Positions 1 to 64,000 of a stretch of 64,000 bases of DNA are shown here, in pieces. The DNA comes from an uncultured Methylococcaceae bacterium (GTDB taxonomy: Bacteria; Pseudomonadota; Gammaproteobacteria; Methylococcales; Methylomonadaceae), in contig CAJAWH010000056.1 in the NCBI GenBank assembly GCA_903945605.1, positions 1 to 64,000 of the forward strand, read 5' to 3'. Every line of letters begins with the position of its first letter. Within the stretch, counting starts at the first letter, position 1. The notes beneath the pieces are model-generated. The model was not told the DNA's origin. It did no database searches and saw nothing but the letters and a program-made list of their open reading frames with translations. A program made the position numbers and the translations under genes.

Positions 1-66
1 TCCATTGCCATGCCCGCTTTGGAGGCTTTGCAGGGGATTGATGCAGCTTTGGAACGGTTGGGGTGA
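1..66 (+). CDS. C-terminal tail of an unidentified protein (partial, cut by window edge)
   Basis: An open frame runs from the first base to a TGA at 64-66 and encodes 21 residues ending in ALERLG. It precedes the DUF262 gene by about 60 bases on the same strand, so it may be the last gene of an upstream operon, possibly another defence gene. The tail is too short to assign a family. It could also be chance open frame. Confidence 0.35.
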   Translation, partial: SIAMPALEALQGIDAALERLG

Positions 67-125
67 TGCCTAATATAAACACATTAACAACGTTGTCAGT
101 CATTTAAATTTACAAGGATACCTTT

Positions 126-1829
126 ATGCAAGCAACAGCAACACCTTTAGTTCAATTATTTGGCGGTTATCAACAATTTACCATGCCCATCTTTCAGCGT
201 CCCTATAGCTGGCGAACGGATCACTGCAAAACCCTATTTGAAGATATTATAAGAATTGGACACACTCCAAATCCATCACAACATTTTATCGGTTCTGTAG
301 TGTATCTTCCGCAAGGTATGAATACAACTGGATTGATTCAGTATAGAGTAATTGATGGTCAACAACGGCTAACGACAGTTACTTTACTAGTTGCAGCCTT
401 GGTGGGTTTTTACAGAAATCAAGACAATCAAAATCGTGTTAATTTAAACAATTTAGGATTCAATGAACAATACTTAATAAACAATTACTTACTAAATGCT
501 GGCTTAAATCCAACACAGTACAAGCTGACACTAACTGGGTCTGATAGCTATGATTTAATTTGCCTATTAAATAATATTATTACTAATGTTCCATATATTG
601 GAAATGGCCAATCAAATATTAAAATTAATTATGATAATTTTGGTGGATGGATAACAATTCAAAATGTTATCCATATTTATAAAGGCTTAACTGATTTACA
701 TATAGTTAATGTAATGCTGGATAACAATGATAATCCGCAACTTATTTTTGAAAGCCTGAATAGTACAGGATTAGATTTAACACAAGCCGACCTAATCAGA
801 AATTTTGTGTTGATGGGGCAGCAAGCGGCTAACCAGATTTTGCTATATAATAATTATTGGCTTCCTATGGAAAGCAGCTTTGGAAACCATTATGAGAAAA
901 GCTTTAATTCTTTTGTTCGTGATTATTTGACCGTAGAAACGGGATATATTTCAAAGATTAATGCTGTCTACAAAGATTTCAAGCACTATGCCCATGGTAA
1001 GGGTACACAACAATTAGTAATAAATATTTATAAGTATTCAACGTACTATATAAATATAGCACTTGATCAAGAGCCTGACCCCAATTTAAAGAATGCTTTT
1101 AAACGCATTTCTCAACTCGATGTGAGAGCATGTTATCCATTTTTACTGAAAGTTTATGATGATTATAGTGCTGACGTAATAAATGCAGGTGATTTTGACA
1201 CAATAGTCTGCTTAGTTGAAAACTACATTTTCCGGCGTACCATTTGTGGCTTGCCTTCCAATAGCTTAAATAAAATTTTCGCTGATCTTTATGGTCAAGC
1301 TGACCCAATCAATGGAACTAACTATCTTCAGAGCATTAAGAATGCCTTTTCTGTCTTAAAAGACAATAAACGATTCCCTGATGATACTGAGTTCGAAACT
1401 TGCTTTATTACTATACCTGTTTATAACTTAAGCAGCTGTAGATATATGTTAGAGCGTCTTGAAAAACATGGCAATCAAATTTACGGTAATACTACAAACT
1501 GTTCAATTGAACATATTATGCCACAAACCCTAAACAGTGGCTGGCAACAAATGTTGGGTGCTAATTGGAAAAACGATCACGATAAATATATTCATAACAT
1601 TGGCAATCTAACATTAACAGGCACTAGTGCTAATGCTGCATTAGGTAATATATCTTTTTCAAACAAACAAGCATTCATTCCAGATGGTTTTGATAGATCG
1701 CCGTTCAGATTAACTTATGATTATTTTTCATTACGAAGCAGTCATATTCAAAATTGGAATGCTACATACATAGAACAACGAGCTAACATACTGTCTAAAA
1801 GAGCATTAACAATTTGGTTCGGACCTTAA
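126..1829 (+). CDS. DUF262 and DUF1524 (HNH-like) protein, GmrSD-type restriction/defence family
   Basis: Predicted DNA-targeting nuclease of 567 residues. The N-terminal DUF262 domain shows PIFQRPYSW (residues 21-29) and the hallmark IDGQQR loop (about 76-81), which in this superfamily binds and hydrolyses nucleotide. The C-terminal DUF1524 part shows IEHIMPQ (461-467) followed by HNIGNLTLTG (from 490), the His-Asn core of an HNH-like nuclease. The family includes GmrSD, a type IV enzyme acting on modified DNA, and SspE, so defence is inferred from family and not shown here. Composition is strongly AT-rich with codons such as AAT, ATA and TTA, unlike the genes to the right, which suggests recent transfer. 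The start is an ATG shortly after an ACAAGGA-like ribosome site. Confidence 0.88.
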   Translation: MQATATPLVQLFGGYQQFTMPIFQRPYSWRTDHCKTLFEDIIRIGHTPNPSQHFIGSVVYLPQGMNTTGLIQYRVIDGQQRLTTVTLLVAALVGFYRNQDNQNRVNLNNLGFNEQYLINNYLLNAGLNPTQYKLTLTGSDSYDLICLLNNIITNVPYIGNGQSNIKINYDNFGGWITIQNVIHIYKGLTDLHIVNVMLDNNDNPQLIFESLNSTGLDLTQADLIRNFVLMGQQAANQILLYNNYWLPMESSFGNHYEKSFNSFVRDYLTVETGYISKINAVYKDFKHYAHGKGTQQLVINIYKYSTYYINIALDQEPDPNLKNAFKRISQLDVRACYPFLLKVYDDYSADVINAGDFDTIVCLVENYIFRRTICGLPSNSLNKIFADLYGQADPINGTNYLQSIKNAFSVLKDNKRFPDDTEFETCFITIPVYNLSSCRYMLERLEKHGNQIYGNTTNCSIEHIMPQTLNSGWQQMLGANWKNDHDKYIHNIGNLTLTGTSANAALGNISFSNKQAFIPDGFDRSPFRLTYDYFSLRSSHIQNWNATYIEQRANILSKRALTIWFGP

Positions 1830-1932
1830 TAGTACATTGCTAAGCAAATAATACACAAAAGTGGCCGCACGATAACCGTAACAGCGGCACAATACGCTGG
1901 CACTATGCGGCCTACCGATTGCGTGTATCCGA

Positions 1933-1956
1933 TATAAAGCCAAGGCTTGGCTTATA
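1933..1956 (-). terminator. Short hairpin downstream of the Nudix gene
   Basis: Inverted arms TATAA-GCCAAG and CTTGGC-TTATA with a one-base bulge lie just past the Nudix stop codon. No long T-run follows, so this is a weak terminator candidate for the minus-strand ogt-xerD-lpxA-nudix operon. Confidence 0.35.
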
Positions 1957-1966
1957 GTCGGCATGC

Positions 1967-2455
1967 TCACGACAAAACATAATCAGTGGCAGCACCATCT
2001 GCATCTTGCAAGCCTGCCTGCCCGTCCATGCCCAATTGGCTAGCCCGTTGGATAATCTCGGCCAGCCCCGGCACTAGCGGGTAATGCGCCAATTGCGCCA
2101 AGGCCACCCAGGCCGATTCGGTAACATCGGTGGCGGCAATCAAGTCAAGGTGGTTAGCATCGGTCAGGCGGGCCAGAAAGTCGATGATGACATAATGGAA
2201 GCCTTCGCTGCGCCGCTCCACCACGGCGATTATGCCCGCCAACTCGACAGCCAGCCCCGTTTCTTCCCTAACTTCGCGGCGGCACGCTTCAGCCAAGCTT
2301 TCATTGGCTTGTTGTTTGCCGCCGGGTATGGACCACCAACCTGCTGCAGGTGGTTGTCCGCGTTTGATCAACAAGACTTTGCCTTGCGGGTCAAAAACGA
2401 CGGCAGCCACGCCAATGGCAGGGATGGGTGGCGGGTTGTGGTCGGTGTCCGGCAT
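1967..2455 (-). CDS. Nudix hydrolase (ADP-ribose pyrophosphatase-like)
   Basis: A 162-residue Nudix protein. The Nudix box (GX5EX7REUXEEXGU) is complete at residues 46-68, with Glu64 and Glu65 placed to bind the catalytic Mg2+. The sequence before it (VLLIKRGQPPAAGWWSIPGG) matches the housekeeping class that hydrolyses nucleoside diphosphate derivatives such as ADP-ribose. The true substrate cannot be read from sequence. The start lies 3 bases after the lpxA-like stop, so it is the last gene of the ogt-xerD-lpxA-nudix operon. The final 20 or so residues are not conserved-looking and may be variable. Confidence 0.9.
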   Translation of the reverse strand: MPDTDHNPPPIPAIGVAAVVFDPQGKVLLIKRGQPPAAGWWSIPGGKQQANESLAEACRREVREETGLAVELAGIIAVVERRSEGFHYVIIDFLARLTDANHLDLIAATDVTESAWVALAQLAHYPLVPGLAEIIQRASQLGMDGQAGLQDADGAATDYVLS

Positions 2456-2458
2456 ATA

Positions 2459-3232
2459 TCAGTCCGCCAATTCAATAAAACCATGCAAGCCGCGTTTGGA
2501 TTTTACCGCCAGCCAGTCTTTCAATAATTTAAGCTCTTCGGTTTCTTCAAGGCCATCCAAACTTTTGCGTTTTTTCAACAAGCGGAATGCTGCTTGTAAA
2601 ATATTGTAACGTTCGCCGATAACCCCTGCCCGTCTGAGGCCGATGGTGTTCAAGCGGTAATGTTTGGCGGGACGGCCGCCAATCAGCATGAAGGGGATGA
2701 CATCCATGTTAAGGCCGGTGGTGCCTTGCACAATGGCAAACGAACCGATCCGGCAAAATTGGTGGGCCACCACGGCCCCGCCCATAAACACTTTGTCACC
2801 TACTTCGACATGACCGCCAATGGCGACATTGTTGGCAAAGATGGTTTGGTTACCCACTATGCAATCATGGGCGACGTGGCTGTTGTTCATAAAAAAACAA
2901 CCCGAGCCAATACGGGTTTCGCCGTGTTCTTTAGAGGCGCGGTGTGCGGTGAAGCCTTCCCTAAAAACGTTGTTGTCACCAATACGCAACGATGACGGGG
3001 TTTCTGGCTTAAAGCCAGTGTCTTGCGGCAGGCCACCCAATACCGCATGGGGATGCAGGATGTTGCCGTTGCCCATAATGACGTGGCTATGGACAACCGC
3101 ATGGGCGCCGACTTGGCAATGGTCGCCCAGTACAGCGCCGGATTCTAGCACGGCAAACGGCCCGACGGTGGTGTGTTCGCCCAAGGTCACGTCAGGGGCG
3201 ATATAAGCGGTGGGGTGGATGAGTGGGGTCAT
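2459..3232 (-). CDS. lpxA: Acyl-ACP-UDP-N-acetylglucosamine O-acyltransferase-like protein (LpxA family)
   Basis: A 257-residue left-handed beta-helix acyltransferase, close to the usual 262 residues of LpxA, which adds 3-hydroxyacyl chains to UDP-GlcNAc at the start of lipid A synthesis. Hexapeptide repeats fill residues 1-180. NNSHVAHDC (116-124) holds the catalytic His122. I chose the ATG at 3232, two bases after the xerD stop; the open frame runs upstream but that part is xerD in another frame. The usual REFVTINRGT-type segment reads REGFTAHRAS here (91-100), and the gene is not in an lpxD-fabZ-lpxA-lpxB cluster. It may therefore be a divergent second copy with another acyl or sugar preference. 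Confidence 0.85.
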   Translation of the reverse strand: MTPLIHPTAYIAPDVTLGEHTTVGPFAVLESGAVLGDHCQVGAHAVVHSHVIMGNGNILHPHAVLGGLPQDTGFKPETPSSLRIGDNNVFREGFTAHRASKEHGETRIGSGCFFMNNSHVAHDCIVGNQTIFANNVAIGGHVEVGDKVFMGGAVVAHQFCRIGSFAIVQGTTGLNMDVIPFMLIGGRPAKHYRLNTIGLRRAGVIGERYNILQAAFRLLKKRKSLDGLEETEELKLLKDWLAVKSKRGLHGFIELAD

Positions 3233-3234
3233 GA

Positions 3235-4122
3235 TTAGCCTCGTGGGTGAAATTGTGAGTGTAAATCTTTTAGGCGTTCGCGGGCAATGTGGGTGTAAAT
3301 TTGGGTGCTGGACAGGTCGGCATGGCCCAACAGCAATTGTACTACGCGCAAGTCCGCACCGTGGTTGAGCAGGTGGGTGGCGAAAGCGTGCCGTAGGGTG
3401 TGCGGCGACAGGTTTTTGGTAATACCGGCCTTTTTGGCGTAGCGTTTGATGATGTGCCAAAATGCTTGGCGGGTCATGGCGCCGCCCCTGCGGGTGACAA
3501 ACAAGTAATCGCTGTGCCGTTCGCCCAAGATGATGCCACGGGCTTGGCTGAGGTAGCGTTCCAACCACGCTATAGCTTCTTCACCCACCGGCACCAAGCG
3601 TTCTTTATTGCCTTTGCCGGTGATTCTGACTAAGCCTTGGCGGACACTGACCTGGGAAAATTGCAGGTTGACCAGTTCTGACACGCGCAATCCGGTGGCA
3701 TAGAGCATTTCTAGCATGGTTTTGTCGCGGATGCCCAAATGATGGGATTGTTCCGGCGCGTCCAGCAATAATTCCACGTCTTGCTCTGACAGAGATATGG
3801 GCAGGGGCTTGCCGAGTTTTGGCGATTCTATCAGGGCGGTGGGGTCAATCTTGATAAGGTTTTCGCGGATCAGGTAGCCATAAAAACTACGCAAGCATGA
3901 CAATAGGCGGGCGGAGGAACGGCTGCTGATGCCTGTTTTGACACGGCTGCCCAGAAATTCGACCAAGGTGGCGTAATCGGCTTCGGGCAGGGAGCGGGTG
4001 TTGAGCCACTGGGCAAAAATCCTGAGGTCGCTGCCATAGGCGGACAGGGTGTTTTGGCTTAGCCCCTGTTCCATCCATAGCGCATCAAGGAATTGGTCGA
4101 TCAGGTCGGTGGCGGCGCTCAT
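3235..4122 (-). CDS. xerD: Site-specific tyrosine recombinase XerD
   Basis: Tyrosine recombinase of 295 residues that with XerC resolves chromosome dimers at dif. The N-terminal SAM-like core-binding domain covers about 1-100 and the catalytic domain about 110-290. The catalytic set is visible as Arg146 (ATGLRVSEL), Lys170 (TGKGNKE), His241 and Arg244 (HTLRHAFATH), His267 (LLGHADL) and nucleophile Tyr276 (TQIYTH). Length and the C-terminal ending in FHPRG fit XerD better than XerC, and a separate XerC lies at 61737. The start codon overlaps the ogt stop (ATGA), which indicates translational coupling. Confidence 0.95.
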   Translation of the reverse strand: MSAATDLIDQFLDALWMEQGLSQNTLSAYGSDLRIFAQWLNTRSLPEADYATLVEFLGSRVKTGISSRSSARLLSCLRSFYGYLIRENLIKIDPTALIESPKLGKPLPISLSEQDVELLLDAPEQSHHLGIRDKTMLEMLYATGLRVSELVNLQFSQVSVRQGLVRITGKGNKERLVPVGEEAIAWLERYLSQARGIILGERHSDYLFVTRRGGAMTRQAFWHIIKRYAKKAGITKNLSPHTLRHAFATHLLNHGADLRVVQLLLGHADLSSTQIYTHIARERLKDLHSQFHPRG

Positions 4123-4649
4123 GCTTTGCTGCTTATAGCTAGATTAAAGCTTGCTTCATAAGCCAGTAGGCGGGCTTTTATGGCCATTAAGGCACCCGTT
4201 GTTTGCCCGCAATAGCCACCTGGGCCGTGAGCGGCAACGACGCGATGGCAGGGGATGAACAACGGGTAGGGGTTGTCCCGGCAAGCATTGCCGACGGGGC
4301 GGGCGGCGGAGCCTATCTGGCTGGCTAGGGCGGCGTAACTGAGGGTTTCACCAAGGGCGGTGGCGCTGAGTTGCTGCCAAACCTTGCGTCGATAGCTGCT
4401 GCCTTGTTCCAGTAAGGTGATGGTAAAGATTGTGTGTGGGTTTTGCCAATAGCTTGACAATAATTGTTGCAGCGGATGGTTGGCTGTTGGGGCTAATGCC
4501 GTGCTTGCATCAGTTGGGCTGATGAGCCAATCGGCACGGGTGATGGTGTTGTTGCTCATGGTCACCAGCAAATCGCCAGCGGGGGTGTTGAGTGTCAACA
4601 GGTTTTCTGGGCCGGCGCAGTGTGTGGTCCATTGGATGACGAAGGGCAT
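4119..4649 (-). CDS. ogt: Methylated-DNA-protein-cysteine S-methyltransferase (Ogt/MGMT)
   Basis: Suicide repair protein that removes O6-alkyl groups from guanine. The acceptor Cys134 sits in the canonical IPCHRV, followed by GPGGYCGQ. The preceding RPVGNACRDNP is also typical of the family. I chose the ATG at 4649 (176 residues), which begins just before the N-terminal beta domain; an upstream in-frame ATG at 4727 would add 26 residues of poor quality. Neither start has a clear Shine-Dalgarno site. It leads the operon with xerD, lpxA-like and nudix. Confidence 0.9.
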   Translation of the reverse strand: MPFVIQWTTHCAGPENLLTLNTPAGDLLVTMSNNTITRADWLISPTDASTALAPTANHPLQQLLSSYWQNPHTIFTITLLEQGSSYRRKVWQQLSATALGETLSYAALASQIGSAARPVGNACRDNPYPLFIPCHRVVAAHGPGGYCGQTTGALMAIKARLLAYEASFNLAISSKA

Positions 4650-4795
4650 GGGGGGCGGTGTTATCAGTAATCGGTTGTGCTTATTATACGAAACCCGCAC
4701 CGGATAGGCCTGGATTGTTTTTACCACAGAACACTGTTGCCCGGCATTCCGCCAAGCTTCTTACAAGCCCTATTGCTGTCGGCAAAAAAACGCCC

Positions 4796-4830
4796 AAAAA
4801 AAGGGCTGATGGCAATATGCCATCAGCCCT
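4796..4830 (-). terminator. Rho-independent terminator of nhaD
   Basis: A perfect 12-bp stem (AGGGCTGATGGC with GCCATCAGCCCT, 5-base loop) lies about 45 bases past the nhaD stop. On the minus strand it is followed at once by a run of seven T, then by a GGGCG and a second T-run, as expected for an intrinsic terminator. Confidence 0.9.
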
Positions 4831-4874
4831 GATTGTGTTACTCGCCTAGGCGGTCAAAACCGCCGCCGCGCCTA

Positions 4875-6236
4875 TCAACCATTAATGAGGTAATGGACAA
4901 AAATACTGCCTGCATAACCGGCAGCAATAGCGGGAGTCCATTTCAAATGGCTAAAGAAGGTGTATTTGTGGTTGGATTGGCCCATTAAAGCCACACCCGC
5001 CGCAGAACCCACCGACAATAACGAACCACCCACACCGGCAGTCAAGGTCACCAACAACCATTGGTACAAGTCCATATCCAAGCCCATGTTCAAAACCGCG
5101 AACATGACGGGGATATTGTCAACAATGGCAGAAATCAAACCGACCATGATGTTGGCGGTAGTGGCGCCTAAGCCGTCGTACATGGCACCGGACAATAATT
5201 CCAAATAGCCAATGTAACCCAAACCGCCCACGGCAAACACCACACCAAAGAAGAACAACAACGTGTCCCATTCCGCATGCATGACCCGGGCGAAAATATC
5301 AAAACCTTCTTCGCCAGCTGGGGTATGGTTTTTCTTGATGTAATAGCCAAACAGCATCAACGCCGACAAGCCCACCATCATACCCATGAAAGGCGGCAAA
5401 TGCAGGGCTTGCTTAAAGCTGACCGCAGTGGCGATAGTCAACAGAAACATCACACAGATTTGAATGGCGCCGGGCTTTAATTGCACGGCTTCTTCACTGG
5501 TTTCTTTGGGCTGCTCATTAGGCACGGCAAAATACATGATCGCCGCCGGAATGGCGTAGTTGGCTACGGAAGGTATGAACAATTTGAAGAAATCAAAGAA
5601 TTCGGCATAACCCGCTTGCCAAACCATCAAAGTGGTGATGTCGCCGAACGGACAGAATGCACCGCCCGCATTGGCGGCAACCACCAAGTTGACAAAACCG
5701 ATGCTGACAAATTTTTCATTGTCGGCGCCCACTGCCAATACAACTGCACCCACCAATAGCGCGGCGGTCAGGTTGTCGGCGACCGCAGACAAGAAGAATG
5801 TGATGATGCCAGTGATCAAAAACAATTGGCGGTAGCCAAACTGCCTTCTGACCAACCAAGAACGCAGCGCCTCAAACACATTGCGCTCAGCCATACTGTT
5901 GATGTAGGTCATGGCCACCAACAAAAACAGCATCAGTTCGGCATATTCTTTCAGGTCATGCTCGAACGCCTCATGCATTTGTTCGGTTGGCACGCCTTTT
6001 TGCGATGCCAAGATAGAAGCATGTGCCCAGATAATACCCGCCGCCAAAATCACCGGCTTGGATTTACGCATGTGGGTAAATTCTTCAGTCATCACAAACG
6101 CATAGGCAATGACAAAAATCAGCACGGTGAAAATACCCCGCTCTGTCCCGGTCATATCCAGTGTTTCAAGCCCTTCGGCCATTGCTACGCCCGGCGCTAG
6201 CACGGCCAATAACAATACAAACAGAAAACGAACCAC
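4875..6236 (-). CDS. nhaD: Na+/H+ antiporter NhaD type
   Basis: Inner-membrane sodium/proton antiporter of 453 residues in the ArsB/NhaD (ion transporter) superfamily. A signal-like hydrophobic N-terminus ends in VAMAEG (about residue 20), then roughly 11-12 membrane segments follow. Family-typical stretches are FVMTEEFTHMRKSKP near residue 50 and SAVADNLTAALLVGA near 155, and a second polar half-site (AIVDNIPVMFAVL) near 365. It would export Na+ for pH and salt balance. It is monocistronic, with a strong terminator, and is divergent from the sulfite reductase gene. Confidence 0.92.
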   Translation of the reverse strand: MVRFLFVLLLAVLAPGVAMAEGLETLDMTGTERGIFTVLIFVIAYAFVMTEEFTHMRKSKPVILAAGIIWAHASILASQKGVPTEQMHEAFEHDLKEYAELMLFLLVAMTYINSMAERNVFEALRSWLVRRQFGYRQLFLITGIITFFLSAVADNLTAALLVGAVVLAVGADNEKFVSIGFVNLVVAANAGGAFCPFGDITTLMVWQAGYAEFFDFFKLFIPSVANYAIPAAIMYFAVPNEQPKETSEEAVQLKPGAIQICVMFLLTIATAVSFKQALHLPPFMGMMVGLSALMLFGYYIKKNHTPAGEEGFDIFARVMHAEWDTLLFFFGVVFAVGGLGYIGYLELLSGAMYDGLGATTANIMVGLISAIVDNIPVMFAVLNMGLDMDLYQWLLVTLTAGVGGSLLSVGSAAGVALMGQSNHKYTFFSHLKWTPAIAAGYAGSIFVHYLING

Positions 6237-6391
6237 AATATCCCCCTAAACCTTTTAATAGTTAAAAAAACTGTTATGAAAAATTCAAACGAACAATAGT
6301 ATCCCAACTAATAAATTTTGTCATTTTAAGTAGCTGAGTATATGATTGAGCATCGATATTATTGGCCCTAAAAAAACACACACACTTCTGC
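6237..6391. promoter_or_regulatory. Divergent promoter region between nhaD and the sulfite reductase gene
   Basis: AT-rich 155-base spacer separating two divergently transcribed genes, so it must hold both promoters. TATGAT-like and TAAATTTTG stretches are present, but no pair of -35/-10 boxes is convincing enough to assign. Confidence 0.4.
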
Positions 6392-8044
6392 ATGTACCAG
6401 TATAACCTTATAGACCAAACCCTTGTTGATCAACGGGTAGCCCAGTTCAGACGACAAACCGAACAATACTTGAACGGCGAGCTGACGGAAGACCAATTCC
6501 GCGCTTTGCGCCTACGCAACGGCCTGTATGTCCAAATCCACGCGCCCATGTTGCGGGTCGCCGTGCCTTATGGCTTGCTCAGTGCCCAACAGTTGCGCAA
6601 ACTGGCGCATATCGCCCGCACCTATGATAAAAGCTATTGCCATTTGACCACAAGGCAAAATGTCCAATTCAATTGGCCCAAGTTGGAGCAAGTGCCCGAT
6701 ATTCTGGCAGAATTGGCCACCGTTCAGATGCACGCCATACAAACCAGCGGCAACTGTATGCGCAACACCACCACCGACCCCCTTGCCGGTGTCTGTATCG
6801 ACGAAATTGAAGACCCACGCCCCTATTGCGAGCTGATCCGCCAATGGACTACCTTGCACCCTGAGTTTGATTATTTGCCCAGGAAATTTAAAATTGCCGT
6901 CAGTGGTGCAGCCAATGACCGTGCCGCCACCCAATTCCATGACATTGGTGTGCATCTGGTCAAAAATGACGCGGGCGACATTGGTTTTAGCATTTTAGTC
7001 GGCGGTGGCCTAGGCCGGACACCGGTTATCGGACAAGTGATGCGCCCCTATTTGGAGAAAAAACACCTGCTGTCGTATCTGGAGGCCATTCTCAGGATTT
7101 ATAATCTGTTTGGCAGGCGCGACAACAAATACAAGGCCCGTATCAAAATATTGGTGAAAGAAACCGGCCTTGACAGCTTTACTGAAATGGTCGAAGCGGA
7201 ATGGCAGCTGATCAAAGACGGCATGGAATTGGACGAACAGCGTATCAGCGAGATAAAAGGGCATTTTACCGCACCGGATTACGACCCCAGCGCACCACAA
7301 GACAGCAGCCTTGCCCAGCAGCAAGCGCAACACCCTGCCTTTGCCACTTGGTACAAACACAACACCACCGACCACAAAATACCCGGCTACCGTGCCGTAT
7401 ACCTGTCTGTAAAAGCACCGGATGTGCCACCGGGCGACCTGACTGACAGCCAACTGGAGGCTATTGCCGATTTGGCGGAACGTTACAGCTTTGGCGAAGT
7501 ACGCAGCACACACCGCCAGAACTTGGTTTTTGCCGATGTCAAACAAGCTGATCTGTTTGCCTTGTGGCAACAACTGGACGCTTTACACTTGGCAACCGCC
7601 AACATCGGCACCGCCACCGACATTATTTGCTGCCCCGGACTGGATTTTTGTTCACTTGCCAATGCCGGTTCAATTGGCATCACCAAAGAAATCAACGCAG
7701 CACTGGATAACATGGACTACCTGCATGACATTGGTGATGTAAAAATCAACATTTCCGGCTGCATGAACGGCTGTGCCCACCAAAGTGTCGGGCATATCGG
7801 TATTCTGGGGGTCGATAAAAAAGGCACTGAGTGGTACCAAATCACTTTGGGCGGTTCTTCCGAAAACGAGGCCGCCATTGGTGAACGCCTAGGGCCTGCC
7901 GTGGCTAAGGATGAAGTGACCCAAGCAATCACCACTATTTTGGCGGTCTATGTCGAGCAACGCCAAGAAGAAGAATCTTTCTTGGCTATGGTACAACGCG
8001 TGGGCATCGACCCATTTAAGGAGCAGGTTTATGCAACTCATTAA
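6392..8044 (+). CDS. cysI: Nitrite/sulfite reductase hemoprotein (assimilatory sulfite reductase, CysI-like)
   Basis: Siroheme/[4Fe-4S] reductase that takes sulfite to sulfide with six electrons. The 550-residue protein has two ferredoxin-like half domains (about 50-115 and 335-405), each followed by a siroheme domain. The cluster and siroheme cysteines are Cys414-X5-Cys420 and Cys457-X3-Cys461 (SGCMNGCAH). The partner DUF934 gene overlaps its 3' end, a pairing known for assimilatory sulfite reductase and making nitrite reductase less likely. I chose the ATG at 6392; an in-frame TTG at 6362 would add ten unconserved residues. No CysJ flavoprotein is nearby, so ferredoxin or a distant reductase may supply electrons. 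Confidence 0.88.
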   Translation: MYQYNLIDQTLVDQRVAQFRRQTEQYLNGELTEDQFRALRLRNGLYVQIHAPMLRVAVPYGLLSAQQLRKLAHIARTYDKSYCHLTTRQNVQFNWPKLEQVPDILAELATVQMHAIQTSGNCMRNTTTDPLAGVCIDEIEDPRPYCELIRQWTTLHPEFDYLPRKFKIAVSGAANDRAATQFHDIGVHLVKNDAGDIGFSILVGGGLGRTPVIGQVMRPYLEKKHLLSYLEAILRIYNLFGRRDNKYKARIKILVKETGLDSFTEMVEAEWQLIKDGMELDEQRISEIKGHFTAPDYDPSAPQDSSLAQQQAQHPAFATWYKHNTTDHKIPGYRAVYLSVKAPDVPPGDLTDSQLEAIADLAERYSFGEVRSTHRQNLVFADVKQADLFALWQQLDALHLATANIGTATDIICCPGLDFCSLANAGSIGITKEINAALDNMDYLHDIGDVKINISGCMNGCAHQSVGHIGILGVDKKGTEWYQITLGGSSENEAAIGERLGPAVAKDEVTQAITTILAVYVEQRQEEESFLAMVQRVGIDPFKEQVYATH

Positions 8045-8486
8045 AAACAAAACAGTCACTGACGACAACTGGAATTTTATCAGCGATGGCGCCGCATTGG
8101 ACAAGGGCGATATTTGCGTCAGCCTGGCACGATGGCAACAAATCAAGCCTGAGTTGCTCAGCCATACCGGTAAGCTAGGGGTGCGGATTGGCCCTGCCGA
8201 TAGTGTTGCCGAGCTTGCCGACGACCTGCCCAAGCTTGATTTGATTGAACTGGATTTCCCTGACTTTGCCGATGGCAGGCTGTTTTCCCATGCCTGGCTA
8301 TTGCGCGGACGTTACGGCTTTAAGGGCGAATTGCGGGCAACCGGACACTTTATGCCCGACCAAGTGTTTTACTTGTCACGGGTGGGCATTGATGCCTTTA
8401 AACCGGCAGACAGCGCTTATTTGCCTAAAGTGCTTGAGAATTTGCACGATTTTACGGTCAATTACCAGCAGTCGATAGTGAATTGA
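8031..8486 (+). CDS. DUF934 protein, probable sulfite-reduction accessory protein
   Basis: A 151-residue protein of family DUF934, which sits beside sulfite reductase genes in many proteobacteria and is annotated as probably involved in sulfite reduction. No catalytic motif is known. The segment LRGRYGFKGELRATGHFMPD is the family signature (about 90-110). The ATG at 8031 follows AAGGAG (8018-8023) and overlaps the cysI stop by 14 bases, so the two are translationally coupled. A longer frame begins at 7950 but lies entirely inside cysI. Confidence 0.85.
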   Translation: MQLIKNKTVTDDNWNFISDGAALDKGDICVSLARWQQIKPELLSHTGKLGVRIGPADSVAELADDLPKLDLIELDFPDFADGRLFSHAWLLRGRYGFKGELRATGHFMPDQVFYLSRVGIDAFKPADSAYLPKVLENLHDFTVNYQQSIVN

Positions 8487-8582
8487 CGGACAGTGCGGCG
8501 GGTAACCAACTGTCAGCTGATATGGCCCAAAGGGCGATTTCTCCATAGACACCTGCAAGACACACATGCAAGACACGCCAGA

Positions 8583-10238
8583 TCAGTATTGCGCCATATT
8601 TTCAACCCGAAACACTTGGTCTGGTTCAATTTTTTGCTTTGCCTCAATGTAGCGCATCAGCCAAAAACGGCCGTCATCTTGTAGGGTCAGCATCAGCGGC
8701 TTGCCGTAGAGCTTATGTCCCGCGCTGATTTTTTCCAGAATCTCTTCGCTGTTGACAGGGTGGTGTCTGGTAGGTTGTTTAGGCTTGCCAGCACGTCGGG
8801 GTTAATTTTGGGCAGATACCATACAGTGCTGTTGTCCAGTGCCAGTTGTTGGTGGGGCGTGTCGGCTTGGTAAGGTGACAGGCTGGTGCTGTGAATCAGG
8901 CAGAGGGCGGGTGTTGGATGCTGTTGAACAAGGTTTCGGTGGGATAGCGGCGGCTACGCAAGTAGGCAAAACTGCCGCCCAAGCCGTACGGCCTCGCCTT
9001 TTTTGTTGCTGTAGCCGCCCATCACCTGCCTGACCCGTTCGGCACAGACATCGCGGCAGAGGTTTTTGTCGGGTTGTTCTTCACTGGCTTCGATGCTGGA
9101 CACGAGGATAAAACGGCGCTTGCCGCCGTCTTCGGCATTGAGCTTTTGCACGGCATGGGTGGTGCCGCTGCCTGCGAAAAAGTCTAGGATGATATCATCC
9201 TTATTAGGTGATCCTTGCAGGATTAATTCCAAAACCAAGTCCGAAGGTTTTGGAAAATCAAAAGCCTTGGTTTCAAAAATATCTTCAAGCTCTCGGGTGC
9301 CATGATAGGTAAAAAGTTGGTTGCCAACAATTGATTGAGGAGTATCCAGTAAATTCAGATTTCATTTCCTTAAGAAACACCTTAACTCTTGGCCTCCCTG
9401 TTATTTTTCCGGTCAAAGAATTCTTTCTTCAGCAATCAGCGATGCCATGCGACTCTTATCAAATCGCCACCCTTGTTTTGGTTTGCCATAGTTAATGCCA
9501 GTCTCAGGATGTATCAAGTCATAATGCAAATTTGGTCGTGCATTCTCGTTAGCTAACCCAACCATATTCCCGCTTACCCACGCCCCCCTTGCAATCATTG
9601 TCAGGGTTCTTAAATTGCTCATGGTCACGATCTACGCCACGCAGTGACACGCCATAAGCAAAAACATATTCATGGTCAATTGATGCACCATTTTTTGTTC
9701 GATTGTCTTGATTTTGCCTACTTTTCCAGACAAACTGCCCTATAAATTGAGATAACCCAAATACGTTATCCATGAAAAGTTTTAAATGACACGCTTCGCC
9801 ATCATCAATCGAAACAAAAATCACCCCATCCTCAGCCAACAAATCCCGCGCCAGCTGCAAGCGCCGGTACATGAACTCCAGCCATTTGGAATGGCGGTAG
9901 CTGTCTTCCTTGTCAACAAAACGGTCGTTGTAGATAAAGTCGCGGTTGCCGGTGTTGTAAGGCGGGTCTATGTAGATACATTTGATTTTGCCCGGGTGGG
10001 TCATGCGCAAGTAACGCAAGGCATCGAAGTTGTCGCCTTCGATAATCAGGTTCTGGTAGGGGGCGCTGCCGCAGGATAAGTTAGGGTCATAATCCAGTGC
10101 AACAAAGTCATCGTTGATGGCTTTTTCGTGGTCTATTTCTTTGCGTTCCCAGACCAGGCCAAAGCGCGGGCGGCGGTCACGCAGGCGTAATTCACGCAGC
10201 AGTTCTTCGCGGCTGTAGTCGTCGTAGTGGTCGGCCAT
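8583..10238 (-). pseudogene. Type III-like site-specific adenine DNA methyltransferase (Mod), broken by several frameshifts
   Basis: The pieces line up in order on the minus strand with a beta-class Mod protein. The start at 10238 opens into NLIIEGDNFDALRYL and the catalytic DPPYNTGN. A run of six G (9583-9588) marks the first frame change into AWVSGNMVGLANE. Frame breaks near 9410 and 9340 precede IVGNQLFTYHGTRELEDIFE and the SAM motif DFFAGSGTT (about 9180). Further breaks near 8975 and 8760 precede GGSFAYLRSRRYP and a tail ending at TGA 8583. At least five shifts make this a dead gene unless the assembly is faulty. No intact restriction subunit is adjacent. Confidence 0.88.
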
Positions 10239-10604
10239 GGTGTTTGTTGTGTTGGGTGGTTGCTGCCCTTCGGCTTCGCTCAGGGAACGTGTAGACCAGC
10301 AAAGGGAATACGTGGGCTTGCGGGAACGCGGGGGCTTTGTGCCGGGAACAGGCGGCTTCGCTCAGTAAACGGTTAGCTTTGCTGGCGATTATGGCATATT
10401 CTCTGCCGGAAACAGTAGCTCAAGCACGATTTCGGTAGTGGGCAAGTAAAAACAGGGCTAACGCTAAAAATCTTGGCAGCGGAACGAAGAGCAGCGAAGA
10501 TTTTTAGTCCCCCGCTAGCCATAGGGGCTGGGATGCCCCTAAACAAGCTTTCGCAAAAATAGCGGCTGCCCGCTAAACCATGCCAATATCCAAAACAACC
10601 GCGC
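10239..10604. other. Gene-free spacer with dispersed repeats and an inverted repeat
   Basis: No credible gene. It carries two copies of a GGCTTCGCTCAG-type dispersed repeat (about 10269-10290 and 10351-10370). It also has an inverted pair, CTAAAAATCTT (10464-10474) and AAGATTTTTAG (10497-10507), with a 22-base loop. The stretch looks like degenerate small-repeat debris between the dead methyltransferase gene and dedA. Confidence 0.55.
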
Positions 10605-11246
10605 TTACTGGACAGGCTTGCCAGCGGACAGCTTATTTTTGATAAAATGGATAAACATTGGCATTAATGATATGCCAATGATGCCAAAGATAACCAGTTC
10701 AAAGTTATGTTTGACGAAAGGCAAGTTGCCGAAGAAATAACCCAATAAGGTCAGTGATGGCACCCAAAGTATGGCGCCAGCGATACAGAATAAAATATAG
10801 CGTCCATAAGCCATGCTGCCCGCCCCCGCCACAAAGGGGGCAATGGTGCGTATAATGGGGATGAAACGTGCCATAATCACTGTTTTACCGCCATGTTTGG
10901 CGTAGAACGCTTCCGTTTCCAGTAAATATTCGCGCTTAAAAAACAAAATCCGTTCGTGTTTTTTTATCTGGGCACTAAAATATTTACCGACAAAATAGTT
11001 AAGGTTATCGCCCAGCAAAGCGGCTACAATCAATAGCGAAATCAGCAACCATGGGTCCAGTACATCGGTGGTGGCTGCCACAGCACCTGCCGCAAACAAC
11101 AGCGAATCACCCGGCAACAAGGGCATGACCACCAAACCTGTTTCAATAAAAATAATCATAAACAGGATGGCATAAGTCAAAGTGCCATATTGTTGGATAA
11201 GCGCGTCAATTTGCAATAAGCCGACAATTTGCGAAATGAATTCCAT
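10605..11246 (-). CDS. DedA/VTT family membrane protein
   Basis: A 213-residue inner-membrane protein of the DedA family. These proteins support membrane-potential homeostasis, and some members transport undecaprenyl phosphate or other polar lipids. Family signatures are ETGLVVMPLLPGDSLLF (about 36-52) and the cytoplasmic loop MARFIPIIRTIAPFVAG (about 129-145), with conserved Arg residues there. Four to five hydrophobic segments are seen. It lies downstream of clpX on the same strand, in the place where lon commonly follows, separated by a structured spacer and so probably separately transcribed. Confidence 0.9.
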   Translation of the reverse strand: MEFISQIVGLLQIDALIQQYGTLTYAILFMIIFIETGLVVMPLLPGDSLLFAAGAVAATTDVLDPWLLISLLIVAALLGDNLNYFVGKYFSAQIKKHERILFFKREYLLETEAFYAKHGGKTVIMARFIPIIRTIAPFVAGAGSMAYGRYILFCIAGAILWVPSLTLLGYFFGNLPFVKHNFELVIFGIIGISLMPMFIHFIKNKLSAGKPVQ

Positions 11247-11286
11247 AGATATTTACAAGGCGATGATTGAAAAATTGGCTGGTGAC

Positions 11287-11366
11287 ATAACGGACGGCTG
11301 AAAAGTCTGCTGATCGCGGGCATAGCCCGCACCTACACGGGTTTGTAGGTGCGGGGCAGCCGTTAT
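11287..11366. repeat. Nested inverted-repeat element directly after clpX
   Basis: The outer arms ATAACGG-CGGCTG (11287-11300) and CAGCCG-TTAT (11357-11366) enclose a perfect 12-bp inner stem, CCCGCACCTACA (11326-11337) with TGTAGGTGCGGG (11344-11355). The outer arm abuts the clpX stop codon. It could end the tig-clpP-clpX transcript, or it could be a miniature mobile repeat; sequences with a GTAGGTGCGGGC core are a common dispersed type in related genomes (recollection, not searched). Confidence 0.65.
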
Positions 11367-12638
11367 TTATAAGGCTTTTGATTCGGCGGATGTTTTTTTC
11401 TTGTCCGCACCATACACCAAAATGGGGTCGGAATGTCCGTTAATGACACTTTCATCAACGACTACTTTATTGATGCCTTCGGATGAAGGTAATTCGTACA
11501 TGGTATCCAACAAAACATTTTCAACGATAGTCCTAAGCCCTCGGGCACCGGTTTTGCGCTGCATGGATTTGCGGGCAATAGCACCTAGGGCATCATCCCT
11601 AAATTCCAGCTCCGCGCCTTCCATTTCAAACAAATGCTTATATTGCTTGATCAAGGCGTTTTTAGGTTCGGTCAATATTTGCACCAAGGCCGCCTCGTCC
11701 AACTCATCAAGGGTGGCGACAATAGGCAAGCGTCCGACAAATTCGGGTATCAATCCGTACTTGATCAAATCTTCCGCTTCCACTTCAGAAAACAATTGCC
11801 CTACATTTTTGTCTTCTTCTTTGGATTTGACTTGTGCCGAAAAACCAATGCCGCCTTTTTCTGAACGGGCTTTGATGACTTTATCCAAACCCGCGAACGC
11901 GCCCCCGACAATAAATAAAATGTTGGCGGTGTTCACTTGTAAAAATTCTTGCTGTGGGTGTTTACGGCCACCTTGTGGCGGCACTGATGCCACCGTACCT
12001 TCAATCAATTTCAGCAAAGCTTGCTGGACACCTTCGCCGGATACGTCACGGGTAATGGAAGGGTTGTCGGATTTTCGGGAAATTTTGTCGATCTCGTCAA
12101 TGTAGACAATGCCTGTTTCGGCCTTTTCGACATCGTAATCGCATTTTTGCAGGATTTTTTGGATGATATTTTCAACATCCTCGCCCACATAACCGGCCTC
12201 GGTCAGCGTGGTGGCATCGGCAATGGTGAACGGCACATTCAGCAATCTGGCAAGCGTCTCCGCCAATAAGGTTTTGCCGGAGCCAGTGGGGCCGATCAGC
12301 AAAATATTGCTCTTGGCCAATTCCACCACATCCTTTTTGCCCCTGCTACGCAGACGTTTGTAATGGTTGTAAACCGCCACCGCCAAGATTTTTTTGGCCC
12401 GCTCCTGACCCACCACATAGCTGTCCAGCTCTTCCTTAAGCTGTTTGGGCTTAGGCAACTCATTGGCACCAAATGAAGCGGCTTCTTCTTGCAGTTCGTC
12501 CTTGATGATGTCGTTGCACAATTCAACGCATTCATCACAGACAAAAACCGATGGCCCTGCGATAAGCTTGCGTACTTCGTGCTGGCTTTTGCCGCAAAAG
12601 GAACAATACATCAATTTATCGTCGCTTTTATCACTCAT
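11367..12638 (-). CDS. clpX: ATP-dependent Clp protease ATP-binding subunit ClpX
   Basis: AAA+ unfoldase that feeds ssrA-tagged and other substrates to ClpP. The start at 12638 gives 423 residues. An N-terminal zinc-binding domain holds four cysteines (CSFC near residue 10 and CDEC near 35). The Walker A GPTGSGKT (about 115-122), the Walker B region with IDEIDK and the C-terminal sensor region [10 protein letters not shown] follow. The in-frame ATG at 12692 is rejected because the extra 18 residues come from a hairpin-containing spacer, while the chosen start has AGGGGC upstream. It follows clpP in the conserved tig-clpP-clpX order. Confidence 0.97.
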
Positions 12639-12654
12639 TATAAGCCCCTGCACT

Positions 12655-12680
12655 CGCGGGGCAACAGCCTGTTGCCCGCG
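12655..12680. repeat. Hairpin in the clpP-clpX spacer
   Basis: Near-perfect palindrome, CGCGGGGCAACAG then CTGTTGCCCGCG with a one-base loop, 17 bases upstream of the clpX start. It may act as an attenuating or mRNA-stabilising stem between clpP and clpX. No T-run follows on either strand. Confidence 0.5.
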
Positions 12681-12727
12681 CTGAAAACACAAAATTTACC
12701 GCCGTCAACTCTGTTTACCGAAAGCAA

Positions 12728-13378
12728 CTACGGCTCCACCAGTGAACTGCGGCTAGTCAAAACCTTATCAATCAGCCCATAACTGACCGCATCTTGGGCA
12801 CTTAAAAAATTATCCCGGTCGGTGTCCTGTTGCACTTTCTCAATAGGCTGTCCGGTGTGCTGCGACAGCACTTTGTTAAGCTTGTCCCTGATCAATAAAA
12901 TTTCGCGGGCATGGATATCAATATCAGATGCCTGGCCTTGATAGCCACCCAGTGGCTGATGGATCATCATCCTTGAATGGGGCAGGCAAAAACGTTTTCC
13001 GTGTGCGCCACCGGTGAGCAACAAAGCCCCCATGCTGGCGGCTTGACCAATGCACATAGTGCTGACATCGGGCTTGATGAATTGCATGGTGTCGTAAATG
13101 GACATACCGGCCGTGACTGAACCGCCTGGCGAATTGATATAAAGATGGATGTCTTTATCAGGGTTTTCAGATTCCAGAAACAACAACTGGGCAACCACCA
13201 AGTTGGCCATGTAATCCTCAACTTGACCGACCAGAAAGATCACCCGTTCTTTTAACAGTCGGGAATAAATGTCAAATGACCTTTCGCCACGGGCGGTCTG
13301 CTCGATGACAATAGGCACCAAGCCGCCTGCAGCCTGGGGTTCGAAAGGCGATTGCCCATGATTTTGTGGTCTGTACAT
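12728..13378 (-). CDS. clpP: ATP-dependent Clp protease proteolytic subunit ClpP
   Basis: Serine peptidase of 216 residues that forms the double heptamer with ClpX or ClpA. The catalytic triad is visible as Ser115 (GQAASMGA), His140 (MIHQPLGG) and Asp189 (TDRDNF). [11 protein letters not shown] (81-91) is the substrate-binding strand. The first 15 or so residues are a likely autocatalytically removed propeptide. It begins 14 bases after the tig stop, so the two form one transcript. Confidence 0.97.
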
Positions 13379-13392
13379 CAGGATTCCTTCAA

Positions 13393-14709
13393 TTAACGTG
13401 GCTGTTCCATTATATCGCTAAATTTGACCGGCTCATCGGTGACAGTCGCTTGGGCGAGCAGCCAAGCCAAGGTTTGGTCTTCCAAAACCAGTTGCTGGAC
13501 ATCGTTAAGATTCTTAGGGTCGTTATAGTACCATGCGATGACATCTTCGGGACGCTCATAACTTTTGGACATCTGCACCACCTTGGCCCGCACTTGGTCG
13601 GCATCTAAAGTGATGTTATTTTGCTTGATAATTTCACCTAACAGCAAGCCCAAGGAAACACGGCGCTTGGCTTGTGCTTCGAACATATCGCGCGGCAAGT
13701 TCATCTCTTCCATATTAACTTTTTGGCGTTTGGCGGTTTCCTGATAAGGCTTCATCAAATTATCTATTTCCTTATCCACCAGAGTGTTCGGTACAGTTAA
13801 TGCAATTTTTTGATATAAGGCTTCCATAGCCGAATCTTTCAATTTATTATGCAAAACCTGTTCCAGCTCACGCTCCATGTTAGCCCGGACATCTTGGCGG
13901 AATTCTTCAAAACTTAATGCTTCAGCGTCGCCATTCTCTTCGATACCGTACAACTTGATAAATGCTTCGTCAATTTCCGGCAACTGGGGTTCTTCAACCT
14001 TAACCATATCAACAGTGAATTGCGCCGTTTTTCCAGCCAAGTTGGCGTTGCCGTAACCTTCGGGGAACGTCAGTTCAAAAGTTTTGCTGGCACCCGCTTC
14101 AAGCCCAACCAGATTATCTTCAAAGCCAGCAATCATCTTTTTGGAACCAATTTCAACAGGGTAATTATCTACCTGTCCATCGGTAAAATTTTCTTCTTCA
14201 CAAATGCCTGAAAATGAAATGGTCACCAAGTCATTCAATTGTGCAGGGCGTGCCACTTCCACCCATTGTTTCCTTTGTTCACGCAATTTTTCAATCATTG
14301 CGTCAACATCGGACTCTTCAACTTGGGCTATTGGGCGGGATACCTGCAACTGCTCCAACCCAGCCAAAGAAATTTCAGGATAAACCTCAAATACAGCGGT
14401 GTATTTAAAGCCTTGGCTTTCATCAAGCGAGTCGATGGAAGGGAAACCGGCAGGGTTTAAATTCTCATTTTGCAATGCTTCGAAGTAAGTGGTTTCGATC
14501 AAGTCACTGGCCACTTCGCCGCGCACTCTGTCGCCGTACATTTTTTTTAACAGATTTTGCGGCACTTTGCCTTTACGAAAGCCATCGATTTTAACTTCAC
14601 GCGCCAAAGACTTCAGTTTTTCTGCCATTTTTGCCTGAACGACTTCTTCAGGGACAACAACAGTCATTTTGCGGCTTAATTCCGATGTCTTTTCGACAGA
14701 AACTTGCAT
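13393..14709 (-). CDS. tig: Trigger factor, ribosome-associated chaperone
   Basis: Prolyl-isomerase chaperone of 438 residues that binds nascent chains at the ribosome exit. The ribosome-docking loop GFRKGKVP (44-51) matches the conserved GFRxGKxP signature. The FKBP-like PPIase domain covers about 150-250 and the helical chaperone arms follow. A GAGGTGG ribosome site lies upstream of the ATG. It heads the tig-clpP-clpX operon, downstream of a tRNA-Leu gene on the same strand, as in other gammaproteobacteria. Confidence 0.97.
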
Positions 14710-14804
14710 TTTTCCACCTCAATTAATTACAAAGAATTTTGGATGCCTGCGGATGGCCCCAAACAGTATGAAAAAGCAGTGATAACTGCTTTATTGAATA
14801 AGGA

Positions 14805-14889
<85 letters not shown>

Positions 14890-14968
14890 ACAGTGTATGA
14901 ACCCATTATTATAATCTTTTGTATTATCAGCTAACAAGCCATAATTTCAAAAACATAAATAATAGCCG

Positions 14969-15766
14969 TCAAATGCTCACCGACACATCAAAACCAAGCG
15001 CACGTATCTCATCAGCCAGCGCGTGCAACACAGCAGCCGGTAATGCGCTGATACGGTCTGCCTCGGGCTGTTTGGATTGCCTAGCAACCGTATACAACAT
15101 GATCTGCGTTATCGCGATCTGTTGTGCCGCACTATCGGCCTTGATTTTGCGCAACAGCTCCAAATAAGCGGTTTTTTCTTGCTCCGTAAGCCCTTGCCGG
15201 TCAAAATCAAACAAGCAGGTTTGCACTTTGGTGGTGCATAAGCGGGCCGAAACCAGCAGGTTTGTATAACTGGCCTGGCAACTTAAACTGGCGTTGTTAA
15301 ACCTTCGTCGGCCTGCTTCAGTGGCGCTGTCAAACTTATACCACACTTGCCCGCCATAGCGGTTTAGGGCTTCCAGGCCCTGTTGCACCTTGGCTTGGTG
15401 CATCAGGCTACCATTGGTGATCAATACAAAGTCACTGTTAGGGAACACGCCCATATCCGTGGCAATGCTGCCAATCAGCTCGATAGCCTCGGCAAACTGT
15501 TTTAAGGTGGTCGGTTCGCCATCACCGGCAATGGCAATATCCTTAATGACACGCCTGTCCGCTTCGACCCCAAAGCGGTCGTAAAAATCGCCATGCAGCA
15601 GGTCATTAAGAAAATACCTTAATTCCTGTTCAAGCAAGGCAAAATCAATGGCCGGTGCTGCGCCCAGCGTCAAGTTATTGACCTGGCAATACACACAGCG
15701 CCAATTACAGGCACTATTGGTATTGAAGTTGATGCCTAAGGACAAACCGCCCGCCCTTCTGGACAA
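14969..15766 (-). CDS. Radical SAM protein (start uncertain)
   Basis: Radical SAM enzyme of unknown substrate. The cluster motif CNWRCVYC (Cys20, Cys24, Cys27 counted from TTG 15766) binds the [4Fe-4S] that cleaves S-adenosylmethionine. A glycine-rich GDGEPT motif and ITNGSL follow, typical of the fold. The first usable start is TTG at 15766, but 32 more in-frame codons reach back to a TAG at 15863-15865. They read like family sequence (ending GLTYIYPV before LSRRAGG) and contain no ATG, GTG or TTG. The real start may be a rare codon such as ATT or ATC, or the original start codon may have mutated. Confidence 0.82.
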   Translation of the reverse strand: MSRRAGGLSLGINFNTNSACNWRCVYCQVNNLTLGAAPAIDFALLEQELRYFLNDLLHGDFYDRFGVEADRRVIKDIAIAGDGEPTTLKQFAEAIELIGSIATDMGVFPNSDFVLITNGSLMHQAKVQQGLEALNRYGGQVWYKFDSATEAGRRRFNNASLSCQASYTNLLVSARLCTTKVQTCLFDFDRQGLTEQEKTAYLELLRKIKADSAAQQIAITQIMLYTVARQSKQPEADRISALPAAVLHALADEIRALGFDVSVSI

Positions 15767-15873
15767 TACGGGATAAATGTATGTTAATCCGACAATATCG
15801 GAACTGTGGTTGGCAACTGAAAGCTTTGATGCCGTTACTATTTGATTTTTGATGTTTTTTACCTACTAAACGG

Positions 15874-17370
15874 CTAATGCTTTGCCAAATCCGCTAAAAT
15901 CTTATCGCGCACCAATTGCCCGGACAACGTCACCATCGGCATCCCGCCCCCTGGATTGACACTGCCGCCAACAAAATACAAGTTTTTGAGCACCTTGCTG
16001 CGTTGACTGTTTTTGAAACCCAAGTTTTTGAAGCGGTCCGCCGCCACGCCATAAATGGAGCCTTGGTTAGAATAATAATTCGCTTGAATATCAATCGGTG
16101 TCCAGCTTTCCTCACAAATGATATGTTTGCGTAAATCGGTCAAGCCCATGCGTTCCAGCTTGAGCAAAACCCGCTCGCGCAAATCAGCGTAATCTTGTGC
16201 GGTTAACGGGCGTTCCGGGTCAAGATGCGGGATATGCGGCAATATTTTAATGATCTCCGTACCTTCCGGTGCCTGGCTAGGGTCACTTTTGCAAGGGGCG
16301 ACCAAATAAATGGTGGGGTCTTCGGACAGCTTATGGTCGTGGAAAATGGCTTTAAAATGCTCGCGGGGATGGTCGGAATAAAAGAAATTATGGTGCGCCA
16401 ATTGGTCATATAGCCTGTCCACGCCCAAATGCAGCACCAGACCGGAGCAACTCGGGGCAAATTTTTGCAGGCGGCTGATTTCCTTTTCTTGGCCTTGCAG
16501 CAAATTTTGATAAGCCGGAATAACCTCCATATTGGAAACCACAATATCCGCAGCCAGCACACGACCATCCACTAAGCGCACTGCCGATGCCTGTCCGTTG
16601 CTATGCTGGATTTCCGCCACTTCGGCATTGACCTGAACAGCAACACCCAGTTCCAAAGCCAACTTTTGCAAACCTTGGGCGATACCGTACATGCCCCCCT
16701 TAACATACCAGAGGCCATAACCAAACTGGATATAAGGCAGCAGGTTCATCAATGCAGGGGCATCATACGGGGAAGACCCCACATATTTGATAAAGTAATT
16801 GAGCACATCAACCAGTTTCGGGTCTTTAATGAAACGCCGCACCCCCTGATCCATTGAGCGGAACACATCAAACGCTTGCAGGCTTTTGACCACACCGTAA
16901 TGACCCAGCAATTCCCAGAAAGAATCCAAGCCGTGGGCAAAATAACCCGCTTCGGTGGCTTCGCAGAGCTGTTTTGAATAAGCAAGGAACTCCCCGAATT
17001 GCCGCGCGGTGTCGGGGCCTAATGTGTCCAACTCGTGTTTCATCACTAGCGGATCAGCACTTAAGTCCAAGGTGCTGCCGTCTTCAAAAAAATTGCGCCA
17101 ATGCGGCTCAACAGACTGGATAGCGATGTAATCATCCATATTTTTTCCGGCATCCTCGAACAGTTTGCGGAAAATATGCGGCATGGTCAGGATAGATGGC
17201 CCCAAATCAAAACTGAAACCTTGTTTTTCCAAAACATTCAATTTGCCGCCAACCTTATCGTTTTTTTCCAATAGATCGACAGTAAAACCTTCGGTCGCCA
17301 AAGCGATAGCGGCAGACAGGCCACCGAGTCCTGAGCCAATAACAACAACATGGGGCTTAGTGGGGTTCAT
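15874..17370 (-). CDS. Phytoene/diapophytoene desaturase family oxidoreductase (CrtN-like)
   Basis: FAD-dependent carotenoid desaturase or oxygenase of 498 residues. The N-terminal dinucleotide-binding motif GSGLGGLSAAIALA (12-25) is followed by LLEKNDKVGGK, and the C-terminal FAD signature VGGSVNPGGGMPMV (about 468-481) is present. Methanotrophs of this order make C30 carotenoids with CrtN and the related oxygenase CrtNb. The sequence alone does not tell me which of the two this is. No squalene or phytoene synthase gene is adjacent. It follows the ComEA-like gene on the same strand with a 46-base gap and may share the hemE-side transcript. Confidence 0.88.
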   Translation of the reverse strand: MNPTKPHVVVIGSGLGGLSAAIALATEGFTVDLLEKNDKVGGKLNVLEKQGFSFDLGPSILTMPHIFRKLFEDAGKNMDDYIAIQSVEPHWRNFFEDGSTLDLSADPLVMKHELDTLGPDTARQFGEFLAYSKQLCEATEAGYFAHGLDSFWELLGHYGVVKSLQAFDVFRSMDQGVRRFIKDPKLVDVLNYFIKYVGSSPYDAPALMNLLPYIQFGYGLWYVKGGMYGIAQGLQKLALELGVAVQVNAEVAEIQHSNGQASAVRLVDGRVLAADIVVSNMEVIPAYQNLLQGQEKEISRLQKFAPSCSGLVLHLGVDRLYDQLAHHNFFYSDHPREHFKAIFHDHKLSEDPTIYLVAPCKSDPSQAPEGTEIIKILPHIPHLDPERPLTAQDYADLRERVLLKLERMGLTDLRKHIICEESWTPIDIQANYYSNQGSIYGVAADRFKNLGFKNSQRSKVLKNLYFVGGSVNPGGGMPMVTLSGQLVRDKILADLAKH

Positions 17371-17416
17371 TTACGACTCTCTTTTTGAGTGGGGTTTTCA
17401 GATGGGGAGTTATTGA

Positions 17417-17734
17417 TTAGGGTTTGGCTTGCTTGGCTGTGCTTGCAGCAGGGGCGGGCGCAACCTTGGCTTCTTCCAATAAAATATCGGCCTTAATTTT
17501 TTGCACTGTTTTTGCACCGATACCGGAAACATTGACCAAATCTTCCGGCGTTTTGAACGGCCCGTGCTCTTTCCGATAGCTAACAATCGCTTCGGCTTTT
17601 TTTATGCCAACACCATTGAGCGCGTCAGCGATGGTTTTGGCGTCGGCAGTATTGATATTGACGGGGGTTGCCAAACTGTCCAGCGACATCACTGCCAGCC
17701 CACATAACACTAATTTTTTTATCACGTTTTTCAT
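17417..17734 (-). CDS. ComEA-like helix-hairpin-helix protein, secreted
   Basis: A 105-residue protein with a signal peptide (KKLVLCGLAVMSLDSLA, cleavage near residue 19). It then has the ComEA/PilN-type helix-hairpin-helix domain VNINTADAKTIADALNGVG with VSGIGAKTVQKI as the second hairpin, and a flexible Ala/Pro/Lys tail. Relatives bind DNA without sequence preference during uptake for natural transformation. The ATG at 17734 follows AGGAGCT; a longer frame from 17842 overlaps hemE and is rejected. It lies 13 bases after hemE. Confidence 0.88.
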   Translation of the reverse strand: MKNVIKKLVLCGLAVMSLDSLATPVNINTADAKTIADALNGVGIKKAEAIVSYRKEHGPFKTPEDLVNVSGIGAKTVQKIKADILLEEAKVAPAPAASTAKQAKP

Positions 17735-17747
17735 ACGGCAACAGCTC

Positions 17748-18821
17748 CTATGCAAGTGGATGATGATAGTCCGGACTATATTGGTGGACAGCATCCACCA
17801 TGGCTTTAACATGTTCGGGATTGATGTCAGGCAGAATGCCATGCCCTAAGTTAAACACATGGCCACTGCCCGTGCCATAGTGATGCAATATCGATTTAAC
17901 TTTTTCGCCAATCACCTCGGGCGATGCATACAGCGCGACCGGATCCAAATTGCCTTGCAGGGCCACTTTATCACCGACCCTATGCCGCGCTTGCCGGATG
18001 TCAGTTTGCCAATCCAAACCTAAGGCATCGTAACCGGCATCCGCCATATTTTCTAGCCATTGCCCGCCGCCTTTGGTGAACAAAATACAAGGAATGCGTT
18101 GGCCTTGGTAATCGGTTTTTAGCAGGGCGCGTACTTGCTTGGCGTAGCGTAAGGAGAAATCGCTGTAATCTTCAGTGGTCAACAAACCGCCCCAGGTGTC
18201 AAACAGCATCACTGCTTGGGCACCCGCCATGATCTGCGCGTTCAAATAATCTGCCACCGCCCGTGCCAGCTTATCCAGCAAGAGGTGCATCAACTGCGGC
18301 TGTCCGTACATCAGGCCCTTTACTTTCTGGAAATTTTTGCTGCTGCCGCCTTCAACCATATAGGTCGCCAGCGTCCACGGACTGCCGGAAAAGCCGATCA
18401 ATGGCACACTACCCTGCAAGTTTTTTCTAATCAGACTGACGGTATCAATCACATAGCGCAATTCCACTGCCGGATCAGGCTGGGGTAACTTTTCTATATC
18501 CGCTGCGGTTTGCAACGGATGCTTAAATTTTGGCCCTTCACCCTCAGTAAAATACAAACCCAAGCCCATCGCATCGGGAATGGTCAAAATATCGGAGAAC
18601 AAAATGGCCGCATCAAAAGCAAACCGGCGCAAAGGCTGCAAAGTCACTTCACAGGCCAGTTCTGGGTTGGTGCACAAGGCCATAAAACTGCCCGCCTGCT
18701 CGCGGATGTGCCGGTATTCGGGCAAATAACGGCCCGCTTGGCGCATCATCCATACCGGAGTCCGGTCAACTGGTTGCCTTAATAGCGTCCGAATGAAAGT
18801 GTCATTGGTTAAAGTTGTCAT
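17748..18821 (-). CDS. hemE: Uroporphyrinogen decarboxylase
   Basis: Decarboxylates uroporphyrinogen III to coproporphyrinogen III in heme synthesis. The protein has 357 residues, the usual length. Signatures are [18 protein letters not shown] (19-36), which lines the active site with conserved Arg residues, [13 protein letters not shown] (near 87) and [13 protein letters not shown] (near 144). It is in the same direction as the aroK-aroB-damX-like-dcm genes, 38 bases after the methyltransferase. This places a heme gene at the end of the shikimate operon. Confidence 0.97.
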
Positions 18822-18859
18822 GCGTTGGGTAACTCATTATAAGACATGCGGTTATGGGG

Positions 18860-19834
18860 TTAAGCCGCTGAAGGGGGATAACAAGGCGGTAGGGTGGTAG
18901 TTGTTGCACCTGCCGCCCTAATGGTTGCTTGCCTTTGCAAGGCCATCAGCATTTCACCGGCAATGGCTTTAATCACCGGCACGGACACCGAATTACCGGC
19001 CACCTTACGCACCCCCGAATACGGCAAATTGATTATAAAGTCTTCTGGAAAACCCTGTAAGCGCAACATTTCGCGTGACGTTAGGCGCCGCACGCCATTG
19101 ACGACCAAATAATTGTAGCTGCCGCCAGCGCGTAGGGCGCACGAATAAGGCAAGGCGGAAATATTGCCGCCAATATTCTGATGCCAAATCGACGGATAAG
19201 GCGGTGTGCCTTTTACCAAGGCAAAACGTTGCGCCTTGATGTGTTCGGATACAAAGTAGCTGTCCGGCACGTCATCCTCATTTTCCAACACCTCGGCCAG
19301 TGGTTGGTAATGGCCTAAGGGTGCGGGAAAGGTAAAGCCTATAGGCTGTAAAAAACCCACCATGTAAATCCGTTCGCGTTTTTGCGGCAAGCCAAAGTCC
19401 AAGGAGTTGATGATCTTATGGTAAACCGTATAACCTAAGCCCTGCAGCTTGTCCAAAATAACGGAGAAAGTCAGCCCCTTATCATGGGTGGTCAAGCGCC
19501 GGACATTTTCCAGCAAGAAGGCGCGGGGCTTTTTTGCTTGTAGAATAGCTTCGATATTAAAAAACAACGTGCCTCGGGTATCGGCAAACCCCAAGCCCTT
19601 ACCGGCAATGCTGAACGGTTGGCACGGAAACCCCGCCAATAAAATATCGTGGTCGGGAATAGCTTGCACCGCAATCCCGTTAATGTCGCCATGCGGTGTT
19701 TCGCCAAAATTGGCGGCATACATTTTTTGCGCGTCTTTGTCCCATTCGGAAGAAAACACATTCTGGCAACCGTGTGCCTGAAAGCCCAGACGGATACCGC
19801 CAATACCGGCGAAAAGATCAATGGTCTTATACAT
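18860..19834 (-). CDS. DNA (cytosine-5) methyltransferase
   Basis: C5-cytosine DNA methyltransferase of 324 residues. SAM-binding motif I is DLFAGIGGIRLGF (6-18). The catalytic loop is GFPCQPFS with Cys71, the ENV motif is LLENVRRL, motif VIII is QKRERIYMVGF, and the target-recognition stretch is short. Motif X GNSVSVPV is near the C-terminus. Everything needed for activity is visible. No restriction gene is adjacent, so it is probably an orphan or regulatory methyltransferase. It lies 6 bases after the DamX-like gene, in the place where the adenine methyltransferase dam sits in enteric bacteria. Confidence 0.93.
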   Translation of the reverse strand: MYKTIDLFAGIGGIRLGFQAHGCQNVFSSEWDKDAQKMYAANFGETPHGDINGIAVQAIPDHDILLAGFPCQPFSIAGKGLGFADTRGTLFFNIEAILQAKKPRAFLLENVRRLTTHDKGLTFSVILDKLQGLGYTVYHKIINSLDFGLPQKRERIYMVGFLQPIGFTFPAPLGHYQPLAEVLENEDDVPDSYFVSEHIKAQRFALVKGTPPYPSIWHQNIGGNISALPYSCALRAGGSYNYLVVNGVRRLTSREMLRLQGFPEDFIINLPYSGVRKVAGNSVSVPVIKAIAGEMLMALQRQATIRAAGATTTTLPPCYPPSAA

Positions 19835-19840
19835 GTTCCA

Positions 19841-20698
19841 TCAAGGCTGTTGCGGGGCTGGGGCAGGCACAGAAGATGGCGGCTGTTGCGCGGTTTTCAT
19901 AAATGGCAACACTATCTGCAACCCATTGGGCTGTTGGCTGAACCATTGCAAAGCCAGCGTGATAGCCACCAACAAAATAATGGCCGCGCCCAGTTGCCAC
20001 CAAGAATGATCAAACTGCTTAGGTGGGTTTATGGTGGGGAACAGCGCCACCACGCGCCCTGGGATACCGTGGGTCTGCCGATAAACATCGGCAATATAGC
20101 GATCATCAACAACAGGGGTCGACCAGCCCCGCCGCCGCTTGGTCACTAAGCTGCCTACTAATTCGCCGCATTGTTGCTCGGTCAGCGGCGGTATTTCTAT
20201 CAGATAACAACAGTCCATAACATTGTCGGTCAAGTTCTTGACGTACAATTCATCGTGGCTCAACACAAAAACAACGCTCAGCAAGGGTTTGTTGGCTGCG
20301 AATTCAATAATCTCATGGGCAAGACCGGAATTTAGCTCCCCAGCATCGTCCAAAATAAGCACCAGTTTTTTGCCTGTACCCACTTCATCAGCAACGCTAT
20401 GACCGGTTGGCTTAAGGGTCTGATCAATGGCATCCAATACCGCCTCTAATTTCAGCTCTACCGTGCAGTTTAACAAGCAGAACCGACAAACCCTAGGCTG
20501 TTGTGCTTGCCAGCTTGCCAACAAGCTGCTCTTGCCAATGCCGGTTGGCCCACAAACAACTATCGGCTGCTGTAAATTAGTGGCCAGATGTTGCAGCAAT
20601 TCCTGCTGAGGCACCCACACCTGCATCAGTGTCGAAAAATCACCACGCACAGACGAAACAGCGGGGCTGGGCTTGAAAAGCGGAAAACCAAACGTCAT
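19841..20698 (-). CDS. DamX-like AAA ATPase membrane protein lacking a SPOR domain
   Basis: A 285-residue protein with an N-terminal AAA ATPase (Walker [10 protein letters not shown], Lys56; Walker [12 protein letters not shown] near 115). A single membrane segment (about 234-252) and a short proline- and glutamine-rich periplasmic tail follow. DamX of enteric bacteria is bound to the division septum by a C-terminal SPOR domain; here the tail is only about 30 residues and no SPOR domain is present. Its ATG overlaps the aroB stop (ATGA). The gene order aroK-aroB-damX supports orthology despite the missing domain. Confidence 0.8.
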
Positions 20699-21777
20699 TC
20701 TCTACCGTATTGTTCTAGCGTTTCTGTCAACAAAGCCCGTTCCACGGCAGTCGGTAAAGTCGCGTCGCCAATGCCACGCAGCAATATCAGCCGGATGTCG
20801 CCATCGACATTTTTTTTATCAACGGACATAAGCTCAATAAATTGCCGGGCTTTTAAGTCCGCTGGCGGCGTAACAGGCAAGCCGGCTTGCTTAAGCAGGG
20901 CAATAATCCTTGATACCTCTTGTTGGCTTAACCACCCTAACCTGCTGGATAAGTCCGCCGCTTGGCATATACCAATAGCCACCGCTTCGCCGTGCAGGTA
21001 TTCACCATAACCCATACCGGTTTCAATGGCGTGGCCAAAGGTATGGCCCAAATTTAGGGTGGCCCTTAACCCCGTTTCGGTTTCGTCTTCGGCAACAATG
21101 CGGGCTTTATTGCGGCAAGATTGCTCAATGGCATACGCTAACGCGGCCTTATTCCTAGCCAGCAAGGCAGCCATATTGGCTTCTAGCCAAGCAAAAAATC
21201 CGGCATCAGCAATTAACCCGTACTTAATGACTTCCGCCAACCCTGCCGCCAATTGCCGGTCGTCCAACGTATCCAACACCGCCGCGTCGGCAATGACACA
21301 CTGTGGCTGATAAAAGGCACCGATCATATTTTTGCCGAGGGCGTGGTTTACGCCGGTCTTGCCACCCACTGACGAGTCAACCTGGGCAAGCAAGGTGGTG
21401 GGTATTTGTATAAAGACAATGCCACGCTGATAACAGGCCGCTGCAAAACCGCCCATATCGCCAACCACGCCGCCACCTAAGGCAATTAATGTGGCATTGC
21501 GGCTAAACTTACTGGCCAATAACCGGTCAAAAATGCTGTTCAGCCACTGCAAATTTTTATACTGCTCACCGTCCGGCAAAATCACCGTCTCCACCGTGTA
21601 GCCGGACAAGTTTTGCAATAGTGTTGGCAAATAAAGGGGAGCCACTGTTTCATTGCTGACCACCAACACTTGTTTGGCCCGAATATGCTGTTGCAGCAAG
21701 GCGGCTTGGCCTAACAAATCTTGACCAATATAAATCGGGTAGCTTCGGTCGCCTAGCTCTACGGTCAGTGTCTGCAT
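20695..21777 (-). CDS. aroB: 3-dehydroquinate synthase
   Basis: NAD-dependent, zinc enzyme of the second shikimate step, 360 residues. Signatures are LPDGEQYKN (68-76), the NAD loop [15 protein letters not shown] (about 99-113), [19 protein letters not shown] (about 126-144), and the zinc ligands in [11 protein letters not shown] (near 246) and LHGEAVAIG. It starts 3 bases after aroK, a universally common pair. Confidence 0.97.
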
Positions 21778-21780
21778 CGC

Positions 21781-22305
21781 TCAATCCTTAAACAACTGAT
21801 AAGCGGCCAAGATTTCATCAACCACCTGCTTGCTTTGCAACACACCCGTGTCAATCTTAAAATCAGCACAGGCCAGATATAACGGTTCGCGTTGGGTAAA
21901 CAAAGTCCCAATGCGTTCTTTAGGGTTTTCCGTCTGTAACAAAGGTCGTTGCGTGTCGCGGCGGGTACGTTCCAATATCCGCTCAACGGAACATTGCAAA
22001 TAGACAATAAAGCCATTTTTCTTCAATAGGCTACGGTTTTCTTCCCGCAAAATGGCACCGCCGCCGGTAGCCAGCACGATGCCTTGCATTTCTGTCAATT
22101 GCCTGATCATTTTTTGCTCGCGATCCCTGAAGCCTTCCTCCCCTTCAAATTCAAAAATAGTGGGTATATCTACCCCGGTCCTTTCTTCAATGGCTTTGTC
22201 ACTATCATAAAAAGGCACTTTCAGGGTTTTGGCCAATTGCCTGCCTATTGTGGTTTTCCCTGCGCCCATCAAGCCCACTAAATAGATGTTCTCTGTTTTT
22301 GCCAT
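21781..22305 (-). CDS. aroK: Shikimate kinase
   Basis: Phosphorylates shikimate at the 3-hydroxyl, 174 residues. Walker A is GLMGAGKTTIG (11-21). The shikimate-binding DSDKAIEERTG and FRDREQ are present, then the GGGAI motif and the lid R-R-D-T-QRPLL. It is the first gene of the aroK-aroB-damX-like-dcm-hemE set and follows a strong terminator belonging to rpmE. Confidence 0.97.
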   Translation of the reverse strand: MAKTENIYLVGLMGAGKTTIGRQLAKTLKVPFYDSDKAIEERTGVDIPTIFEFEGEEGFRDREQKMIRQLTEMQGIVLATGGGAILREENRSLLKKNGFIVYLQCSVERILERTRRDTQRPLLQTENPKERIGTLFTQREPLYLACADFKIDTGVLQSKQVVDEILAAYQLFKD

Positions 22306-22415
22306 CTAAACTCCCCATTTAAACTGGTACAACTCATTATCTTTTAATGTTGTCGGGACAAGCCCTTGTAAAGTGACCGGCCACAAGCTTGCCGTTGTTA
22401 CTGACATAAACCACT

Positions 22416-22454
22416 GGCATTAAAAAAGGGGCATTATGCCCCCTTTTTAATGCC
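22416..22454. terminator. Bidirectional intrinsic terminator between rpmE and aroK
   Basis: GGCATTAAAAA-GGGGCATTATGCCCC-TTTTTAATGCC forms a long GC-core stem flanked by A and T runs, so it works on both strands. On the minus strand it closes the rpmE transcript and insulates aroK. The rest of the 22306-22599 spacer shows nothing clear. Confidence 0.85.
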
Positions 22455-22599
22455 GCAAAAAGCAGATTATCCGCCCCACAGCTATCTTAGCATTGCTGCT
22501 GCAGGGCATTCCGGGAAAAATCCCAAGAAAATAGGGACTGGCTTAAGTATTGCCCTTAACCGGCCTAGATAACCCAAGCTTTTGCGGCAACAAATTTCT

Positions 22600-22800
22600 T
22601 TATTTTCCGTAACGTTTGCGGAATTTATCAACACGGCCGGCGGTGTCAACCACACGTTGTTTGCCTGTGTAGAAAGGATGGCAGGAGGAACATACCTCGA
22701 TCTGTAAGTCTTTAGCTATCACAGAACCGGTCACGAAAGTATTGCCGCAACCACAGGTTACGGTAATTTGCTTATAATTTGGATGAATTTCTGGTTTCAT
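22600..22800 (-). CDS. rpmE: Large-subunit ribosomal protein bL31 (zinc-binding form)
   Basis: Ribosomal protein of 66 residues. The zinc-ribbon cysteines are all present (CGCG near 16-19 and CSSC near 37-40), marking the Zn-dependent C+ form used when zinc is sufficient. HPFYTGKQR is the family signature. It is monocistronic, with divergent xthA upstream and a terminator downstream. Confidence 0.97.
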
Positions 22801-22850
22801 ATCGCTTTCACATTACCCATTGCGGGCTGCCTGATTATTAAAAAACTCCG

Positions 22851-22856
22851 TATAAT
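22851..22856 (+). promoter_or_regulatory. Consensus -10 box upstream of the exonuclease III gene
   Basis: A perfect TATAAT lies 34 bases before the xthA start, inside the palindrome CCGTATAATACGG. At 17-base spacing the -35 position reads TGCCTG, a poor match, so strength is uncertain. The same palindrome could give a -10 on the other strand for rpmE. Confidence 0.5.
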
Positions 22857-22889
22857 ACGGTTTTTATTAGAAAATGGCAACACTCATCA

Positions 22890-23657
22890 ATGCGCATCAT
22901 TACCGTCAACACCAATGGCATCCGTTCTGCGGAAAAAAAAGGTTTTTTTGCATGGCTCGACCAGCAAAATGCCGACTTGGTTTGCATCCAAGAAACCAAG
23001 GCACAAATCCATCAACTGGAGCCCGCCCTGTTCAATCCAGAAGGCTATTATTGTTATTACCATGATGCCGAAAAAAAAGGCTATAGCGGTGTGGCCGTGT
23101 ATTGCAGACAACAACCGGACACCGTGTTGCACGGCATCGGCTGGCCAGAATTTGATGCCGAAGGCCGTTATTTGGAAGTCCGCTTGGGCAAACTCAGTGT
23201 CATTTCCCTGTATTTGCCGTCCGGCTCGTCCTCGGCAGAACGCCAAGCGGTCAAGTTTGCCGTCATGGAACGGCTGGCCCCCTATTTGCAATCATGCGCC
23301 GAAAACGGCAGGGACTATGTCATTTGTGGTGACTGGAACATTGCCCACAAAGAAATTGATTTAAAAAACTGGCGCAGCAACCAAAAGAATTCTGGTTTTT
23401 TACCGGAAGAACGGGCGTGGCTAAGCGGTTTGTTTGACAGCGGACACTGGTTTGATGCTTTCCGCTTGGTCAATCCAGAAGCCGACCAATACACCTGGTG
23501 GTCAAACCGCGGGCAAGCGTGGGCAAAAAACGTCGGTTGGCGGATAGATTACCAAATCATCAGCGCTTCGCTCAAAGACAAAGTGCAATCCGCAGAGATT
23601 TACAAAAACCAGCGCTTTTCTGACCATGCGCCGCTGATTATGGATTATGATTTATAG
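22890..23657 (+). CDS. xthA: Exodeoxyribonuclease III / AP endonuclease
   Basis: Mg2+-dependent base-excision repair nuclease of 255 residues in the EEP (exonuclease-endonuclease-phosphatase) fold. Catalytic signatures are NTNGIRSA with the metal-binding Asn, CIQETKAQ (Glu of the metal site, about 32-39), GDWNIAHKEIDLKN (about 151-164) and the terminal SDHAPL holding the catalytic Asp-His. The ATG at 22890 agrees with the family N-terminus MRIITVNTNG. It converges closely with the AmpG-like gene. Confidence 0.95.
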   Translation: MRIITVNTNGIRSAEKKGFFAWLDQQNADLVCIQETKAQIHQLEPALFNPEGYYCYYHDAEKKGYSGVAVYCRQQPDTVLHGIGWPEFDAEGRYLEVRLGKLSVISLYLPSGSSSAERQAVKFAVMERLAPYLQSCAENGRDYVICGDWNIAHKEIDLKNWRSNQKNSGFLPEERAWLSGLFDSGHWFDAFRLVNPEADQYTWWSNRGQAWAKNVGWRIDYQIISASLKDKVQSAEIYKNQRFSDHAPLIMDYDL

Positions 23658-23674
23658 CAATACTGCCATTTACG

Positions 23675-24922
23675 TCACCCAGATGGTTTTCGGGCATCCT
23701 GCCAAGGCGCCACCTTAAACAACAGCAACATGCCTGGCAAGGCAGCGGCAAAGCAGAACAGAAAAAAATTGACCCAGCCAACGGAGGCCACTATGTAGCC
23801 CGTTGCCGCATTGGCAAAGGTGCGCGGCACAGCGGCAAGGCTAGTGAATAAGGCAAATTGCGTGGCAGTATAAAGCGGATGGGTGTTATGCGCGATAAAC
23901 GCCACGAAAGCCGCCGTCCCTAAACCGACGCCCAAAGCCTCCACCGCAATCACCACTGCCAACCCAAGCAAGCTATGGCCCACCCAAGCCAGCCAAGCAA
24001 AGCCTAAAATAGCCAGCATCTGCACTCCGCCAAACAACCACAGCGCACGGTTAATGCCTAGCCTTAGCATCCACACACCGCCCAGCAAGCCACCCGCCAC
24101 ACTGGGCCACAAGCCTGCATTTTTGGCAACCAAGCCAATCTCAGTTTTGCTGAAGCCCATATCCAGATAAAACGGGGTTGCCAAGGAGGTTGCCATGCTG
24201 TCACCCAATTTATAAAAAAAGATGAACGCCAAAATGGTCAACGCCGATAACCAACCACGGCGGTTGATAAACTCGTGCCAAGGCTCCAGCACCGCCGACC
24301 GCAAGGTCTTAGGAAGGCCACTGTTATTGGGCGGCTCAGTGATAAGTACAGTCATTATCATGCCCGGCAACATAAAGAGCGCTGTAATAAAAAACACACT
24401 GGGCCACGGCAAAAAATCCGCCAACACCAAGGACAGTGACCCCGGCACCAGCCCCGCCACTTTGTAGGCATTGACGTGTACAGCATTGCCTAGCCCCAAT
24501 TCATTTTCTTGCAGCAATTCGCGCCGATAGGCATCCAAGACAATATCTTGCGAGGCACTGAAAAATGCCACCACCAGTGCCAAACCGGCCACCAGCGAAA
24601 CGTTAAGGGTGGCGGGCATAAAGCCAAACAGTGCCAAACTGGCCAATAACAACACTTGGCTCAACAACAACCAGCCCCGACGTCGGCCTAACGGCAGCGC
24701 GTAACGGTCAAACACCGGCGCCCAAATAAATTTCCATGTGAACGGCAACTGAATCAGCGCGAACAAACCTATCGCCTTTAAGTCAACCCCTTCGGAGCGT
24801 AGCCAAGCCGGAATCAGGCTGATCAACACATACAATGGCAAGCCGGAACTGAAGCCTGTAAAGACACAAATCAGCATCGATTTTGTGCAAAGATGCCGCC
24901 AAATTGTCGGGTTAGCTGTCAT
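23675..24922 (-). CDS. ampG: AmpG-like major facilitator permease
   Basis: Inner-membrane MFS transporter of 415 residues with about 12 membrane segments. The N-terminus FTGFSSGLPLYVLISLIPAW (22-41) and the loop RRRGWLL are typical of AmpG, which imports anhydromuropeptides for cell-wall recycling and beta-lactamase induction. SQDIVLDAYRREL (about 142-154) is the conserved loop of this subfamily. It is shorter than enteric AmpG (491), lacking two extra C-terminal helices, as is usual outside enterics. Confidence 0.85.
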   Translation of the reverse strand: MTANPTIWRHLCTKSMLICVFTGFSSGLPLYVLISLIPAWLRSEGVDLKAIGLFALIQLPFTWKFIWAPVFDRYALPLGRRRGWLLLSQVLLLASLALFGFMPATLNVSLVAGLALVVAFFSASQDIVLDAYRRELLQENELGLGNAVHVNAYKVAGLVPGSLSLVLADFLPWPSVFFITALFMLPGMIMTVLITEPPNNSGLPKTLRSAVLEPWHEFINRRGWLSALTILAFIFFYKLGDSMATSLATPFYLDMGFSKTEIGLVAKNAGLWPSVAGGLLGGVWMLRLGINRALWLFGGVQMLAILGFAWLAWVGHSLLGLAVVIAVEALGVGLGTAAFVAFIAHNTHPLYTATQFALFTSLAAVPRTFANAATGYIVASVGWVNFFLFCFAAALPGMLLLFKVAPWQDARKPSG

Positions 24923-25007
24923 ATAAAGCTGTCAATAAATAGTTATGATGTGGCTACACTAAACCGGACACCGGATTTAAAATATTGTGCAAGTCGTGCC
25001 AGCCCAA

Positions 25008-25340
25008 ATGAGCCGAGAAAACCCCAAAAGCTATACAGCGGAATTTAGAGGATACCCAGTTAAACTGACCAATGAATCTTGCCGAAACAGCCAACGGGCT
25101 TGGCAGTAACGTTAAAACGCTGCATCTGAAGGCTGGCTGTGTCTTAATCATGGCTATTTGGAAACAAAAACCAGCTGAAGGCGTGCTATGGTATAAAGAT
25201 CGAGGCTCGGAAAGTCTCGGGATTTGTTAAAAAAAAGCTTCCAGCAAAGCATGAGGCTACGTCAGAAAGTTTTTTTCATACCTTAAAAACCGAATTGATG
25301 ATCAATCATGATAAGTGCTTATCCATAAATCAACAGGCAT
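25008..25340 (+). mobile_element. Remnant of an IS3-family insertion sequence
   Basis: The plus strand reads SYTAEFRGYPVKLTNES from an ATG at 25008 and, after a one-base shift, NLAETANGLGSNVKTLHLK, the helix-turn-helix start of IS3 OrfA. Further on, KDRGSES (about 25195) and, in another frame, ESFFHTLKTEL (about 25265) match the OrfB transposase around its last catalytic Glu. The middle is deleted and several frames are broken. No terminal repeats were recognised. Confidence 0.75.
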
Positions 25341-25500
25341 TTCAATGCCTCTCAATGCCTCTGCTAGAGCATTTATCCGAATAAAATACATAAAAAACAT
25401 AATGTTAGGATTTTTTACAAATTCCTGTTTAGTTTTGGATAAGTACTTAAATAAGTTACAACTACATTTCTTGTTTCCATTGCGTATTCTTATTTCTTTT

Positions 25501-25536
25501 ATACGGTGCAATACACAAAGCCGTATTGCACCGTAT
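25501..25536. repeat. Perfect 14-bp inverted repeat downstream of pntB
   Basis: ATACGGTGCAATAC (25501-25514) and GTATTGCACCGTAT (25523-25536) are exact reverse complements with an 8-base loop. It lies 48 bases past the pntB stop and could end the pnt transcript. Neither side has a T-run, so an operator or transposon end is also possible. Confidence 0.7.
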
Positions 25537-25583
25537 GTTGACAATATATCCCACAAGGAAGGAATGATGGCCGTCCTTATCGC

Positions 25584-27014
25584 CTAAGCCTTCAAAACCT
25601 TCAAAACTTCCTGCAACATGGCATTGGCATCACCAAACAACATGCGCGTGTTGTCCATGACAAACAACGGATTGCCGACCCCCGCATAACCGGAAGCCAT
25701 ACTGCGCTTCATGACTATGGTGCTTTCGCCTTTCCAGCATTCCAGTACGGGCATTCCGGCAATTGGGCTGTTCGGATCATCCAATGCCGATGGATTAACA
25801 ATATCATTGGCGCCGATGATGATGGACACATCAACATTGCCCCAGTCGTCGTTGATTTCATCCATTTCATAAACAATGTCATAAGGCACTTTGGCTTCTG
25901 CCAATAACACGTTCATGTGTCCAGGCATCCGACCTGCCACCGGATGGATGCCAAAACCGACTTTTTTGCCCTTTTCGCGCAGTAATTTGGTCAGTTCATA
26001 AACGGTGTGTTGGGCTTGGGCGACTGCCATGCCGTAACCGGGGATAATCATGATGTTTTTGGCTGCCAGCAACAATTGCGCGGTTTCTTCGGCATTGATG
26101 GGCTGCACGTCGCCGACCACCTCTGCCGCTGCACCACCGCCACCCGTGCCAAAACCTCCGGCAATGACACTGAGAAAATGCCGGTTCATGGCGCGGCACA
26201 TGATATAGCTCAGGATAGCGCCGCTACTGCCGACCAATGCGCCAGTGACGATCAACAAATCATTGCTGAGCATAAAGCCGGTTGCCGCCGCCGCCCAACC
26301 GGAATAGCTGTTGAGCATGGACACCACCACCGGCATATCCGCGCCACCGATAGCCATCACCATGTGCACGCCAAAGGTCAGGGCGATCACGGTCATAATC
26401 AACAGTGGCAACGCGCCGCCGTGGTTAAGCATTAACTGCGGCAAACAGCCTTCGCCGCTTGCACATTGGTGCAGGAACAGCCAGCCTAAGCCAATAGCGG
26501 CAACCAGCAGCAACAGGTTAAAGAAATGCCGGCCCGGCAACAACAAAGGCTTGCCGCTGATTTTTTCGCTCAGTTTGCAATAAGCAATCACCGAACCGGA
26601 AAAAGTCACCGCGCCGATCAGGATGCCAATATATATTTCAACCTCATGGATGGTTTTTTCCACACCGCTTAATGAGGAGGCATCATCCATAAAATTGGCG
26701 AAGCCAATCAGCACTGCCGCCATTCCGACCAAGCTGTGCATAATCGCGACCAGTTCGGGCATTTGGGTCATGGCGACCTTTTGCGCCAATACTGCGCCAA
26801 CTGAACCGCCCAACAAAATGGCCACGATTAAGATAGGATAAGCCGTGCTGGACACCGCACCGCTTAGGGTGGTGGCGATAATGGCAATGGCCATCCCCAA
26901 CATGCCGTAATAATTGCCTCTTCTGGCGGTTTCTTGGTTGCTCAGGCCGCTTAGGCTAAGAATGAACAGGATGGTGGCAACAATGTATGCCATGGTAGCT
27001 AAACTTTGGGGCAT
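25584..27014 (-). CDS. pntB: NAD(P) transhydrogenase beta subunit
   Basis: Membrane and NADP-binding subunit of the proton-translocating transhydrogenase that makes NADPH from NADH. The 476-residue protein has about nine membrane helices over 1-270 and a C-terminal Rossmann-like dIII domain. The latter includes [14 protein letters not shown] (about 311-324) and the NADP site [20 protein letters not shown] (about 345-364). It follows pntA by 12 bases in the same operon. Confidence 0.96.
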
Positions 27015-27026
27015 GATCGTCTCCTG

Positions 27027-28583
27027 TTATTTTCTGAACATTTCCAACATGCGCCGGGTGACTAAAAAGCCGCCGACGATATTGACTGAAGCTATTAATA
27101 TGGAAATCCCGGCAAGGCCGACAACCAATGTGTCGGTTGCCGACACTTGCACCAAGGCACCAATCACAATGATGCCGCTGATGGCATTGGTGACGCTCAT
27201 TAACGGCGTATGCAGCGAGGGTGAAACGTTCCAGATAACCTGATAGCCGACAAAACAGGCCAGTACGAACACGGTGAAATGCGCCATAAATGAAGCGGGG
27301 GCGACCGTGCCTAGGGCAAACAAAGCCGCCACCCCAATCAGGGGCGGCAGCAGTTGTTGCAGTGCAGTGGCAAAAGCGGATGGTGGCTGCTCTGTTGCCA
27401 ATACCGGCGCGGCGGGTTTGGCTGCGGGCGCGGCTGACAAAGTAGGCGGCGGCGGTGGCCAGGTGATTTTGCCTTCTTTAATGACGGTTGCGCCGCGCAG
27501 CACTTCATCATCAAAATTAACATTGATGACACCGTCCTTAGTGGGGCAAAGTTCGGTCAGCAAGTGCCGCAAGTTGGTCGCATACAATTGGCTGGACTGG
27601 TTGGCAAGACGGCTGGGCAAATTAGTGTAGCCGATCAGGGTCACGTTGTGTTTGACCACCACTTGATCTTTTTCGGTCAATTCACAATTGCCGCCTTGTT
27701 CAGCTGCCAAATCGACAATCACACTACCGGGCTTCATGGATTGCACCATCTCGGCGGTGATCAATTTGGGCGCGGGTTTGCCGGGAATCAGCGCGGTGGT
27801 GACGATAATATCCACTTCTTTGGCTTGTTGGGCAAACAAGGCCATTTCGGCGGCGATAAACTCCGGCGACATGGTTTTGGCATAACCGCCCGTGCCGCTG
27901 CCTTCTTCCTTGAAGTCGAGCATCAAAAATTCGGCATCCATGCTTTCAATCTGTTCTTTCACCTCAGGCCGCGTGTCAAACGACCGCACAATCGCCCCCA
28001 TGCTTTTGGCTGCACCAATCGCTGCCAAACCGGCTACACCCGCGCCAATCACCAATACTTTGGCGGGGGGAATTTTACCGGCAGCAGTGATCTGACCGGT
28101 GAAAAAGCGCCCGAAATGCTGCGCCGCCTCAACAATGGCGCGGTAACCGGCAATATTGGCCATGGAGCTTAGGGCATCCAATTTTTGCGCCCGCGACATG
28201 CGCGGCACGCTGTCCATTGCCAGCACGGTGGCATTTTTTGCCGCCAGCTTGTCCATCAGTCCGGCATTTTGTGCGGGCCAGATAAAGCTGATCAAACAGC
28301 CCTGTTCGCGCAACAAATCGCATTCATCGACACCTAGGGTAGGATGCTGTTCGGGGGCGCGGACTTTCAGCACGATGTCCGATTGTTGCCAAAGCGTCGC
28401 GGTGTCCGCCACGATGCTAACGCCAGCATCTTGGTAGGCTTGGTCAGACAAGTCCGCCGCTGCGCCCGCGCCGCTTTCGATGCTAACCGAAAAGCCTAGC
28501 TTAATCAATTGTGCAGCCGCCTCGGGGGTGGTTGCCACGCGTTTTTCACCTTCGTGTACTTCTTTGGGTATCCCAATCTTCAT
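27027..28583 (-). CDS. pntA: NAD(P) transhydrogenase alpha subunit
   Basis: NAD-binding subunit, 518 residues. The N-terminus [20 protein letters not shown] is the family signature. [22 protein letters not shown] (about 167-188) is the NAD Rossmann loop, and a [16 protein letters not shown] segment follows. After a Pro/Ala linker (about 375-400) four membrane helices close the protein. This is the single-chain enteric type, not the split PntAA/PntAB type. It starts the pntAB operon. Confidence 0.96.
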
Positions 28584-29044
28584 AAAAGCTCCTCATAATT
28601 TTTTATCGTTATTAGCTATTTTTTGGAGTGCGGAGTTAAAGGCATTGATTTTATTGATGGCCTTTGTTATGAGCATAGAAGATTAAGCGGCGATTTTCAA
28701 TAGAAATATTACCAGGAGATGTTTACGCAAAGGGCCGTCTGTTTTTAGACAAGTGGTCAAGCAAGCCATCGGGCGATAGGCGGGGCAGAGCTTCGGCTAC
28801 GCTCAGCCAACGTGCTGCGTAACATCAGTTACGAGAGTATTAATGCGGGGTGTTTTTGATAGGTGAGCGGATGGCGGGCGCTTTTTCCAAACATATCCCG
28901 ATCATTTCGGAAAAAGCTAGCTTGTAGCTGACTTTAAACAGCGTGGTGGCCTCAATGAAGCAAAGCAGAATTGGGCTTTCGTGGCACGGTTGCCCTGTAT
29001 TCCGCTTAGCCGCATAAGAGCCACAAGGTTTCAAAGCTGGACAG
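28584..29044. other. Spacer between glk and pntA with a dispersed repeat
   Basis: About 460 bases. It must include the pntAB promoter near 28590-28690. At 28790-28815 it carries the dispersed repeat GCTTCGGCTACGCTCAGCC followed by AACGTG, and TAACATCAGTTA close by. The rest shows nothing I can name. Confidence 0.5.
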
Positions 29045-30025
29045 TCAAACGCCATCAAAATAATGCCCCGCCCCCAATAATGGGGTTCTGGGATTGCTTG
29101 CCACTTTAACGGATAGGGTCTCCAGCAAGCCATAAAAACGGCCTTTGCTTTTAAATGCTTCTAAGAATCTGCCATCCTGCAAAACCGGCAATATTTTTGG
29201 GGCTATGCCGCCACCGATAAACACGCCGCCGGTTGCCAGACATTTCAAGGCCAAATTGCCCGCTTCAGCCCCGTACAGTTCAACAAATAGCCGGACGGCG
29301 GTAACACAAGCCTCGTCTTCGCCTTGTACGCCCAAGCGCGAGATAATGGCGTTACGGTCGATACCTTCTTGGTCTGCTTGGGGCACGGCGGGACACGCTG
29401 GTGCCACACCTTCGGCACAGACAAAATCGTACAACTGGCTAAAGCCATTGCCTGAGATAACGCGCTCACAGCTGACATGCCCGGGGAATAACGGGCGCAA
29501 ATAGGCCAATAGGCGGTCTTGTTGGTCGTTTTGTGCCGCTAAGTCGCAATGTCCGCCTTCAGTGGCCATAGGTTGGTGGCGGCTGCCATCCCAGTACAAA
29601 ATGGCCTCGCCCAAGCCGGTGCCGGCGGCGATCACGGCAATATTGCCGGATTGCTTTTGTGCCAGCGGGTTCAGTTCAATCAGGTCACTGTCTGGCAAAT
29701 GCAACATACCCAAGGCCATTGCTTCCAGGTCGTTCAGCAGTTTTACACGGTCGGTGCCCAGTTTGCTTTGTAGGGCGGTGGTGTCCAACAACCACGGCAA
29801 ATTGGTGGTTTGGCAACGCCCGTTGACCACCGGCCCGGCCACCCCCAAGCAAGCCGAAGACAGGCTTGTGCCTTCGGGTAAAAAAACATCCAGAATGTCG
29901 TCAAAGCGGGTAAATTCCTGGCTGGAAAAAGTCTGTTCAAGCACTTCCTGTAAGCTGTTGTCCGCTTGCCTGCTATACAGCGCCAAAACTGTTTTGGTGC
30001 CGCCAATATCACCGGCTAAGATCAT
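29045..30025 (-). CDS. glk: Glucokinase (Glk family)
   Basis: Phosphorylates glucose with ATP; 326 residues, close to the usual 321. The phosphate-binding loop LAGDIGGTKTVLALY (3-17) is present, as are LNDLEAMALGM, the hexose-binding PMATEGGHCDLA (about 152-163) and GGVFIGGGIAPK near 268. It ends 1 kb before pntA and starts just downstream of the GH15-like gene on the same strand (24-base gap), so the two are probably co-transcribed in alpha-glucan or glucose metabolism. Confidence 0.94.
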   Translation of the reverse strand: MILAGDIGGTKTVLALYSRQADNSLQEVLEQTFSSQEFTRFDDILDVFLPEGTSLSSACLGVAGPVVNGRCQTTNLPWLLDTTALQSKLGTDRVKLLNDLEAMALGMLHLPDSDLIELNPLAQKQSGNIAVIAAGTGLGEAILYWDGSRHQPMATEGGHCDLAAQNDQQDRLLAYLRPLFPGHVSCERVISGNGFSQLYDFVCAEGVAPACPAVPQADQEGIDRNAIISRLGVQGEDEACVTAVRLFVELYGAEAGNLALKCLATGGVFIGGGIAPKILPVLQDGRFLEAFKSKGRFYGLLETLSVKVASNPRTPLLGAGHYFDGV

Positions 30026-30049
30026 GCTACCCTCCTGTTGAGGCTTTAT

Positions 30050-33000
30050 TTAATGATGGTCAAGCAAGTGTACCAAAGCATCGAGCATTGCGTTAGCCAC
30101 ATGGTGCGGAGGTTGTTGGTAAAACGCTTGCCAAGCGAGCGTCTTATAATCGCCGTACTGGTCATGATGGTCGGGATGCGCTTGTAACCAGCTGATTCTT
30201 ACTGCGTGGCCAATCAATATATCGACCACCAGCATATCATCAATGTGTAACGGGTGACTGTCAATAACCGAAGCAATGGCCTTTAACGCTTCCACATGCA
30301 GTTGCCGATAAACCGGCGACTGGATTTTGTTCAGTAAGTGGTTGACATGCAGCTTAAAGCTTTGTTCACCGGGAGTGTTTTGCGAAAGGATGATGTCGCT
30401 GTCCAAACAGTTTTTGCTGTTCAGTTTATCGCCGATCACCAAGCCTTTGCAATGGTGCAGGATAGTCCATACACTGGTGAAAAAAGCCTTGTCTTCGCGC
30501 CCGACACTGCCTTTTTGCTCGCGCCATTCATACCAGCCATTGCCTTCGCCACGGTCTTTAGGGTTGCTGCTGGCCGGGAAGCGTATCTGTCCCAATGCGC
30601 GGCAATCACCCTCGAAATGCAAGGATTCCGCCACACCCAATTGGTCTTCGGTATTGCTGTAGTCTTCCAACGTTTCCCGCAATTTTACCGACAACTCGTA
30701 AGGCGGCAATGACAACAGTTCGTTAAACGCCTGCCCTAAAGAATTGCACTGGCTCTCGCGCTGCTGACGGACAATCAGCAGTTGCAAGATATGCCCGACC
30801 CTGACCGTGTACATGTCGGTGAACAATTCAGGGTGGGCTTTGACCAACATGCCCAAATACAACACCAGTTCTTGGATGATGATACGCTCGCTGGCATCGT
30901 TGTTGAACGCGTTAATGGTCTGCAATATTTCTGAAGAATCGGCAGGGCGTTTCATGGTGGCTTTGCCGCTGTAAACCCGCCCCAAGGTCAAGTTATGCTG
31001 GCGCACCAACAATTCGGTGGCGGCCTGTTCCAGATTAATGTCATATTTGCCCAGTAACCCGGCACAACGCCTGACCACATACCAGGCGTGTTGGTCGCCT
31101 GCCCGCGCATAAACTTCTTCCAGCAAATCGCGGACGGTACAGGCTTTATCGCCGCCTGCCCGCAACGGGGTGACAAAATCCAAACCATGACGGCTGGCCA
31201 ACAAACTGAGTGCTTCCATGTGTGCAAACAGATTGCCGTTGCTGTTGAGTGCTGCCAACAAGCCCACGTCGCCGCCAATCTCCCATTCTGTCAGCAAGGC
31301 TGCTGGCAGTGGTGTTGCGGGCTGCCCGCTATCAGGTAACACCGCTTGGCAAGGCCGTTCCACTTCTTCCCAAGTGGCGGTTGAAAATTGGAAGTCGTGC
31401 AGGTAATTGATTTTTTCGTAGCTGGAAGTGGCAATAAAATCGCCCAAAAAACCCAGTTCCACGGCTATCGCCTGACAGCTGCCAGACTGTAATTCTTTGA
31501 TAAAGCTAATTAATACGGCACGGTTTTGGCTATCGAGCATATTTTGCCGGATATTCATCACCACCAGCGGGTTGCCCGTCCTGTCCCAATGTTTGGCGAT
31601 ATAGGAGAACTCCAAGCGCAAGCGCTGGATCAGTAAGCGGTTGTCCATTGCCAGATAAAAGCCTTTTTGGCTGAGGCATTGCGGGGCAAACACCAATTTT
31701 TCGCCGGACAAGATATACAGCTTGGAGGTTGCCAAGGTACGCAATTGCCGCAACGGCCGACCGGTCAGGCCAATGCGGTCATTGCGCCCAACGTGGGTAT
31801 AAGCGGCGGCAAGCTCCATAGCCTCCCTGACTTGGATGGGCGAAATTTCCGCCAAGGTTTGGGCGCTGATGCCAGCCGCCAACAAATCCGCTTGCACCGC
31901 CTCATCCTGTGCCAACAAGGCCACTTGCAGCTTGTCGAATGGCTGGCTAGCCGCTTTGTGCCGCCCCAACGGGTCGATATCGGCAATAGCCAGCAAGCCA
32001 TCTTGAATCAAGCAGCCCAAAATAAACAGGCTTTGCGCCCACACCAGCGGTACATTCTCGTTAGGGATGCGGTTTTGGCTTTGCGGTCGGGCTTTTTCGG
32101 CGGCAATGTCCTCTTTTGCCACTTTATACAGCTCCGGCAACAAATACTGCCCGTTCTGCCTGACCAGTAGCCCTTGCAGTTTTTCCCGATACATGGCAGC
32201 GGCTTCGATATCGCCAGCACATAACTTATTAAGCAGCAGATAAGTGAAAAACAGCGGCCATTCACATTCAATGGCTTGGAATTGCTTCAACTCCTGCGGG
32301 TCATAATGCAGGCGGCGGCTATCCTCTAGGGTGGTTTGGTGGCCATCGAGCAAAAAGCGTTTGCAACCGTAGCGGCCCTGCAGTTTTTCGCAAATCAGTG
32401 TTTCCGTGTTGGTGCGGATAGTCGGGTTGTCAATGGCAAAAGCGGGGAAGCCCGTGATGGACAGCAGGGCCGAATCGGTTTCTTTGGACATCGACTCCCT
32501 AGGCAACAATGATTCTAGGGCGATACGGGTACGGGCAATATCGTCGCTAATGACATGGATAACCGAGGCTTGCCCGCCGTCTTTGCCAAACAAGTTGAAG
32601 CCGGACAGGGCTTCCAATGCGGCCTTTGCCATACCCATGGAACTGGCATTAAGTTCGGCTATGCCGTGGTTGATTTTATTGCCGCGCTCCCATATACCGT
32701 AATCCGGTGTCCGGTAGGCACGGCTGATGTAATGGACTAAGTTTTGGACAAAATTGACTTCATTAAGAGTAAAAATAATCCGTAAACCCGATGCCGTCAT
32801 TTGCGCCAGCATCAATAAAAACAGCGAGGTGGCATCCAGTTGCAAATGCCCCCATTCATTATCGCCCACCACCACCGCACCGGATTTGGTGTCGTATTTG
32901 GCGTGCAAGGCATCCAATGGGTTTTGCGTGTGCTTGAATTTTTCTACTTTTGGGGCTTGGCGCATCATGGCCGTCAACAAACCGCGCATTAGCTTAACGG

Positions 33001-33247
33001 TGCTTTGCTCCAGCAGGTAGGTTTTGCCAGGGTCTACACCGCTGCGGCGATAGGCCAGCGCCAAACCCCATGCCGCCAAAATACTGTAAACATTATCGCG
33101 TACCCACGCATCGGTATAGTTGCCGTGGACAGTGACGGCGGTGCTGGCGGGCAGCAAACCGCTGACCCAATCTTGACGGTTCAGGATAATATCCTGTACT
33201 TGTTGGTAATACTGGTCTAGTGGTTGTGGATCGCCATTGGTTTTCAT
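30050..33247 (-). CDS. Phosphorylase kinase alpha-subunit-like / glycoside hydrolase family 15-like protein
   Basis: A 1065-residue protein related to the regulatory alpha/beta chains of eukaryotic phosphorylase kinase, whose N-terminal half is a GH15 glucoamylase-like (alpha/alpha)6 barrel. Matching segments are YTDAWVRDNVYSILAAWGLA near residue 45, DNEWGHLQLDATSLFL near 130 and NKINHGIAELNASSMGMA near 190. Whether it hydrolyses glucans or only binds them cannot be told. The ATG at 33247 follows GGAGG; the longer frame from 33358 adds unlike sequence. It lies upstream of glk on the same strand, which suggests a role in glycogen or maltodextrin metabolism. Confidence 0.85.
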   Translation of the reverse strand: MKTNGDPQPLDQYYQQVQDIILNRQDWVSGLLPASTAVTVHGNYTDAWVRDNVYSILAAWGLALAYRRSGVDPGKTYLLEQSTVKLMRGLLTAMMRQAPKVEKFKHTQNPLDALHAKYDTKSGAVVVGDNEWGHLQLDATSLFLLMLAQMTASGLRIIFTLNEVNFVQNLVHYISRAYRTPDYGIWERGNKINHGIAELNASSMGMAKAALEALSGFNLFGKDGGQASVIHVISDDIARTRIALESLLPRESMSKETDSALLSITGFPAFAIDNPTIRTNTETLICEKLQGRYGCKRFLLDGHQTTLEDSRRLHYDPQELKQFQAIECEWPLFFTYLLLNKLCAGDIEAAAMYREKLQGLLVRQNGQYLLPELYKVAKEDIAAEKARPQSQNRIPNENVPLVWAQSLFILGCLIQDGLLAIADIDPLGRHKAASQPFDKLQVALLAQDEAVQADLLAAGISAQTLAEISPIQVREAMELAAAYTHVGRNDRIGLTGRPLRQLRTLATSKLYILSGEKLVFAPQCLSQKGFYLAMDNRLLIQRLRLEFSYIAKHWDRTGNPLVVMNIRQNMLDSQNRAVLISFIKELQSGSCQAIAVELGFLGDFIATSSYEKINYLHDFQFSTATWEEVERPCQAVLPDSGQPATPLPAALLTEWEIGGDVGLLAALNSNGNLFAHMEALSLLASRHGLDFVTPLRAGGDKACTVRDLLEEVYARAGDQHAWYVVRRCAGLLGKYDINLEQAATELLVRQHNLTLGRVYSGKATMKRPADSSEILQTINAFNNDASERIIIQELVLYLGMLVKAHPELFTDMYTVRVGHILQLLIVRQQRESQCNSLGQAFNELLSLPPYELSVKLRETLEDYSNTEDQLGVAESLHFEGDCRALGQIRFPASSNPKDRGEGNGWYEWREQKGSVGREDKAFFTSVWTILHHCKGLVIGDKLNSKNCLDSDIILSQNTPGEQSFKLHVNHLLNKIQSPVYRQLHVEALKAIASVIDSHPLHIDDMLVVDILIGHAVRISWLQAHPDHHDQYGDYKTLAWQAFYQQPPHHVANAMLDALVHLLDHH

Positions 33248-33356
33248 GGTAGGAGCCTCCTTCCGAAGTAAAGAGTGGAAACGAAATGGGCATTGGCAGG
33301 GATGGTATGGCACACTGGCAATAAGCCCAATGTGGCTAAAGCTGTTTTCTGCAATC

Positions 33357-33394
33357 AAAAAAAAAGCGCTTTATCCTTATCCTGGATAAAGCGC
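33357..33394 (-). terminator. Intrinsic terminator facing the GH15-like gene
   Basis: Perfect 11-bp stem GCGCTTTATCC/GGATAAAGCGC with a 7-base loop, followed on the minus strand by nine T. It ends a minus-strand transcript that starts somewhere in 33395-33900, where no convincing gene is seen, so the transcript may be a small RNA. Confidence 0.8.
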
Positions 33395-33793
33395 AACCAC
33401 CTTACAAACGGCAACAAACACTACAAGGTTTAACACGACACAGAAAACTAACATCTTGCAAAGATTATTGCAGTTAGTGTGCCATTTTATTATTTTCCCG
33501 TAAAAAAATAGTAACCCACTAAAAAACAAACAAATGTATGGATTAAGGAAGATGTCGTGCATTTGAGTGAATCAATAGCACCAAGTGGCGATGCACGAAA
33601 AAAGCCCTTATTGGATGGCAATCGCACAAAATTGGTGCATTGTGGGCAGTTGCAGTCAAAACACCCTATCACCTGCTGCTATCTATGCAGACTTAAGCGC
33701 CACAATCGGTTATATTGTTAAGGACTTTGCCGGACTTGCCAAAACCGCCAATACTGTCATGTGGTCAGTGCGGCGGCAGCCCATACCCGTACT

Positions 33794-33856
33794 GTTGCGG
33801 GAAAGGCTTTAGCCTTGATGGTCTGGGCCAAAGCCTTTCCCGCAACAATAAAATAT
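33794..33856. repeat. Perfect 17-bp inverted repeat before the repeat-motif protein gene
   Basis: GTTGCGGGAAAGGCTTT (33794-33810) and AAAGCCTTTCCCGCAAC (33840-33856) pair exactly. After one mismatch a further GCC/GGC extends the stem. It ends 44 bases before the ATG at 33901 and would sit in that gene's leader or just upstream of it. No T-run follows. Confidence 0.75.
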
Positions 33857-33900
33857 TACCAATGTGTTGCGCTTCCACGCGCTCTTGATGAGGAACTTTC

Positions 33901-35739
33901 ATGGAACTTTTTTTACAGGCTTGGCAGCCGCTCGTAGCTGATTGGCTTGCTTTAACACTGGCAAACCCGGCGTATGCAGCCACTATTGCCGGTATTGTCT
34001 GGTTATTGACCGCCATGCTGGGCGCTATTAGGGCCAGAAGCCTAAAAAAGCTTATTGTCCAACGACAACAAGCCTTGGACGATGCCAGCGGGCAATTGCA
34101 AATTGCCCAGCAAAACGTGGCAACCACTCAAGAGCAGTTGTTACAAGCCCAAGCCGATGCTGATCAGGCACGGCAATCGGCACAACTGCTGCAGACACTG
34201 CTGCTCCAGCGCAATAACCAAGTGGCCGGTGTCATACAATCGTTGTCAATCAGCTTCGATATGGGTGAACGCCCCGTACCAGTGACAGATGACGTGCAAG
34301 CGGAAGCCCTGTGGGAACAACACGGACGGGCAGTCAATCAGTTGGTTGCCAGCTTGCGGGCGGAAAGCCAAGCCAAAACTGCGTGGCAAAACGATTGCCA
34401 AAGCGAAGCGGCAAAACGGGCCGCCTTGGAAGCACAGGTCATGCCCCTGCAAGCCATGCTGGGCGAGCATTCCGGACAAATAGAAGCACTGGTGGCCAAG
34501 CAAAATGACTACTTGGGCCATATCGCTCTGTTACAGCAAAAATTGACTGAACAAAATGAGTTATATCAACAGTTAGAACAACAGACCGAAGCTTCGTTGG
34601 AGCATTTTGCCCAATCTCATGCAGCGGATGCACAGCGCTTGCAAGAACTGGAGCAACAGCTGGCGGAGTTGGAAAACTACAAAAGCCAAAACAAGCAGTT
34701 ACAAGAAGCTTTAACCGCCCAAGAGAGCGAAATTGCCCGTTGGCAAGATCAGGCCAATAATGCCCTACCGGTAACGCGCCATGATGCAGTGGCAAAATTT
34801 GCCACGCATAATAACGGAGCGGTGTCCTCTCAAGCACTGCTAGCTTCTCCGGTCTTGCCTGATGACAGTACCAAAACTGACCCTGCAGAAGAGCCAGTCG
34901 TGTCAACTATGCCCAACATAGTATTAGAGCCGCCTGTAGAAGAACCTGCTGGACAAGCCGAAGCACACAACCCCTTGGGCTTTATGAAAAACCTGTTCGG
35001 CAAAAACAAGCCTGTACCGGTTGAAGAAATCTCAGAGGTTGAAGAATCACTTGCCGAGGCAGAACCTGAGCTTGTTGTGGCGGATGTGGAAGCGGTGGTT
35101 ATAGCGGAACCGGAAGAACAGCAGCACGCCGGACAGGCCGAAGAACATAACCCGTTAGGCTTTATGAAAAACTTGTTTGGCAAAAACAAGCCCGCAGCGG
35201 TTGAAGAAATCAGAGAAGTTGAAGAATCACTTGCCGAGACAGAACCGGCACAAGTGCCAGAGCCTGTTGCAACGAATGAGGAATTAGCGGTTGCACTGGA
35301 ACCGGAAGAACAGCAGCACGCCGGACAGGCCGAAGAACATAACCCGTTGGGGTTCATGAAAAACTTGTTTGGCAAAAACAAGCCCGCAGCGGTTGAGCCG
35401 ATTGAAGCAGTGGCAGAGACAGAACCTGAACCAGACACACTTACCCTGCAAAACGCTGATGTGGCAGGACATCCCGTACCAAGTGATCCGCTGGGCTTTA
35501 TGAAAAACATATTTAAAAACAAGCAGCCCGTTGAAATAGAGCCGCCACTGCCGATAGTTGAAGAAAAATACGATACGGAAATTGCAGAACCCGTCGCCGA
35601 CAATCCAGCGCTCGGCTTCATGAAAAAATTGTTCGCTAAAGCAGAACCGGCACCGATTGTGCTGGAGCCAGAACCAGAACCGCCGCTAGCGCCTGAAGAA
35701 ACGCCCGCCAAACCCAGCAATCCCTTCAAATTTTGGTAG
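33901..35739 (+). CDS. Unrecognised membrane-anchored coiled-coil protein with five NPLGFMKNLFGKNKP-type repeats
   Basis: I do not recognise this 612-residue protein. One membrane segment lies at about 21-42 (ANPAYAATIAGIVWLLTAML), followed by a basic RARSLKK. A Gln/Glu/Ala-rich coiled coil covers about 50-290. The rest is acidic, Pro/Glu-rich and probably disordered. It carries five copies of a short basic-hydrophobic motif, starting at residues 357, 417, 481, 529 and 568, and ends in NPFKFW. The motif looks like an amphipathic helix or docking peptide, so a multivalent scaffold is an inference. It is monocistronic; the ATG follows GAGGAAC. Neighbours do not fix a role. Confidence 0.85.
   Translation: MELFLQAWQPLVADWLALTLANPAYAATIAGIVWLLTAMLGAIRARSLKKLIVQRQQALDDASGQLQIAQQNVATTQEQLLQAQADADQARQSAQLLQTLLLQRNNQVAGVIQSLSISFDMGERPVPVTDDVQAEALWEQHGRAVNQLVASLRAESQAKTAWQNDCQSEAAKRAALEAQVMPLQAMLGEHSGQIEALVAKQNDYLGHIALLQQKLTEQNELYQQLEQQTEASLEHFAQSHAADAQRLQELEQQLAELENYKSQNKQLQEALTAQESEIARWQDQANNALPVTRHDAVAKFATHNNGAVSSQALLASPVLPDDSTKTDPAEEPVVSTMPNIVLEPPVEEPAGQAEAHNPLGFMKNLFGKNKPVPVEEISEVEESLAEAEPELVVADVEAVVIAEPEEQQHAGQAEEHNPLGFMKNLFGKNKPAAVEEIREVEESLAETEPAQVPEPVATNEELAVALEPEEQQHAGQAEEHNPLGFMKNLFGKNKPAAVEPIEAVAETEPEPDTLTLQNADVAGHPVPSDPLGFMKNIFKNKQPVEIEPPLPIVEEKYDTEIAEPVADNPALGFMKKLFAKAEPAPIVLEPEPEPPLAPEETPAKPSNPFKFW
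34969..35646 (+). repeat. Five in-gene repeats encoding NPLGFMKNLFGKNKP and variants
   Basis: Repeat units begin at 34969, 35149, 35341, 35485 and 35602. Units 1-3 are identical in protein over 15 residues; unit 4 reads DPLGFMKNIFKNKQP and unit 5 NPALGFMKKLFAKAEP. At DNA level about 100 bases at 35106-35205 recur at 35298-35397 with very few changes, an offset of 192 bases (64 codons), so this part was recently duplicated in frame. Linkers between units are Glu/Pro/Val-rich. Confidence 0.92.
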
Positions 35740-36000
35740 CCCAACAATCGGTCGTGATTTTTGCTAATGCCACGCAAAGGGCAAAACGTTGCAATGGCTT
35801 GTCGAGGCCCTGCACGTTCCCTGGGCGAAGTTGAGGGGCATTGCATTTGGGCAAGGCGGCTAGGCAAACAATAGCATGTTAGCTGGGCACGGCTTCAACT
35901 ACGCTCAGCCAACGTGACACGACACGCTTAGCCAACGCGCTGTGTTGCCCGCCCCTACGCCCACTGCCGCGTTATGCCCAGTTATCGTAAGCAACATCAG
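35740..36000. other. Convergent spacer with dispersed repeats
   Basis: Spacer between two converging genes. It holds a copy of the dispersed repeat as GGCTTCAACTACGCTCAGCC plus AACGTG (35888-35914), a second CGCTTAGCCAACGCG unit just after it, and an inverted relative CGTTCCCTGGGCGAAG (35814-35829). TAAGCAACATCAGTTA at the end resembles the TAACATCAGTTA found beside the copy near 28800. No gene. Confidence 0.55.
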
Positions 36001-36825
36001 TTAATCGTATATTTTCTTATCGACCTTGCCACCAAAACTCAGATTGGCCTTAAGGAAAACTAAGTCAGACCCTTCGGTCAAACCGAAACCAAGGCCAAAA
36101 GAGGCGGGTATGGTGTTAAACAACGGCGTGTGCAGGGTGGGGATCACATAGTGTTGTTGTTGAGGCAGCGGGGTGGCGTTATCCACCCTATTAACACCAC
36201 CGTAGAATTGTAGCCCTACCCGCGAACGCTCCGACAGCTGGTAGCTTGCCTCCCCCCGCCAACCGATCTCGAAAACCTCCTTGTGGTTAGCACCGACAAC
36301 CACTTTATCAATATCCGGCGCATTGACAATATAAGTCCAGTTACCGACCGATTTTTGCAGGGTCAGCATAAATTCTGATTCCAGTTGGTCGTCATTGAAC
36401 TTGGAACTCCACCATTCAATTTCACTGTACCAGCCGATATCAATTGGCAATTGCCCTGCCTCGGCAAAGCGCCCGCGAAAACGGAACTTTGATCCGGCAT
36501 ATTGCAAATCCCCCCCATCAGGACGCGCCAGATTGAGATAGTAGGCAAAATCCGTTCTGGTAGTCAGCCCGTATTCCATTTCCAGCGCGTAGCGCATCAT
36601 GCTTTGGCTGGCAAAGGTAGGCGAGCTGCCGCCGTCGCCTTCTTTATGTCCCGCCACGATGTAACTCGACAGCAATTGCGGGTCAAGATGGCCTTTGCCT
36701 GTCGTCTGGTAGCCATACACCTGAAATTCGAAAGGATCAACATCGGCAACAGCCGTTAAAGGCCCGCAGGCCATAAGTAACACACACAGCACAGCGGATA
36801 GTGTGGCTAGCCGATTGAGTGGCAT
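36001..36825 (-). CDS. Fur-box-associated outer-membrane beta-barrel-like protein of unknown function
   Basis: A 274-residue secreted protein. A signal peptide ends near AVADVDPFEF (about residue 27). The mature part alternates short aromatic-rich strands (IGWYSEIEWWS, YILNAPD-like, SRVGLQFYGGVNR, ASFGLGFGLTEGSDL) as in outer-membrane beta-barrels, though the last residue is Asp and not Phe. I cannot name the family. A 17/19 Fur box lies 28 bases upstream of the start codon, so it is probably expressed under iron limitation. The 5' end of a second copy is found beyond fic at 38312-38395. Confidence 0.75.
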   Translation of the reverse strand: MPLNRLATLSAVLCVLLMACGPLTAVADVDPFEFQVYGYQTTGKGHLDPQLLSSYIVAGHKEGDGGSSPTFASQSMMRYALEMEYGLTTRTDFAYYLNLARPDGGDLQYAGSKFRFRGRFAEAGQLPIDIGWYSEIEWWSSKFNDDQLESEFMLTLQKSVGNWTYIVNAPDIDKVVVGANHKEVFEIGWRGEASYQLSERSRVGLQFYGGVNRVDNATPLPQQQHYVIPTLHTPLFNTIPASFGLGFGLTEGSDLVFLKANLSFGGKVDKKIYD

Positions 36826-36889
36826 GGCAGTGTCCCTCGTAAATTAATGATAGCGAATGATAATCATTATCATCTATCTGTGTCAACAG
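36805..36889. repeat. Direct repeat copy A: promoter and first codons of the beta-barrel-like gene
   Basis: 85 bases running from GGCTAGCCGATTGAG to TGTCAACAG recur at 38312-38395 in the same orientation with about 80 percent identity by eye. The segment spans the first codons and the whole Fur-box promoter. Confidence 0.88.
36853..36871 (-). promoter_or_regulatory. Fur box of the beta-barrel-like gene
   Basis: The 19-base site GCGAATGATAATCATTATC matches the Fur consensus GATAATGATAATCATTATC at 17 of 19 positions and lies 28-46 bases before the start codon of the 36001-36825 gene. Iron-loaded Fur would repress transcription here. Confidence 0.88.
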
Positions 36890-37076
36890 ATTCGCATAGA
36901 ATAGTTGGGGCAGTCTGTAAACTAATCGGCAAAACTTATCACTAAGTTGCTTAAAATTATATTTAAAATCTTAATGATAGCTTAAAATAAATAATCGGTG
37001 TCAAGATCGGCACTTTTATCCGTTAGCGTATAATCAAGTCCAATAAAACAACCTATTATGCTAATTAAGTATCGGC

Positions 37077-38273
37077 ATGACCATAATGACTGAAACACCT
37101 TATCGCATTGAGCCTTGTTTACTGGATAATCCGCCGCTTGATGTTGTTGATTTAATAGCTGAATTGACAGCACTAACAGAGCAGCTAGGGGCAAGGCTTC
37201 ATGCCCATGCAGCAGCCAGTTTGGCAGAGATGGTCCGGATGATGAATTGCTATTACTCAAACTTGATTGAAGGCCATAACACCAAACCCCGTGACATTGA
37301 GCGCGCGCTGGCAAATGAATTTGACAACGATCAATCTAGACGGAATTTACAAATTGAAGCTAGGGCGCACATTCGCGTACAAGCTTTAGTTGATGACTTG
37401 TATGCGAAAGATGCCTTGCCTGAACCGGCATCAGCAGATTTTTTGCAATGGCTGCACGCGGAATTTTACAAGGATGCCGCTGATGAGATGCTTTGGATCA
37501 ATAATGGCCCACAAGCTTTTAAAATGACACCAGGTATTTTCCGGTCGCTTATAGGACATGATGTCGCTGTAGGTCGACATTTGCCACCCAGTAGTGAATG
37601 TGTCTGGGATTTTATGCGCCATTTTGAGCGGCGCTATTGCTTTGCGAATATGGGCAAAGGTGGCCGTATTCTTGCTATGGCAGCCGCACATCACCGACTT
37701 GCTTATATTCATCCGTTTCCCGATGGCAATGGTCGGGTCAGTCGCTTGATGAGCCATGCCATGGGGTTCAAGGCGGGTATTGGGGCATCCGGTTTATGGT
37801 CAATCTCCAGGGGGCTTGCCCGTGGTTTGGATAGCCGTCAGGAATACAAACGGATGATGGATTATGCCGATAGTCCAAGGCAAGGTGATTTGGATGGTCG
37901 TGGCAATCTGTCGCAAAAAGCACTGACAGATTATGTGCGCTGGTTTCTCGGTGTGTGTGTTGACCAGGTTAAGTTCATGGTCGAATTGTTTGAATTCGAA
38001 CAGTTAGCGGGCCGATTAAAGTCCTATACGGAAAAACAAGGCATGAGACCAGAGGCGTTTTTGATTCTCCATAGAATTTTGTTGCAAGGTGAAATGCCCC
38101 GTGGCGAAGCGGAGCGGGTGACTGGGTTGAAGGAGCGTAGCGCAAGGATGGTTTTGGCTGGTTTGATTCAAGATGGCATCGTCGGTTCGCAAACCCCCAA
38201 AGGGGCGGTATCGTTACGCTTTAACAGCCAGTCCATGGATATATTATTTCCCAGGCTATTTTCCGAAAGCTGA
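37077..38273 (+). CDS. Fic family protein (AMP-transferase type, class II inhibitory motif)
   Basis: A 398-residue Fic protein that would transfer AMP or another nucleotide part to target hydroxyls. The catalytic motif [12 protein letters not shown] begins at His212. An N-terminal inhibitory motif SNLIEG (61-66, [S/T]xxxE[G/N]) places it in the self-inhibited class II, so no separate antitoxin is needed. The C-terminal third contains a winged-helix-like domain ([20 protein letters not shown] near 340). It lies between the two Fur-box repeats and has taken the place of most of a second beta-barrel-like gene. The start could also be the ATG at 37086. Confidence 0.92.
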
Positions 38274-38311
38274 TCTATTGCATCACCGTATGGCTTTTAT
38301 TGGCAGGCCAC

Positions 38312-38395
38312 GGCTAGCCGACTGGGTGACATGGCAATGTTCCTATAAACTAATGACAGTGAATGATAATCATTATCATCTTTCCATGTCAACAG
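38312..38395 (-). pseudogene. Truncated 5' end of a second beta-barrel-like gene (repeat copy B)
   Basis: Same orientation and about 80 percent identity to 36805-36889. On the minus strand an ATG at 38332 opens MSPSRLAVACQ, parallel to the intact copy's MPLNRLATLS, then meets a stop codon. The body of the gene is missing and fic ends 38 bases away. This fits a former tandem pair whose second copy was largely replaced. Confidence 0.75.
38359..38377. promoter_or_regulatory. Fur box in the truncated copy
   Basis: GTGAATGATAATCATTATC matches the Fur consensus at 17 of 19 positions. It is about 210 bases before the multicopper oxidase start and could still act on that gene, although it originally belonged to the minus-strand copy. 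Confidence 0.8.
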
Positions 38396-38467
38396 CCCCG
38401 CAAAGTAAAATTGCTTGCCCAATTCACCTCTACCATAAATAGTTAGCATTTTTTATACTTTTTTAGG

Positions 38468-38480
38468 AATGATTTTCATT
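38468..38480 (+). promoter_or_regulatory. Possible second Fur-like site near the multicopper oxidase gene
   Basis: AATGATTTTCATT is a palindrome of AATGA and TCATT half-sites, about 12 of 19 matches to the Fur consensus when extended. It lies about 108 bases before the oxidase start, close to where its promoter should be. Confidence 0.4.
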
Positions 38481-38588
38481 TGCATCTATAATACTGATAG
38501 CATTCAACTCATATTGGCAAGAGAGGGGTGTTAAGGACTTGAATTCACGGATGATTTATTAACATAAATATTACGGGAAGGATAAAAA

Positions 38589-40559
38589 ATGAAAACTTTA
38601 CGCGTGATAAGCAGTCTGCTGGGCTGGGCTTTGGCAAGCCCAATAGTGAGTGCTGCGGAATTTGTCGATCCGCCTGTTTTTACCAGTGATGCAAGCAGCA
38701 AAACGCTGGATTTGCTGATGGTTGCCAAACCGGCCCCTATCGGTGCCATACCTGGGGTGACGGGCTGGGCTTACGAAATTTGCGCACGCCAATACACCAA
38801 TAGCACGGGCGATGGCTGCCTGCCCGGCATGGCCAACCCAAACCCTTACGGTGGTTCACGTCTGCAACTGAATCCGGGCGACACCCTCAAAGTGCATTTG
38901 GTCAACCGCTTACCGTTGATCAATGAAGCCAAGCATCAAGACGATCCGGGCGAAGCCTTTTTGGTACAAAACCCAACCAACTTGCATACCCACGGCATGT
39001 TGGTTTCACCCAACCTGCCCTTATCCACCGCGCTTAACCCCATATTTGGCGACACCGTTTTTGTGTTAGGCTTTAATTCAGCAAACGGTACACCTGACAT
39101 TACCCCGACCTCCCATATCCATGGCGATGTGCGTATGGACACCATCGATTACCAGATACCCATACCCGCCGGCCATCCGTCCGGTTTGTTTTGGTTTCAT
39201 CCCCATGCCCACGGCATTGCCTTAAACCAAGTGTCGGCAGGGCTATCCGGTATCATCACTATTGGGCAAGTTAAAGATTATATTCATAACCTGCCCGCCA
39301 ATATCAACACTCGGCATTTGATCCTTAAGGACACCCAAGTCAGCAACAACCAACTATTGAGCGATCAAGAAGACCCCGCCCTGTGTGCCACGTCTACCTC
39401 TGCCCCCGGCAGCTGCACCCCTCCTGATGGTAGCCAATGGTTCTTTACCCTGAGCGGGCAACTCAACCCCACGATTACGGTCAACTCAGCCGGTGAAATC
39501 TGGCGCATCACCAATGCCTCGGCGAGCGTCACTTACGAGCTGCAATTGACCAAAAGCAACAATGGCATAGCCGCATCGGCCAACAGTATGGCATTGCAAG
39601 TGTTGTCCATTGATGGCATTAGCGTCACGCCCACGACCGGCATATCTCTGGGTGACCTGAAAACCATTGGCGGCGCAAAGTTCCGTCCTATCACGTGTCC
39701 GGGCGTTAGCAGCGCCAATCCGGCAACAGTTTGTGCAAGCAGCCTGCACATGATGCCAAGCTCCAGGGCTGAGGTTTGGGTGGTCAACCGGGATGCTGGC
39801 GGCAATGCCATCAAGGCCGATGGTAGCCAGGCGATTTTCCAAACCGTTGGCTATGCCACCGGCCCGGCCGGTGACAACTGGCCCGCCATCACCTTAGCGC
39901 AGGTGTCTTTTTCAGGTGGTGGCGCAGTTAAAAAAACCCCTACCCTTAAGGTTGCAGCATCTGGGCTGGATTACAACCAGATAGCCACACAACTGACTGC
40001 CGCCAACGCAGCCGTAGCCCCTAACACGGCTTGCAAACCGTTACCGGCTGGCTGGAAACGCCGTATATTTTACGGCTATCCGCTCAGCACTAATTTCGGC
40101 CTAGGTTTTGAGCTGATTGATGACAAAGGCCATACCGTACCGGGATCATTCCAAGATGTTGCCGCTTTCCCTAATGCGGCAAAAACAGTGTGCTTGCCTT
40201 TAGGAAGCGGCAATACGCCGGTTTATGAACATTGGGAGCTTATCAACTTGACCGGCGAAGACCATAACTTCCATATCCATCAAACCAAATTTAGGGTGTT
40301 GACCAAAGGGGAAGTGGTGGGGCTGGGCTCTGGCGTACCAACACGGGGCATTTTACAAGACAATGTGCCGTTGCCGTCTGGTTCGGCGGGTTGTGATGGT
40401 ACGGTGGCAAGCTGGAGAAACAAGGCGTGCCAATCTACCCGTACCGATGTGGAGATACCGTTTGCCATTGCCGGTGATTTTGTGTTCCACTGCCACATTT
40501 TGGAACATGAAGACGGCGGTATGATGGCCACCATTCATGTGGTGGGTGCGGCAAACTAA
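38589..40559 (+). CDS. Secreted multicopper oxidase
   Basis: A 656-residue three-cupredoxin-domain oxidase that passes electrons from a substrate at the type 1 copper to oxygen at the trinuclear centre. A signal peptide ends at SPIVSAAEF (about residue 23). Copper ligands are HTHG (133-136), HPHAHG (204-209), HNFHIHQ (559-565) and HCHILEHEDGGMM (634-646) with axial Met645. The substrate could be Mn(II), Cu(I), Fe(II) or phenols; sequence does not decide. Nearby Fur-type sites hint at iron-related control. It is monocistronic, with a strong hairpin downstream. Confidence 0.92.
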   Translation: MKTLRVISSLLGWALASPIVSAAEFVDPPVFTSDASSKTLDLLMVAKPAPIGAIPGVTGWAYEICARQYTNSTGDGCLPGMANPNPYGGSRLQLNPGDTLKVHLVNRLPLINEAKHQDDPGEAFLVQNPTNLHTHGMLVSPNLPLSTALNPIFGDTVFVLGFNSANGTPDITPTSHIHGDVRMDTIDYQIPIPAGHPSGLFWFHPHAHGIALNQVSAGLSGIITIGQVKDYIHNLPANINTRHLILKDTQVSNNQLLSDQEDPALCATSTSAPGSCTPPDGSQWFFTLSGQLNPTITVNSAGEIWRITNASASVTYELQLTKSNNGIAASANSMALQVLSIDGISVTPTTGISLGDLKTIGGAKFRPITCPGVSSANPATVCASSLHMMPSSRAEVWVVNRDAGGNAIKADGSQAIFQTVGYATGPAGDNWPAITLAQVSFSGGGAVKKTPTLKVAASGLDYNQIATQLTAANAAVAPNTACKPLPAGWKRRIFYGYPLSTNFGLGFELIDDKGHTVPGSFQDVAAFPNAAKTVCLPLGSGNTPVYEHWELINLTGEDHNFHIHQTKFRVLTKGEVVGLGSGVPTRGILQDNVPLPSGSAGCDGTVASWRNKACQSTRTDVEIPFAIAGDFVFHCHILEHEDGGMMATIHVVGAAN

Positions 40560-40592
40560 GCACTGACCGACATACCGCATTAAATAATTGGT

Positions 40593-40631
40593 GGTCGCTA
40601 GGGGCGTGGATTGGACACGCACCTAGCGACC
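40593..40631. terminator. Strong hairpin between the convergent oxidase and yicC genes
   Basis: GGTCGCTAGG pairs with CCTAGCGACC, then after one G-A mismatch GCGTG pairs with CACGC around a 7-base loop. It lies 33 bases after the oxidase stop and about 70 after the yicC stop, so it can serve both. There is no marked T-run. Confidence 0.65.
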
Positions 40632-40704
40632 GTCACTTAACTTAAACACTGACGTTACCCAACACCTTGACTTGGCGTAGCAACGGCTACAAAAGCCCCG
40701 GGCT

Positions 40705-41568
40705 TCACTCAATATTCTGCACCTGCTCACGCATCTGCTCTATCAGCACCTTCAGTTCAATGGCAATTTGCGTCATCTCCTTGTCCATCGACTTGGAACC
40801 CAGCGTGTTCGCCTCGCGGTTTAGCTCCTGCATCAAAAAATCCAAGCGCCTGCCCACCGGCTCGCTTTGCCCCAACACCCGCAACACCTCAGCGATATGC
40901 GTTTCCAGCCTATCCAGCTCCTCGGCAATATCCAAGCGTTGCGTCAACATCACCAGCTCTTGCTCCAAGCGGTCAAAATCCGGTTGGGCAACCAAATCGG
41001 TGATTTTGTCGCGCAGCTTTTGTTTCAGCAAAGCCAACACCACCGGCAAGCGCGCCCGGGCAGCGGCGGCATAAACTTGCATTTTGCCACAACGCTCAGT
41101 GATCAGCTGTTTTAGCTGCAACCCCTCACGCTCACGGGTAGCCAACAAATCCTGTAGGCTAGCCTTGACCAGCTTCACCACCGCTTGCTTAAGCAGCTCT
41201 TTATCAATATCCGGCTCTTGCTGTATGCCCGGGAACGACAACACCTGCAGCGCCGAAAAGGACGCAGCGGCGTGCATTTTTTGTTCAATCACCGAGGCAG
41301 CCTTAAGCAGCGCAGCCAGTGCCTCTTGGTTGACCACAAAACCACCTTCTTGGTTTTGCCGCTTGCAGCTAATGCTGCAATCCACCTTGCCCCGGCTGAT
41401 TTTTTCAGCCAACAGCGCCCGCACATCCGCTTCAACAGGGCGCATCCGCTCAGGCAACTTGCAACTGATCTCGCTGTACCGGTGATTCACCGAACGCAGT
41501 TCGCAACTTAACGTCAGGTCGCCGATTTCCGCATCGTTGGCGGCAAAGGCGGTCATGCTCTTAATCAT
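40705..41568 (-). CDS. yicC: YicC family endoribonuclease
   Basis: A 287-residue YicC protein. The family N-terminus (SMTAFA then LSCELRSVNHRYSEI) and the C-terminal DUF1732 part RLDFLMQELNREANTLGSKS are both complete. YicC of E. coli has been described as an endoribonuclease acting on mRNA and small RNA. It is divergent from rph, a pairing seen in enterics as well. Confidence 0.93.
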   Translation of the reverse strand: MIKSMTAFAANDAEIGDLTLSCELRSVNHRYSEISCKLPERMRPVEADVRALLAEKISRGKVDCSISCKRQNQEGGFVVNQEALAALLKAASVIEQKMHAAASFSALQVLSFPGIQQEPDIDKELLKQAVVKLVKASLQDLLATREREGLQLKQLITERCGKMQVYAAAARARLPVVLALLKQKLRDKITDLVAQPDFDRLEQELVMLTQRLDIAEELDRLETHIAEVLRVLGQSEPVGRRLDFLMQELNREANTLGSKSMDKEMTQIAIELKVLIEQMREQVQNIE

Positions 41569-41723
41569 AGTCCAGTCGTCCTACATAATGTTCAACAATA
41601 AACCACTATAACCGAATAATCACCAATTGCCACGGCAGGTGCATCAACTTCTAAAATGATTGGCGCAGAATGGCGGCGGGTTAAGGTATACTGTAATGCT
41701 TTTTATTTTGAAGGAACATTAAC

Positions 41724-42446
41724 ATGAGACCGAGTGGACGCAATCCAAACCAACTGCGCGATATTAAGTTCACCTGCGGCTTCACCAAACATGCCGAAGG
41801 ATCGGTGCTGGTCGAATTTGGCGACACCCGAGTCTTATGCACCGCTAGTGTCGACCGCTCCGTGCCACGCTTTTTAAAAGGCAAAGGCGAAGGCTGGGTG
41901 ACGGCAGAATATGGCATGTTGCCGCGTTCCACCCATAGCCGCATGAGCCGCGAAGCCAGCAACGGCAGACAAGGTGGGCGCACACTGGAAATCCAACGGC
42001 TGATTGGCCGCTCGCTGCGTGCGGCGGTTGACATGAAGGCATTGGGCGAGCATACCATCACCATAGACTGTGATGTGCTGCAAGCCGACGGCGGCACCCG
42101 CACCGCTGCCATCACCGGCGGCTTCATCGCCCTCTCCTTGGCGGTCAAAAAAATGCAGCAGCGCAACCAGATCAAAAGCAACCCCATCTACGGGCAAGTG
42201 GCCTCTGTGTCGGTGGGTATATATAAAGGCTTGCCGGTGTTGGATTTGGACTATGCCGAAGACAGCAACGCCGAAACCGATATGAACGTTGTGATGAACG
42301 ATGCTGGGGCATTTATCGAAATACAAGGCACCGCCGAAGGTCACGCCTTCAGGAAAGACGAATTGGACACCATGCTGGAACTGTCCAGAGTAGGTATCCA
42401 GCAATTGTTGGAAAAACAACGTGTCATACTGGGCATTGAAGAATGA
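41724..42446 (+). CDS. rph: Ribonuclease PH
   Basis: Phosphate-dependent 3' exoribonuclease that trims tRNA precursors; 240 residues, the standard length. Signatures are [12 protein letters not shown] (1-12), the phosphate-binding [20 protein letters not shown] (about 52-71) with the catalytic Arg pair, and [17 protein letters not shown] (about 114-130). It is the first gene of the rph-rdgB-kinase-EamA run. Confidence 0.97.
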
Positions 42447-42499
42447 AACCAACTGAATAACAGCAAACTGTATTGAATCAGGCCAGCGCCTCAAAGCCA

Positions 42500-43117
42500 A
42501 TGACAACTCTTCCAGACACCTTGGTGTTAGCCAGCAACAATCGTGGTAAAATTAAGGAAATTCAGGCCCTGTTGAGCGGCTTCCAAATCAGGCCGCAAGC
42601 TGACTTTGGCGTGACTGAAGCGGAAGAACCCGCCTCCACCTTTGTCGAAAACGCCCTGCTCAAAGCCCGTCACGCCGCCCGCCATTGCGGGCTACCTACT
42701 ATAGCGGATGATTCGGGACTTATCGTAGATGCTTTGCACGGCGCCCCTGGGGTCATTTCCGCCCGCTATGCTGGCGCGGGGGCCAGCGACCAAGACAATA
42801 TGGACAAACTGCTATACGCTTTGGCAGGGGTGGCGGAAACGCAGCGCACAGCGCGGTTTGTCTGTGTAATGGTGTATCTTGCCCATGCCGATGACCCTTG
42901 CCCGCTGATTGCCCAAGGCGAATGGCAAGGGCAGATTTTGCCGCATTGTCAGGGTGGCAATGGCTTCGGTTACGACCCCGTATTCTGGCTACCCAACCTC
43001 GCCTGCACCGCCGCCGAACTGTCCGCCGAGCTTAAAAACACCCTAAGCCACCGCGGCCAAGCATTGCGCCAACTGGTTGCCGCCCTTCTGCATAAGCAAA
43101 CCCAGCCCAGCCATTAA
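42500..43117 (+). CDS. rdgB: XTP/dITP diphosphatase (HAM1/RdgB)
   Basis: House-cleaning pyrophosphatase of 205 residues that removes inosine and xanthosine triphosphates. Signatures are LVLASNNRGKIKEIQALL near the start, TFVENALLKARHAA, ADDSGLIVDALHGAPGVISA (the Mg2+ site) and GFGYDPVF. I chose the ATG at 42500; the frame opens at a TTG nine codons earlier. It follows rph by 53 bases. Confidence 0.95.
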   Translation: MTTLPDTLVLASNNRGKIKEIQALLSGFQIRPQADFGVTEAEEPASTFVENALLKARHAARHCGLPTIADDSGLIVDALHGAPGVISARYAGAGASDQDNMDKLLYALAGVAETQRTARFVCVMVYLAHADDPCPLIAQGEWQGQILPHCQGGNGFGYDPVFWLPNLACTAAELSAELKNTLSHRGQALRQLVAALLHKQTQPSH

Positions 43118-43137
43118 TCATAGTGTAACCGGCCCAG

Positions 43138-44187
43138 ATGCACGACCTGACCACCATAGCCCGACAATTTGCCGAATCCATCCAACAACTAAGCCCGTTG
43201 GGTAGCGGCCTGATTAACGACACTTTTCTGGTCGGCACCACCGACCAGCCATTAGTGTTACAACGCATTAACCAGCAAGTTTTCCCCGCACCCGAACTGA
43301 TTTCCGAAAACTTGGCAGTGCTGGCACGACATATTGCCGAAAAACCTGCAGGGGCGGTCAGGCTGCACTTGCCCACACCCATCAGCACCCTATCAGGACA
43401 GCCGTTTTATCAGGACAGCCAAGGCAATTTTTGGCGGGCCTTAAGTTACATCGCCAATGGACACAGCTTAAAAAAACCACGCTACCTGCAAGATGCCAGG
43501 CAAACTGGTTTTGCGTTGGCGCATTTTCACCGCCTATGCAGCGACTTGCCGGTGCAAACGCTACATGACACCTTGCCCGGCTTCCATATTGCCCCGGACT
43601 ATCTGCGCCATTACTGGCACATCGCCACGCACAGCACCGCGCCTGTCGATGCATTTTGCCAACAATTTATAGAACACCACCAAGCCATGACTGATGAACT
43701 GGAGCAGGCCAAACACAGCGGCGAACTGCAGCTGCGCGTCATCCACGGTGACCCCAAGCTGGATAATTTCTTGTTTGACCGGCACAGCGGCAACATCATT
43801 GGCCTGGTCGACCTGGACACTGTCAAGCCCGGACTGGTACATTACGACATCGGCGATAGCCTGCGTTCATGCTGCCATATCGCTGACACCGGCCAATTTG
43901 ACCTGGCCCTTTGCAGCGCCTGGCTGGACGGCTATCTTGCCCAAGCTGGAGCATTCTTTTCGGCGGCGGACGGCCACTACCTATACCCCTCAATACGGCT
44001 TATCCCGTTTGAATTGGGCATCCGCTTCTATACTGATTACTTGGATGGCAACCGCTATTTTAAAACCACCTACGCCCAACAAAACCTGCTACGCGCCCAC
44101 GGACAATTCCGCCTATGCAGTGACATCATCGACAAAGAGGCCGACATCAAAGCCTTGTTGCAACCCCTCATGTGCAGCAGTTTTTAG
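43138..44187 (+). CDS. APH-family phosphotransferase, N-acetylhexosamine kinase-like
   Basis: A 349-residue kinase of the aminoglycoside-phosphotransferase fold. The N-terminal part reads GSGLINDTF and LVLQRINQQVF (about 22-56), a pattern found in N-acetylhexosamine 1-kinase (NahK)-like proteins. The catalytic loop is VIHGDPKLDNFLF (about 201-213) and the metal-binding GLVDLDTVKPG follows. Substrate is inferred only as a sugar or amino-sugar. It starts 20 bases after rdgB and probably shares its mRNA. Confidence 0.82.
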   Translation: MHDLTTIARQFAESIQQLSPLGSGLINDTFLVGTTDQPLVLQRINQQVFPAPELISENLAVLARHIAEKPAGAVRLHLPTPISTLSGQPFYQDSQGNFWRALSYIANGHSLKKPRYLQDARQTGFALAHFHRLCSDLPVQTLHDTLPGFHIAPDYLRHYWHIATHSTAPVDAFCQQFIEHHQAMTDELEQAKHSGELQLRVIHGDPKLDNFLFDRHSGNIIGLVDLDTVKPGLVHYDIGDSLRSCCHIADTGQFDLALCSAWLDGYLAQAGAFFSAADGHYLYPSIRLIPFELGIRFYTDYLDGNRYFKTTYAQQNLLRAHGQFRLCSDIIDKEADIKALLQPLMCSSF

Positions 44188-44243
44188 CCTAGGCATCACA
44201 GCTATGCACCCTGCAGTTGCCTCACCAACCACCAAGCTAAATA

Positions 44244-45170
44244 ATGGTTAACACCCACGCCCAACAATCCAACCTGCTTATTGGCCTGGTCTTGGTGCTA
44301 CTAGGCGCGTTGGGCTTTGCCGCCAAGGCCATTTTAATCAAACTGGCCTATAGCGTCAGCCCCGCCGTCGATGCGCTAAGCCTGATTGCTTTACGGATGC
44401 TGTTCTCACTGCCGTTTTTCTTGCTAGCCTCGCTATGGCACAGCCGCAGCACAGCCGCCACAGCACAAGCCAAGCCATTGACGGTAAGGCAGTGGCTGCT
44501 GGTCGGCCTATTAGGCCTGATGGGCTATTACTTCGCCAGTTTTTTGGATTTTTTGGGCTTGCAATACATATCGGCAGGCTTGGAACGGGTTATCTTGTTC
44601 CTGTACCCTACCTTTGTGGTGCTGTTCTCCGCGCTTTGGCAAAAACGGGGCATCAGCAGACGTGTGGCATTTGCCTTGGCCCTCAGCTATGCGGGCATGA
44701 TGTTGGTGTTTGTGGAACACCTGTCTTGGGAATCGTCGGCAGTTTGGTTAGGTTCTGCACTGGTGTTGGGCAGTTCGGTGATTTTTGCGTTTTTTGTCAT
44801 GGGCAGCAGCCTCATGACCCAAAGTATTGGCTCTGGCAAGTTCACCGCCTACAGCATGAGCATGGCTTGCGTCGTCACCCTCAGCCACTTCGTGCTGGCG
44901 CGCGGGCCGGACCTTTGGCACCTGCCCTACGAAGTCTATCGGCTGGCCTTGATTATGGCGGTATTTTCAACCGTATTGCCATCGTTTTTTCTGAATGCCG
45001 GTATCCGGCGCATCGGTGCCGGCCCAGCCTCTATCATCAGCACTACCGGCCCAATAGTCACACTGGTGCTGGCGCATTTTTTGCTGGGCGAAGCCATCAC
45101 CGCCCTGCAACTCGGCGGTACTTTTCTGGTGTTGGCAGGTGTTTATGTAGTCAGCCGTGCCAAAAAATGA
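44244..45170 (+). CDS. EamA/DMT family transporter
   Basis: Inner-membrane drug/metabolite transporter of 308 residues with ten predicted membrane helices arranged as two EamA repeats (about 10-150 and 165-305). FLGLQYISAGLERVILFLYP in repeat one and GAGPASIISTTGPIVT in repeat two are the usual conserved stretches. The transported compound is not readable. It is the last gene of the rph run and converges on soxB. Confidence 0.9.
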   Translation: MVNTHAQQSNLLIGLVLVLLGALGFAAKAILIKLAYSVSPAVDALSLIALRMLFSLPFFLLASLWHSRSTAATAQAKPLTVRQWLLVGLLGLMGYYFASFLDFLGLQYISAGLERVILFLYPTFVVLFSALWQKRGISRRVAFALALSYAGMMLVFVEHLSWESSAVWLGSALVLGSSVIFAFFVMGSSLMTQSIGSGKFTAYSMSMACVVTLSHFVLARGPDLWHLPYEVYRLALIMAVFSTVLPSFFLNAGIRRIGAGPASIISTTGPIVTLVLAHFLLGEAITALQLGGTFLVLAGVYVVSRAKK

Positions 45171-45327
45171 CCATAACAGCATATATTCCCTGAACGAAAT
45201 CGAAAGGCGAGCTGCACGCAAAGTTACTGTCCACCATTTTTTGTTTGTGGGTGATCATTTGGCCAATGCGTTCCTTCAACATCCCGAAGGTTTCGACGAC
45301 GGGATTCCCCAAGGGCTGATAGTACAA

Positions 45328-46935
45328 TTAGGCGGGTTGCTGGCGCAAATATTCACTGACTACATCCGCTACCGCCGGACCGGTTTGGTGGTCGCTGACA
45401 CTGGCCCACCCTGACACTTTATAGACTTTGTTGGCATCCAGCAATTGCCCGTTTGCCCTGCGCAAGCCGCTAATACGTTGCCCATAGCTGGCTTGGGGAT
45501 TGCATTGGTAGCTTATGCCGCCCACCCGCACCATATCACCGCCTTGCTGGTAATAGGGGTCGGTATTGAACAGGTTGTCGGCGACATCTTCTAATATCGC
45601 GTGTAATTGCTGGCCGGTCAGATTGCGGGTGTAGGTTTCAGGGTAGCTAATGGCGGTATGGTTCATGACCGCTTCGTAGGTGATAGTTTGCCCGGGTAAT
45701 AAGGTAGTACCCCAGCGGAAGCCAGGCGAAAGGGCTATTTCGGCAGCGTTGACGGTGCGTAGGGCATTGAGTATCAGTTGGTCAAAAGTGCCGCCGTAAG
45801 TGTCGCGCCGGTACAGCAATTGCCCAGCTACCGCCAGAGGTTGTTGCAATTGCTTAAGATAGGGTTGCCTGATGCGGTCGATGAGCTGTTGCATGGCGGT
45901 GTCGGGTGGCAGCAGGTTGGCAAACACCGGCACTAATTGGTAGCGCAAATTTTGCACACGCCCGTTTGCGGCTTGCACATCCAGCACCGCCAAAAATTTG
46001 CCGTGGCTACCGGCATTGGTGACCCAAGTCTTGCCCTGTGCATTATCCACAACAATGGGGCGTGGTAGGGCATCATGGCTATGCCCGCCGAGTATCACAT
46101 CCAATCCGGTGACCCGTGCCGCCAGTTTTAGGTCTATCGCCAAGCCGTTATGGGACAGCAATATGATGGCATCAGCCGCCTTGGTTTGCTTAATATGCTT
46201 GACCAGCCGTTGCAGGTTTTGTTCTTGGATGCCAAAGCGCCAATCGGGCACAAAACGTTTCGGGTTGGCTACCGGAGTGTAAGGGTAGGCTTGACCGATA
46301 ACGGCGATACGGGTTTGGTTGATGGTTTTGATTTGGTAGGGCTTAAAAACCGCGTCGGTTTCGCTATTACCTGCCCACTGGGCTTCTTCACTGAGGGTGA
46401 TGTTTTGCGCCAGCCAGTCGCCTTTGAATTGATCGATGTTGGTTTGTAGCTGCTGGCTGCCATAGGTGAACTCCCAATGTCCGGTCATGATGTCCACACC
46501 CAATAAATTGCTGGCGGCGATCATGTCTTGGCCTTGTGTCCATAATGCCGTTGCTGAACCTTGCCAGGTGTCGCCACCATCCAGCAGCAAGGTGTTTTCT
46601 GCACCCCGTTCGGCACGGATTTGTTTGATGAGGGTTGCCAGATGGGCAAAGCCGCCCATTTTGCCGAACAGCTCTGCAGCTTGGGCAAAATCAATGGCGG
46701 TAAAGGCGTAAGCGTTGCGTGAATGGGCGGGGATGCCGAAAAAATCCAAGAAAGCTTGCCCGGTGCGATAGGGTTGGGTACTGGGTTCCCGATAATAAAC
46801 GGGCAGTAGCTGGGCATGGCTATCGGTGAAATGCAGCACGGTGGCCTCAGCCGTCGAACGGGAACGCGTTGGCGACATCAGCCACGGCGAAAAACCTAAT
46901 ACAGCCAGTGTGTGCAGGAAGTGGCGGCGGTTCAT
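45328..46935 (-). CDS. soxB: Thiosulfohydrolase SoxB
   Basis: Periplasmic dimanganese hydrolase that frees sulfate from the SoxYZ carrier during thiosulfate oxidation. The ATG at 46935 gives 535 residues with a signal MNRRHFLHTLAVLGFSPWLM. Metallophosphatase motifs are FTDSHAQLLP, LLDGGDTWQGSAT, TGHWEFTYG and GGHSHD. SoxB-typical QQGGDMVRVGG near residue 480 separates it from 5'-nucleotidases. It follows alr by 31 bases and is not accompanied by soxXA or soxYZ in this window. Confidence 0.92.
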   Translation of the reverse strand: MNRRHFLHTLAVLGFSPWLMSPTRSRSTAEATVLHFTDSHAQLLPVYYREPSTQPYRTGQAFLDFFGIPAHSRNAYAFTAIDFAQAAELFGKMGGFAHLATLIKQIRAERGAENTLLLDGGDTWQGSATALWTQGQDMIAASNLLGVDIMTGHWEFTYGSQQLQTNIDQFKGDWLAQNITLSEEAQWAGNSETDAVFKPYQIKTINQTRIAVIGQAYPYTPVANPKRFVPDWRFGIQEQNLQRLVKHIKQTKAADAIILLSHNGLAIDLKLAARVTGLDVILGGHSHDALPRPIVVDNAQGKTWVTNAGSHGKFLAVLDVQAANGRVQNLRYQLVPVFANLLPPDTAMQQLIDRIRQPYLKQLQQPLAVAGQLLYRRDTYGGTFDQLILNALRTVNAAEIALSPGFRWGTTLLPGQTITYEAVMNHTAISYPETYTRNLTGQQLHAILEDVADNLFNTDPYYQQGGDMVRVGGISYQCNPQASYGQRISGLRRANGQLLDANKVYKVSGWASVSDHQTGPAVADVVSEYLRQQPA

Positions 46936-46966
46936 TGGCACGGGCGGCGGGCTGGCTAACAATACG

Positions 46967-48049
46967 CTAGCTGCGTTCGTCAATAATTTGTACCCGTGGC
47001 GTTATGCCACAGACTAAAGTATAGGGGATTGTGTCTGACCATTGGGCTATTTCTTCAACCGGCAGACCATTGCCCCATAAGGTGACGGCATCGCCGGGCT
47101 TGGCATGGGGCTGGCTGTGCAAATCAACGGTTATCATGTCCATGGATACCCGCCCGACCAAGGACACGCGCTGACCATTGACCAATACCGGCGTCCCTTG
47201 TTTGGCATAGCGTGGATAGCCATCACCGTAGCCAATAGCCACCACCCCTAGCAGGGTTGGGCTTGGGCAGTGCCAGCTGCCGCCATAACCAACCGGCTCG
47301 CCTGCCGCCACCGGTTTTACGGCTATCAGCCGAGAATGCAGGCTCATGATGGGCTTTAGCCCTAAGGCGGCACCGGTTTGGTCGGCAAAGGGCGATATGC
47401 CATAGAGCATCACCCCCGGCCTTACCCAATCGGTCAATGCGGTGGGCCATGCCAAAATGCCCGCTGAATTTGCCATGCTGCGCTCGCCCGGCATACCGTA
47501 CACAGCCTGGTTAAATGCCTGGATTTGCCGTGTGGTCATGGCATCGTGGGTGGCATCGGCATTGGCAAAGTGGGTCATCAGGTTGATCGGTTGTTTAATA
47601 ATGCTGCAACAGCACAAACGCTGATAAACATCGGCAATGTGCGGAGGTTTAAAGCCTAGGCGGTTCATGCCAGTGTCCACTTTTAACCAGACGGCTATTT
47701 GTGCGGTTTCCGCCCTTGCGGCAAAAATATCCAGCTGGGTAGGGTCATGGACGACTGCATCCAGTTGGTAATGCAGCAAATCATCTAATTCTTCGCCACA
47801 AGTGAAGCCTTCCAGCACGGCAATTCGCTGCCCGTAGCCCGCTTTGCGTAGGCGTATACCTTCGTCAACGCGTGCTACGGCAAAGGCATCCGCCTCATGC
47901 AGTGCCGAAGCAACCCTGAGCAAGCCGTGTCCATAACCGTTGGCTTTTATGACCGCCATAATGTTGGCGTGGGGGGCTAGCCGCCGGACTTGTGCCAGAT
48001 TATGTGCCGCCGCTTGGCTGTCCAGCACGGCATAAGCTGCCGGTATCAT
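46967..48049 (-). CDS. alr: Alanine racemase
   Basis: PLP-dependent racemase making D-alanine for peptidoglycan; 360 residues. The PLP lysine is Lys35 in MAVIKANGYGHG, and the second-face Tyr is in AIGYGDGYPRYAKQ (about 255-268). VGRVSMDMITVD is the other family signature. Its start overlaps the dnaB stop by one base, so dnaB-alr-soxB are one transcript; dnaB-alr is the standard gammaproteobacterial order. Confidence 0.96.
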   Translation of the reverse strand: MIPAAYAVLDSQAAAHNLAQVRRLAPHANIMAVIKANGYGHGLLRVASALHEADAFAVARVDEGIRLRKAGYGQRIAVLEGFTCGEELDDLLHYQLDAVVHDPTQLDIFAARAETAQIAVWLKVDTGMNRLGFKPPHIADVYQRLCCCSIIKQPINLMTHFANADATHDAMTTRQIQAFNQAVYGMPGERSMANSAGILAWPTALTDWVRPGVMLYGISPFADQTGAALGLKPIMSLHSRLIAVKPVAAGEPVGYGGSWHCPSPTLLGVVAIGYGDGYPRYAKQGTPVLVNGQRVSLVGRVSMDMITVDLHSQPHAKPGDAVTLWGNGLPVEEIAQWSDTIPYTLVCGITPRVQIIDERS

Positions 48050-49443
48050 TAATACTCCTCACTGCTGTAGGCGTTACCGGCAAAATTCTCAAAGCGGGTA
48101 TATTGCCCTAAAAAGGTTAGCCGCACGGTACCCAGCGGGCCGTTACGTTGCTTACCGATGATAATCTCGGCAATGCCCTTGTCCGGGCTGTCTTCGTTGT
48201 AGACTTCATCACGGTAGACGAAAACGATCAAATCGGCATCCTGTTCTATGGCACCCGATTCACGCAGGTCTGACATCACCGGACGCTTGTTGGGGCGTTG
48301 TTCCAAATTGCGGTTTAGCTGTGACAAGGCCACCACGGGCACATTGAGTTCTTTTGCCAATGCTTTTAGACCGCGCGAAATGTCTGATATTTGCTGCACA
48401 CGGTTTTCACCGCTGGTGGGTGATTGCATCAGCTGCAAGTAATCCAATACGATCAGGCCTAATTGCCCGTGTTCGCGCATCAACCGGCGTGCCCTTGAAC
48501 GCACTTCGGTAGGGGTGAGTGCCGGGGTGTCATCAATAAACAGCTTGGTTTCCGCCAACAGGCTCATTGCGGAAGTCAAGCGTGGCCAATCGTCGTCTTC
48601 CAGGCGACCGCTGCGGATTTTATGCTGGTCAATACGGCCCAGTGAGGACATCATACGCATGGCTAGCGAGTCACCGGGCATTTCCATGCTGAACACGGCA
48701 ACCGGTTGTTTGGTTTTGATGGCGACGTTTTCTGCCATATTCATGGCAATGGTGGTTTTGCCCATGGAAGGCCTTCCGGCAACAATAATCAGATCGGCTG
48801 GTTGCAGGCCGGAAGTCAGGGCATCAAAGTCTGAAAAGCCAGTGCTGGCCCCGGTGATGGCATTGCCTTGTTCAAACATCAGTTCGATTTTATCGACCGC
48901 CCTGGCCAATAGACTCCTAATCGGTTTGAAGCCCGATGCTTCACCGCGCTGCAATTGCTCGGCAATTTGGAACACTTGCCGTTCGGCATTTTCAATCAGC
49001 TCTGTGGTTTCCCTGCCTTCACGGTTGAAGGCGGAATCAGAAATATCGGTGCCTATGTGGATCAATTGCCGTAGCACGGAGCGGTCACGGACAATAGCCG
49101 CGTAGGTGGCAATATTGGCAGCACTGGGGGTGTCTTTGGCCATCACTGCCAGATAGGCCAAACCACCGGCGTTTTCTAGCTCGCCAATGGCTTTCAGTTG
49201 TTCGGAAATGGTGATGACATCAAACGGGGTTTGTTTGCTGGCAAGGTTGCCGATGATCCTAAAAATGAGTTGGTGGCTACGCCGGTAAAAATCAACTTCC
49301 GCGACGATGTCCGACACTGAATCCCAGGTTTGGTTATCCAGCATCAGGCCACCCAATACCGACTGCTCGGCCTGAATGGAGTTGGGCGGGACTTTTAGCG
49401 CTTCCACCGCATAATCACGATCATAAAGGTTATTTTCGGACAT
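48049..49443 (-). CDS. dnaB: Replicative DNA helicase DnaB
   Basis: Hexameric fork helicase of 464 residues. The N-terminal domain (about 15-120, PNSIQAEQSVLGGLMLDNQ) contacts DnaG and DnaC-type loaders. The RecA-like motor has Walker A GRPSMGKTT, Walker B LIVLDYLQLM (about 331-340), and ALSQLNRNLEQRPNKRP as motif H4. No intein is present. It heads the dnaB-alr-soxB group. Confidence 0.97.
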   Translation of the reverse strand: MSENNLYDRDYAVEALKVPPNSIQAEQSVLGGLMLDNQTWDSVSDIVAEVDFYRRSHQLIFRIIGNLASKQTPFDVITISEQLKAIGELENAGGLAYLAVMAKDTPSAANIATYAAIVRDRSVLRQLIHIGTDISDSAFNREGRETTELIENAERQVFQIAEQLQRGEASGFKPIRSLLARAVDKIELMFEQGNAITGASTGFSDFDALTSGLQPADLIIVAGRPSMGKTTIAMNMAENVAIKTKQPVAVFSMEMPGDSLAMRMMSSLGRIDQHKIRSGRLEDDDWPRLTSAMSLLAETKLFIDDTPALTPTEVRSRARRLMREHGQLGLIVLDYLQLMQSPTSGENRVQQISDISRGLKALAKELNVPVVALSQLNRNLEQRPNKRPVMSDLRESGAIEQDADLIVFVYRDEVYNEDSPDKGIAEIIIGKQRNGPLGTVRLTFLGQYTRFENFAGNAYSSEEY

Positions 49444-49516
49444 AGGGGGGGTATGGGCTACAAAATGGTTGGGGGGTTATCATACAGGGCCGAACGGGCA
49501 GGATGGCTGCCGTCGC

Positions 49517-50206
49517 TTAGCTAGCGGTTGCACAGGCGGCACTATCAGCAAACACGTCCACCGGATTGTCCATCGCAATACAGGCAACCGGCAAGGCTTC
49601 GCCCGCCCGCCACGCGTTGACAGCGGCTTGCTTGTTGGTGCCGGTGACCAGAAAGATCACTTGGCGACTGTTGCTTAAGGCGTTGGCACTGATGCTGACG
49701 CGCTCTGGTGGGGGTTTGGGTGAATTATAAACGGCGTGGGCCAGTTCGTCGGGATTATGGATGTGACCCAGAAATAGGCTGGCAGTGTGGCCATCTTCAC
49801 CCATGCCCAGTAGCACCATATCAAATGGCACAGCTTCGGCAACTACGGGCCGGTACAGAGCAGCCCCTTGTTCCGGGCCGAGTTCAGCAGGTATGGGGTA
49901 AATTTGGCTGGCGGGAATGGCCACTTTGTTGAGCAATGCCTGAAAGGCCATTAGGCTGTTGCGGTCGGCATGGTCGGTGGGCAGACAGCGTTCGTCACCA
50001 AAATAAATGGCCCAATGAGACCATTCGGCATTGGCAACCGCCAGCAGGCGGTACACTTTTTCTGGGGTGGTGCCCCCGGCCAATACGCATTTGAATTGGC
50101 CGCGTTCGGCTATGGCCTGTTCTGCCGCCGCCAATATATGTTGGCAAACGGCCGTTGCTACGGCATCGGCATCGGCAAAAATATGCCAGCGGGTGGTTTG
50201 TTGCAT
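49517..50206 (-). CDS. pgl: 6-phosphogluconolactonase
   Basis: Hydrolyses 6-phosphogluconolactone in the oxidative pentose phosphate path; 229 residues of the NagB/DevB type. Signatures are VLAGGTTPEKVYRLLA (about 41-56), IYFGDERCLPTDHADRNS (about 67-84) and MVLLGMGEDGHTASLF (about 130-145). It begins directly after zwf with no spacing and is the last gene of gnd-zwf-pgl. Confidence 0.95.
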   Translation of the reverse strand: MQQTTRWHIFADADAVATAVCQHILAAAEQAIAERGQFKCVLAGGTTPEKVYRLLAVANAEWSHWAIYFGDERCLPTDHADRNSLMAFQALLNKVAIPASQIYPIPAELGPEQGAALYRPVVAEAVPFDMVLLGMGEDGHTASLFLGHIHNPDELAHAVYNSPKPPPERVSISANALSNSRQVIFLVTGTNKQAAVNAWRAGEALPVACIAMDNPVDVFADSAACATAS

Positions 50207-51691
50207 TTATTTACACTCCGGTGTTAAGGAACTGCGCCAAAATTGGCTCTCTTTGTCAAACAAACGGCTATCTTCTGGCCCCCATGAGCCTGCTGGATAG
50301 GTGCTGATAAAATCGCGTTCTATCGCCCACGTTTGCAAGATAGGGTCAACAATTCGCCAAGCGTATTCCACCTCATCAAAACGCAAAAATAACGAACGGT
50401 CGCCTTTTAACACATCCAACAACAGGTCTTCGTAGGCATCAATGGCTTTTTCGTCTTGGTTGCGGAAGCTGGCATCCAAGCTACAGATGCGGGTTTGCAT
50501 TTCCAGCCCAGGTTCTTTAACGGTCATTTCGATACGGATACATTCTTCGGGTTGGATGCCCATCAGCACCCAATTGGGATTCATGCAGCGCACATCGGTG
50601 CCGTGAAAAAATTGCAAGGGCGGATGGCGGAAGCAAATGGAGATGCTGGATTGCGCTTTCGCCATACGCTTGCCAGTACGCATATAAAACGGTACGCCGC
50701 GCCAACGCCAATTGTCCAAATACAGCTTCATGGAGGCGTAAGTTTCGGTGCTGCTATTGGCGGGGATGTTGGTTTCATCCAGATAGCCGGGCACTTTTTC
50801 GCCATTGACATGGCCTTTGCCGTATTGGCCGCGGAAGGCATGGGCGTGGACGGCTTCTTTGGGTATAGGGCGGATGGATTTTAACACTTTGACTTTTTCA
50901 TCACGCAATGCCTCGGCTTCCATGGAAATGGGCGGTTCCATCGCCACCAAGGTCAGCAGTTGCAACAAGTGGCTTTGCAGCATGTCGCGCAATGCCCCAG
51001 CGCTGTTGTAATAATCACCACGACTATCAATGCCTATGCTTTCTGAATGGGTAATCTGGATATGGTCGATATAATTGCGGTTCCACAGAGGTTCCAGCAT
51101 GACATTGGCAAAGCGGAACACCAATACGTTCTGCACCATGCCCTTGCCTAGGTAATGGTCAATACGGTAAATCTGTTCTTCGGACAAGTATTGGCTGATA
51201 CGTTTTTGCAGAGCCCGGGCACTGTCTAAGTCGTAGCCGAATGGTTTTTCGATGATAACCCGCCGCCAGCCGCTATCTTCGTCAAACAGCTGATTATCGC
51301 TTAAAAAACCCATCACCGCGCCAAAGTCGGACGGGCTGATGGACAAATAAAAAGCTATGTTTTTAGGGAAGCCTTCACCATTTGCCAATTGCCCCGCCAG
51401 CTGGGTGTAACATTCCGTTTGGCCGATGTCGCCTTGGTGGTAATAAAGCCGTGCGCTAAAACGGCTAAAAACCGCTTCATCAATATCTGCCTTAATTTTA
51501 CTGACCAACATGGCCCTAACTTCGGCAAGCCAGGTGGACTGATCCCAAGGCCGTCTGCCCACTGCCATAATGCGCGTACCCTCAGGCAGGCGGTTAGCCG
51601 CTTCCAAATGATAGAGGGCAGGCATCAGCTTAATCCGCGAGAGGTTTCCCGTGGCGCCAAAAATAACGTAGGTGCAAGCTTCGGCTTTCAT
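50207..51691 (-). CDS. zwf: Glucose-6-phosphate 1-dehydrogenase
   Basis: NAD(P)-dependent enzyme of 494 residues that oxidises glucose 6-phosphate. The dinucleotide loop is FGATGNLSRIKLMPALY (11-27), and the substrate motif RIDHYLGKGMVQN (about 176-188) with the catalytic His is intact. VIIEKPFGYDL (about 146-156) is also typical. It lies between gnd and pgl. In ribulose-monophosphate methylotrophs this enzyme with Gnd forms the cyclic formaldehyde-oxidising route, which fits the proposed host (inference). Confidence 0.97.
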   Translation of the reverse strand: MKAEACTYVIFGATGNLSRIKLMPALYHLEAANRLPEGTRIMAVGRRPWDQSTWLAEVRAMLVSKIKADIDEAVFSRFSARLYYHQGDIGQTECYTQLAGQLANGEGFPKNIAFYLSISPSDFGAVMGFLSDNQLFDEDSGWRRVIIEKPFGYDLDSARALQKRISQYLSEEQIYRIDHYLGKGMVQNVLVFRFANVMLEPLWNRNYIDHIQITHSESIGIDSRGDYYNSAGALRDMLQSHLLQLLTLVAMEPPISMEAEALRDEKVKVLKSIRPIPKEAVHAHAFRGQYGKGHVNGEKVPGYLDETNIPANSSTETYASMKLYLDNWRWRGVPFYMRTGKRMAKAQSSISICFRHPPLQFFHGTDVRCMNPNWVLMGIQPEECIRIEMTVKEPGLEMQTRICSLDASFRNQDEKAIDAYEDLLLDVLKGDRSLFLRFDEVEYAWRIVDPILQTWAIERDFISTYPAGSWGPEDSRLFDKESQFWRSSLTPECK

Positions 51692-51744
51692 AGTAGTCCC
51701 CTAATAGCATCACTTAATGGCAATAGTACGGCTGTTACCGCACC

Positions 51745-53193
51745 TTAAACCGTATAGGTGGTGGAGGCGGTCTTGCCGCCGTGCCCAGTCCAATCGGTAT
51801 GGAAAAATTCGCCCCTAGGCTTATCAACCCGCTCATAGGTGTGTGCGCCAAAATAATCCCGCTGCGCTTGCAGCAGGTTGGCGGGCAAGCGTCCGCTCCG
51901 GTAGCCGTCATAATAGGCCAGTGCCGAGGAAAAAGCAGGCGTGGGTATGCCCAGCTCAACCCCCAGCACCACCGCTTTGCGCCAGCCCGCATCGGCCTTG
52001 GCTATGGCATCGGCAAAAAAATCAGCCAGCAGTAAGTTTTCCAAATCGGGGTTGGCATCATAGGCTTTTTTGATGTCGTTAAGGAATTGGCTACGGATAA
52101 TACAGCCGCCCCGCCACATCAGGGCAATCTCGCCGTAATTAAGCGATAACTGGTATTCTTTGGCTGCTTCCCGCATCAGCCGGAAACCTTGCGCGTAAGA
52201 GATGATTTTAGCGGCATACAAGGCATCGTGAATAGCTTGGATCAGCTCCTGCGGATCGCCGTTGACGATGTTGGTTGGACGCTTGGGCAAGAGGGCTTCA
52301 GCTTTGATACGTTCATCTTTTTGTGCCGACAAGCAGCGGGCAAACACCGATTCGCCAATCAGGGTCAGCGGGATGCCTAAATCCAAGGCGTTTATGCCCG
52401 TCCATTTGCCGGTGCCTTTTTGTCCGGCGGTATCCAGAATTTTGTTGACCAAGGGCTGTCCGTCGGTATCTTGATATGCCAAAATCGCGGCGGTTATTTC
52501 AATCAAATAAGAACACAAAACGCCTCTATTCCAATCAGCGAAGATATTGTGCAACTGGGCTGCGTTCAGCCCCAAGCCTTCGGACAGCAAGTGGTAAGCT
52601 TCGCATATCAATTGCATGTCGCCATATTCAATGCCGTTATGCACCATTTTGACGTAATGGCCAGCGCCGTTGTCGCCGACCCATTGGCAACAAGGTTCAT
52701 TCTGGACGTGTGCGCTGATGGCTTGCAATAGCGGTTGCACTATGGGCCAGGCTGCGGCATTGCCGCCCGGCATGATCGACGGGCCATGCCGGGCGCCTTC
52801 TTCACCACCGGACACGCCCGCACCTATGTACAGGATATTTTGTGCCGCCAAGGCTTGGCTGCGGCGGCTGGTGTCGGTGAACAGGGAATTGCCGCCATCG
52901 ACAATGACATCTCCGGCAGCCAGTAACGGCAACAGCAGATCAATGTATTGGTCAACCACTTCACCCGCTTTGACCATCAGCATGACAATGCGCGGTGCCC
53001 GTAAGCTGGCCACCAGTTCGGGCAATGAGTGGGCGCCCAGCACTTCAGAACCGGCGGCGGCACCCGCCAAAAACTCATCGACAACCGTGGTGGTGCGGTT
53101 GAAAACAGCGACTTTAAAGCCGTGGTCATTCATGTTCAAGGCTAAATTTTGCCCCATCACCGCCAAACCGATCAAACCAACATCTGCTTTCAT
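51745..53193 (-). CDS. gnd: 6-phosphogluconate dehydrogenase (decarboxylating)
   Basis: Oxidises and decarboxylates 6-phosphogluconate to ribulose 5-phosphate, 482 residues. The N-terminus ADVGLIGLAVMGQNLALNM (3-21) binds the cofactor. GGVSGGEEGARHGPSIMPGG-like and HYVKMVHNGIEYGDMQLICE stretches form the active site. The C-terminus has FHTDWTGHGG. The ATG at 53193 follows AGGAGGT; the longer frame to 53232 is rejected. It is the first gene of gnd-zwf-pgl. Confidence 0.97.
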   Translation of the reverse strand: MKADVGLIGLAVMGQNLALNMNDHGFKVAVFNRTTTVVDEFLAGAAAGSEVLGAHSLPELVASLRAPRIVMLMVKAGEVVDQYIDLLLPLLAAGDVIVDGGNSLFTDTSRRSQALAAQNILYIGAGVSGGEEGARHGPSIMPGGNAAAWPIVQPLLQAISAHVQNEPCCQWVGDNGAGHYVKMVHNGIEYGDMQLICEAYHLLSEGLGLNAAQLHNIFADWNRGVLCSYLIEITAAILAYQDTDGQPLVNKILDTAGQKGTGKWTGINALDLGIPLTLIGESVFARCLSAQKDERIKAEALLPKRPTNIVNGDPQELIQAIHDALYAAKIISYAQGFRLMREAAKEYQLSLNYGEIALMWRGGCIIRSQFLNDIKKAYDANPDLENLLLADFFADAIAKADAGWRKAVVLGVELGIPTPAFSSALAYYDGYRSGRLPANLLQAQRDYFGAHTYERVDKPRGEFFHTDWTGHGGKTASTTYTV

Positions 53194-53285
53194 AGCACCT
53201 CCTAAAATGACAATTTTTGTGAATCTTACCATGAGCCACTTGCCGTGGCAGGATTAAGTTAAGTGTGGGTGGGCGTGTATTTTGG

Positions 53286-53651
53286 CTAGCGTGCTTTACG
53301 GTAGTAAAGTTGCAAGCCCACAATGGCTGTTAACGCACCGGCATTATCGGTAAGCCAATCTAAAGCACTGGTTTCGCGTCCGGGCACAAACAATTGGTGT
53401 AATTCATCGGAAATGCCGTATAAGCTACAAAAGCCTATGGTCGCCCAAATACGCTGCTTTAGGGATAAGTCAAAATGGTTAAATGCCCGCCAAGCCAACA
53501 CCCCCATAACAAAATAGGCAATAAAATGGTGTACTTTATCTTGGTTTTCAAAGGTATTGGTAATTGGCAGCTGTTCCAGGCTAGAAAGCCAAAATATCAG
53601 GCCACAAAATAAGATAAGGGCGGACAGGTCAAAGATTTTGCTAATAGTCAT
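53286..53651 (-). CDS. VanZ-like membrane protein
   Basis: A 121-residue protein with four hydrophobic segments and the VanZ-family pattern: FWLSSLEQLP, then DKVHHFIAYFVMGVLAWRAF, then YGISDELHQLFVPGRETSALDWLTDNAG. VanZ-like proteins of this size are common and of unknown function; resistance to glycopeptides should not be inferred. It is alone, downstream of the gnd start region and on the same strand. Confidence 0.88.
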   Translation of the reverse strand: MTISKIFDLSALILFCGLIFWLSSLEQLPITNTFENQDKVHHFIAYFVMGVLAWRAFNHFDLSLKQRIWATIGFCSLYGISDELHQLFVPGRETSALDWLTDNAGALTAIVGLQLYYRKAR

Positions 53652-54202
53652 AATATATAGAAGTTCAATTAATGGTGGTCTTTATTTTTTAGGGTGGATG
53701 TTTGCGGGACAAAAAGAGCAAAAAACGGTTATTTGAACAGCGTAAAATAAACGGCATAACCTTATGGTATTTGACCGATACTGCGAGGGACTCGCTGGAT
53801 CGCACGCACCCCAAACGGGCCTAATTACAGTGGCCTTAAGCCATTGCCTTTTATACACAAACCAGAATGACGCTTATTAATCAATAGAATATTTTTTAGC
53901 AACAGCTATTTTAAGGTGGTTTGGCGATAGCAAACCACCTGTTTACTGGTGCGCCCTAACTTTGGCTTTGTTGTGGCGGATTGCCTAGCGGTGAATCCAG
54001 CCTGCCATTGACACGGCTGACGGGTTAATTTTTAGCAACTGTGCAAAAGCTTCGATCGGTGTTTTTTGCACAGCCAAGCCTGCTAGTTTGTCAAAAAAGA
54101 TTATACTTGTCTACTTGGGCAATAACATTATCTCTTGCGGCATTTTGATTCTTAAATTAGAATGTTATAGTTAGATAATGTAATTTTTTATTAAGGAGCA
54201 AC
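53652..54202. other. Gene-free spacer upstream of the H-NS-like gene
   Basis: About 550 bases. It holds an inverted repeat AGGTGGTTTG (53914-53923) with CAAACCACCT (53931-53940) around a 7-base loop, and an AT-rich promoter-like stretch from about 54080 that leads to AAGGAG before the H-NS-like start. No convincing gene is present. Confidence 0.5.
53914..53940. repeat. 10-bp inverted repeat (hairpin)
   Basis: AGGTGGTTTG and CAAACCACCT pair exactly around GCGATAG. There is no T-run on either side. It stands about 260 bases from the nearest gene and its role is unknown. Confidence 0.6.
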
Positions 54203-54532
54203 ATGACTGATATTGAGAACCTTTCTGAACATGAATTGAAAGCGTTAATGGAACAAGTCGACAAAGCAATTAAAGACAAACAAGCTAATAAGCGTAAGGA
54301 GGTCATCGCCCAAATTAAGGAGTTAGCCGCGTCCATTAATGCCACTGCTGAAATTATTGAGGCGGACAATAAACGCCAAGAGCCTAAATTGCGGCGTGCG
54401 GCGGTTAAGTTAGCCCCTAAATTCCGTCACCCGGAAAATCCCGAGCTGACTTGGACGGGTCGGGGCATTGCGCCAAAATGGCTGCAAGCCTTGGTGGCGC
54501 AAGGCCACAGCAAATCTGACTTTAAAATTTAA
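54203..54532 (+). CDS. H-NS family nucleoid protein
   Basis: A 109-residue H-NS-type DNA-binding protein. A charged N-terminal coiled coil (about 1-65) serves for oligomerisation. The C-terminal AT-hook-like domain reads FRHPENPELTWTGRGIAPKW (about 77-96), including the TWTGRG core that enters the minor groove of AT-rich DNA. It is expected to silence horizontally acquired AT-rich genes. The start follows AAGGAG at a good distance. The AT-rich upstream region suggests it may bind its own promoter. Confidence 0.93.
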   Translation: MTDIENLSEHELKALMEQVDKAIKDKQANKRKEVIAQIKELAASINATAEIIEADNKRQEPKLRRAAVKLAPKFRHPENPELTWTGRGIAPKWLQALVAQGHSKSDFKI

Positions 54533-54549
54533 GCACGCCTTGTAAAAGC

Positions 54550-54585
54550 CAGGCACGGCAGCCTTATAATTTATAACCGTGCCTG
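54550..54585. terminator. Hairpin between the convergent H-NS-like and aguB genes
   Basis: CAGGCACGG (54550-54558) and CCGTGCCTG (54577-54585) pair perfectly around an AT-rich 18-base loop, 17 bases after the H-NS-like stop and 15 before the aguB stop on the other strand. It is a likely shared terminator without a marked T-run. Confidence 0.6.
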
Positions 54586-54600
54586 CGCCTTAATACTTGC

Positions 54601-55497
54601 CTAATCCAAGTATATCTGGGTCAATCCGCCATATTGGTCTACTCGCCGGTCGCGTAAATATGGCCAAACTTGGCGGACTTGCTGTGTCCTTGTCCGGTCA
54701 AGCTTATACATCAACAATTTTGCCTCGCTGTCATTTGCCACTTCCAAAAACTCGCCTTGGGGGCCGGCGATAAAACTATTGCCCCAAAACAGTATGCCCT
54801 TATCAGTATCGGGCAAAGCATCGGGGGCCGCTTCAAAACCTATCCGATTACAGGCAATAACGGGAATGCCATTGGCGACTGCATGTGCCCGCTGAATGGT
54901 TATCCATGCGTCTAGCTGGCGTTGCCGCTCTTCGGGCGTGTCTTTCATGTCCCAACCAATGGCAGTGGGATAGATTAATAGCTCTGCCCCCGCCAAGGCC
55001 ATCAACCTTGCCGCTTCAGGAAACCACTGGTCCCAACAAACTAAAACACCTAATTTGCCCAACGATGTTTGGATGGGTTTAAAACCCAAATCGCCCGGCG
55101 TAAAATAATATTTTTCTGAAAAACCCGGGTCATCAGGAATGTGCATTTTTCGGTATTTGCCCGCTATGCTGCCATCCTTATCAATAACCACCGCTGTATT
55201 ATGGCAAATGCCCGGGGCGCGCTTTTCAAAAATGGTGGATACGATAACTATGCCGTGCATCTTGGCAACCGCCTGTAAACAGTCGGTGGTTGGCCCGGGG
55301 ATGCTTTGCGCCTGATCAAATTGGCTAGTGTCTTGGGTTTGGCAAAAATATGGCCCCAAATGCAATTCTGGCAGCACCACCAAATCGGCCCCTGCTTTGG
55401 CGGCTCGTTTAATCTGCTCTATGGAGATAGTGAGGTTGGTTTGGCGGTCTTGATTGCAATGCTGTTGCACCGCACTGACCGTAAATGTTGGTTTCAT
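54601..55497 (-). CDS. aguB: N-carbamoylputrescine amidase
   Basis: Nitrilase-superfamily enzyme of 298 residues that makes putrescine from N-carbamoylputrescine. The Glu-Lys-Cys triad is Glu44 (LPELHLGPYF), Lys117 (YRKMHIPDDPGFSEKYYFTP) and Cys154 (VCWDQWFPEAARLMAL). The long PDDPGFSEKYYFTPGD loop is typical of AguB and not of general amidases. The agmatine deiminase partner aguA is not in the window next to it. Confidence 0.92.
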   Translation of the reverse strand: MKPTFTVSAVQQHCNQDRQTNLTISIEQIKRAAKAGADLVVLPELHLGPYFCQTQDTSQFDQAQSIPGPTTDCLQAVAKMHGIVIVSTIFEKRAPGICHNTAVVIDKDGSIAGKYRKMHIPDDPGFSEKYYFTPGDLGFKPIQTSLGKLGVLVCWDQWFPEAARLMALAGAELLIYPTAIGWDMKDTPEERQRQLDAWITIQRAHAVANGIPVIACNRIGFEAAPDALPDTDKGILFWGNSFIAGPQGEFLEVANDSEAKLLMYKLDRTRTQQVRQVWPYLRDRRVDQYGGLTQIYLD

Positions 55498-55781
55498 AGC
55501 TTGACCGTTGTTAGGATTGGCAAGGGACTCGCCTATAGATGATTTTATGGCACGTCCAACTAATCCCGCTATTATTCAGGAAATGAGGGAAATTTCAACA
55601 ACGGTACAATTATGTTTGATGCCGCTTCGCTGGATTAGTTGAAGCACCGCTATATCACTGGTGGCTGGATTGCGTCATTTTTAACCCAACCAATTGCTAA
55701 TGGCATTGCTTATACGGCACAATAACCCGCACTTACATGGCAAAGGAACCTGCCTTTCATCCCAACCACCAGAAAGATGCT
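55498..55781. other. Spacer between aguB and the small periplasmic protein gene
   Basis: 284 bases between divergent genes. It must hold both promoters. I see no repeat, hairpin or short gene that I can defend. Confidence 0.4.
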
Positions 55782-56108
55782 ATGAAACATTTATATCAAT
55801 TCTCCGCCGTTTTATTTGTCTTGGCACTGACTGGCACGCCAGCCTTTGCGTCCACCCTTGATGCCATCGAAACCCAACCCGTTCCCGGAAAAGCACCGGC
55901 CAGCAAGGCAGAAATCCAGCGCGCCCATGAGCTGCATGAAGCACAGGAACATGCCCAAAAATTGCGTGAACTAACCAATCAAATTTTTGCTGAAAAAAAT
56001 GCCGCCAAAAAGAAGCTGTTGTTAGCCCAGCACCGCGCATTGTTGGAGGCGGGCAAAGCGGGCGCAAGCAGCAATCCGTCTAGCCCGGCTGCTGAATCGG
56101 GCGATTAA
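55782..56108 (+). CDS. Small secreted protein of unknown function
   Basis: A 108-residue protein with a clear signal peptide (FSAVLFVLALTGTPAFA, cleaved before STLDAI). A mature part rich in Ala, Glu, Gln and Lys is predicted as one long helix (about 40-90). The C-terminal tail is Ser/Pro-rich. I do not recognise a family. The ATG at 55782 starts the signal peptide; an upstream ATG at 55737 adds 15 residues that would spoil it. It is upstream of the epimerase-like gene on the same strand, 64 bases apart. Confidence 0.7.
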   Translation: MKHLYQFSAVLFVLALTGTPAFASTLDAIETQPVPGKAPASKAEIQRAHELHEAQEHAQKLRELTNQIFAEKNAAKKKLLLAQHRALLEAGKAGASSNPSSPAAESGD

Positions 56109-56172
56109 GGCACGCGATTAACAGAGCAAGCGCATATACATACTTTATCGATAATATTAACAGCATCCTCTT

Positions 56173-56895
56173 ATGAAATTCAACGATACAGGCACACTAA
56201 GCCATTGGCAATTGGACGGCATTAATGTTATTGAGCCACTGCATGACAAAGCAGGGGGGGGCTTGCGTGGCGGCGCGTTTCTTTGTTTGCCCAATTTTGA
56301 GGAACTGTCCCCACCGTTTAGCATCAAGCATGGTGAATATAGGATAACGGCTTGTGGCAGCCAATTGCCCCATAGAAAAATCCTTGCCTCGGCCACCAAA
56401 AGCAATTGGGGGCATATTGATGTCATATCAGATTGGGAAGAAGTGGAAGACCATCAAGGCAAAACCCTAACGGTCAACACTACCCTCCGTGCACTCTCTG
56501 ATGCAGCTTGGGTCAGGCCAGGGTTTCATCCTTATTTTTCTGTCACGGAAGACAGCTTTATTACTATTGGCACGACCCGGTTAGCTGTGGCTTCATTGCC
56601 GCACGATGCCATGCAATGTCACCCAGTCGTTTCATTGGCAGAAACCGCCACATTGTCAACCGCTCTCTACAGTGTCACTGTGGGGTGTAGCGTGTCCCCA
56701 CTCATTGCCAAGCTCTCGCTTGCGTTTGCTGTCTGGAGCGATAAAAAACATCAGTATGTCTGCATCGAGCCGGTTATTGGCCTGCAAGCCGACCTAAATG
56801 GTTTGCCGACCCCATTAACGCTTGCTAATGGCGAGGAACTGGCTATGGTTTTTAAGATTCATGCCAACAAGGCGGATGTCACGAAGCTGTCATGA
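56173..56895 (+). CDS. Aldose 1-epimerase-like protein
   Basis: A 240-residue protein of the galactose-mutarotase-like fold. GGGLRGGAFLCLPNFEELSP resembles the N-terminal sugar-binding region, RPGFHPYFSV (about 116-125) carries the catalytic His of the family, and CIEPVIGLQADLNGL (about 197-211) holds the expected Glu. It may act on hexoses or hexose phosphates. It is shorter than GalM (about 340), so a YeaD-like or uncharacterised group is more likely. Confidence 0.8.
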   Translation: MKFNDTGTLSHWQLDGINVIEPLHDKAGGGLRGGAFLCLPNFEELSPPFSIKHGEYRITACGSQLPHRKILASATKSNWGHIDVISDWEEVEDHQGKTLTVNTTLRALSDAAWVRPGFHPYFSVTEDSFITIGTTRLAVASLPHDAMQCHPVVSLAETATLSTALYSVTVGCSVSPLIAKLSLAFAVWSDKKHQYVCIEPVIGLQADLNGLPTPLTLANGEELAMVFKIHANKADVTKLS

Positions 56896-57406
56896 CCGTC
56901 AAGGCAAAAACTTGCATCTGCGCTTTTTAATGGGCATTTATGCGATCGGACTGCAAGGCACATAGGTCGGGTAATGCTGAAATTTCTGGAATAGCGGGCA
57001 TTTGACCGAACCATAGGAGCAAAAAATGCGGCACGACAATCAATGGTTTGAGGGTAAGCATAGTGCTGCAGGACTTGCACCGTGGGTTGCACTCCGGAGA
57101 AGCAAAAGCCATAACCCTTAAAGAAACTGGTTATTATTCGGGAACGCATCGGACGCATGTTTGTCATGGAGACGGCTTTGTCCAATCTGGCCGATAGCCG
57201 AGACAGTAAAGCCGATTGTGCACCTTGTCCTATCATTGCCACGCTATTGGGGGACACCAGAAACCTCGTAATGGTGGCATAAAGTCACTGCGGTCAGCAG
57301 GATTCTTGTGGAACAATCCAACCATTGCCATTGTCAGCAAACTTTAACCCGCCACAGGCAACAAAAATGGTAACCTTAGAAGGTTAAATTTTCTTGAGGA
57401 ATTGCT
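56896..57406. other. Gene-poor stretch with a regulator scrap
   Basis: About 510 bases before the Pat-type gene. It contains a MerR-like C-terminal fragment (57139-57282). The 5' part shows no continuous frame. A ribosome site GAGGAATTGCT precedes the ATG at 57407. Confidence 0.45.
57139..57282 (+). pseudogene. Possible C-terminal fragment of a MerR-family regulator
   Basis: In one frame the DNA reads RERIGRMFVMETALSNLADS and, a little later, CAPCPIIATLL before TAA at 57280-57282. The spaced Cys-Pro-Ile and the preceding helix resemble the dimerisation helix and metal loop of MerR-type regulators. The DNA-binding part is not in an open frame upstream. The match is short, so this is tentative. 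Confidence 0.35.
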
Positions 57407-60082
57407 ATGGGCCCGCATTATTTAAGCCGTTTTTTTACCCCCCGTTCTGTTGCTATTGTAGGGGCTTCCGAGCGCGTGGAAAGTGTCGGCTATCGGTTGC
57501 TGCTAAACATGCAGGAAGCGGGCTTTGCCGGTGCGCTGTATCCGGTCAATAACAAGCGCGAACAATTGCTGGGCTTAAAGGCTTACCCCGATTTGCTGTC
57601 CATAGCGGAAGATGTGGACTTGGTGGTGATTGCCACTCCAGCCCCGACCGTGCCGGATGTGATGCGACAATGTGGCGAAAAGGGGGTTAATTCGGTGATT
57701 ATCATCACTGCCGGATTTGGCGAGCTGGGCGAAGCGGGCAAGCGCCTGCAGCAAGAAATTTTAGATATTGCCCATTTGTACGGCATCCGTATGATTGGCC
57801 CCAATTGCCTGGGGGTAGCCCGCCCTGATGGCCTGCTGAACGCCACGTTTGGCGATGGGGTGGTTAAAGACGGCACATTGGCATTGTTGTCGCAATCGGG
57901 TGCCGTTTGTACGGCGATTTTGGATTGGGCGAAAGCACAAGATATTGGCTTTTCTACTGTGGTGTCGATGGGCGGTGCAGCGGATATTGATTTTGGCGAG
58001 GTGCTGGATTATCTGGCGACAGATAGCCACACCACGGGCATTTTAATGTATGTGGAGGGTATCCGTGATGCCCGCCGTTTTTTAAGTGGCCTGAAAGCGG
58101 CGGCACGGTTAAAGCCAGTGATTTTAATCAAGTCCGGTCGGCATGAAGCGGGCTGCAAGGCTGCCATGTCGCATACCGGGGCTATGGTGGGCGGCGACAA
58201 CGTTTTTAATGCGGCTATTGAACGGGCCGGTGTGGTGCGGGCCTATAGCATTGATGAATTGTTTGCGGCGGCACGGGTGCTGGCGAATAACGTCGTGGTT
58301 AAAGATGACCGCTTGGCAATTATCACAAATGCCGGTGGCCCCGGAGTAATGAGCACAGACCGTGCGGAAGATGTCGGAATAACCATGGCTACCTTAAGCG
58401 AGGCCAGTTTGGCTGCTTTGGATGCGGTGTTGCCCCCCCATTGGTCACATGCCAATCCTATTGATATTTTGGGTGATGCCACGTCTGAACGTTATCAACA
58501 AGCCTTGGCAGTGTGTCTGGATGACGGGCAAATTGATGGGGTGCTGGTGATTCTGACACCGCAAGCAATGACCAACCCCAGCCAAGTGGCACAATGCCTT
58601 ATTGATGGCGCCAAAACCAGCAACAAACCGGTGCTGGCGGCTTGGACGGGCGGAGCTAAAGTCCAGGCGGGGCGGGATTTGTTTGCGGACAGCAACATCG
58701 CGCATTTCAATACGCCGGAAACGGCGGTTGACGCGTTTGCTTTTTTGGCCCGCTATACCCGTAACCAAATCTTGCTTAAACAAATCCCCTCCCCTGATGG
58801 TACACCCACAACACACGATGTGGAGGGTGCGCGGCTGATCATCGGCCGAGTGTTGTCGGAAGGCCGCGAGATATTGACGGCACAGGAAGCGAAGGCTGTG
58901 CTGGCTGCTTTCCATATTCCGGTAAACCTGACCGTGCCGGTTTTTTCTGGCAAAGATGCCATGATCGCCGCTGAAACGTTGGGCTTTCCAGTGGTGCTAA
59001 AAATTAATATGTCGGCCTTTAGCCATAAATCTGATATTGGCGGTGTGCGCCTTAATATCCAGAGTGTGCAGGAGGTTTCGCAGCACTTTAGCGAAATGGA
59101 GGCGGCAATCAAGCAAAAATACCCTGATATCGACACCGTCGGCATGACCGTGGAGGCTATGTTCAAATCGTCAAATGCCCGTGAATTGATGGTGGGCGTG
59201 GTCAGGGACCCTGTATTTGGCCCTGCCATCAGTGTCGGCCTAGGCGGTACGTTGGTGGAAATTTTGCAAGATAACGCCATTGCCATCCCGCCACTCAATA
59301 CCTATATGGCGGAGCAAATGCTCGCCAAAACCAAGGCGGCAAAATATCTGAAGGCTTTCCGGCAGATGCCTGCAGCTAACCGGCAGGCAGTGATTGATGT
59401 GTTGCTGAACGTGTCCGCAATGGTGAGCGAGTTACCGGAAATTTTGGAGCTGGACATTAACCCGCTGATGGTTGATGAGCAGGGGGCGATTGCTGTGGAT
59501 GCGCGTATTAAAGCCCACAAACCGCACCAGCTAAGCCGTTATGCGCACATGGCCATCCACCCCTATCCGCACGAGCTGGCGCAACAGCAGCAATTGGTCA
59601 ACGGCGCCAATATCACGCTGCGCCCCATACGCCCAGAAGATGCCGAGATGGAAAGCCGGTTCGTCGCTCGCCTTTCGGAGCGCAGCAAGTATTTCCGCTT
59701 CCGTCAATCTTTGCACACCTTAACACCCGATATGTTGGTGCGTTTCACGCAAATCGACTATGACCGGGAAATGGCATTTGTGGCGGTCACCGAAGAAGCT
59801 TCTTTGCCCAAGGAGCTAGGCGTAGGACGTTATATTATTAATCCAGATGGTCGCTCAGCGGAATTTGCCTTGGTGGTGGCGGATGATTGCCAATGCTTAG
59901 GTATTGGTTCCCGGTTGCTGGTCATTTTAATGGCCACTGCCAAAGCCAAAGGGGTTGCACTGTTTGAGGCGGAAGTGCTGGCGGGCAATACCGGCATGTT
60001 GGCACTGCTGGCCAAACTGGGGTTCACTATTGAGCAACCCGGCAACGGCAACGCGCCGATGCGGGTTTATAAACCTTTATAA
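57407..60082 (+). CDS. pat: Acyl-CoA synthetase (NDP-forming)/GNAT acetyltransferase, Pat-type protein lysine acetyltransferase
   Basis: An 891-residue fusion. The N-terminal CoA-binding domain (SVAIVGASERVESVGYRLL near 15-33, then MIGPNCLGVARPDG), a CoA-ligase domain with His256 in MSHTGAMVGG, and an ATP-grasp domain (about 480-700, FPVVLKINMSAFSHKSDIGG) are followed by a C-terminal GNAT domain (about 735-890, ITLRPIRPEDAEMESRF; LGIGSRLL as the acetyl-CoA loop). In enteric Pat this layout acetylates lysines of acetyl-CoA synthetase and other enzymes, and the synthetase half is regarded as sensory. It is monocistronic. Confidence 0.9.
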   Translation: MGPHYLSRFFTPRSVAIVGASERVESVGYRLLLNMQEAGFAGALYPVNNKREQLLGLKAYPDLLSIAEDVDLVVIATPAPTVPDVMRQCGEKGVNSVIIITAGFGELGEAGKRLQQEILDIAHLYGIRMIGPNCLGVARPDGLLNATFGDGVVKDGTLALLSQSGAVCTAILDWAKAQDIGFSTVVSMGGAADIDFGEVLDYLATDSHTTGILMYVEGIRDARRFLSGLKAAARLKPVILIKSGRHEAGCKAAMSHTGAMVGGDNVFNAAIERAGVVRAYSIDELFAAARVLANNVVVKDDRLAIITNAGGPGVMSTDRAEDVGITMATLSEASLAALDAVLPPHWSHANPIDILGDATSERYQQALAVCLDDGQIDGVLVILTPQAMTNPSQVAQCLIDGAKTSNKPVLAAWTGGAKVQAGRDLFADSNIAHFNTPETAVDAFAFLARYTRNQILLKQIPSPDGTPTTHDVEGARLIIGRVLSEGREILTAQEAKAVLAAFHIPVNLTVPVFSGKDAMIAAETLGFPVVLKINMSAFSHKSDIGGVRLNIQSVQEVSQHFSEMEAAIKQKYPDIDTVGMTVEAMFKSSNARELMVGVVRDPVFGPAISVGLGGTLVEILQDNAIAIPPLNTYMAEQMLAKTKAAKYLKAFRQMPAANRQAVIDVLLNVSAMVSELPEILELDINPLMVDEQGAIAVDARIKAHKPHQLSRYAHMAIHPYPHELAQQQQLVNGANITLRPIRPEDAEMESRFVARLSERSKYFRFRQSLHTLTPDMLVRFTQIDYDREMAFVAVTEEASLPKELGVGRYIINPDGRSAEFALVVADDCQCLGIGSRLLVILMATAKAKGVALFEAEVLAGNTGMLALLAKLGFTIEQPGNGNAPMRVYKPL

Positions 60083-60224
60083 TCAATATATAACATCTAA
60101 AACTGGAGATTTCCGACACTGCTTTAAACCAGTGATATGGGTAAAAAACAAGCCGTAAAACCGATATTGCATTAAACTGGGTTTTTTCGCCATTTTGTAA
60201 CAAAGCTATTAGCCGACTCAAGAA

Positions 60225-61733
60225 ATGATCCTGTTCACTAAAATGCACGGCCTAGGCAATGATTTTATGGTCATTGATGCCATCAACCAAGAAATTGCGT
60301 TAAGCACGGAACATATCCGCCAACTTTCTGACCGCCATTTTGGTGTGGGGTTTGACCAGCTGCTGTTAGTTGAACCGCCACAGAGCCCCAATGCCGATTT
60401 TAAATACCGTATCTTTAACGCCGACGGCAGTGAAGTGGGGCAATGCGGCAATGGTGCCCGCTGTTTTGCCCGCTTTGTACGCGATAAGCAATTAAGCCTT
60501 AAAGACCAGATATGTGTTGACACCCATTCGGGGCAACTGACGCTGAGCTTTGAACCTGATGGTATGGTCACGGTCAATATGGGGGTGCCACGCCATGCAC
60601 CGTCGGAGATACCTTTGCTTGCCGAACAGGAGTCACGTTTTTATACGGTTACTATCAATGGTCAGGAACGGGCATTTGGGGCTGTTTCTATGGGTAACCC
60701 GCACGCGGTTATCCAAGTGCATGACATCAAAAATGCACCAGTGGAAATGTTGGGCAAAGCTTTAGAAAGCGATGCCCTTTTCCCCGAACGGGCCAATATT
60801 GGTTTTATGCAAATTATTGACCGATCTCATATTAAATTGCGTGTTTATGAACGTGGCGCAGCTGAAACATTGGCCTGTGGCAGCGGCGCGTGTGCCGCCA
60901 TGGTGATCGGTTTTGAACAAAATCTACTGGACAACCAAGTACAGGTTGAATTGCCCGGCGGTATATTGCAGATAGCGTGGGCGGGGCGGGGTCATCCAGT
61001 ATTGATGACCGGCCCTGCCGAATCAGTTTTTGAGGGGCGGATTGCCCTTGCGGGTGAATCCTTGTCCAGTACAGAGCTGTCTTCTGACGAGGTGGGAAAT
61101 TATTTATTGCAGCATCCTGAATTTTTCAATGACCACCTGAATTTATTAGAAAAACTGAGTATCCCCCATCCTAGTGGCAATGCTGTGTCGCTGATCGCCA
61201 AGCAATTGGAGATTTTCCGAAGCCGGCATCGTGAACTGGAAAATCAGCTAGGAATGCTGATTGATATTGCCAAAGACAATGACGCCTCGTTTAACCGGAT
61301 GCATAAATTGACACTGGCTTTGTTGAACGCCGAGACTTTGGAGCAAGCTATCCACCATCTGGAAATTGTCTTGTCCGACTATTTTTTGACCGATTTTGTG
61401 GCGATCCGCATTATCCGGGCCGAACCGGTCGGTCACTTACCAGGGCTGTTTATTACGCCAGGTAGCGATAAGCTTAAGCCTTTTTTGGTGGAACTGTCCG
61501 GCAACCAGCCCAGTTGTGGCATGCCAACCCCTGAACAGGCACGGGAATTGTTTGGCGATGCCGCGTTACACGTCAGGTCTTGCGCGATTGTGCCCATGGT
61601 TTTCACTGAGTTTGAAGGCATTTTAGGGATTGGCAGCCGCGAAAAAGACCGCTTCCATCAGAGTATGGGGCATTTGTTTTTGACCCAAATGGGCGAAATT
61701 ATCGCCACCCGATTGGTCACGTTATTGAAATAA
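60225..61733 (+). CDS. dapF: Fusion of diaminopimelate epimerase (DapF) and DUF484 protein
   Basis: A 502-residue protein. Residues 1 to about 276 are a full DapF, which makes meso-diaminopimelate for lysine and peptidoglycan. Cys74 (GQCGNGARC) and Cys218 ([12 protein letters not shown]) are the two active-site thiols. From about 284 ([20 protein letters not shown]) to the end is a full-length DUF484 domain of GAF-like fold with an N-terminal helical part. In many gammaproteobacteria dapF, DUF484 and xerC are three neighbouring genes; here the first two are one open frame with no internal stop. xerC follows after 3 bases. Confidence 0.93.
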
Positions 61734-61736
61734 CCC

Positions 61737-62639
61737 ATGTCACCGGATGCCGAAGCCCAACTGCTTGAATATTTGCAGCAACTTAACGAGATCAGGCGCG
61801 TATCGCCTCATACTTTAAGCAGTTATCGGCGCGACCTGAAGCAATTGGGCGGTTATTGCCAGCAAAAAGCCATTACTGATTGGAGCGGATTACAGGCTTA
61901 TGACATCCGTACCCATATCGCCGCACGGCACAGGAGCGGGTTGGGCAGCAAAAGCCTGCAACGGGAATTATCCGCTATCCGCAGTTTTTTTAACTACCTA
62001 TTAAAAAATCGCCTTGTAGACAATAATCCAGCGCAACAGGTTAAAGCCCCGAAACAGGCAAGAAAATTGCCTAATACATTGGATGTTGACCAAGTGAACG
62101 GTTTGCTGGACGGAGACTGTAATGGGATGTTGGCTATCCGCGATTTGGCCATGTTTGAGTTGTTTTATTCTTGCGGCTTGCGTCTTAGTGAATTATCGGG
62201 GCTCAATTTGCCGGACATTGATGTGCGTGACCGCTCGTTAATGGTCGTCAGTGGCAAAGGCGGCAAATCGCGGCTTTTGCCGATTGGCGGCAAGGCCATC
62301 AGCGCCCTCGAAAAATGGTTGCCATATCGGTTGCAAATGGCCCAACCGCTGGTGACTGCGCTGTTTGTTTCCAATCGGGGGCAGCGGCTTGGGCAGCGCA
62401 GCATCCAACTCCGGCTCGACCTATGGTGCAAAACCCATGGTATTGATGCACACGTCCATCCACACATGCTCAGACATTCATTTGCCAGCCACCTATTGGA
62501 ATCTAGCCAAGATTTACGGGCCGTACAGGAGTTGCTGGGGCATAGCAATATCAGTACCACGCAAATTTACACCCATTTGGATTTTACTCATCTGGCAACG
62601 GTTTATGACCAAGCCCACCCTAGGGCCAGAAAAAAATGA
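61737..62639 (+). CDS. xerC: Site-specific tyrosine recombinase XerC
   Basis: Partner of XerD at dif, 300 residues. The catalytic set is Arg149 (SCGLRLSEL), Lys174 (VSGKGGKSR), His243 and Arg246 (HMLRHSFASH), His269 (LLGHSNI) and Tyr278 (TQIYTH). The position immediately after dapF-DUF484 identifies it as XerC and not a phage integrase. The second recombinase, XerD, is at 3235-4122. Confidence 0.95.
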   Translation: MSPDAEAQLLEYLQQLNEIRRVSPHTLSSYRRDLKQLGGYCQQKAITDWSGLQAYDIRTHIAARHRSGLGSKSLQRELSAIRSFFNYLLKNRLVDNNPAQQVKAPKQARKLPNTLDVDQVNGLLDGDCNGMLAIRDLAMFELFYSCGLRLSELSGLNLPDIDVRDRSLMVVSGKGGKSRLLPIGGKAISALEKWLPYRLQMAQPLVTALFVSNRGQRLGQRSIQLRLDLWCKTHGIDAHVHPHMLRHSFASHLLESSQDLRAVQELLGHSNISTTQIYTHLDFTHLATVYDQAHPRARKK

Positions 62640-62795
62640 CTGCACAGATGGATGCCGAGATAATGATAGGTGACAAAACTTGTGCTGAGGCTATGCTCAA
62701 TAGCGGAAAAAAATCATAAAACCTGCTACTATGTCCAATATTTTAAGACAATGGCATAACCGGTTTTTTCGCAAACACTTCAAAGGATACTAGAA
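62640..62795. promoter_or_regulatory. Promoter spacer before the DUF2333 gene
   Basis: 156 bases with no gene. AATAGCGG-AAAAAAATCATAAAA followed by TACTATGTC is a plausible but unproven promoter area. CAAAGGA precedes the DUF2333 start by 10 bases. Confidence 0.35.
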
Positions 62796-63821
62796 ATGGC
62801 GGCAAACGAATTCCTGGACGAAGAAAAACCAAGAGGTATCCTGTGGATATTTGGTGTTTTCCTTGGCGTTGTAATGACTGTCCTGATTATTCTAGGTGCT
62901 TGGTGGGGCAGCGAGCCGGGTCAGTTTAACATTATTGACGAAGCACAGATACGGGCCAAAGAGACCCATTCTTCGGACAATATTCCGGTCGGTTATGTGT
63001 ATACCAATACCTTGGCACATATTGCCGAAACCTTGCTTTACAAACCTGGCGGTTATATCACCAATGACGTTGGCCCTCCAGGGGTGTTCCTTGATAACGT
63101 GCCCAATTGGGAATACGGGGCTTTGGTGATGTTGCGCGATGCCACTTCCGCCCTCAGAAACCATTTTGCCCGCGACCAGTCCCAGTCGGCGGAAGACCCA
63201 GATTTGGCGATTGCCGAGCCTTATTTCTATTTTGAGAACGATTCGTGGGCCTTACCTTCAACTGAAGCGGAGTACGAAAAAGGCATTGAAGCTTTGCACA
63301 AGTATATGGAACGCCTGCAACATTTCGGTGGCGATGTGAAACGCGCGCAGTTTTATTCTAGGGCGGACAACTTGTGGCAATACACCGAGGTGGTCATCAA
63401 ACGCTTAGGGGGCTTGTCCACCCGCCTTGCCGCCAACAGCTCCGGCTCAAACTTGGGGCCGGGCCTTACCGATGTGGAACGTGAGCAGGCTGAAAAACAA
63501 GGCACGCCATTGCCTAAGGTGTCATGGTTGGAAGTGGATGATGTGTTCTACGAGGCCCGCGGCGCCAGCTGGGCTTTGCTGCATATCCTACGGGCCATTA
63601 AATATGACTTTGAAGACATCCTGCTCGACAAACGTGCCATGCGTACCGTGGACATTATGATTAAGGCAATGGAAAACGCGCTGCAGCCGATCACGTGCCC
63701 GATGATCTTAAATGGTGATGGTTACGGCATTTTCGCCAACTATTCGCTGACCATGGCCAATTACATCGCCCGTGCCAACGCCGCTGCGCTGGACTTGCGC
63801 GACATTATGAACAGAGGTTAG
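62796..63821 (+). CDS. DUF2333 family membrane protein
   Basis: A 341-residue protein of family DUF2333, which is restricted to proteobacteria and has no assigned function. One N-terminal membrane segment (about 17-38, WIFGVFLGVVMTVLIILGAW) anchors a large periplasmic domain. VGYVYTNTLAHIAETLLYKPGGYITND (quoted in part: GYVYTNTLAHIAETLLYKPG) is the conserved start of that domain. It is followed 9 bases later by a DUF4389 gene, a pair that suggests one transcript. Confidence 0.88.
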   Translation: MAANEFLDEEKPRGILWIFGVFLGVVMTVLIILGAWWGSEPGQFNIIDEAQIRAKETHSSDNIPVGYVYTNTLAHIAETLLYKPGGYITNDVGPPGVFLDNVPNWEYGALVMLRDATSALRNHFARDQSQSAEDPDLAIAEPYFYFENDSWALPSTEAEYEKGIEALHKYMERLQHFGGDVKRAQFYSRADNLWQYTEVVIKRLGGLSTRLAANSSGSNLGPGLTDVEREQAEKQGTPLPKVSWLEVDDVFYEARGASWALLHILRAIKYDFEDILLDKRAMRTVDIMIKAMENALQPITCPMILNGDGYGIFANYSLTMANYIARANAAALDLRDIMNRG

Positions 63822-63830
63822 ATTTTTCTG

Positions 63831-64000
63831 ATGGATGAAAAGATAAATTTTAATTTGGCACAAGCCAGCACTTGGAAACGTATTTTCTTTATGCTGATCT
63901 TTTTGGCTATTGACAGTGTGGTGCGGATGCTACTGATGCTGGTAATTGTCGTACAAGTGGCGACAGTCCTGTTTTCCGGCACCCCTAATGCGAATATCCT
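63831..64000 (+). CDS. DUF4389 membrane protein (start only, cut by window edge)
   Basis: The first 56 residues are visible. A short polar start (MDEKINFNLAQASTWKR) is followed by two closely spaced hydrophobic segments and FSGTPN, the pattern of DUF4389 proteins in which a membrane pair ends in a F-G-x-P-N loop. Function is unknown. The gene runs past the window. Confidence 0.75.
   Translation, partial: MDEKINFNLAQASTWKRIFFMLIFLAIDSVVRMLLMLVIVVQVATVLFSGTPNANI

Follow-up and report, generated by a model that had tools for sequence, protein, structure and literature searches.

The C-terminal helix of MinD is of a type known to bind membrane. Single-pass division proteins such as ZipA and EzrA place an N-terminal membrane segment ahead of a Pro/Glu-rich linker or a coiled coil in the cytoplasm, and CsoS2 carries repeated short motifs along a disordered chain. 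Among eukaryotic proteins, GMAP-210-type golgins bridge two membranes by means of a long coiled coil that is anchored to membrane at one end and has an amphipathic helix for lipid binding at its opposite end (PMC4961469). When a nine-residue bacterial MreB helix was fused to GFP, one copy was nearly insufficient for membrane localization and two in tandem were sufficient, and the E. coli MreB helix was slightly at the membrane as a single copy and completely so as a tandem pair (PMC3163269).

We compared with these systems a gene found in the window, a 64,000-nucleotide stretch of DNA from an uncultured Methylococcaceae bacterium. The gene (33901..35739, + strand, ATG start) encodes a protein of 612 residues without a named family, which the preliminary description had read as an N-terminal membrane segment followed by a long coiled coil and an acidic Pro/Glu-rich tail. 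Hydropathy, charge and an AlphaFold2 model with helices at residues 2-21, 23-120 and 132-285 followed by a disordered tail all agree with that layout. The preliminary description did not include the coil break, the C-terminal motif copy found family-wide or how broadly the family occurs, all described below. The first helix (residues 2-21; 33904..33963, +) is probably on the periplasmic side, and net negative charge precedes the membrane segment throughout the family. The single transmembrane segment (about residues 27-45; 33979..34035, +) is marked by a hydropathy peak, is followed by RARSLKK and begins about 25 residues in for all 85 non-redundant homologues. Mean net charge is −1.6 before this segment and +3.3 after it, with the value after exceeding the value before in 85/85 homologues, a positive-inside signal that places the coil and tail in the cytoplasm. 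The two-helix coiled coil comes next (to residue 120, then 132-285; 34036..34755, +). For residues 132-285, an angle of 102.9 degrees, or 3.5 residues per turn, gave the highest moment of those tested, which is coiled-coil-like. The remaining acidic Pro/Glu-rich tail (residues 286-612; 34756..35736, +) is predicted to be disordered, with nearly all pLDDT values below 50, and linkers across the family carry a net charge of −0.086 per residue.

The sequence NP-LGFMKNLFGKNK-P, exact or in variant form, recurs five times along this tail, at the positions first reported and evident both in the protein and as DNA repeats. The first three read NPLGFMKNLFGKNKP and occupy residues 357-371 (34969..35013, +), 417-431 (35149..35193, +) and 481-495 (35341..35385, +); they are followed by the variants DPLGFMKNIFKNKQP at residues 529-543 (35485..35529, +) and NPALGFMKKLFAKAEP at residues 568-583 (35602..35649, +). 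The tail DNA contains a 67-nt unit five times at 61-100% identity and a 161-nt unit three times. The sequence NPFKFW, which had also been noted, is indeed present at the C-terminus (35719..35736, +), but alignment with the nearest relative (L110, a protein 71-72% identical from an uncultured Methylococcaceae MAG) shows DPLKGFYRLFSMKNK at this place, indicating that the window protein has lost the C-terminal copy typical of the family and that NPFKFW is its truncated remnant rather than a sixth variant. Internal copies number five in the window protein and three in this relative, and the comparison indicates that the former gained copies by tandem duplication. When the 2.88-Mb genome was scanned at DNA level for sequences able to encode F-M-K-x-[LIMVF]-F, five matches were obtained, each at a copy in this gene, so the scan revealed no second motif-bearing protein that might act as a partner. 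A 345-residue open frame lies antisense to the repeat region (34830-35867, −) and probably results simply from the biased tail composition.

The closest likeness of the motif is to the membrane-targeting sequence at the C-terminus of MinD, and also to the amphipathic helices of FtsA and MreB, all of them likewise 9-12 residues long, basic and amphipathic with an L-x-x-L-F-G pattern. The MinD encoded in the same genome ends in KKGLLGKLFGGR, similar to the motif in length, charge and this pattern, and the likeness extends to location, with a copy within the last 28 residues in 79/85 homologues. The window protein itself lacks one, and of the six homologues without a copy most have a near-variant at the end. 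Unlike MinD, FtsA and MreB, the family combines several copies per tail with a transmembrane anchor and has no ATPase or actin domain; in the window protein we found no Walker-type ATPase domain of the MinD kind, only coiled coil and disordered tail. Golgins of the GMAP-210 type are comparable in having a long coil between a membrane anchor and an amphipathic helix, but are not homologous, and the family carries several helix copies. Golgin ALPS helices are also not known to carry basic residues like those of the family motif. The likeness to multivalent short-motif scaffolds such as CsoS2, like that to encapsulation peptides, is one of analogy only. The family is membrane-anchored, has a coiled coil and bears a different motif; the CsoS2 repeats of Pfam and NCBIfam did not match, and no carboxysome genes were seen nearby, where glucokinase-like, glucoamylase-like and unrelated genes lie. 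ZipA- and EzrA-like division proteins share the membrane segment, the linker or coil and the cytoplasmic location, but the family has neither an FtsZ-binding domain nor a Pfam match.

Searches with the window protein agreed with the initial impression that it belongs to no known family: the best Pfam score was 11.2 bits against a cut-off of 22, and a PDB profile search gave no match. The highest NCBIfam score (SMC, 18.3 bits against a cut-off of 567) fell on the coil, with no ATPase head, and we rejected an SMC/Rad50-type assignment. Scanning 36 family members singly against known families returned scattered weak matches only, among them a Pfam FtsA_C match in one member (L079) that was below cut-off, lay in a linker away from the motif copies and was set aside as chance. 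No paper on this protein was found in a literature search. A transmembrane anchor together with several MinD-like helices in one tail is a layout without a match in the databases searched. Given the function proposed here, the protein is a variant on known membrane-binding helix proteins and not a new kind of system.

The window protein is nevertheless no orphan, as profile searches of Methylococcales and other genomes of the class uncovered a family of the same layout: an N-terminal transmembrane segment, a coil with an FDxGERP hinge, an acidic tail and the basic amphipathic motif, all present in the window protein. A single-sequence search gave matches, including a few weak ones, in 17 of 101 related genomes. 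A first profile built on the N-terminal part (about 280 residues) matched 150/237 genomes of the protein's own GTDB family at E ≤ 0.001. At E ≤ 1e-8 this profile matched 140/311 genomes of the order, all in the same family, and a broader profile at 1e-5 matched 153/311, all but three in that family. Named members include Methylobacter psychrophilus, M. tundripaludum SV96, Crenothrix and Candidatus Methylobacter oryzae, and most genomes with the gene carry one copy. The first profile missed or barely registered some genomes that encode divergent proteins with this layout, for instance G006, G014 and G021. Several genera of the protein's own family gave no detection, and neither did 36/38 genomes of a sister family (f4). 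The two f4 genomes with a detected protein belong to one genus; the sister-family proteins L175 and L177 (genomes G070 and G292) have the same layout with repeats of the type KKGMFGLFGKK, the f4 version ending in GKEQLKGLFRFGGKK, and may be either remote homologues or a convergent form. A weaker match in another family (G064, f5) has the coil and no clear motif repeats. Among 369 class genomes besides that of the window there were only three borderline matches, near 1e-5, from which the family appears essentially confined to Methylococcales and patchy within the order.

The motif is the hallmark of this family. Its consensus is G-K-[LFI]-K-[GNS]-[LF]-[FLY]-G-K, and the C-terminal copies served to train a score matrix, which was then run on the tails upstream. 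Over the 85 non-redundant homologues it found 134 internal copies, or 1.58 per tail compared with 0.005 per shuffled tail; the copies are thus far beyond chance, and the same matrix matched only five times in all coil regions together. Pooled over 36 disjoint pairs, dN/dS was 0.148 for motif cores, 0.201 for the coil, 0.230 for the N-terminus with the transmembrane segment and 0.349 for linkers, so that of these four the motif is under the strongest purifying selection, and most gaps fall in the linkers. This is the reverse of the pattern, conserved linkers between unconserved motifs, that the preliminary description had named as counting against it. We conclude that this is a real protein family, previously unnamed, with a well-conserved repeated motif.

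By alignment, the best-conserved part of the protein is the break in the coil (residues 105-140; 34213..34320, +), where the conservation profile follows the form N-x(7)-Q ... SFDMGERP ... A-x3-W-x-Q. In the window protein the two coil helices are separated by SFDMGERPVP with the flanking N, Q, A, W and Q, the family form being FDxGERPxP, and of 14 columns that are invariant in alignment A4, 10 lie here, although the most divergent members show the hinge only weakly. This concentration of invariant positions suggests a partner-binding or hinge site, and the break may be the real functional site of the protein.

The preliminary description had offered the motif as either a membrane-binding helix or a docking peptide. 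We favour the former on the strength of the MinD likeness, the amphipathic moment and the published behaviour of short bacterial amphipathic helices, above all the MreB tandem result, and give about an even chance to the reading of the protein, drawn from its sequence, as a multivalent tether on the cytoplasmic face of the membrane. It would be a single-pass inner-membrane protein with its coiled coil, perhaps 30-35 nm if fully extended at 0.15 nm per residue, and its disordered tail in the cytoplasm. Along the tail, a series of short basic helices, amphipathic like those that target MinD, FtsA and MreB to membrane, would individually bind acidic phospholipid weakly, and together, multiplied by oligomerization of the coil, these helices would grip membrane by avidity. 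The tether could then hold its anchoring membrane to another stretch of membrane, or hold the coil along its own, with the FDxGERPxP hinge as the probable binding place of a dedicated partner. The MreB comparison of single and tandem helices would supply a reason for the repetition of the motif, and a copy number that is fluid among homologues (0-6), together with the tandem duplication in the window lineage, is what would be expected if valency matters. The recurrence of the motif throughout the family, the strong purifying selection on it, its positive charge and the positive-inside signal also count in favour of this reading. Over 213 motif cores, the mean hydrophobic moment was 0.48 compared with 0.31 when those residues were shuffled and was largest at 100 degrees; just 17% of cores lie above the shuffles' 95th percentile, and this moderate moment weighs against a tether, as do the sequence specificity of the motif and the weakness of its AlphaFold2 helices. 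In the modelled window tail, apart from a handful of residues elsewhere, pLDDT exceeds 50 only in the motif cores, and the model of the homologue L079 has two tail helices, neither of which coincides with a motif copy. These predicted helix signals are weak and do not decide between the readings.

The specificity of the motif is what keeps docking the main rival, and a serious one. Position 9 is G in 147/213 copies, position 6 is a small residue, and position 5 holds 2 Arg against 184 Lys where about 20 Arg would be expected from tail composition, which together exceed what lipid binding needs. On a docking reading, which we think possible but doubtful, each copy would bind a groove on one cytosolic protein, so that many molecules of that protein are concentrated at the membrane, in the manner of CsoS2 or other scaffolds with multivalent short linear motifs. 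The stronger conservation of the motif relative to other regions would suit this, as would the median spacing of 53 residues between copies in acidic disordered linkers. However, no neighbour was common to different genera in the 20 neighbourhoods examined, so that no partner gene co-travels with the family, and in 42 genomes matches to the strict motif pattern were never clustered outside the family, ten of the matching regions in genomes lacking it proving on inspection to be unrelated proteins or short ORFs. The motif also varies widely between genera while its hydrophobic pattern is kept (KLKGFYSKF, KLKSIISKL, ALKGLYQKF), which suits lipid better than a single groove. Motif cores carry a mean charge of +3.2, as might be expected if their ligand were not lipid but another polyanion (RNA, DNA or polyphosphate), which they would attach to the membrane; we hold this to be highly improbable, because the hydrophobic triad L..LF, conserved on one face with high information content, is unexpected of a purely electrostatic binder.

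If the helices bind membrane, as the tether reading proposes, the family would give bacteria an example of a multivalent tether and offer a concrete candidate for the way in which methanotrophs organize membranes inside the cell. The intracytoplasmic membranes (ICMs) of type I methanotrophs form stacks of vesicular discs (PMC6680624), whose biogenesis is described as unknown (PMC9445010), and a family essentially confined to Methylococcales might be a dedicated organizer of these stacks, anchored in one disc, gripping the cytosolic face of the next and setting stacking or curvature. We judge such a dedicated role unlikely: type I ICM stacks are general, yet the protein is undetected in several genera and most sister-family genomes as given above, and the 20 neighbourhoods, judged from cluster representatives, showed no link to pmo genes. 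The more specific picture of a lineage-specific, golgin-like bridging tether that organizes type I methanotroph ICM stacks through tandem membrane-gripping helices is, in our estimate, a shade less likely again.

Several features of the surroundings were also recorded. In one subclade (L050, L051, L055, L064 and L065) the gene adjoins an apparent cobO (corrinoid adenosyltransferase) and hemL. In the window, two genes diverge from it (29045-33358, −), encoding proteins of 326 and 1102 residues that, from reading their sequences rather than from a family search, we take to be glucokinase-like and glucoamylase/phosphorylase-kinase-like, respectively; the same arrangement occurs in G017 (L049). 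A palindromic element (33755-33855) with 25-nt arms that are 92% complementary lies about 50 nt upstream of the gene; it is not at the same place in the nearest relative and is perhaps a small mobile repeat. A further block of about 120 bp (33335-33454), mostly upstream of the glucoamylase-like gene, had no Rfam match and is single-copy in the genome; it contains the inverted repeat GCGCTTTATCC/GGATAAAGCGC and is 100% identical to its counterpart in the nearest relative, whereas the neighbouring coding DNA is 90-97% identical.
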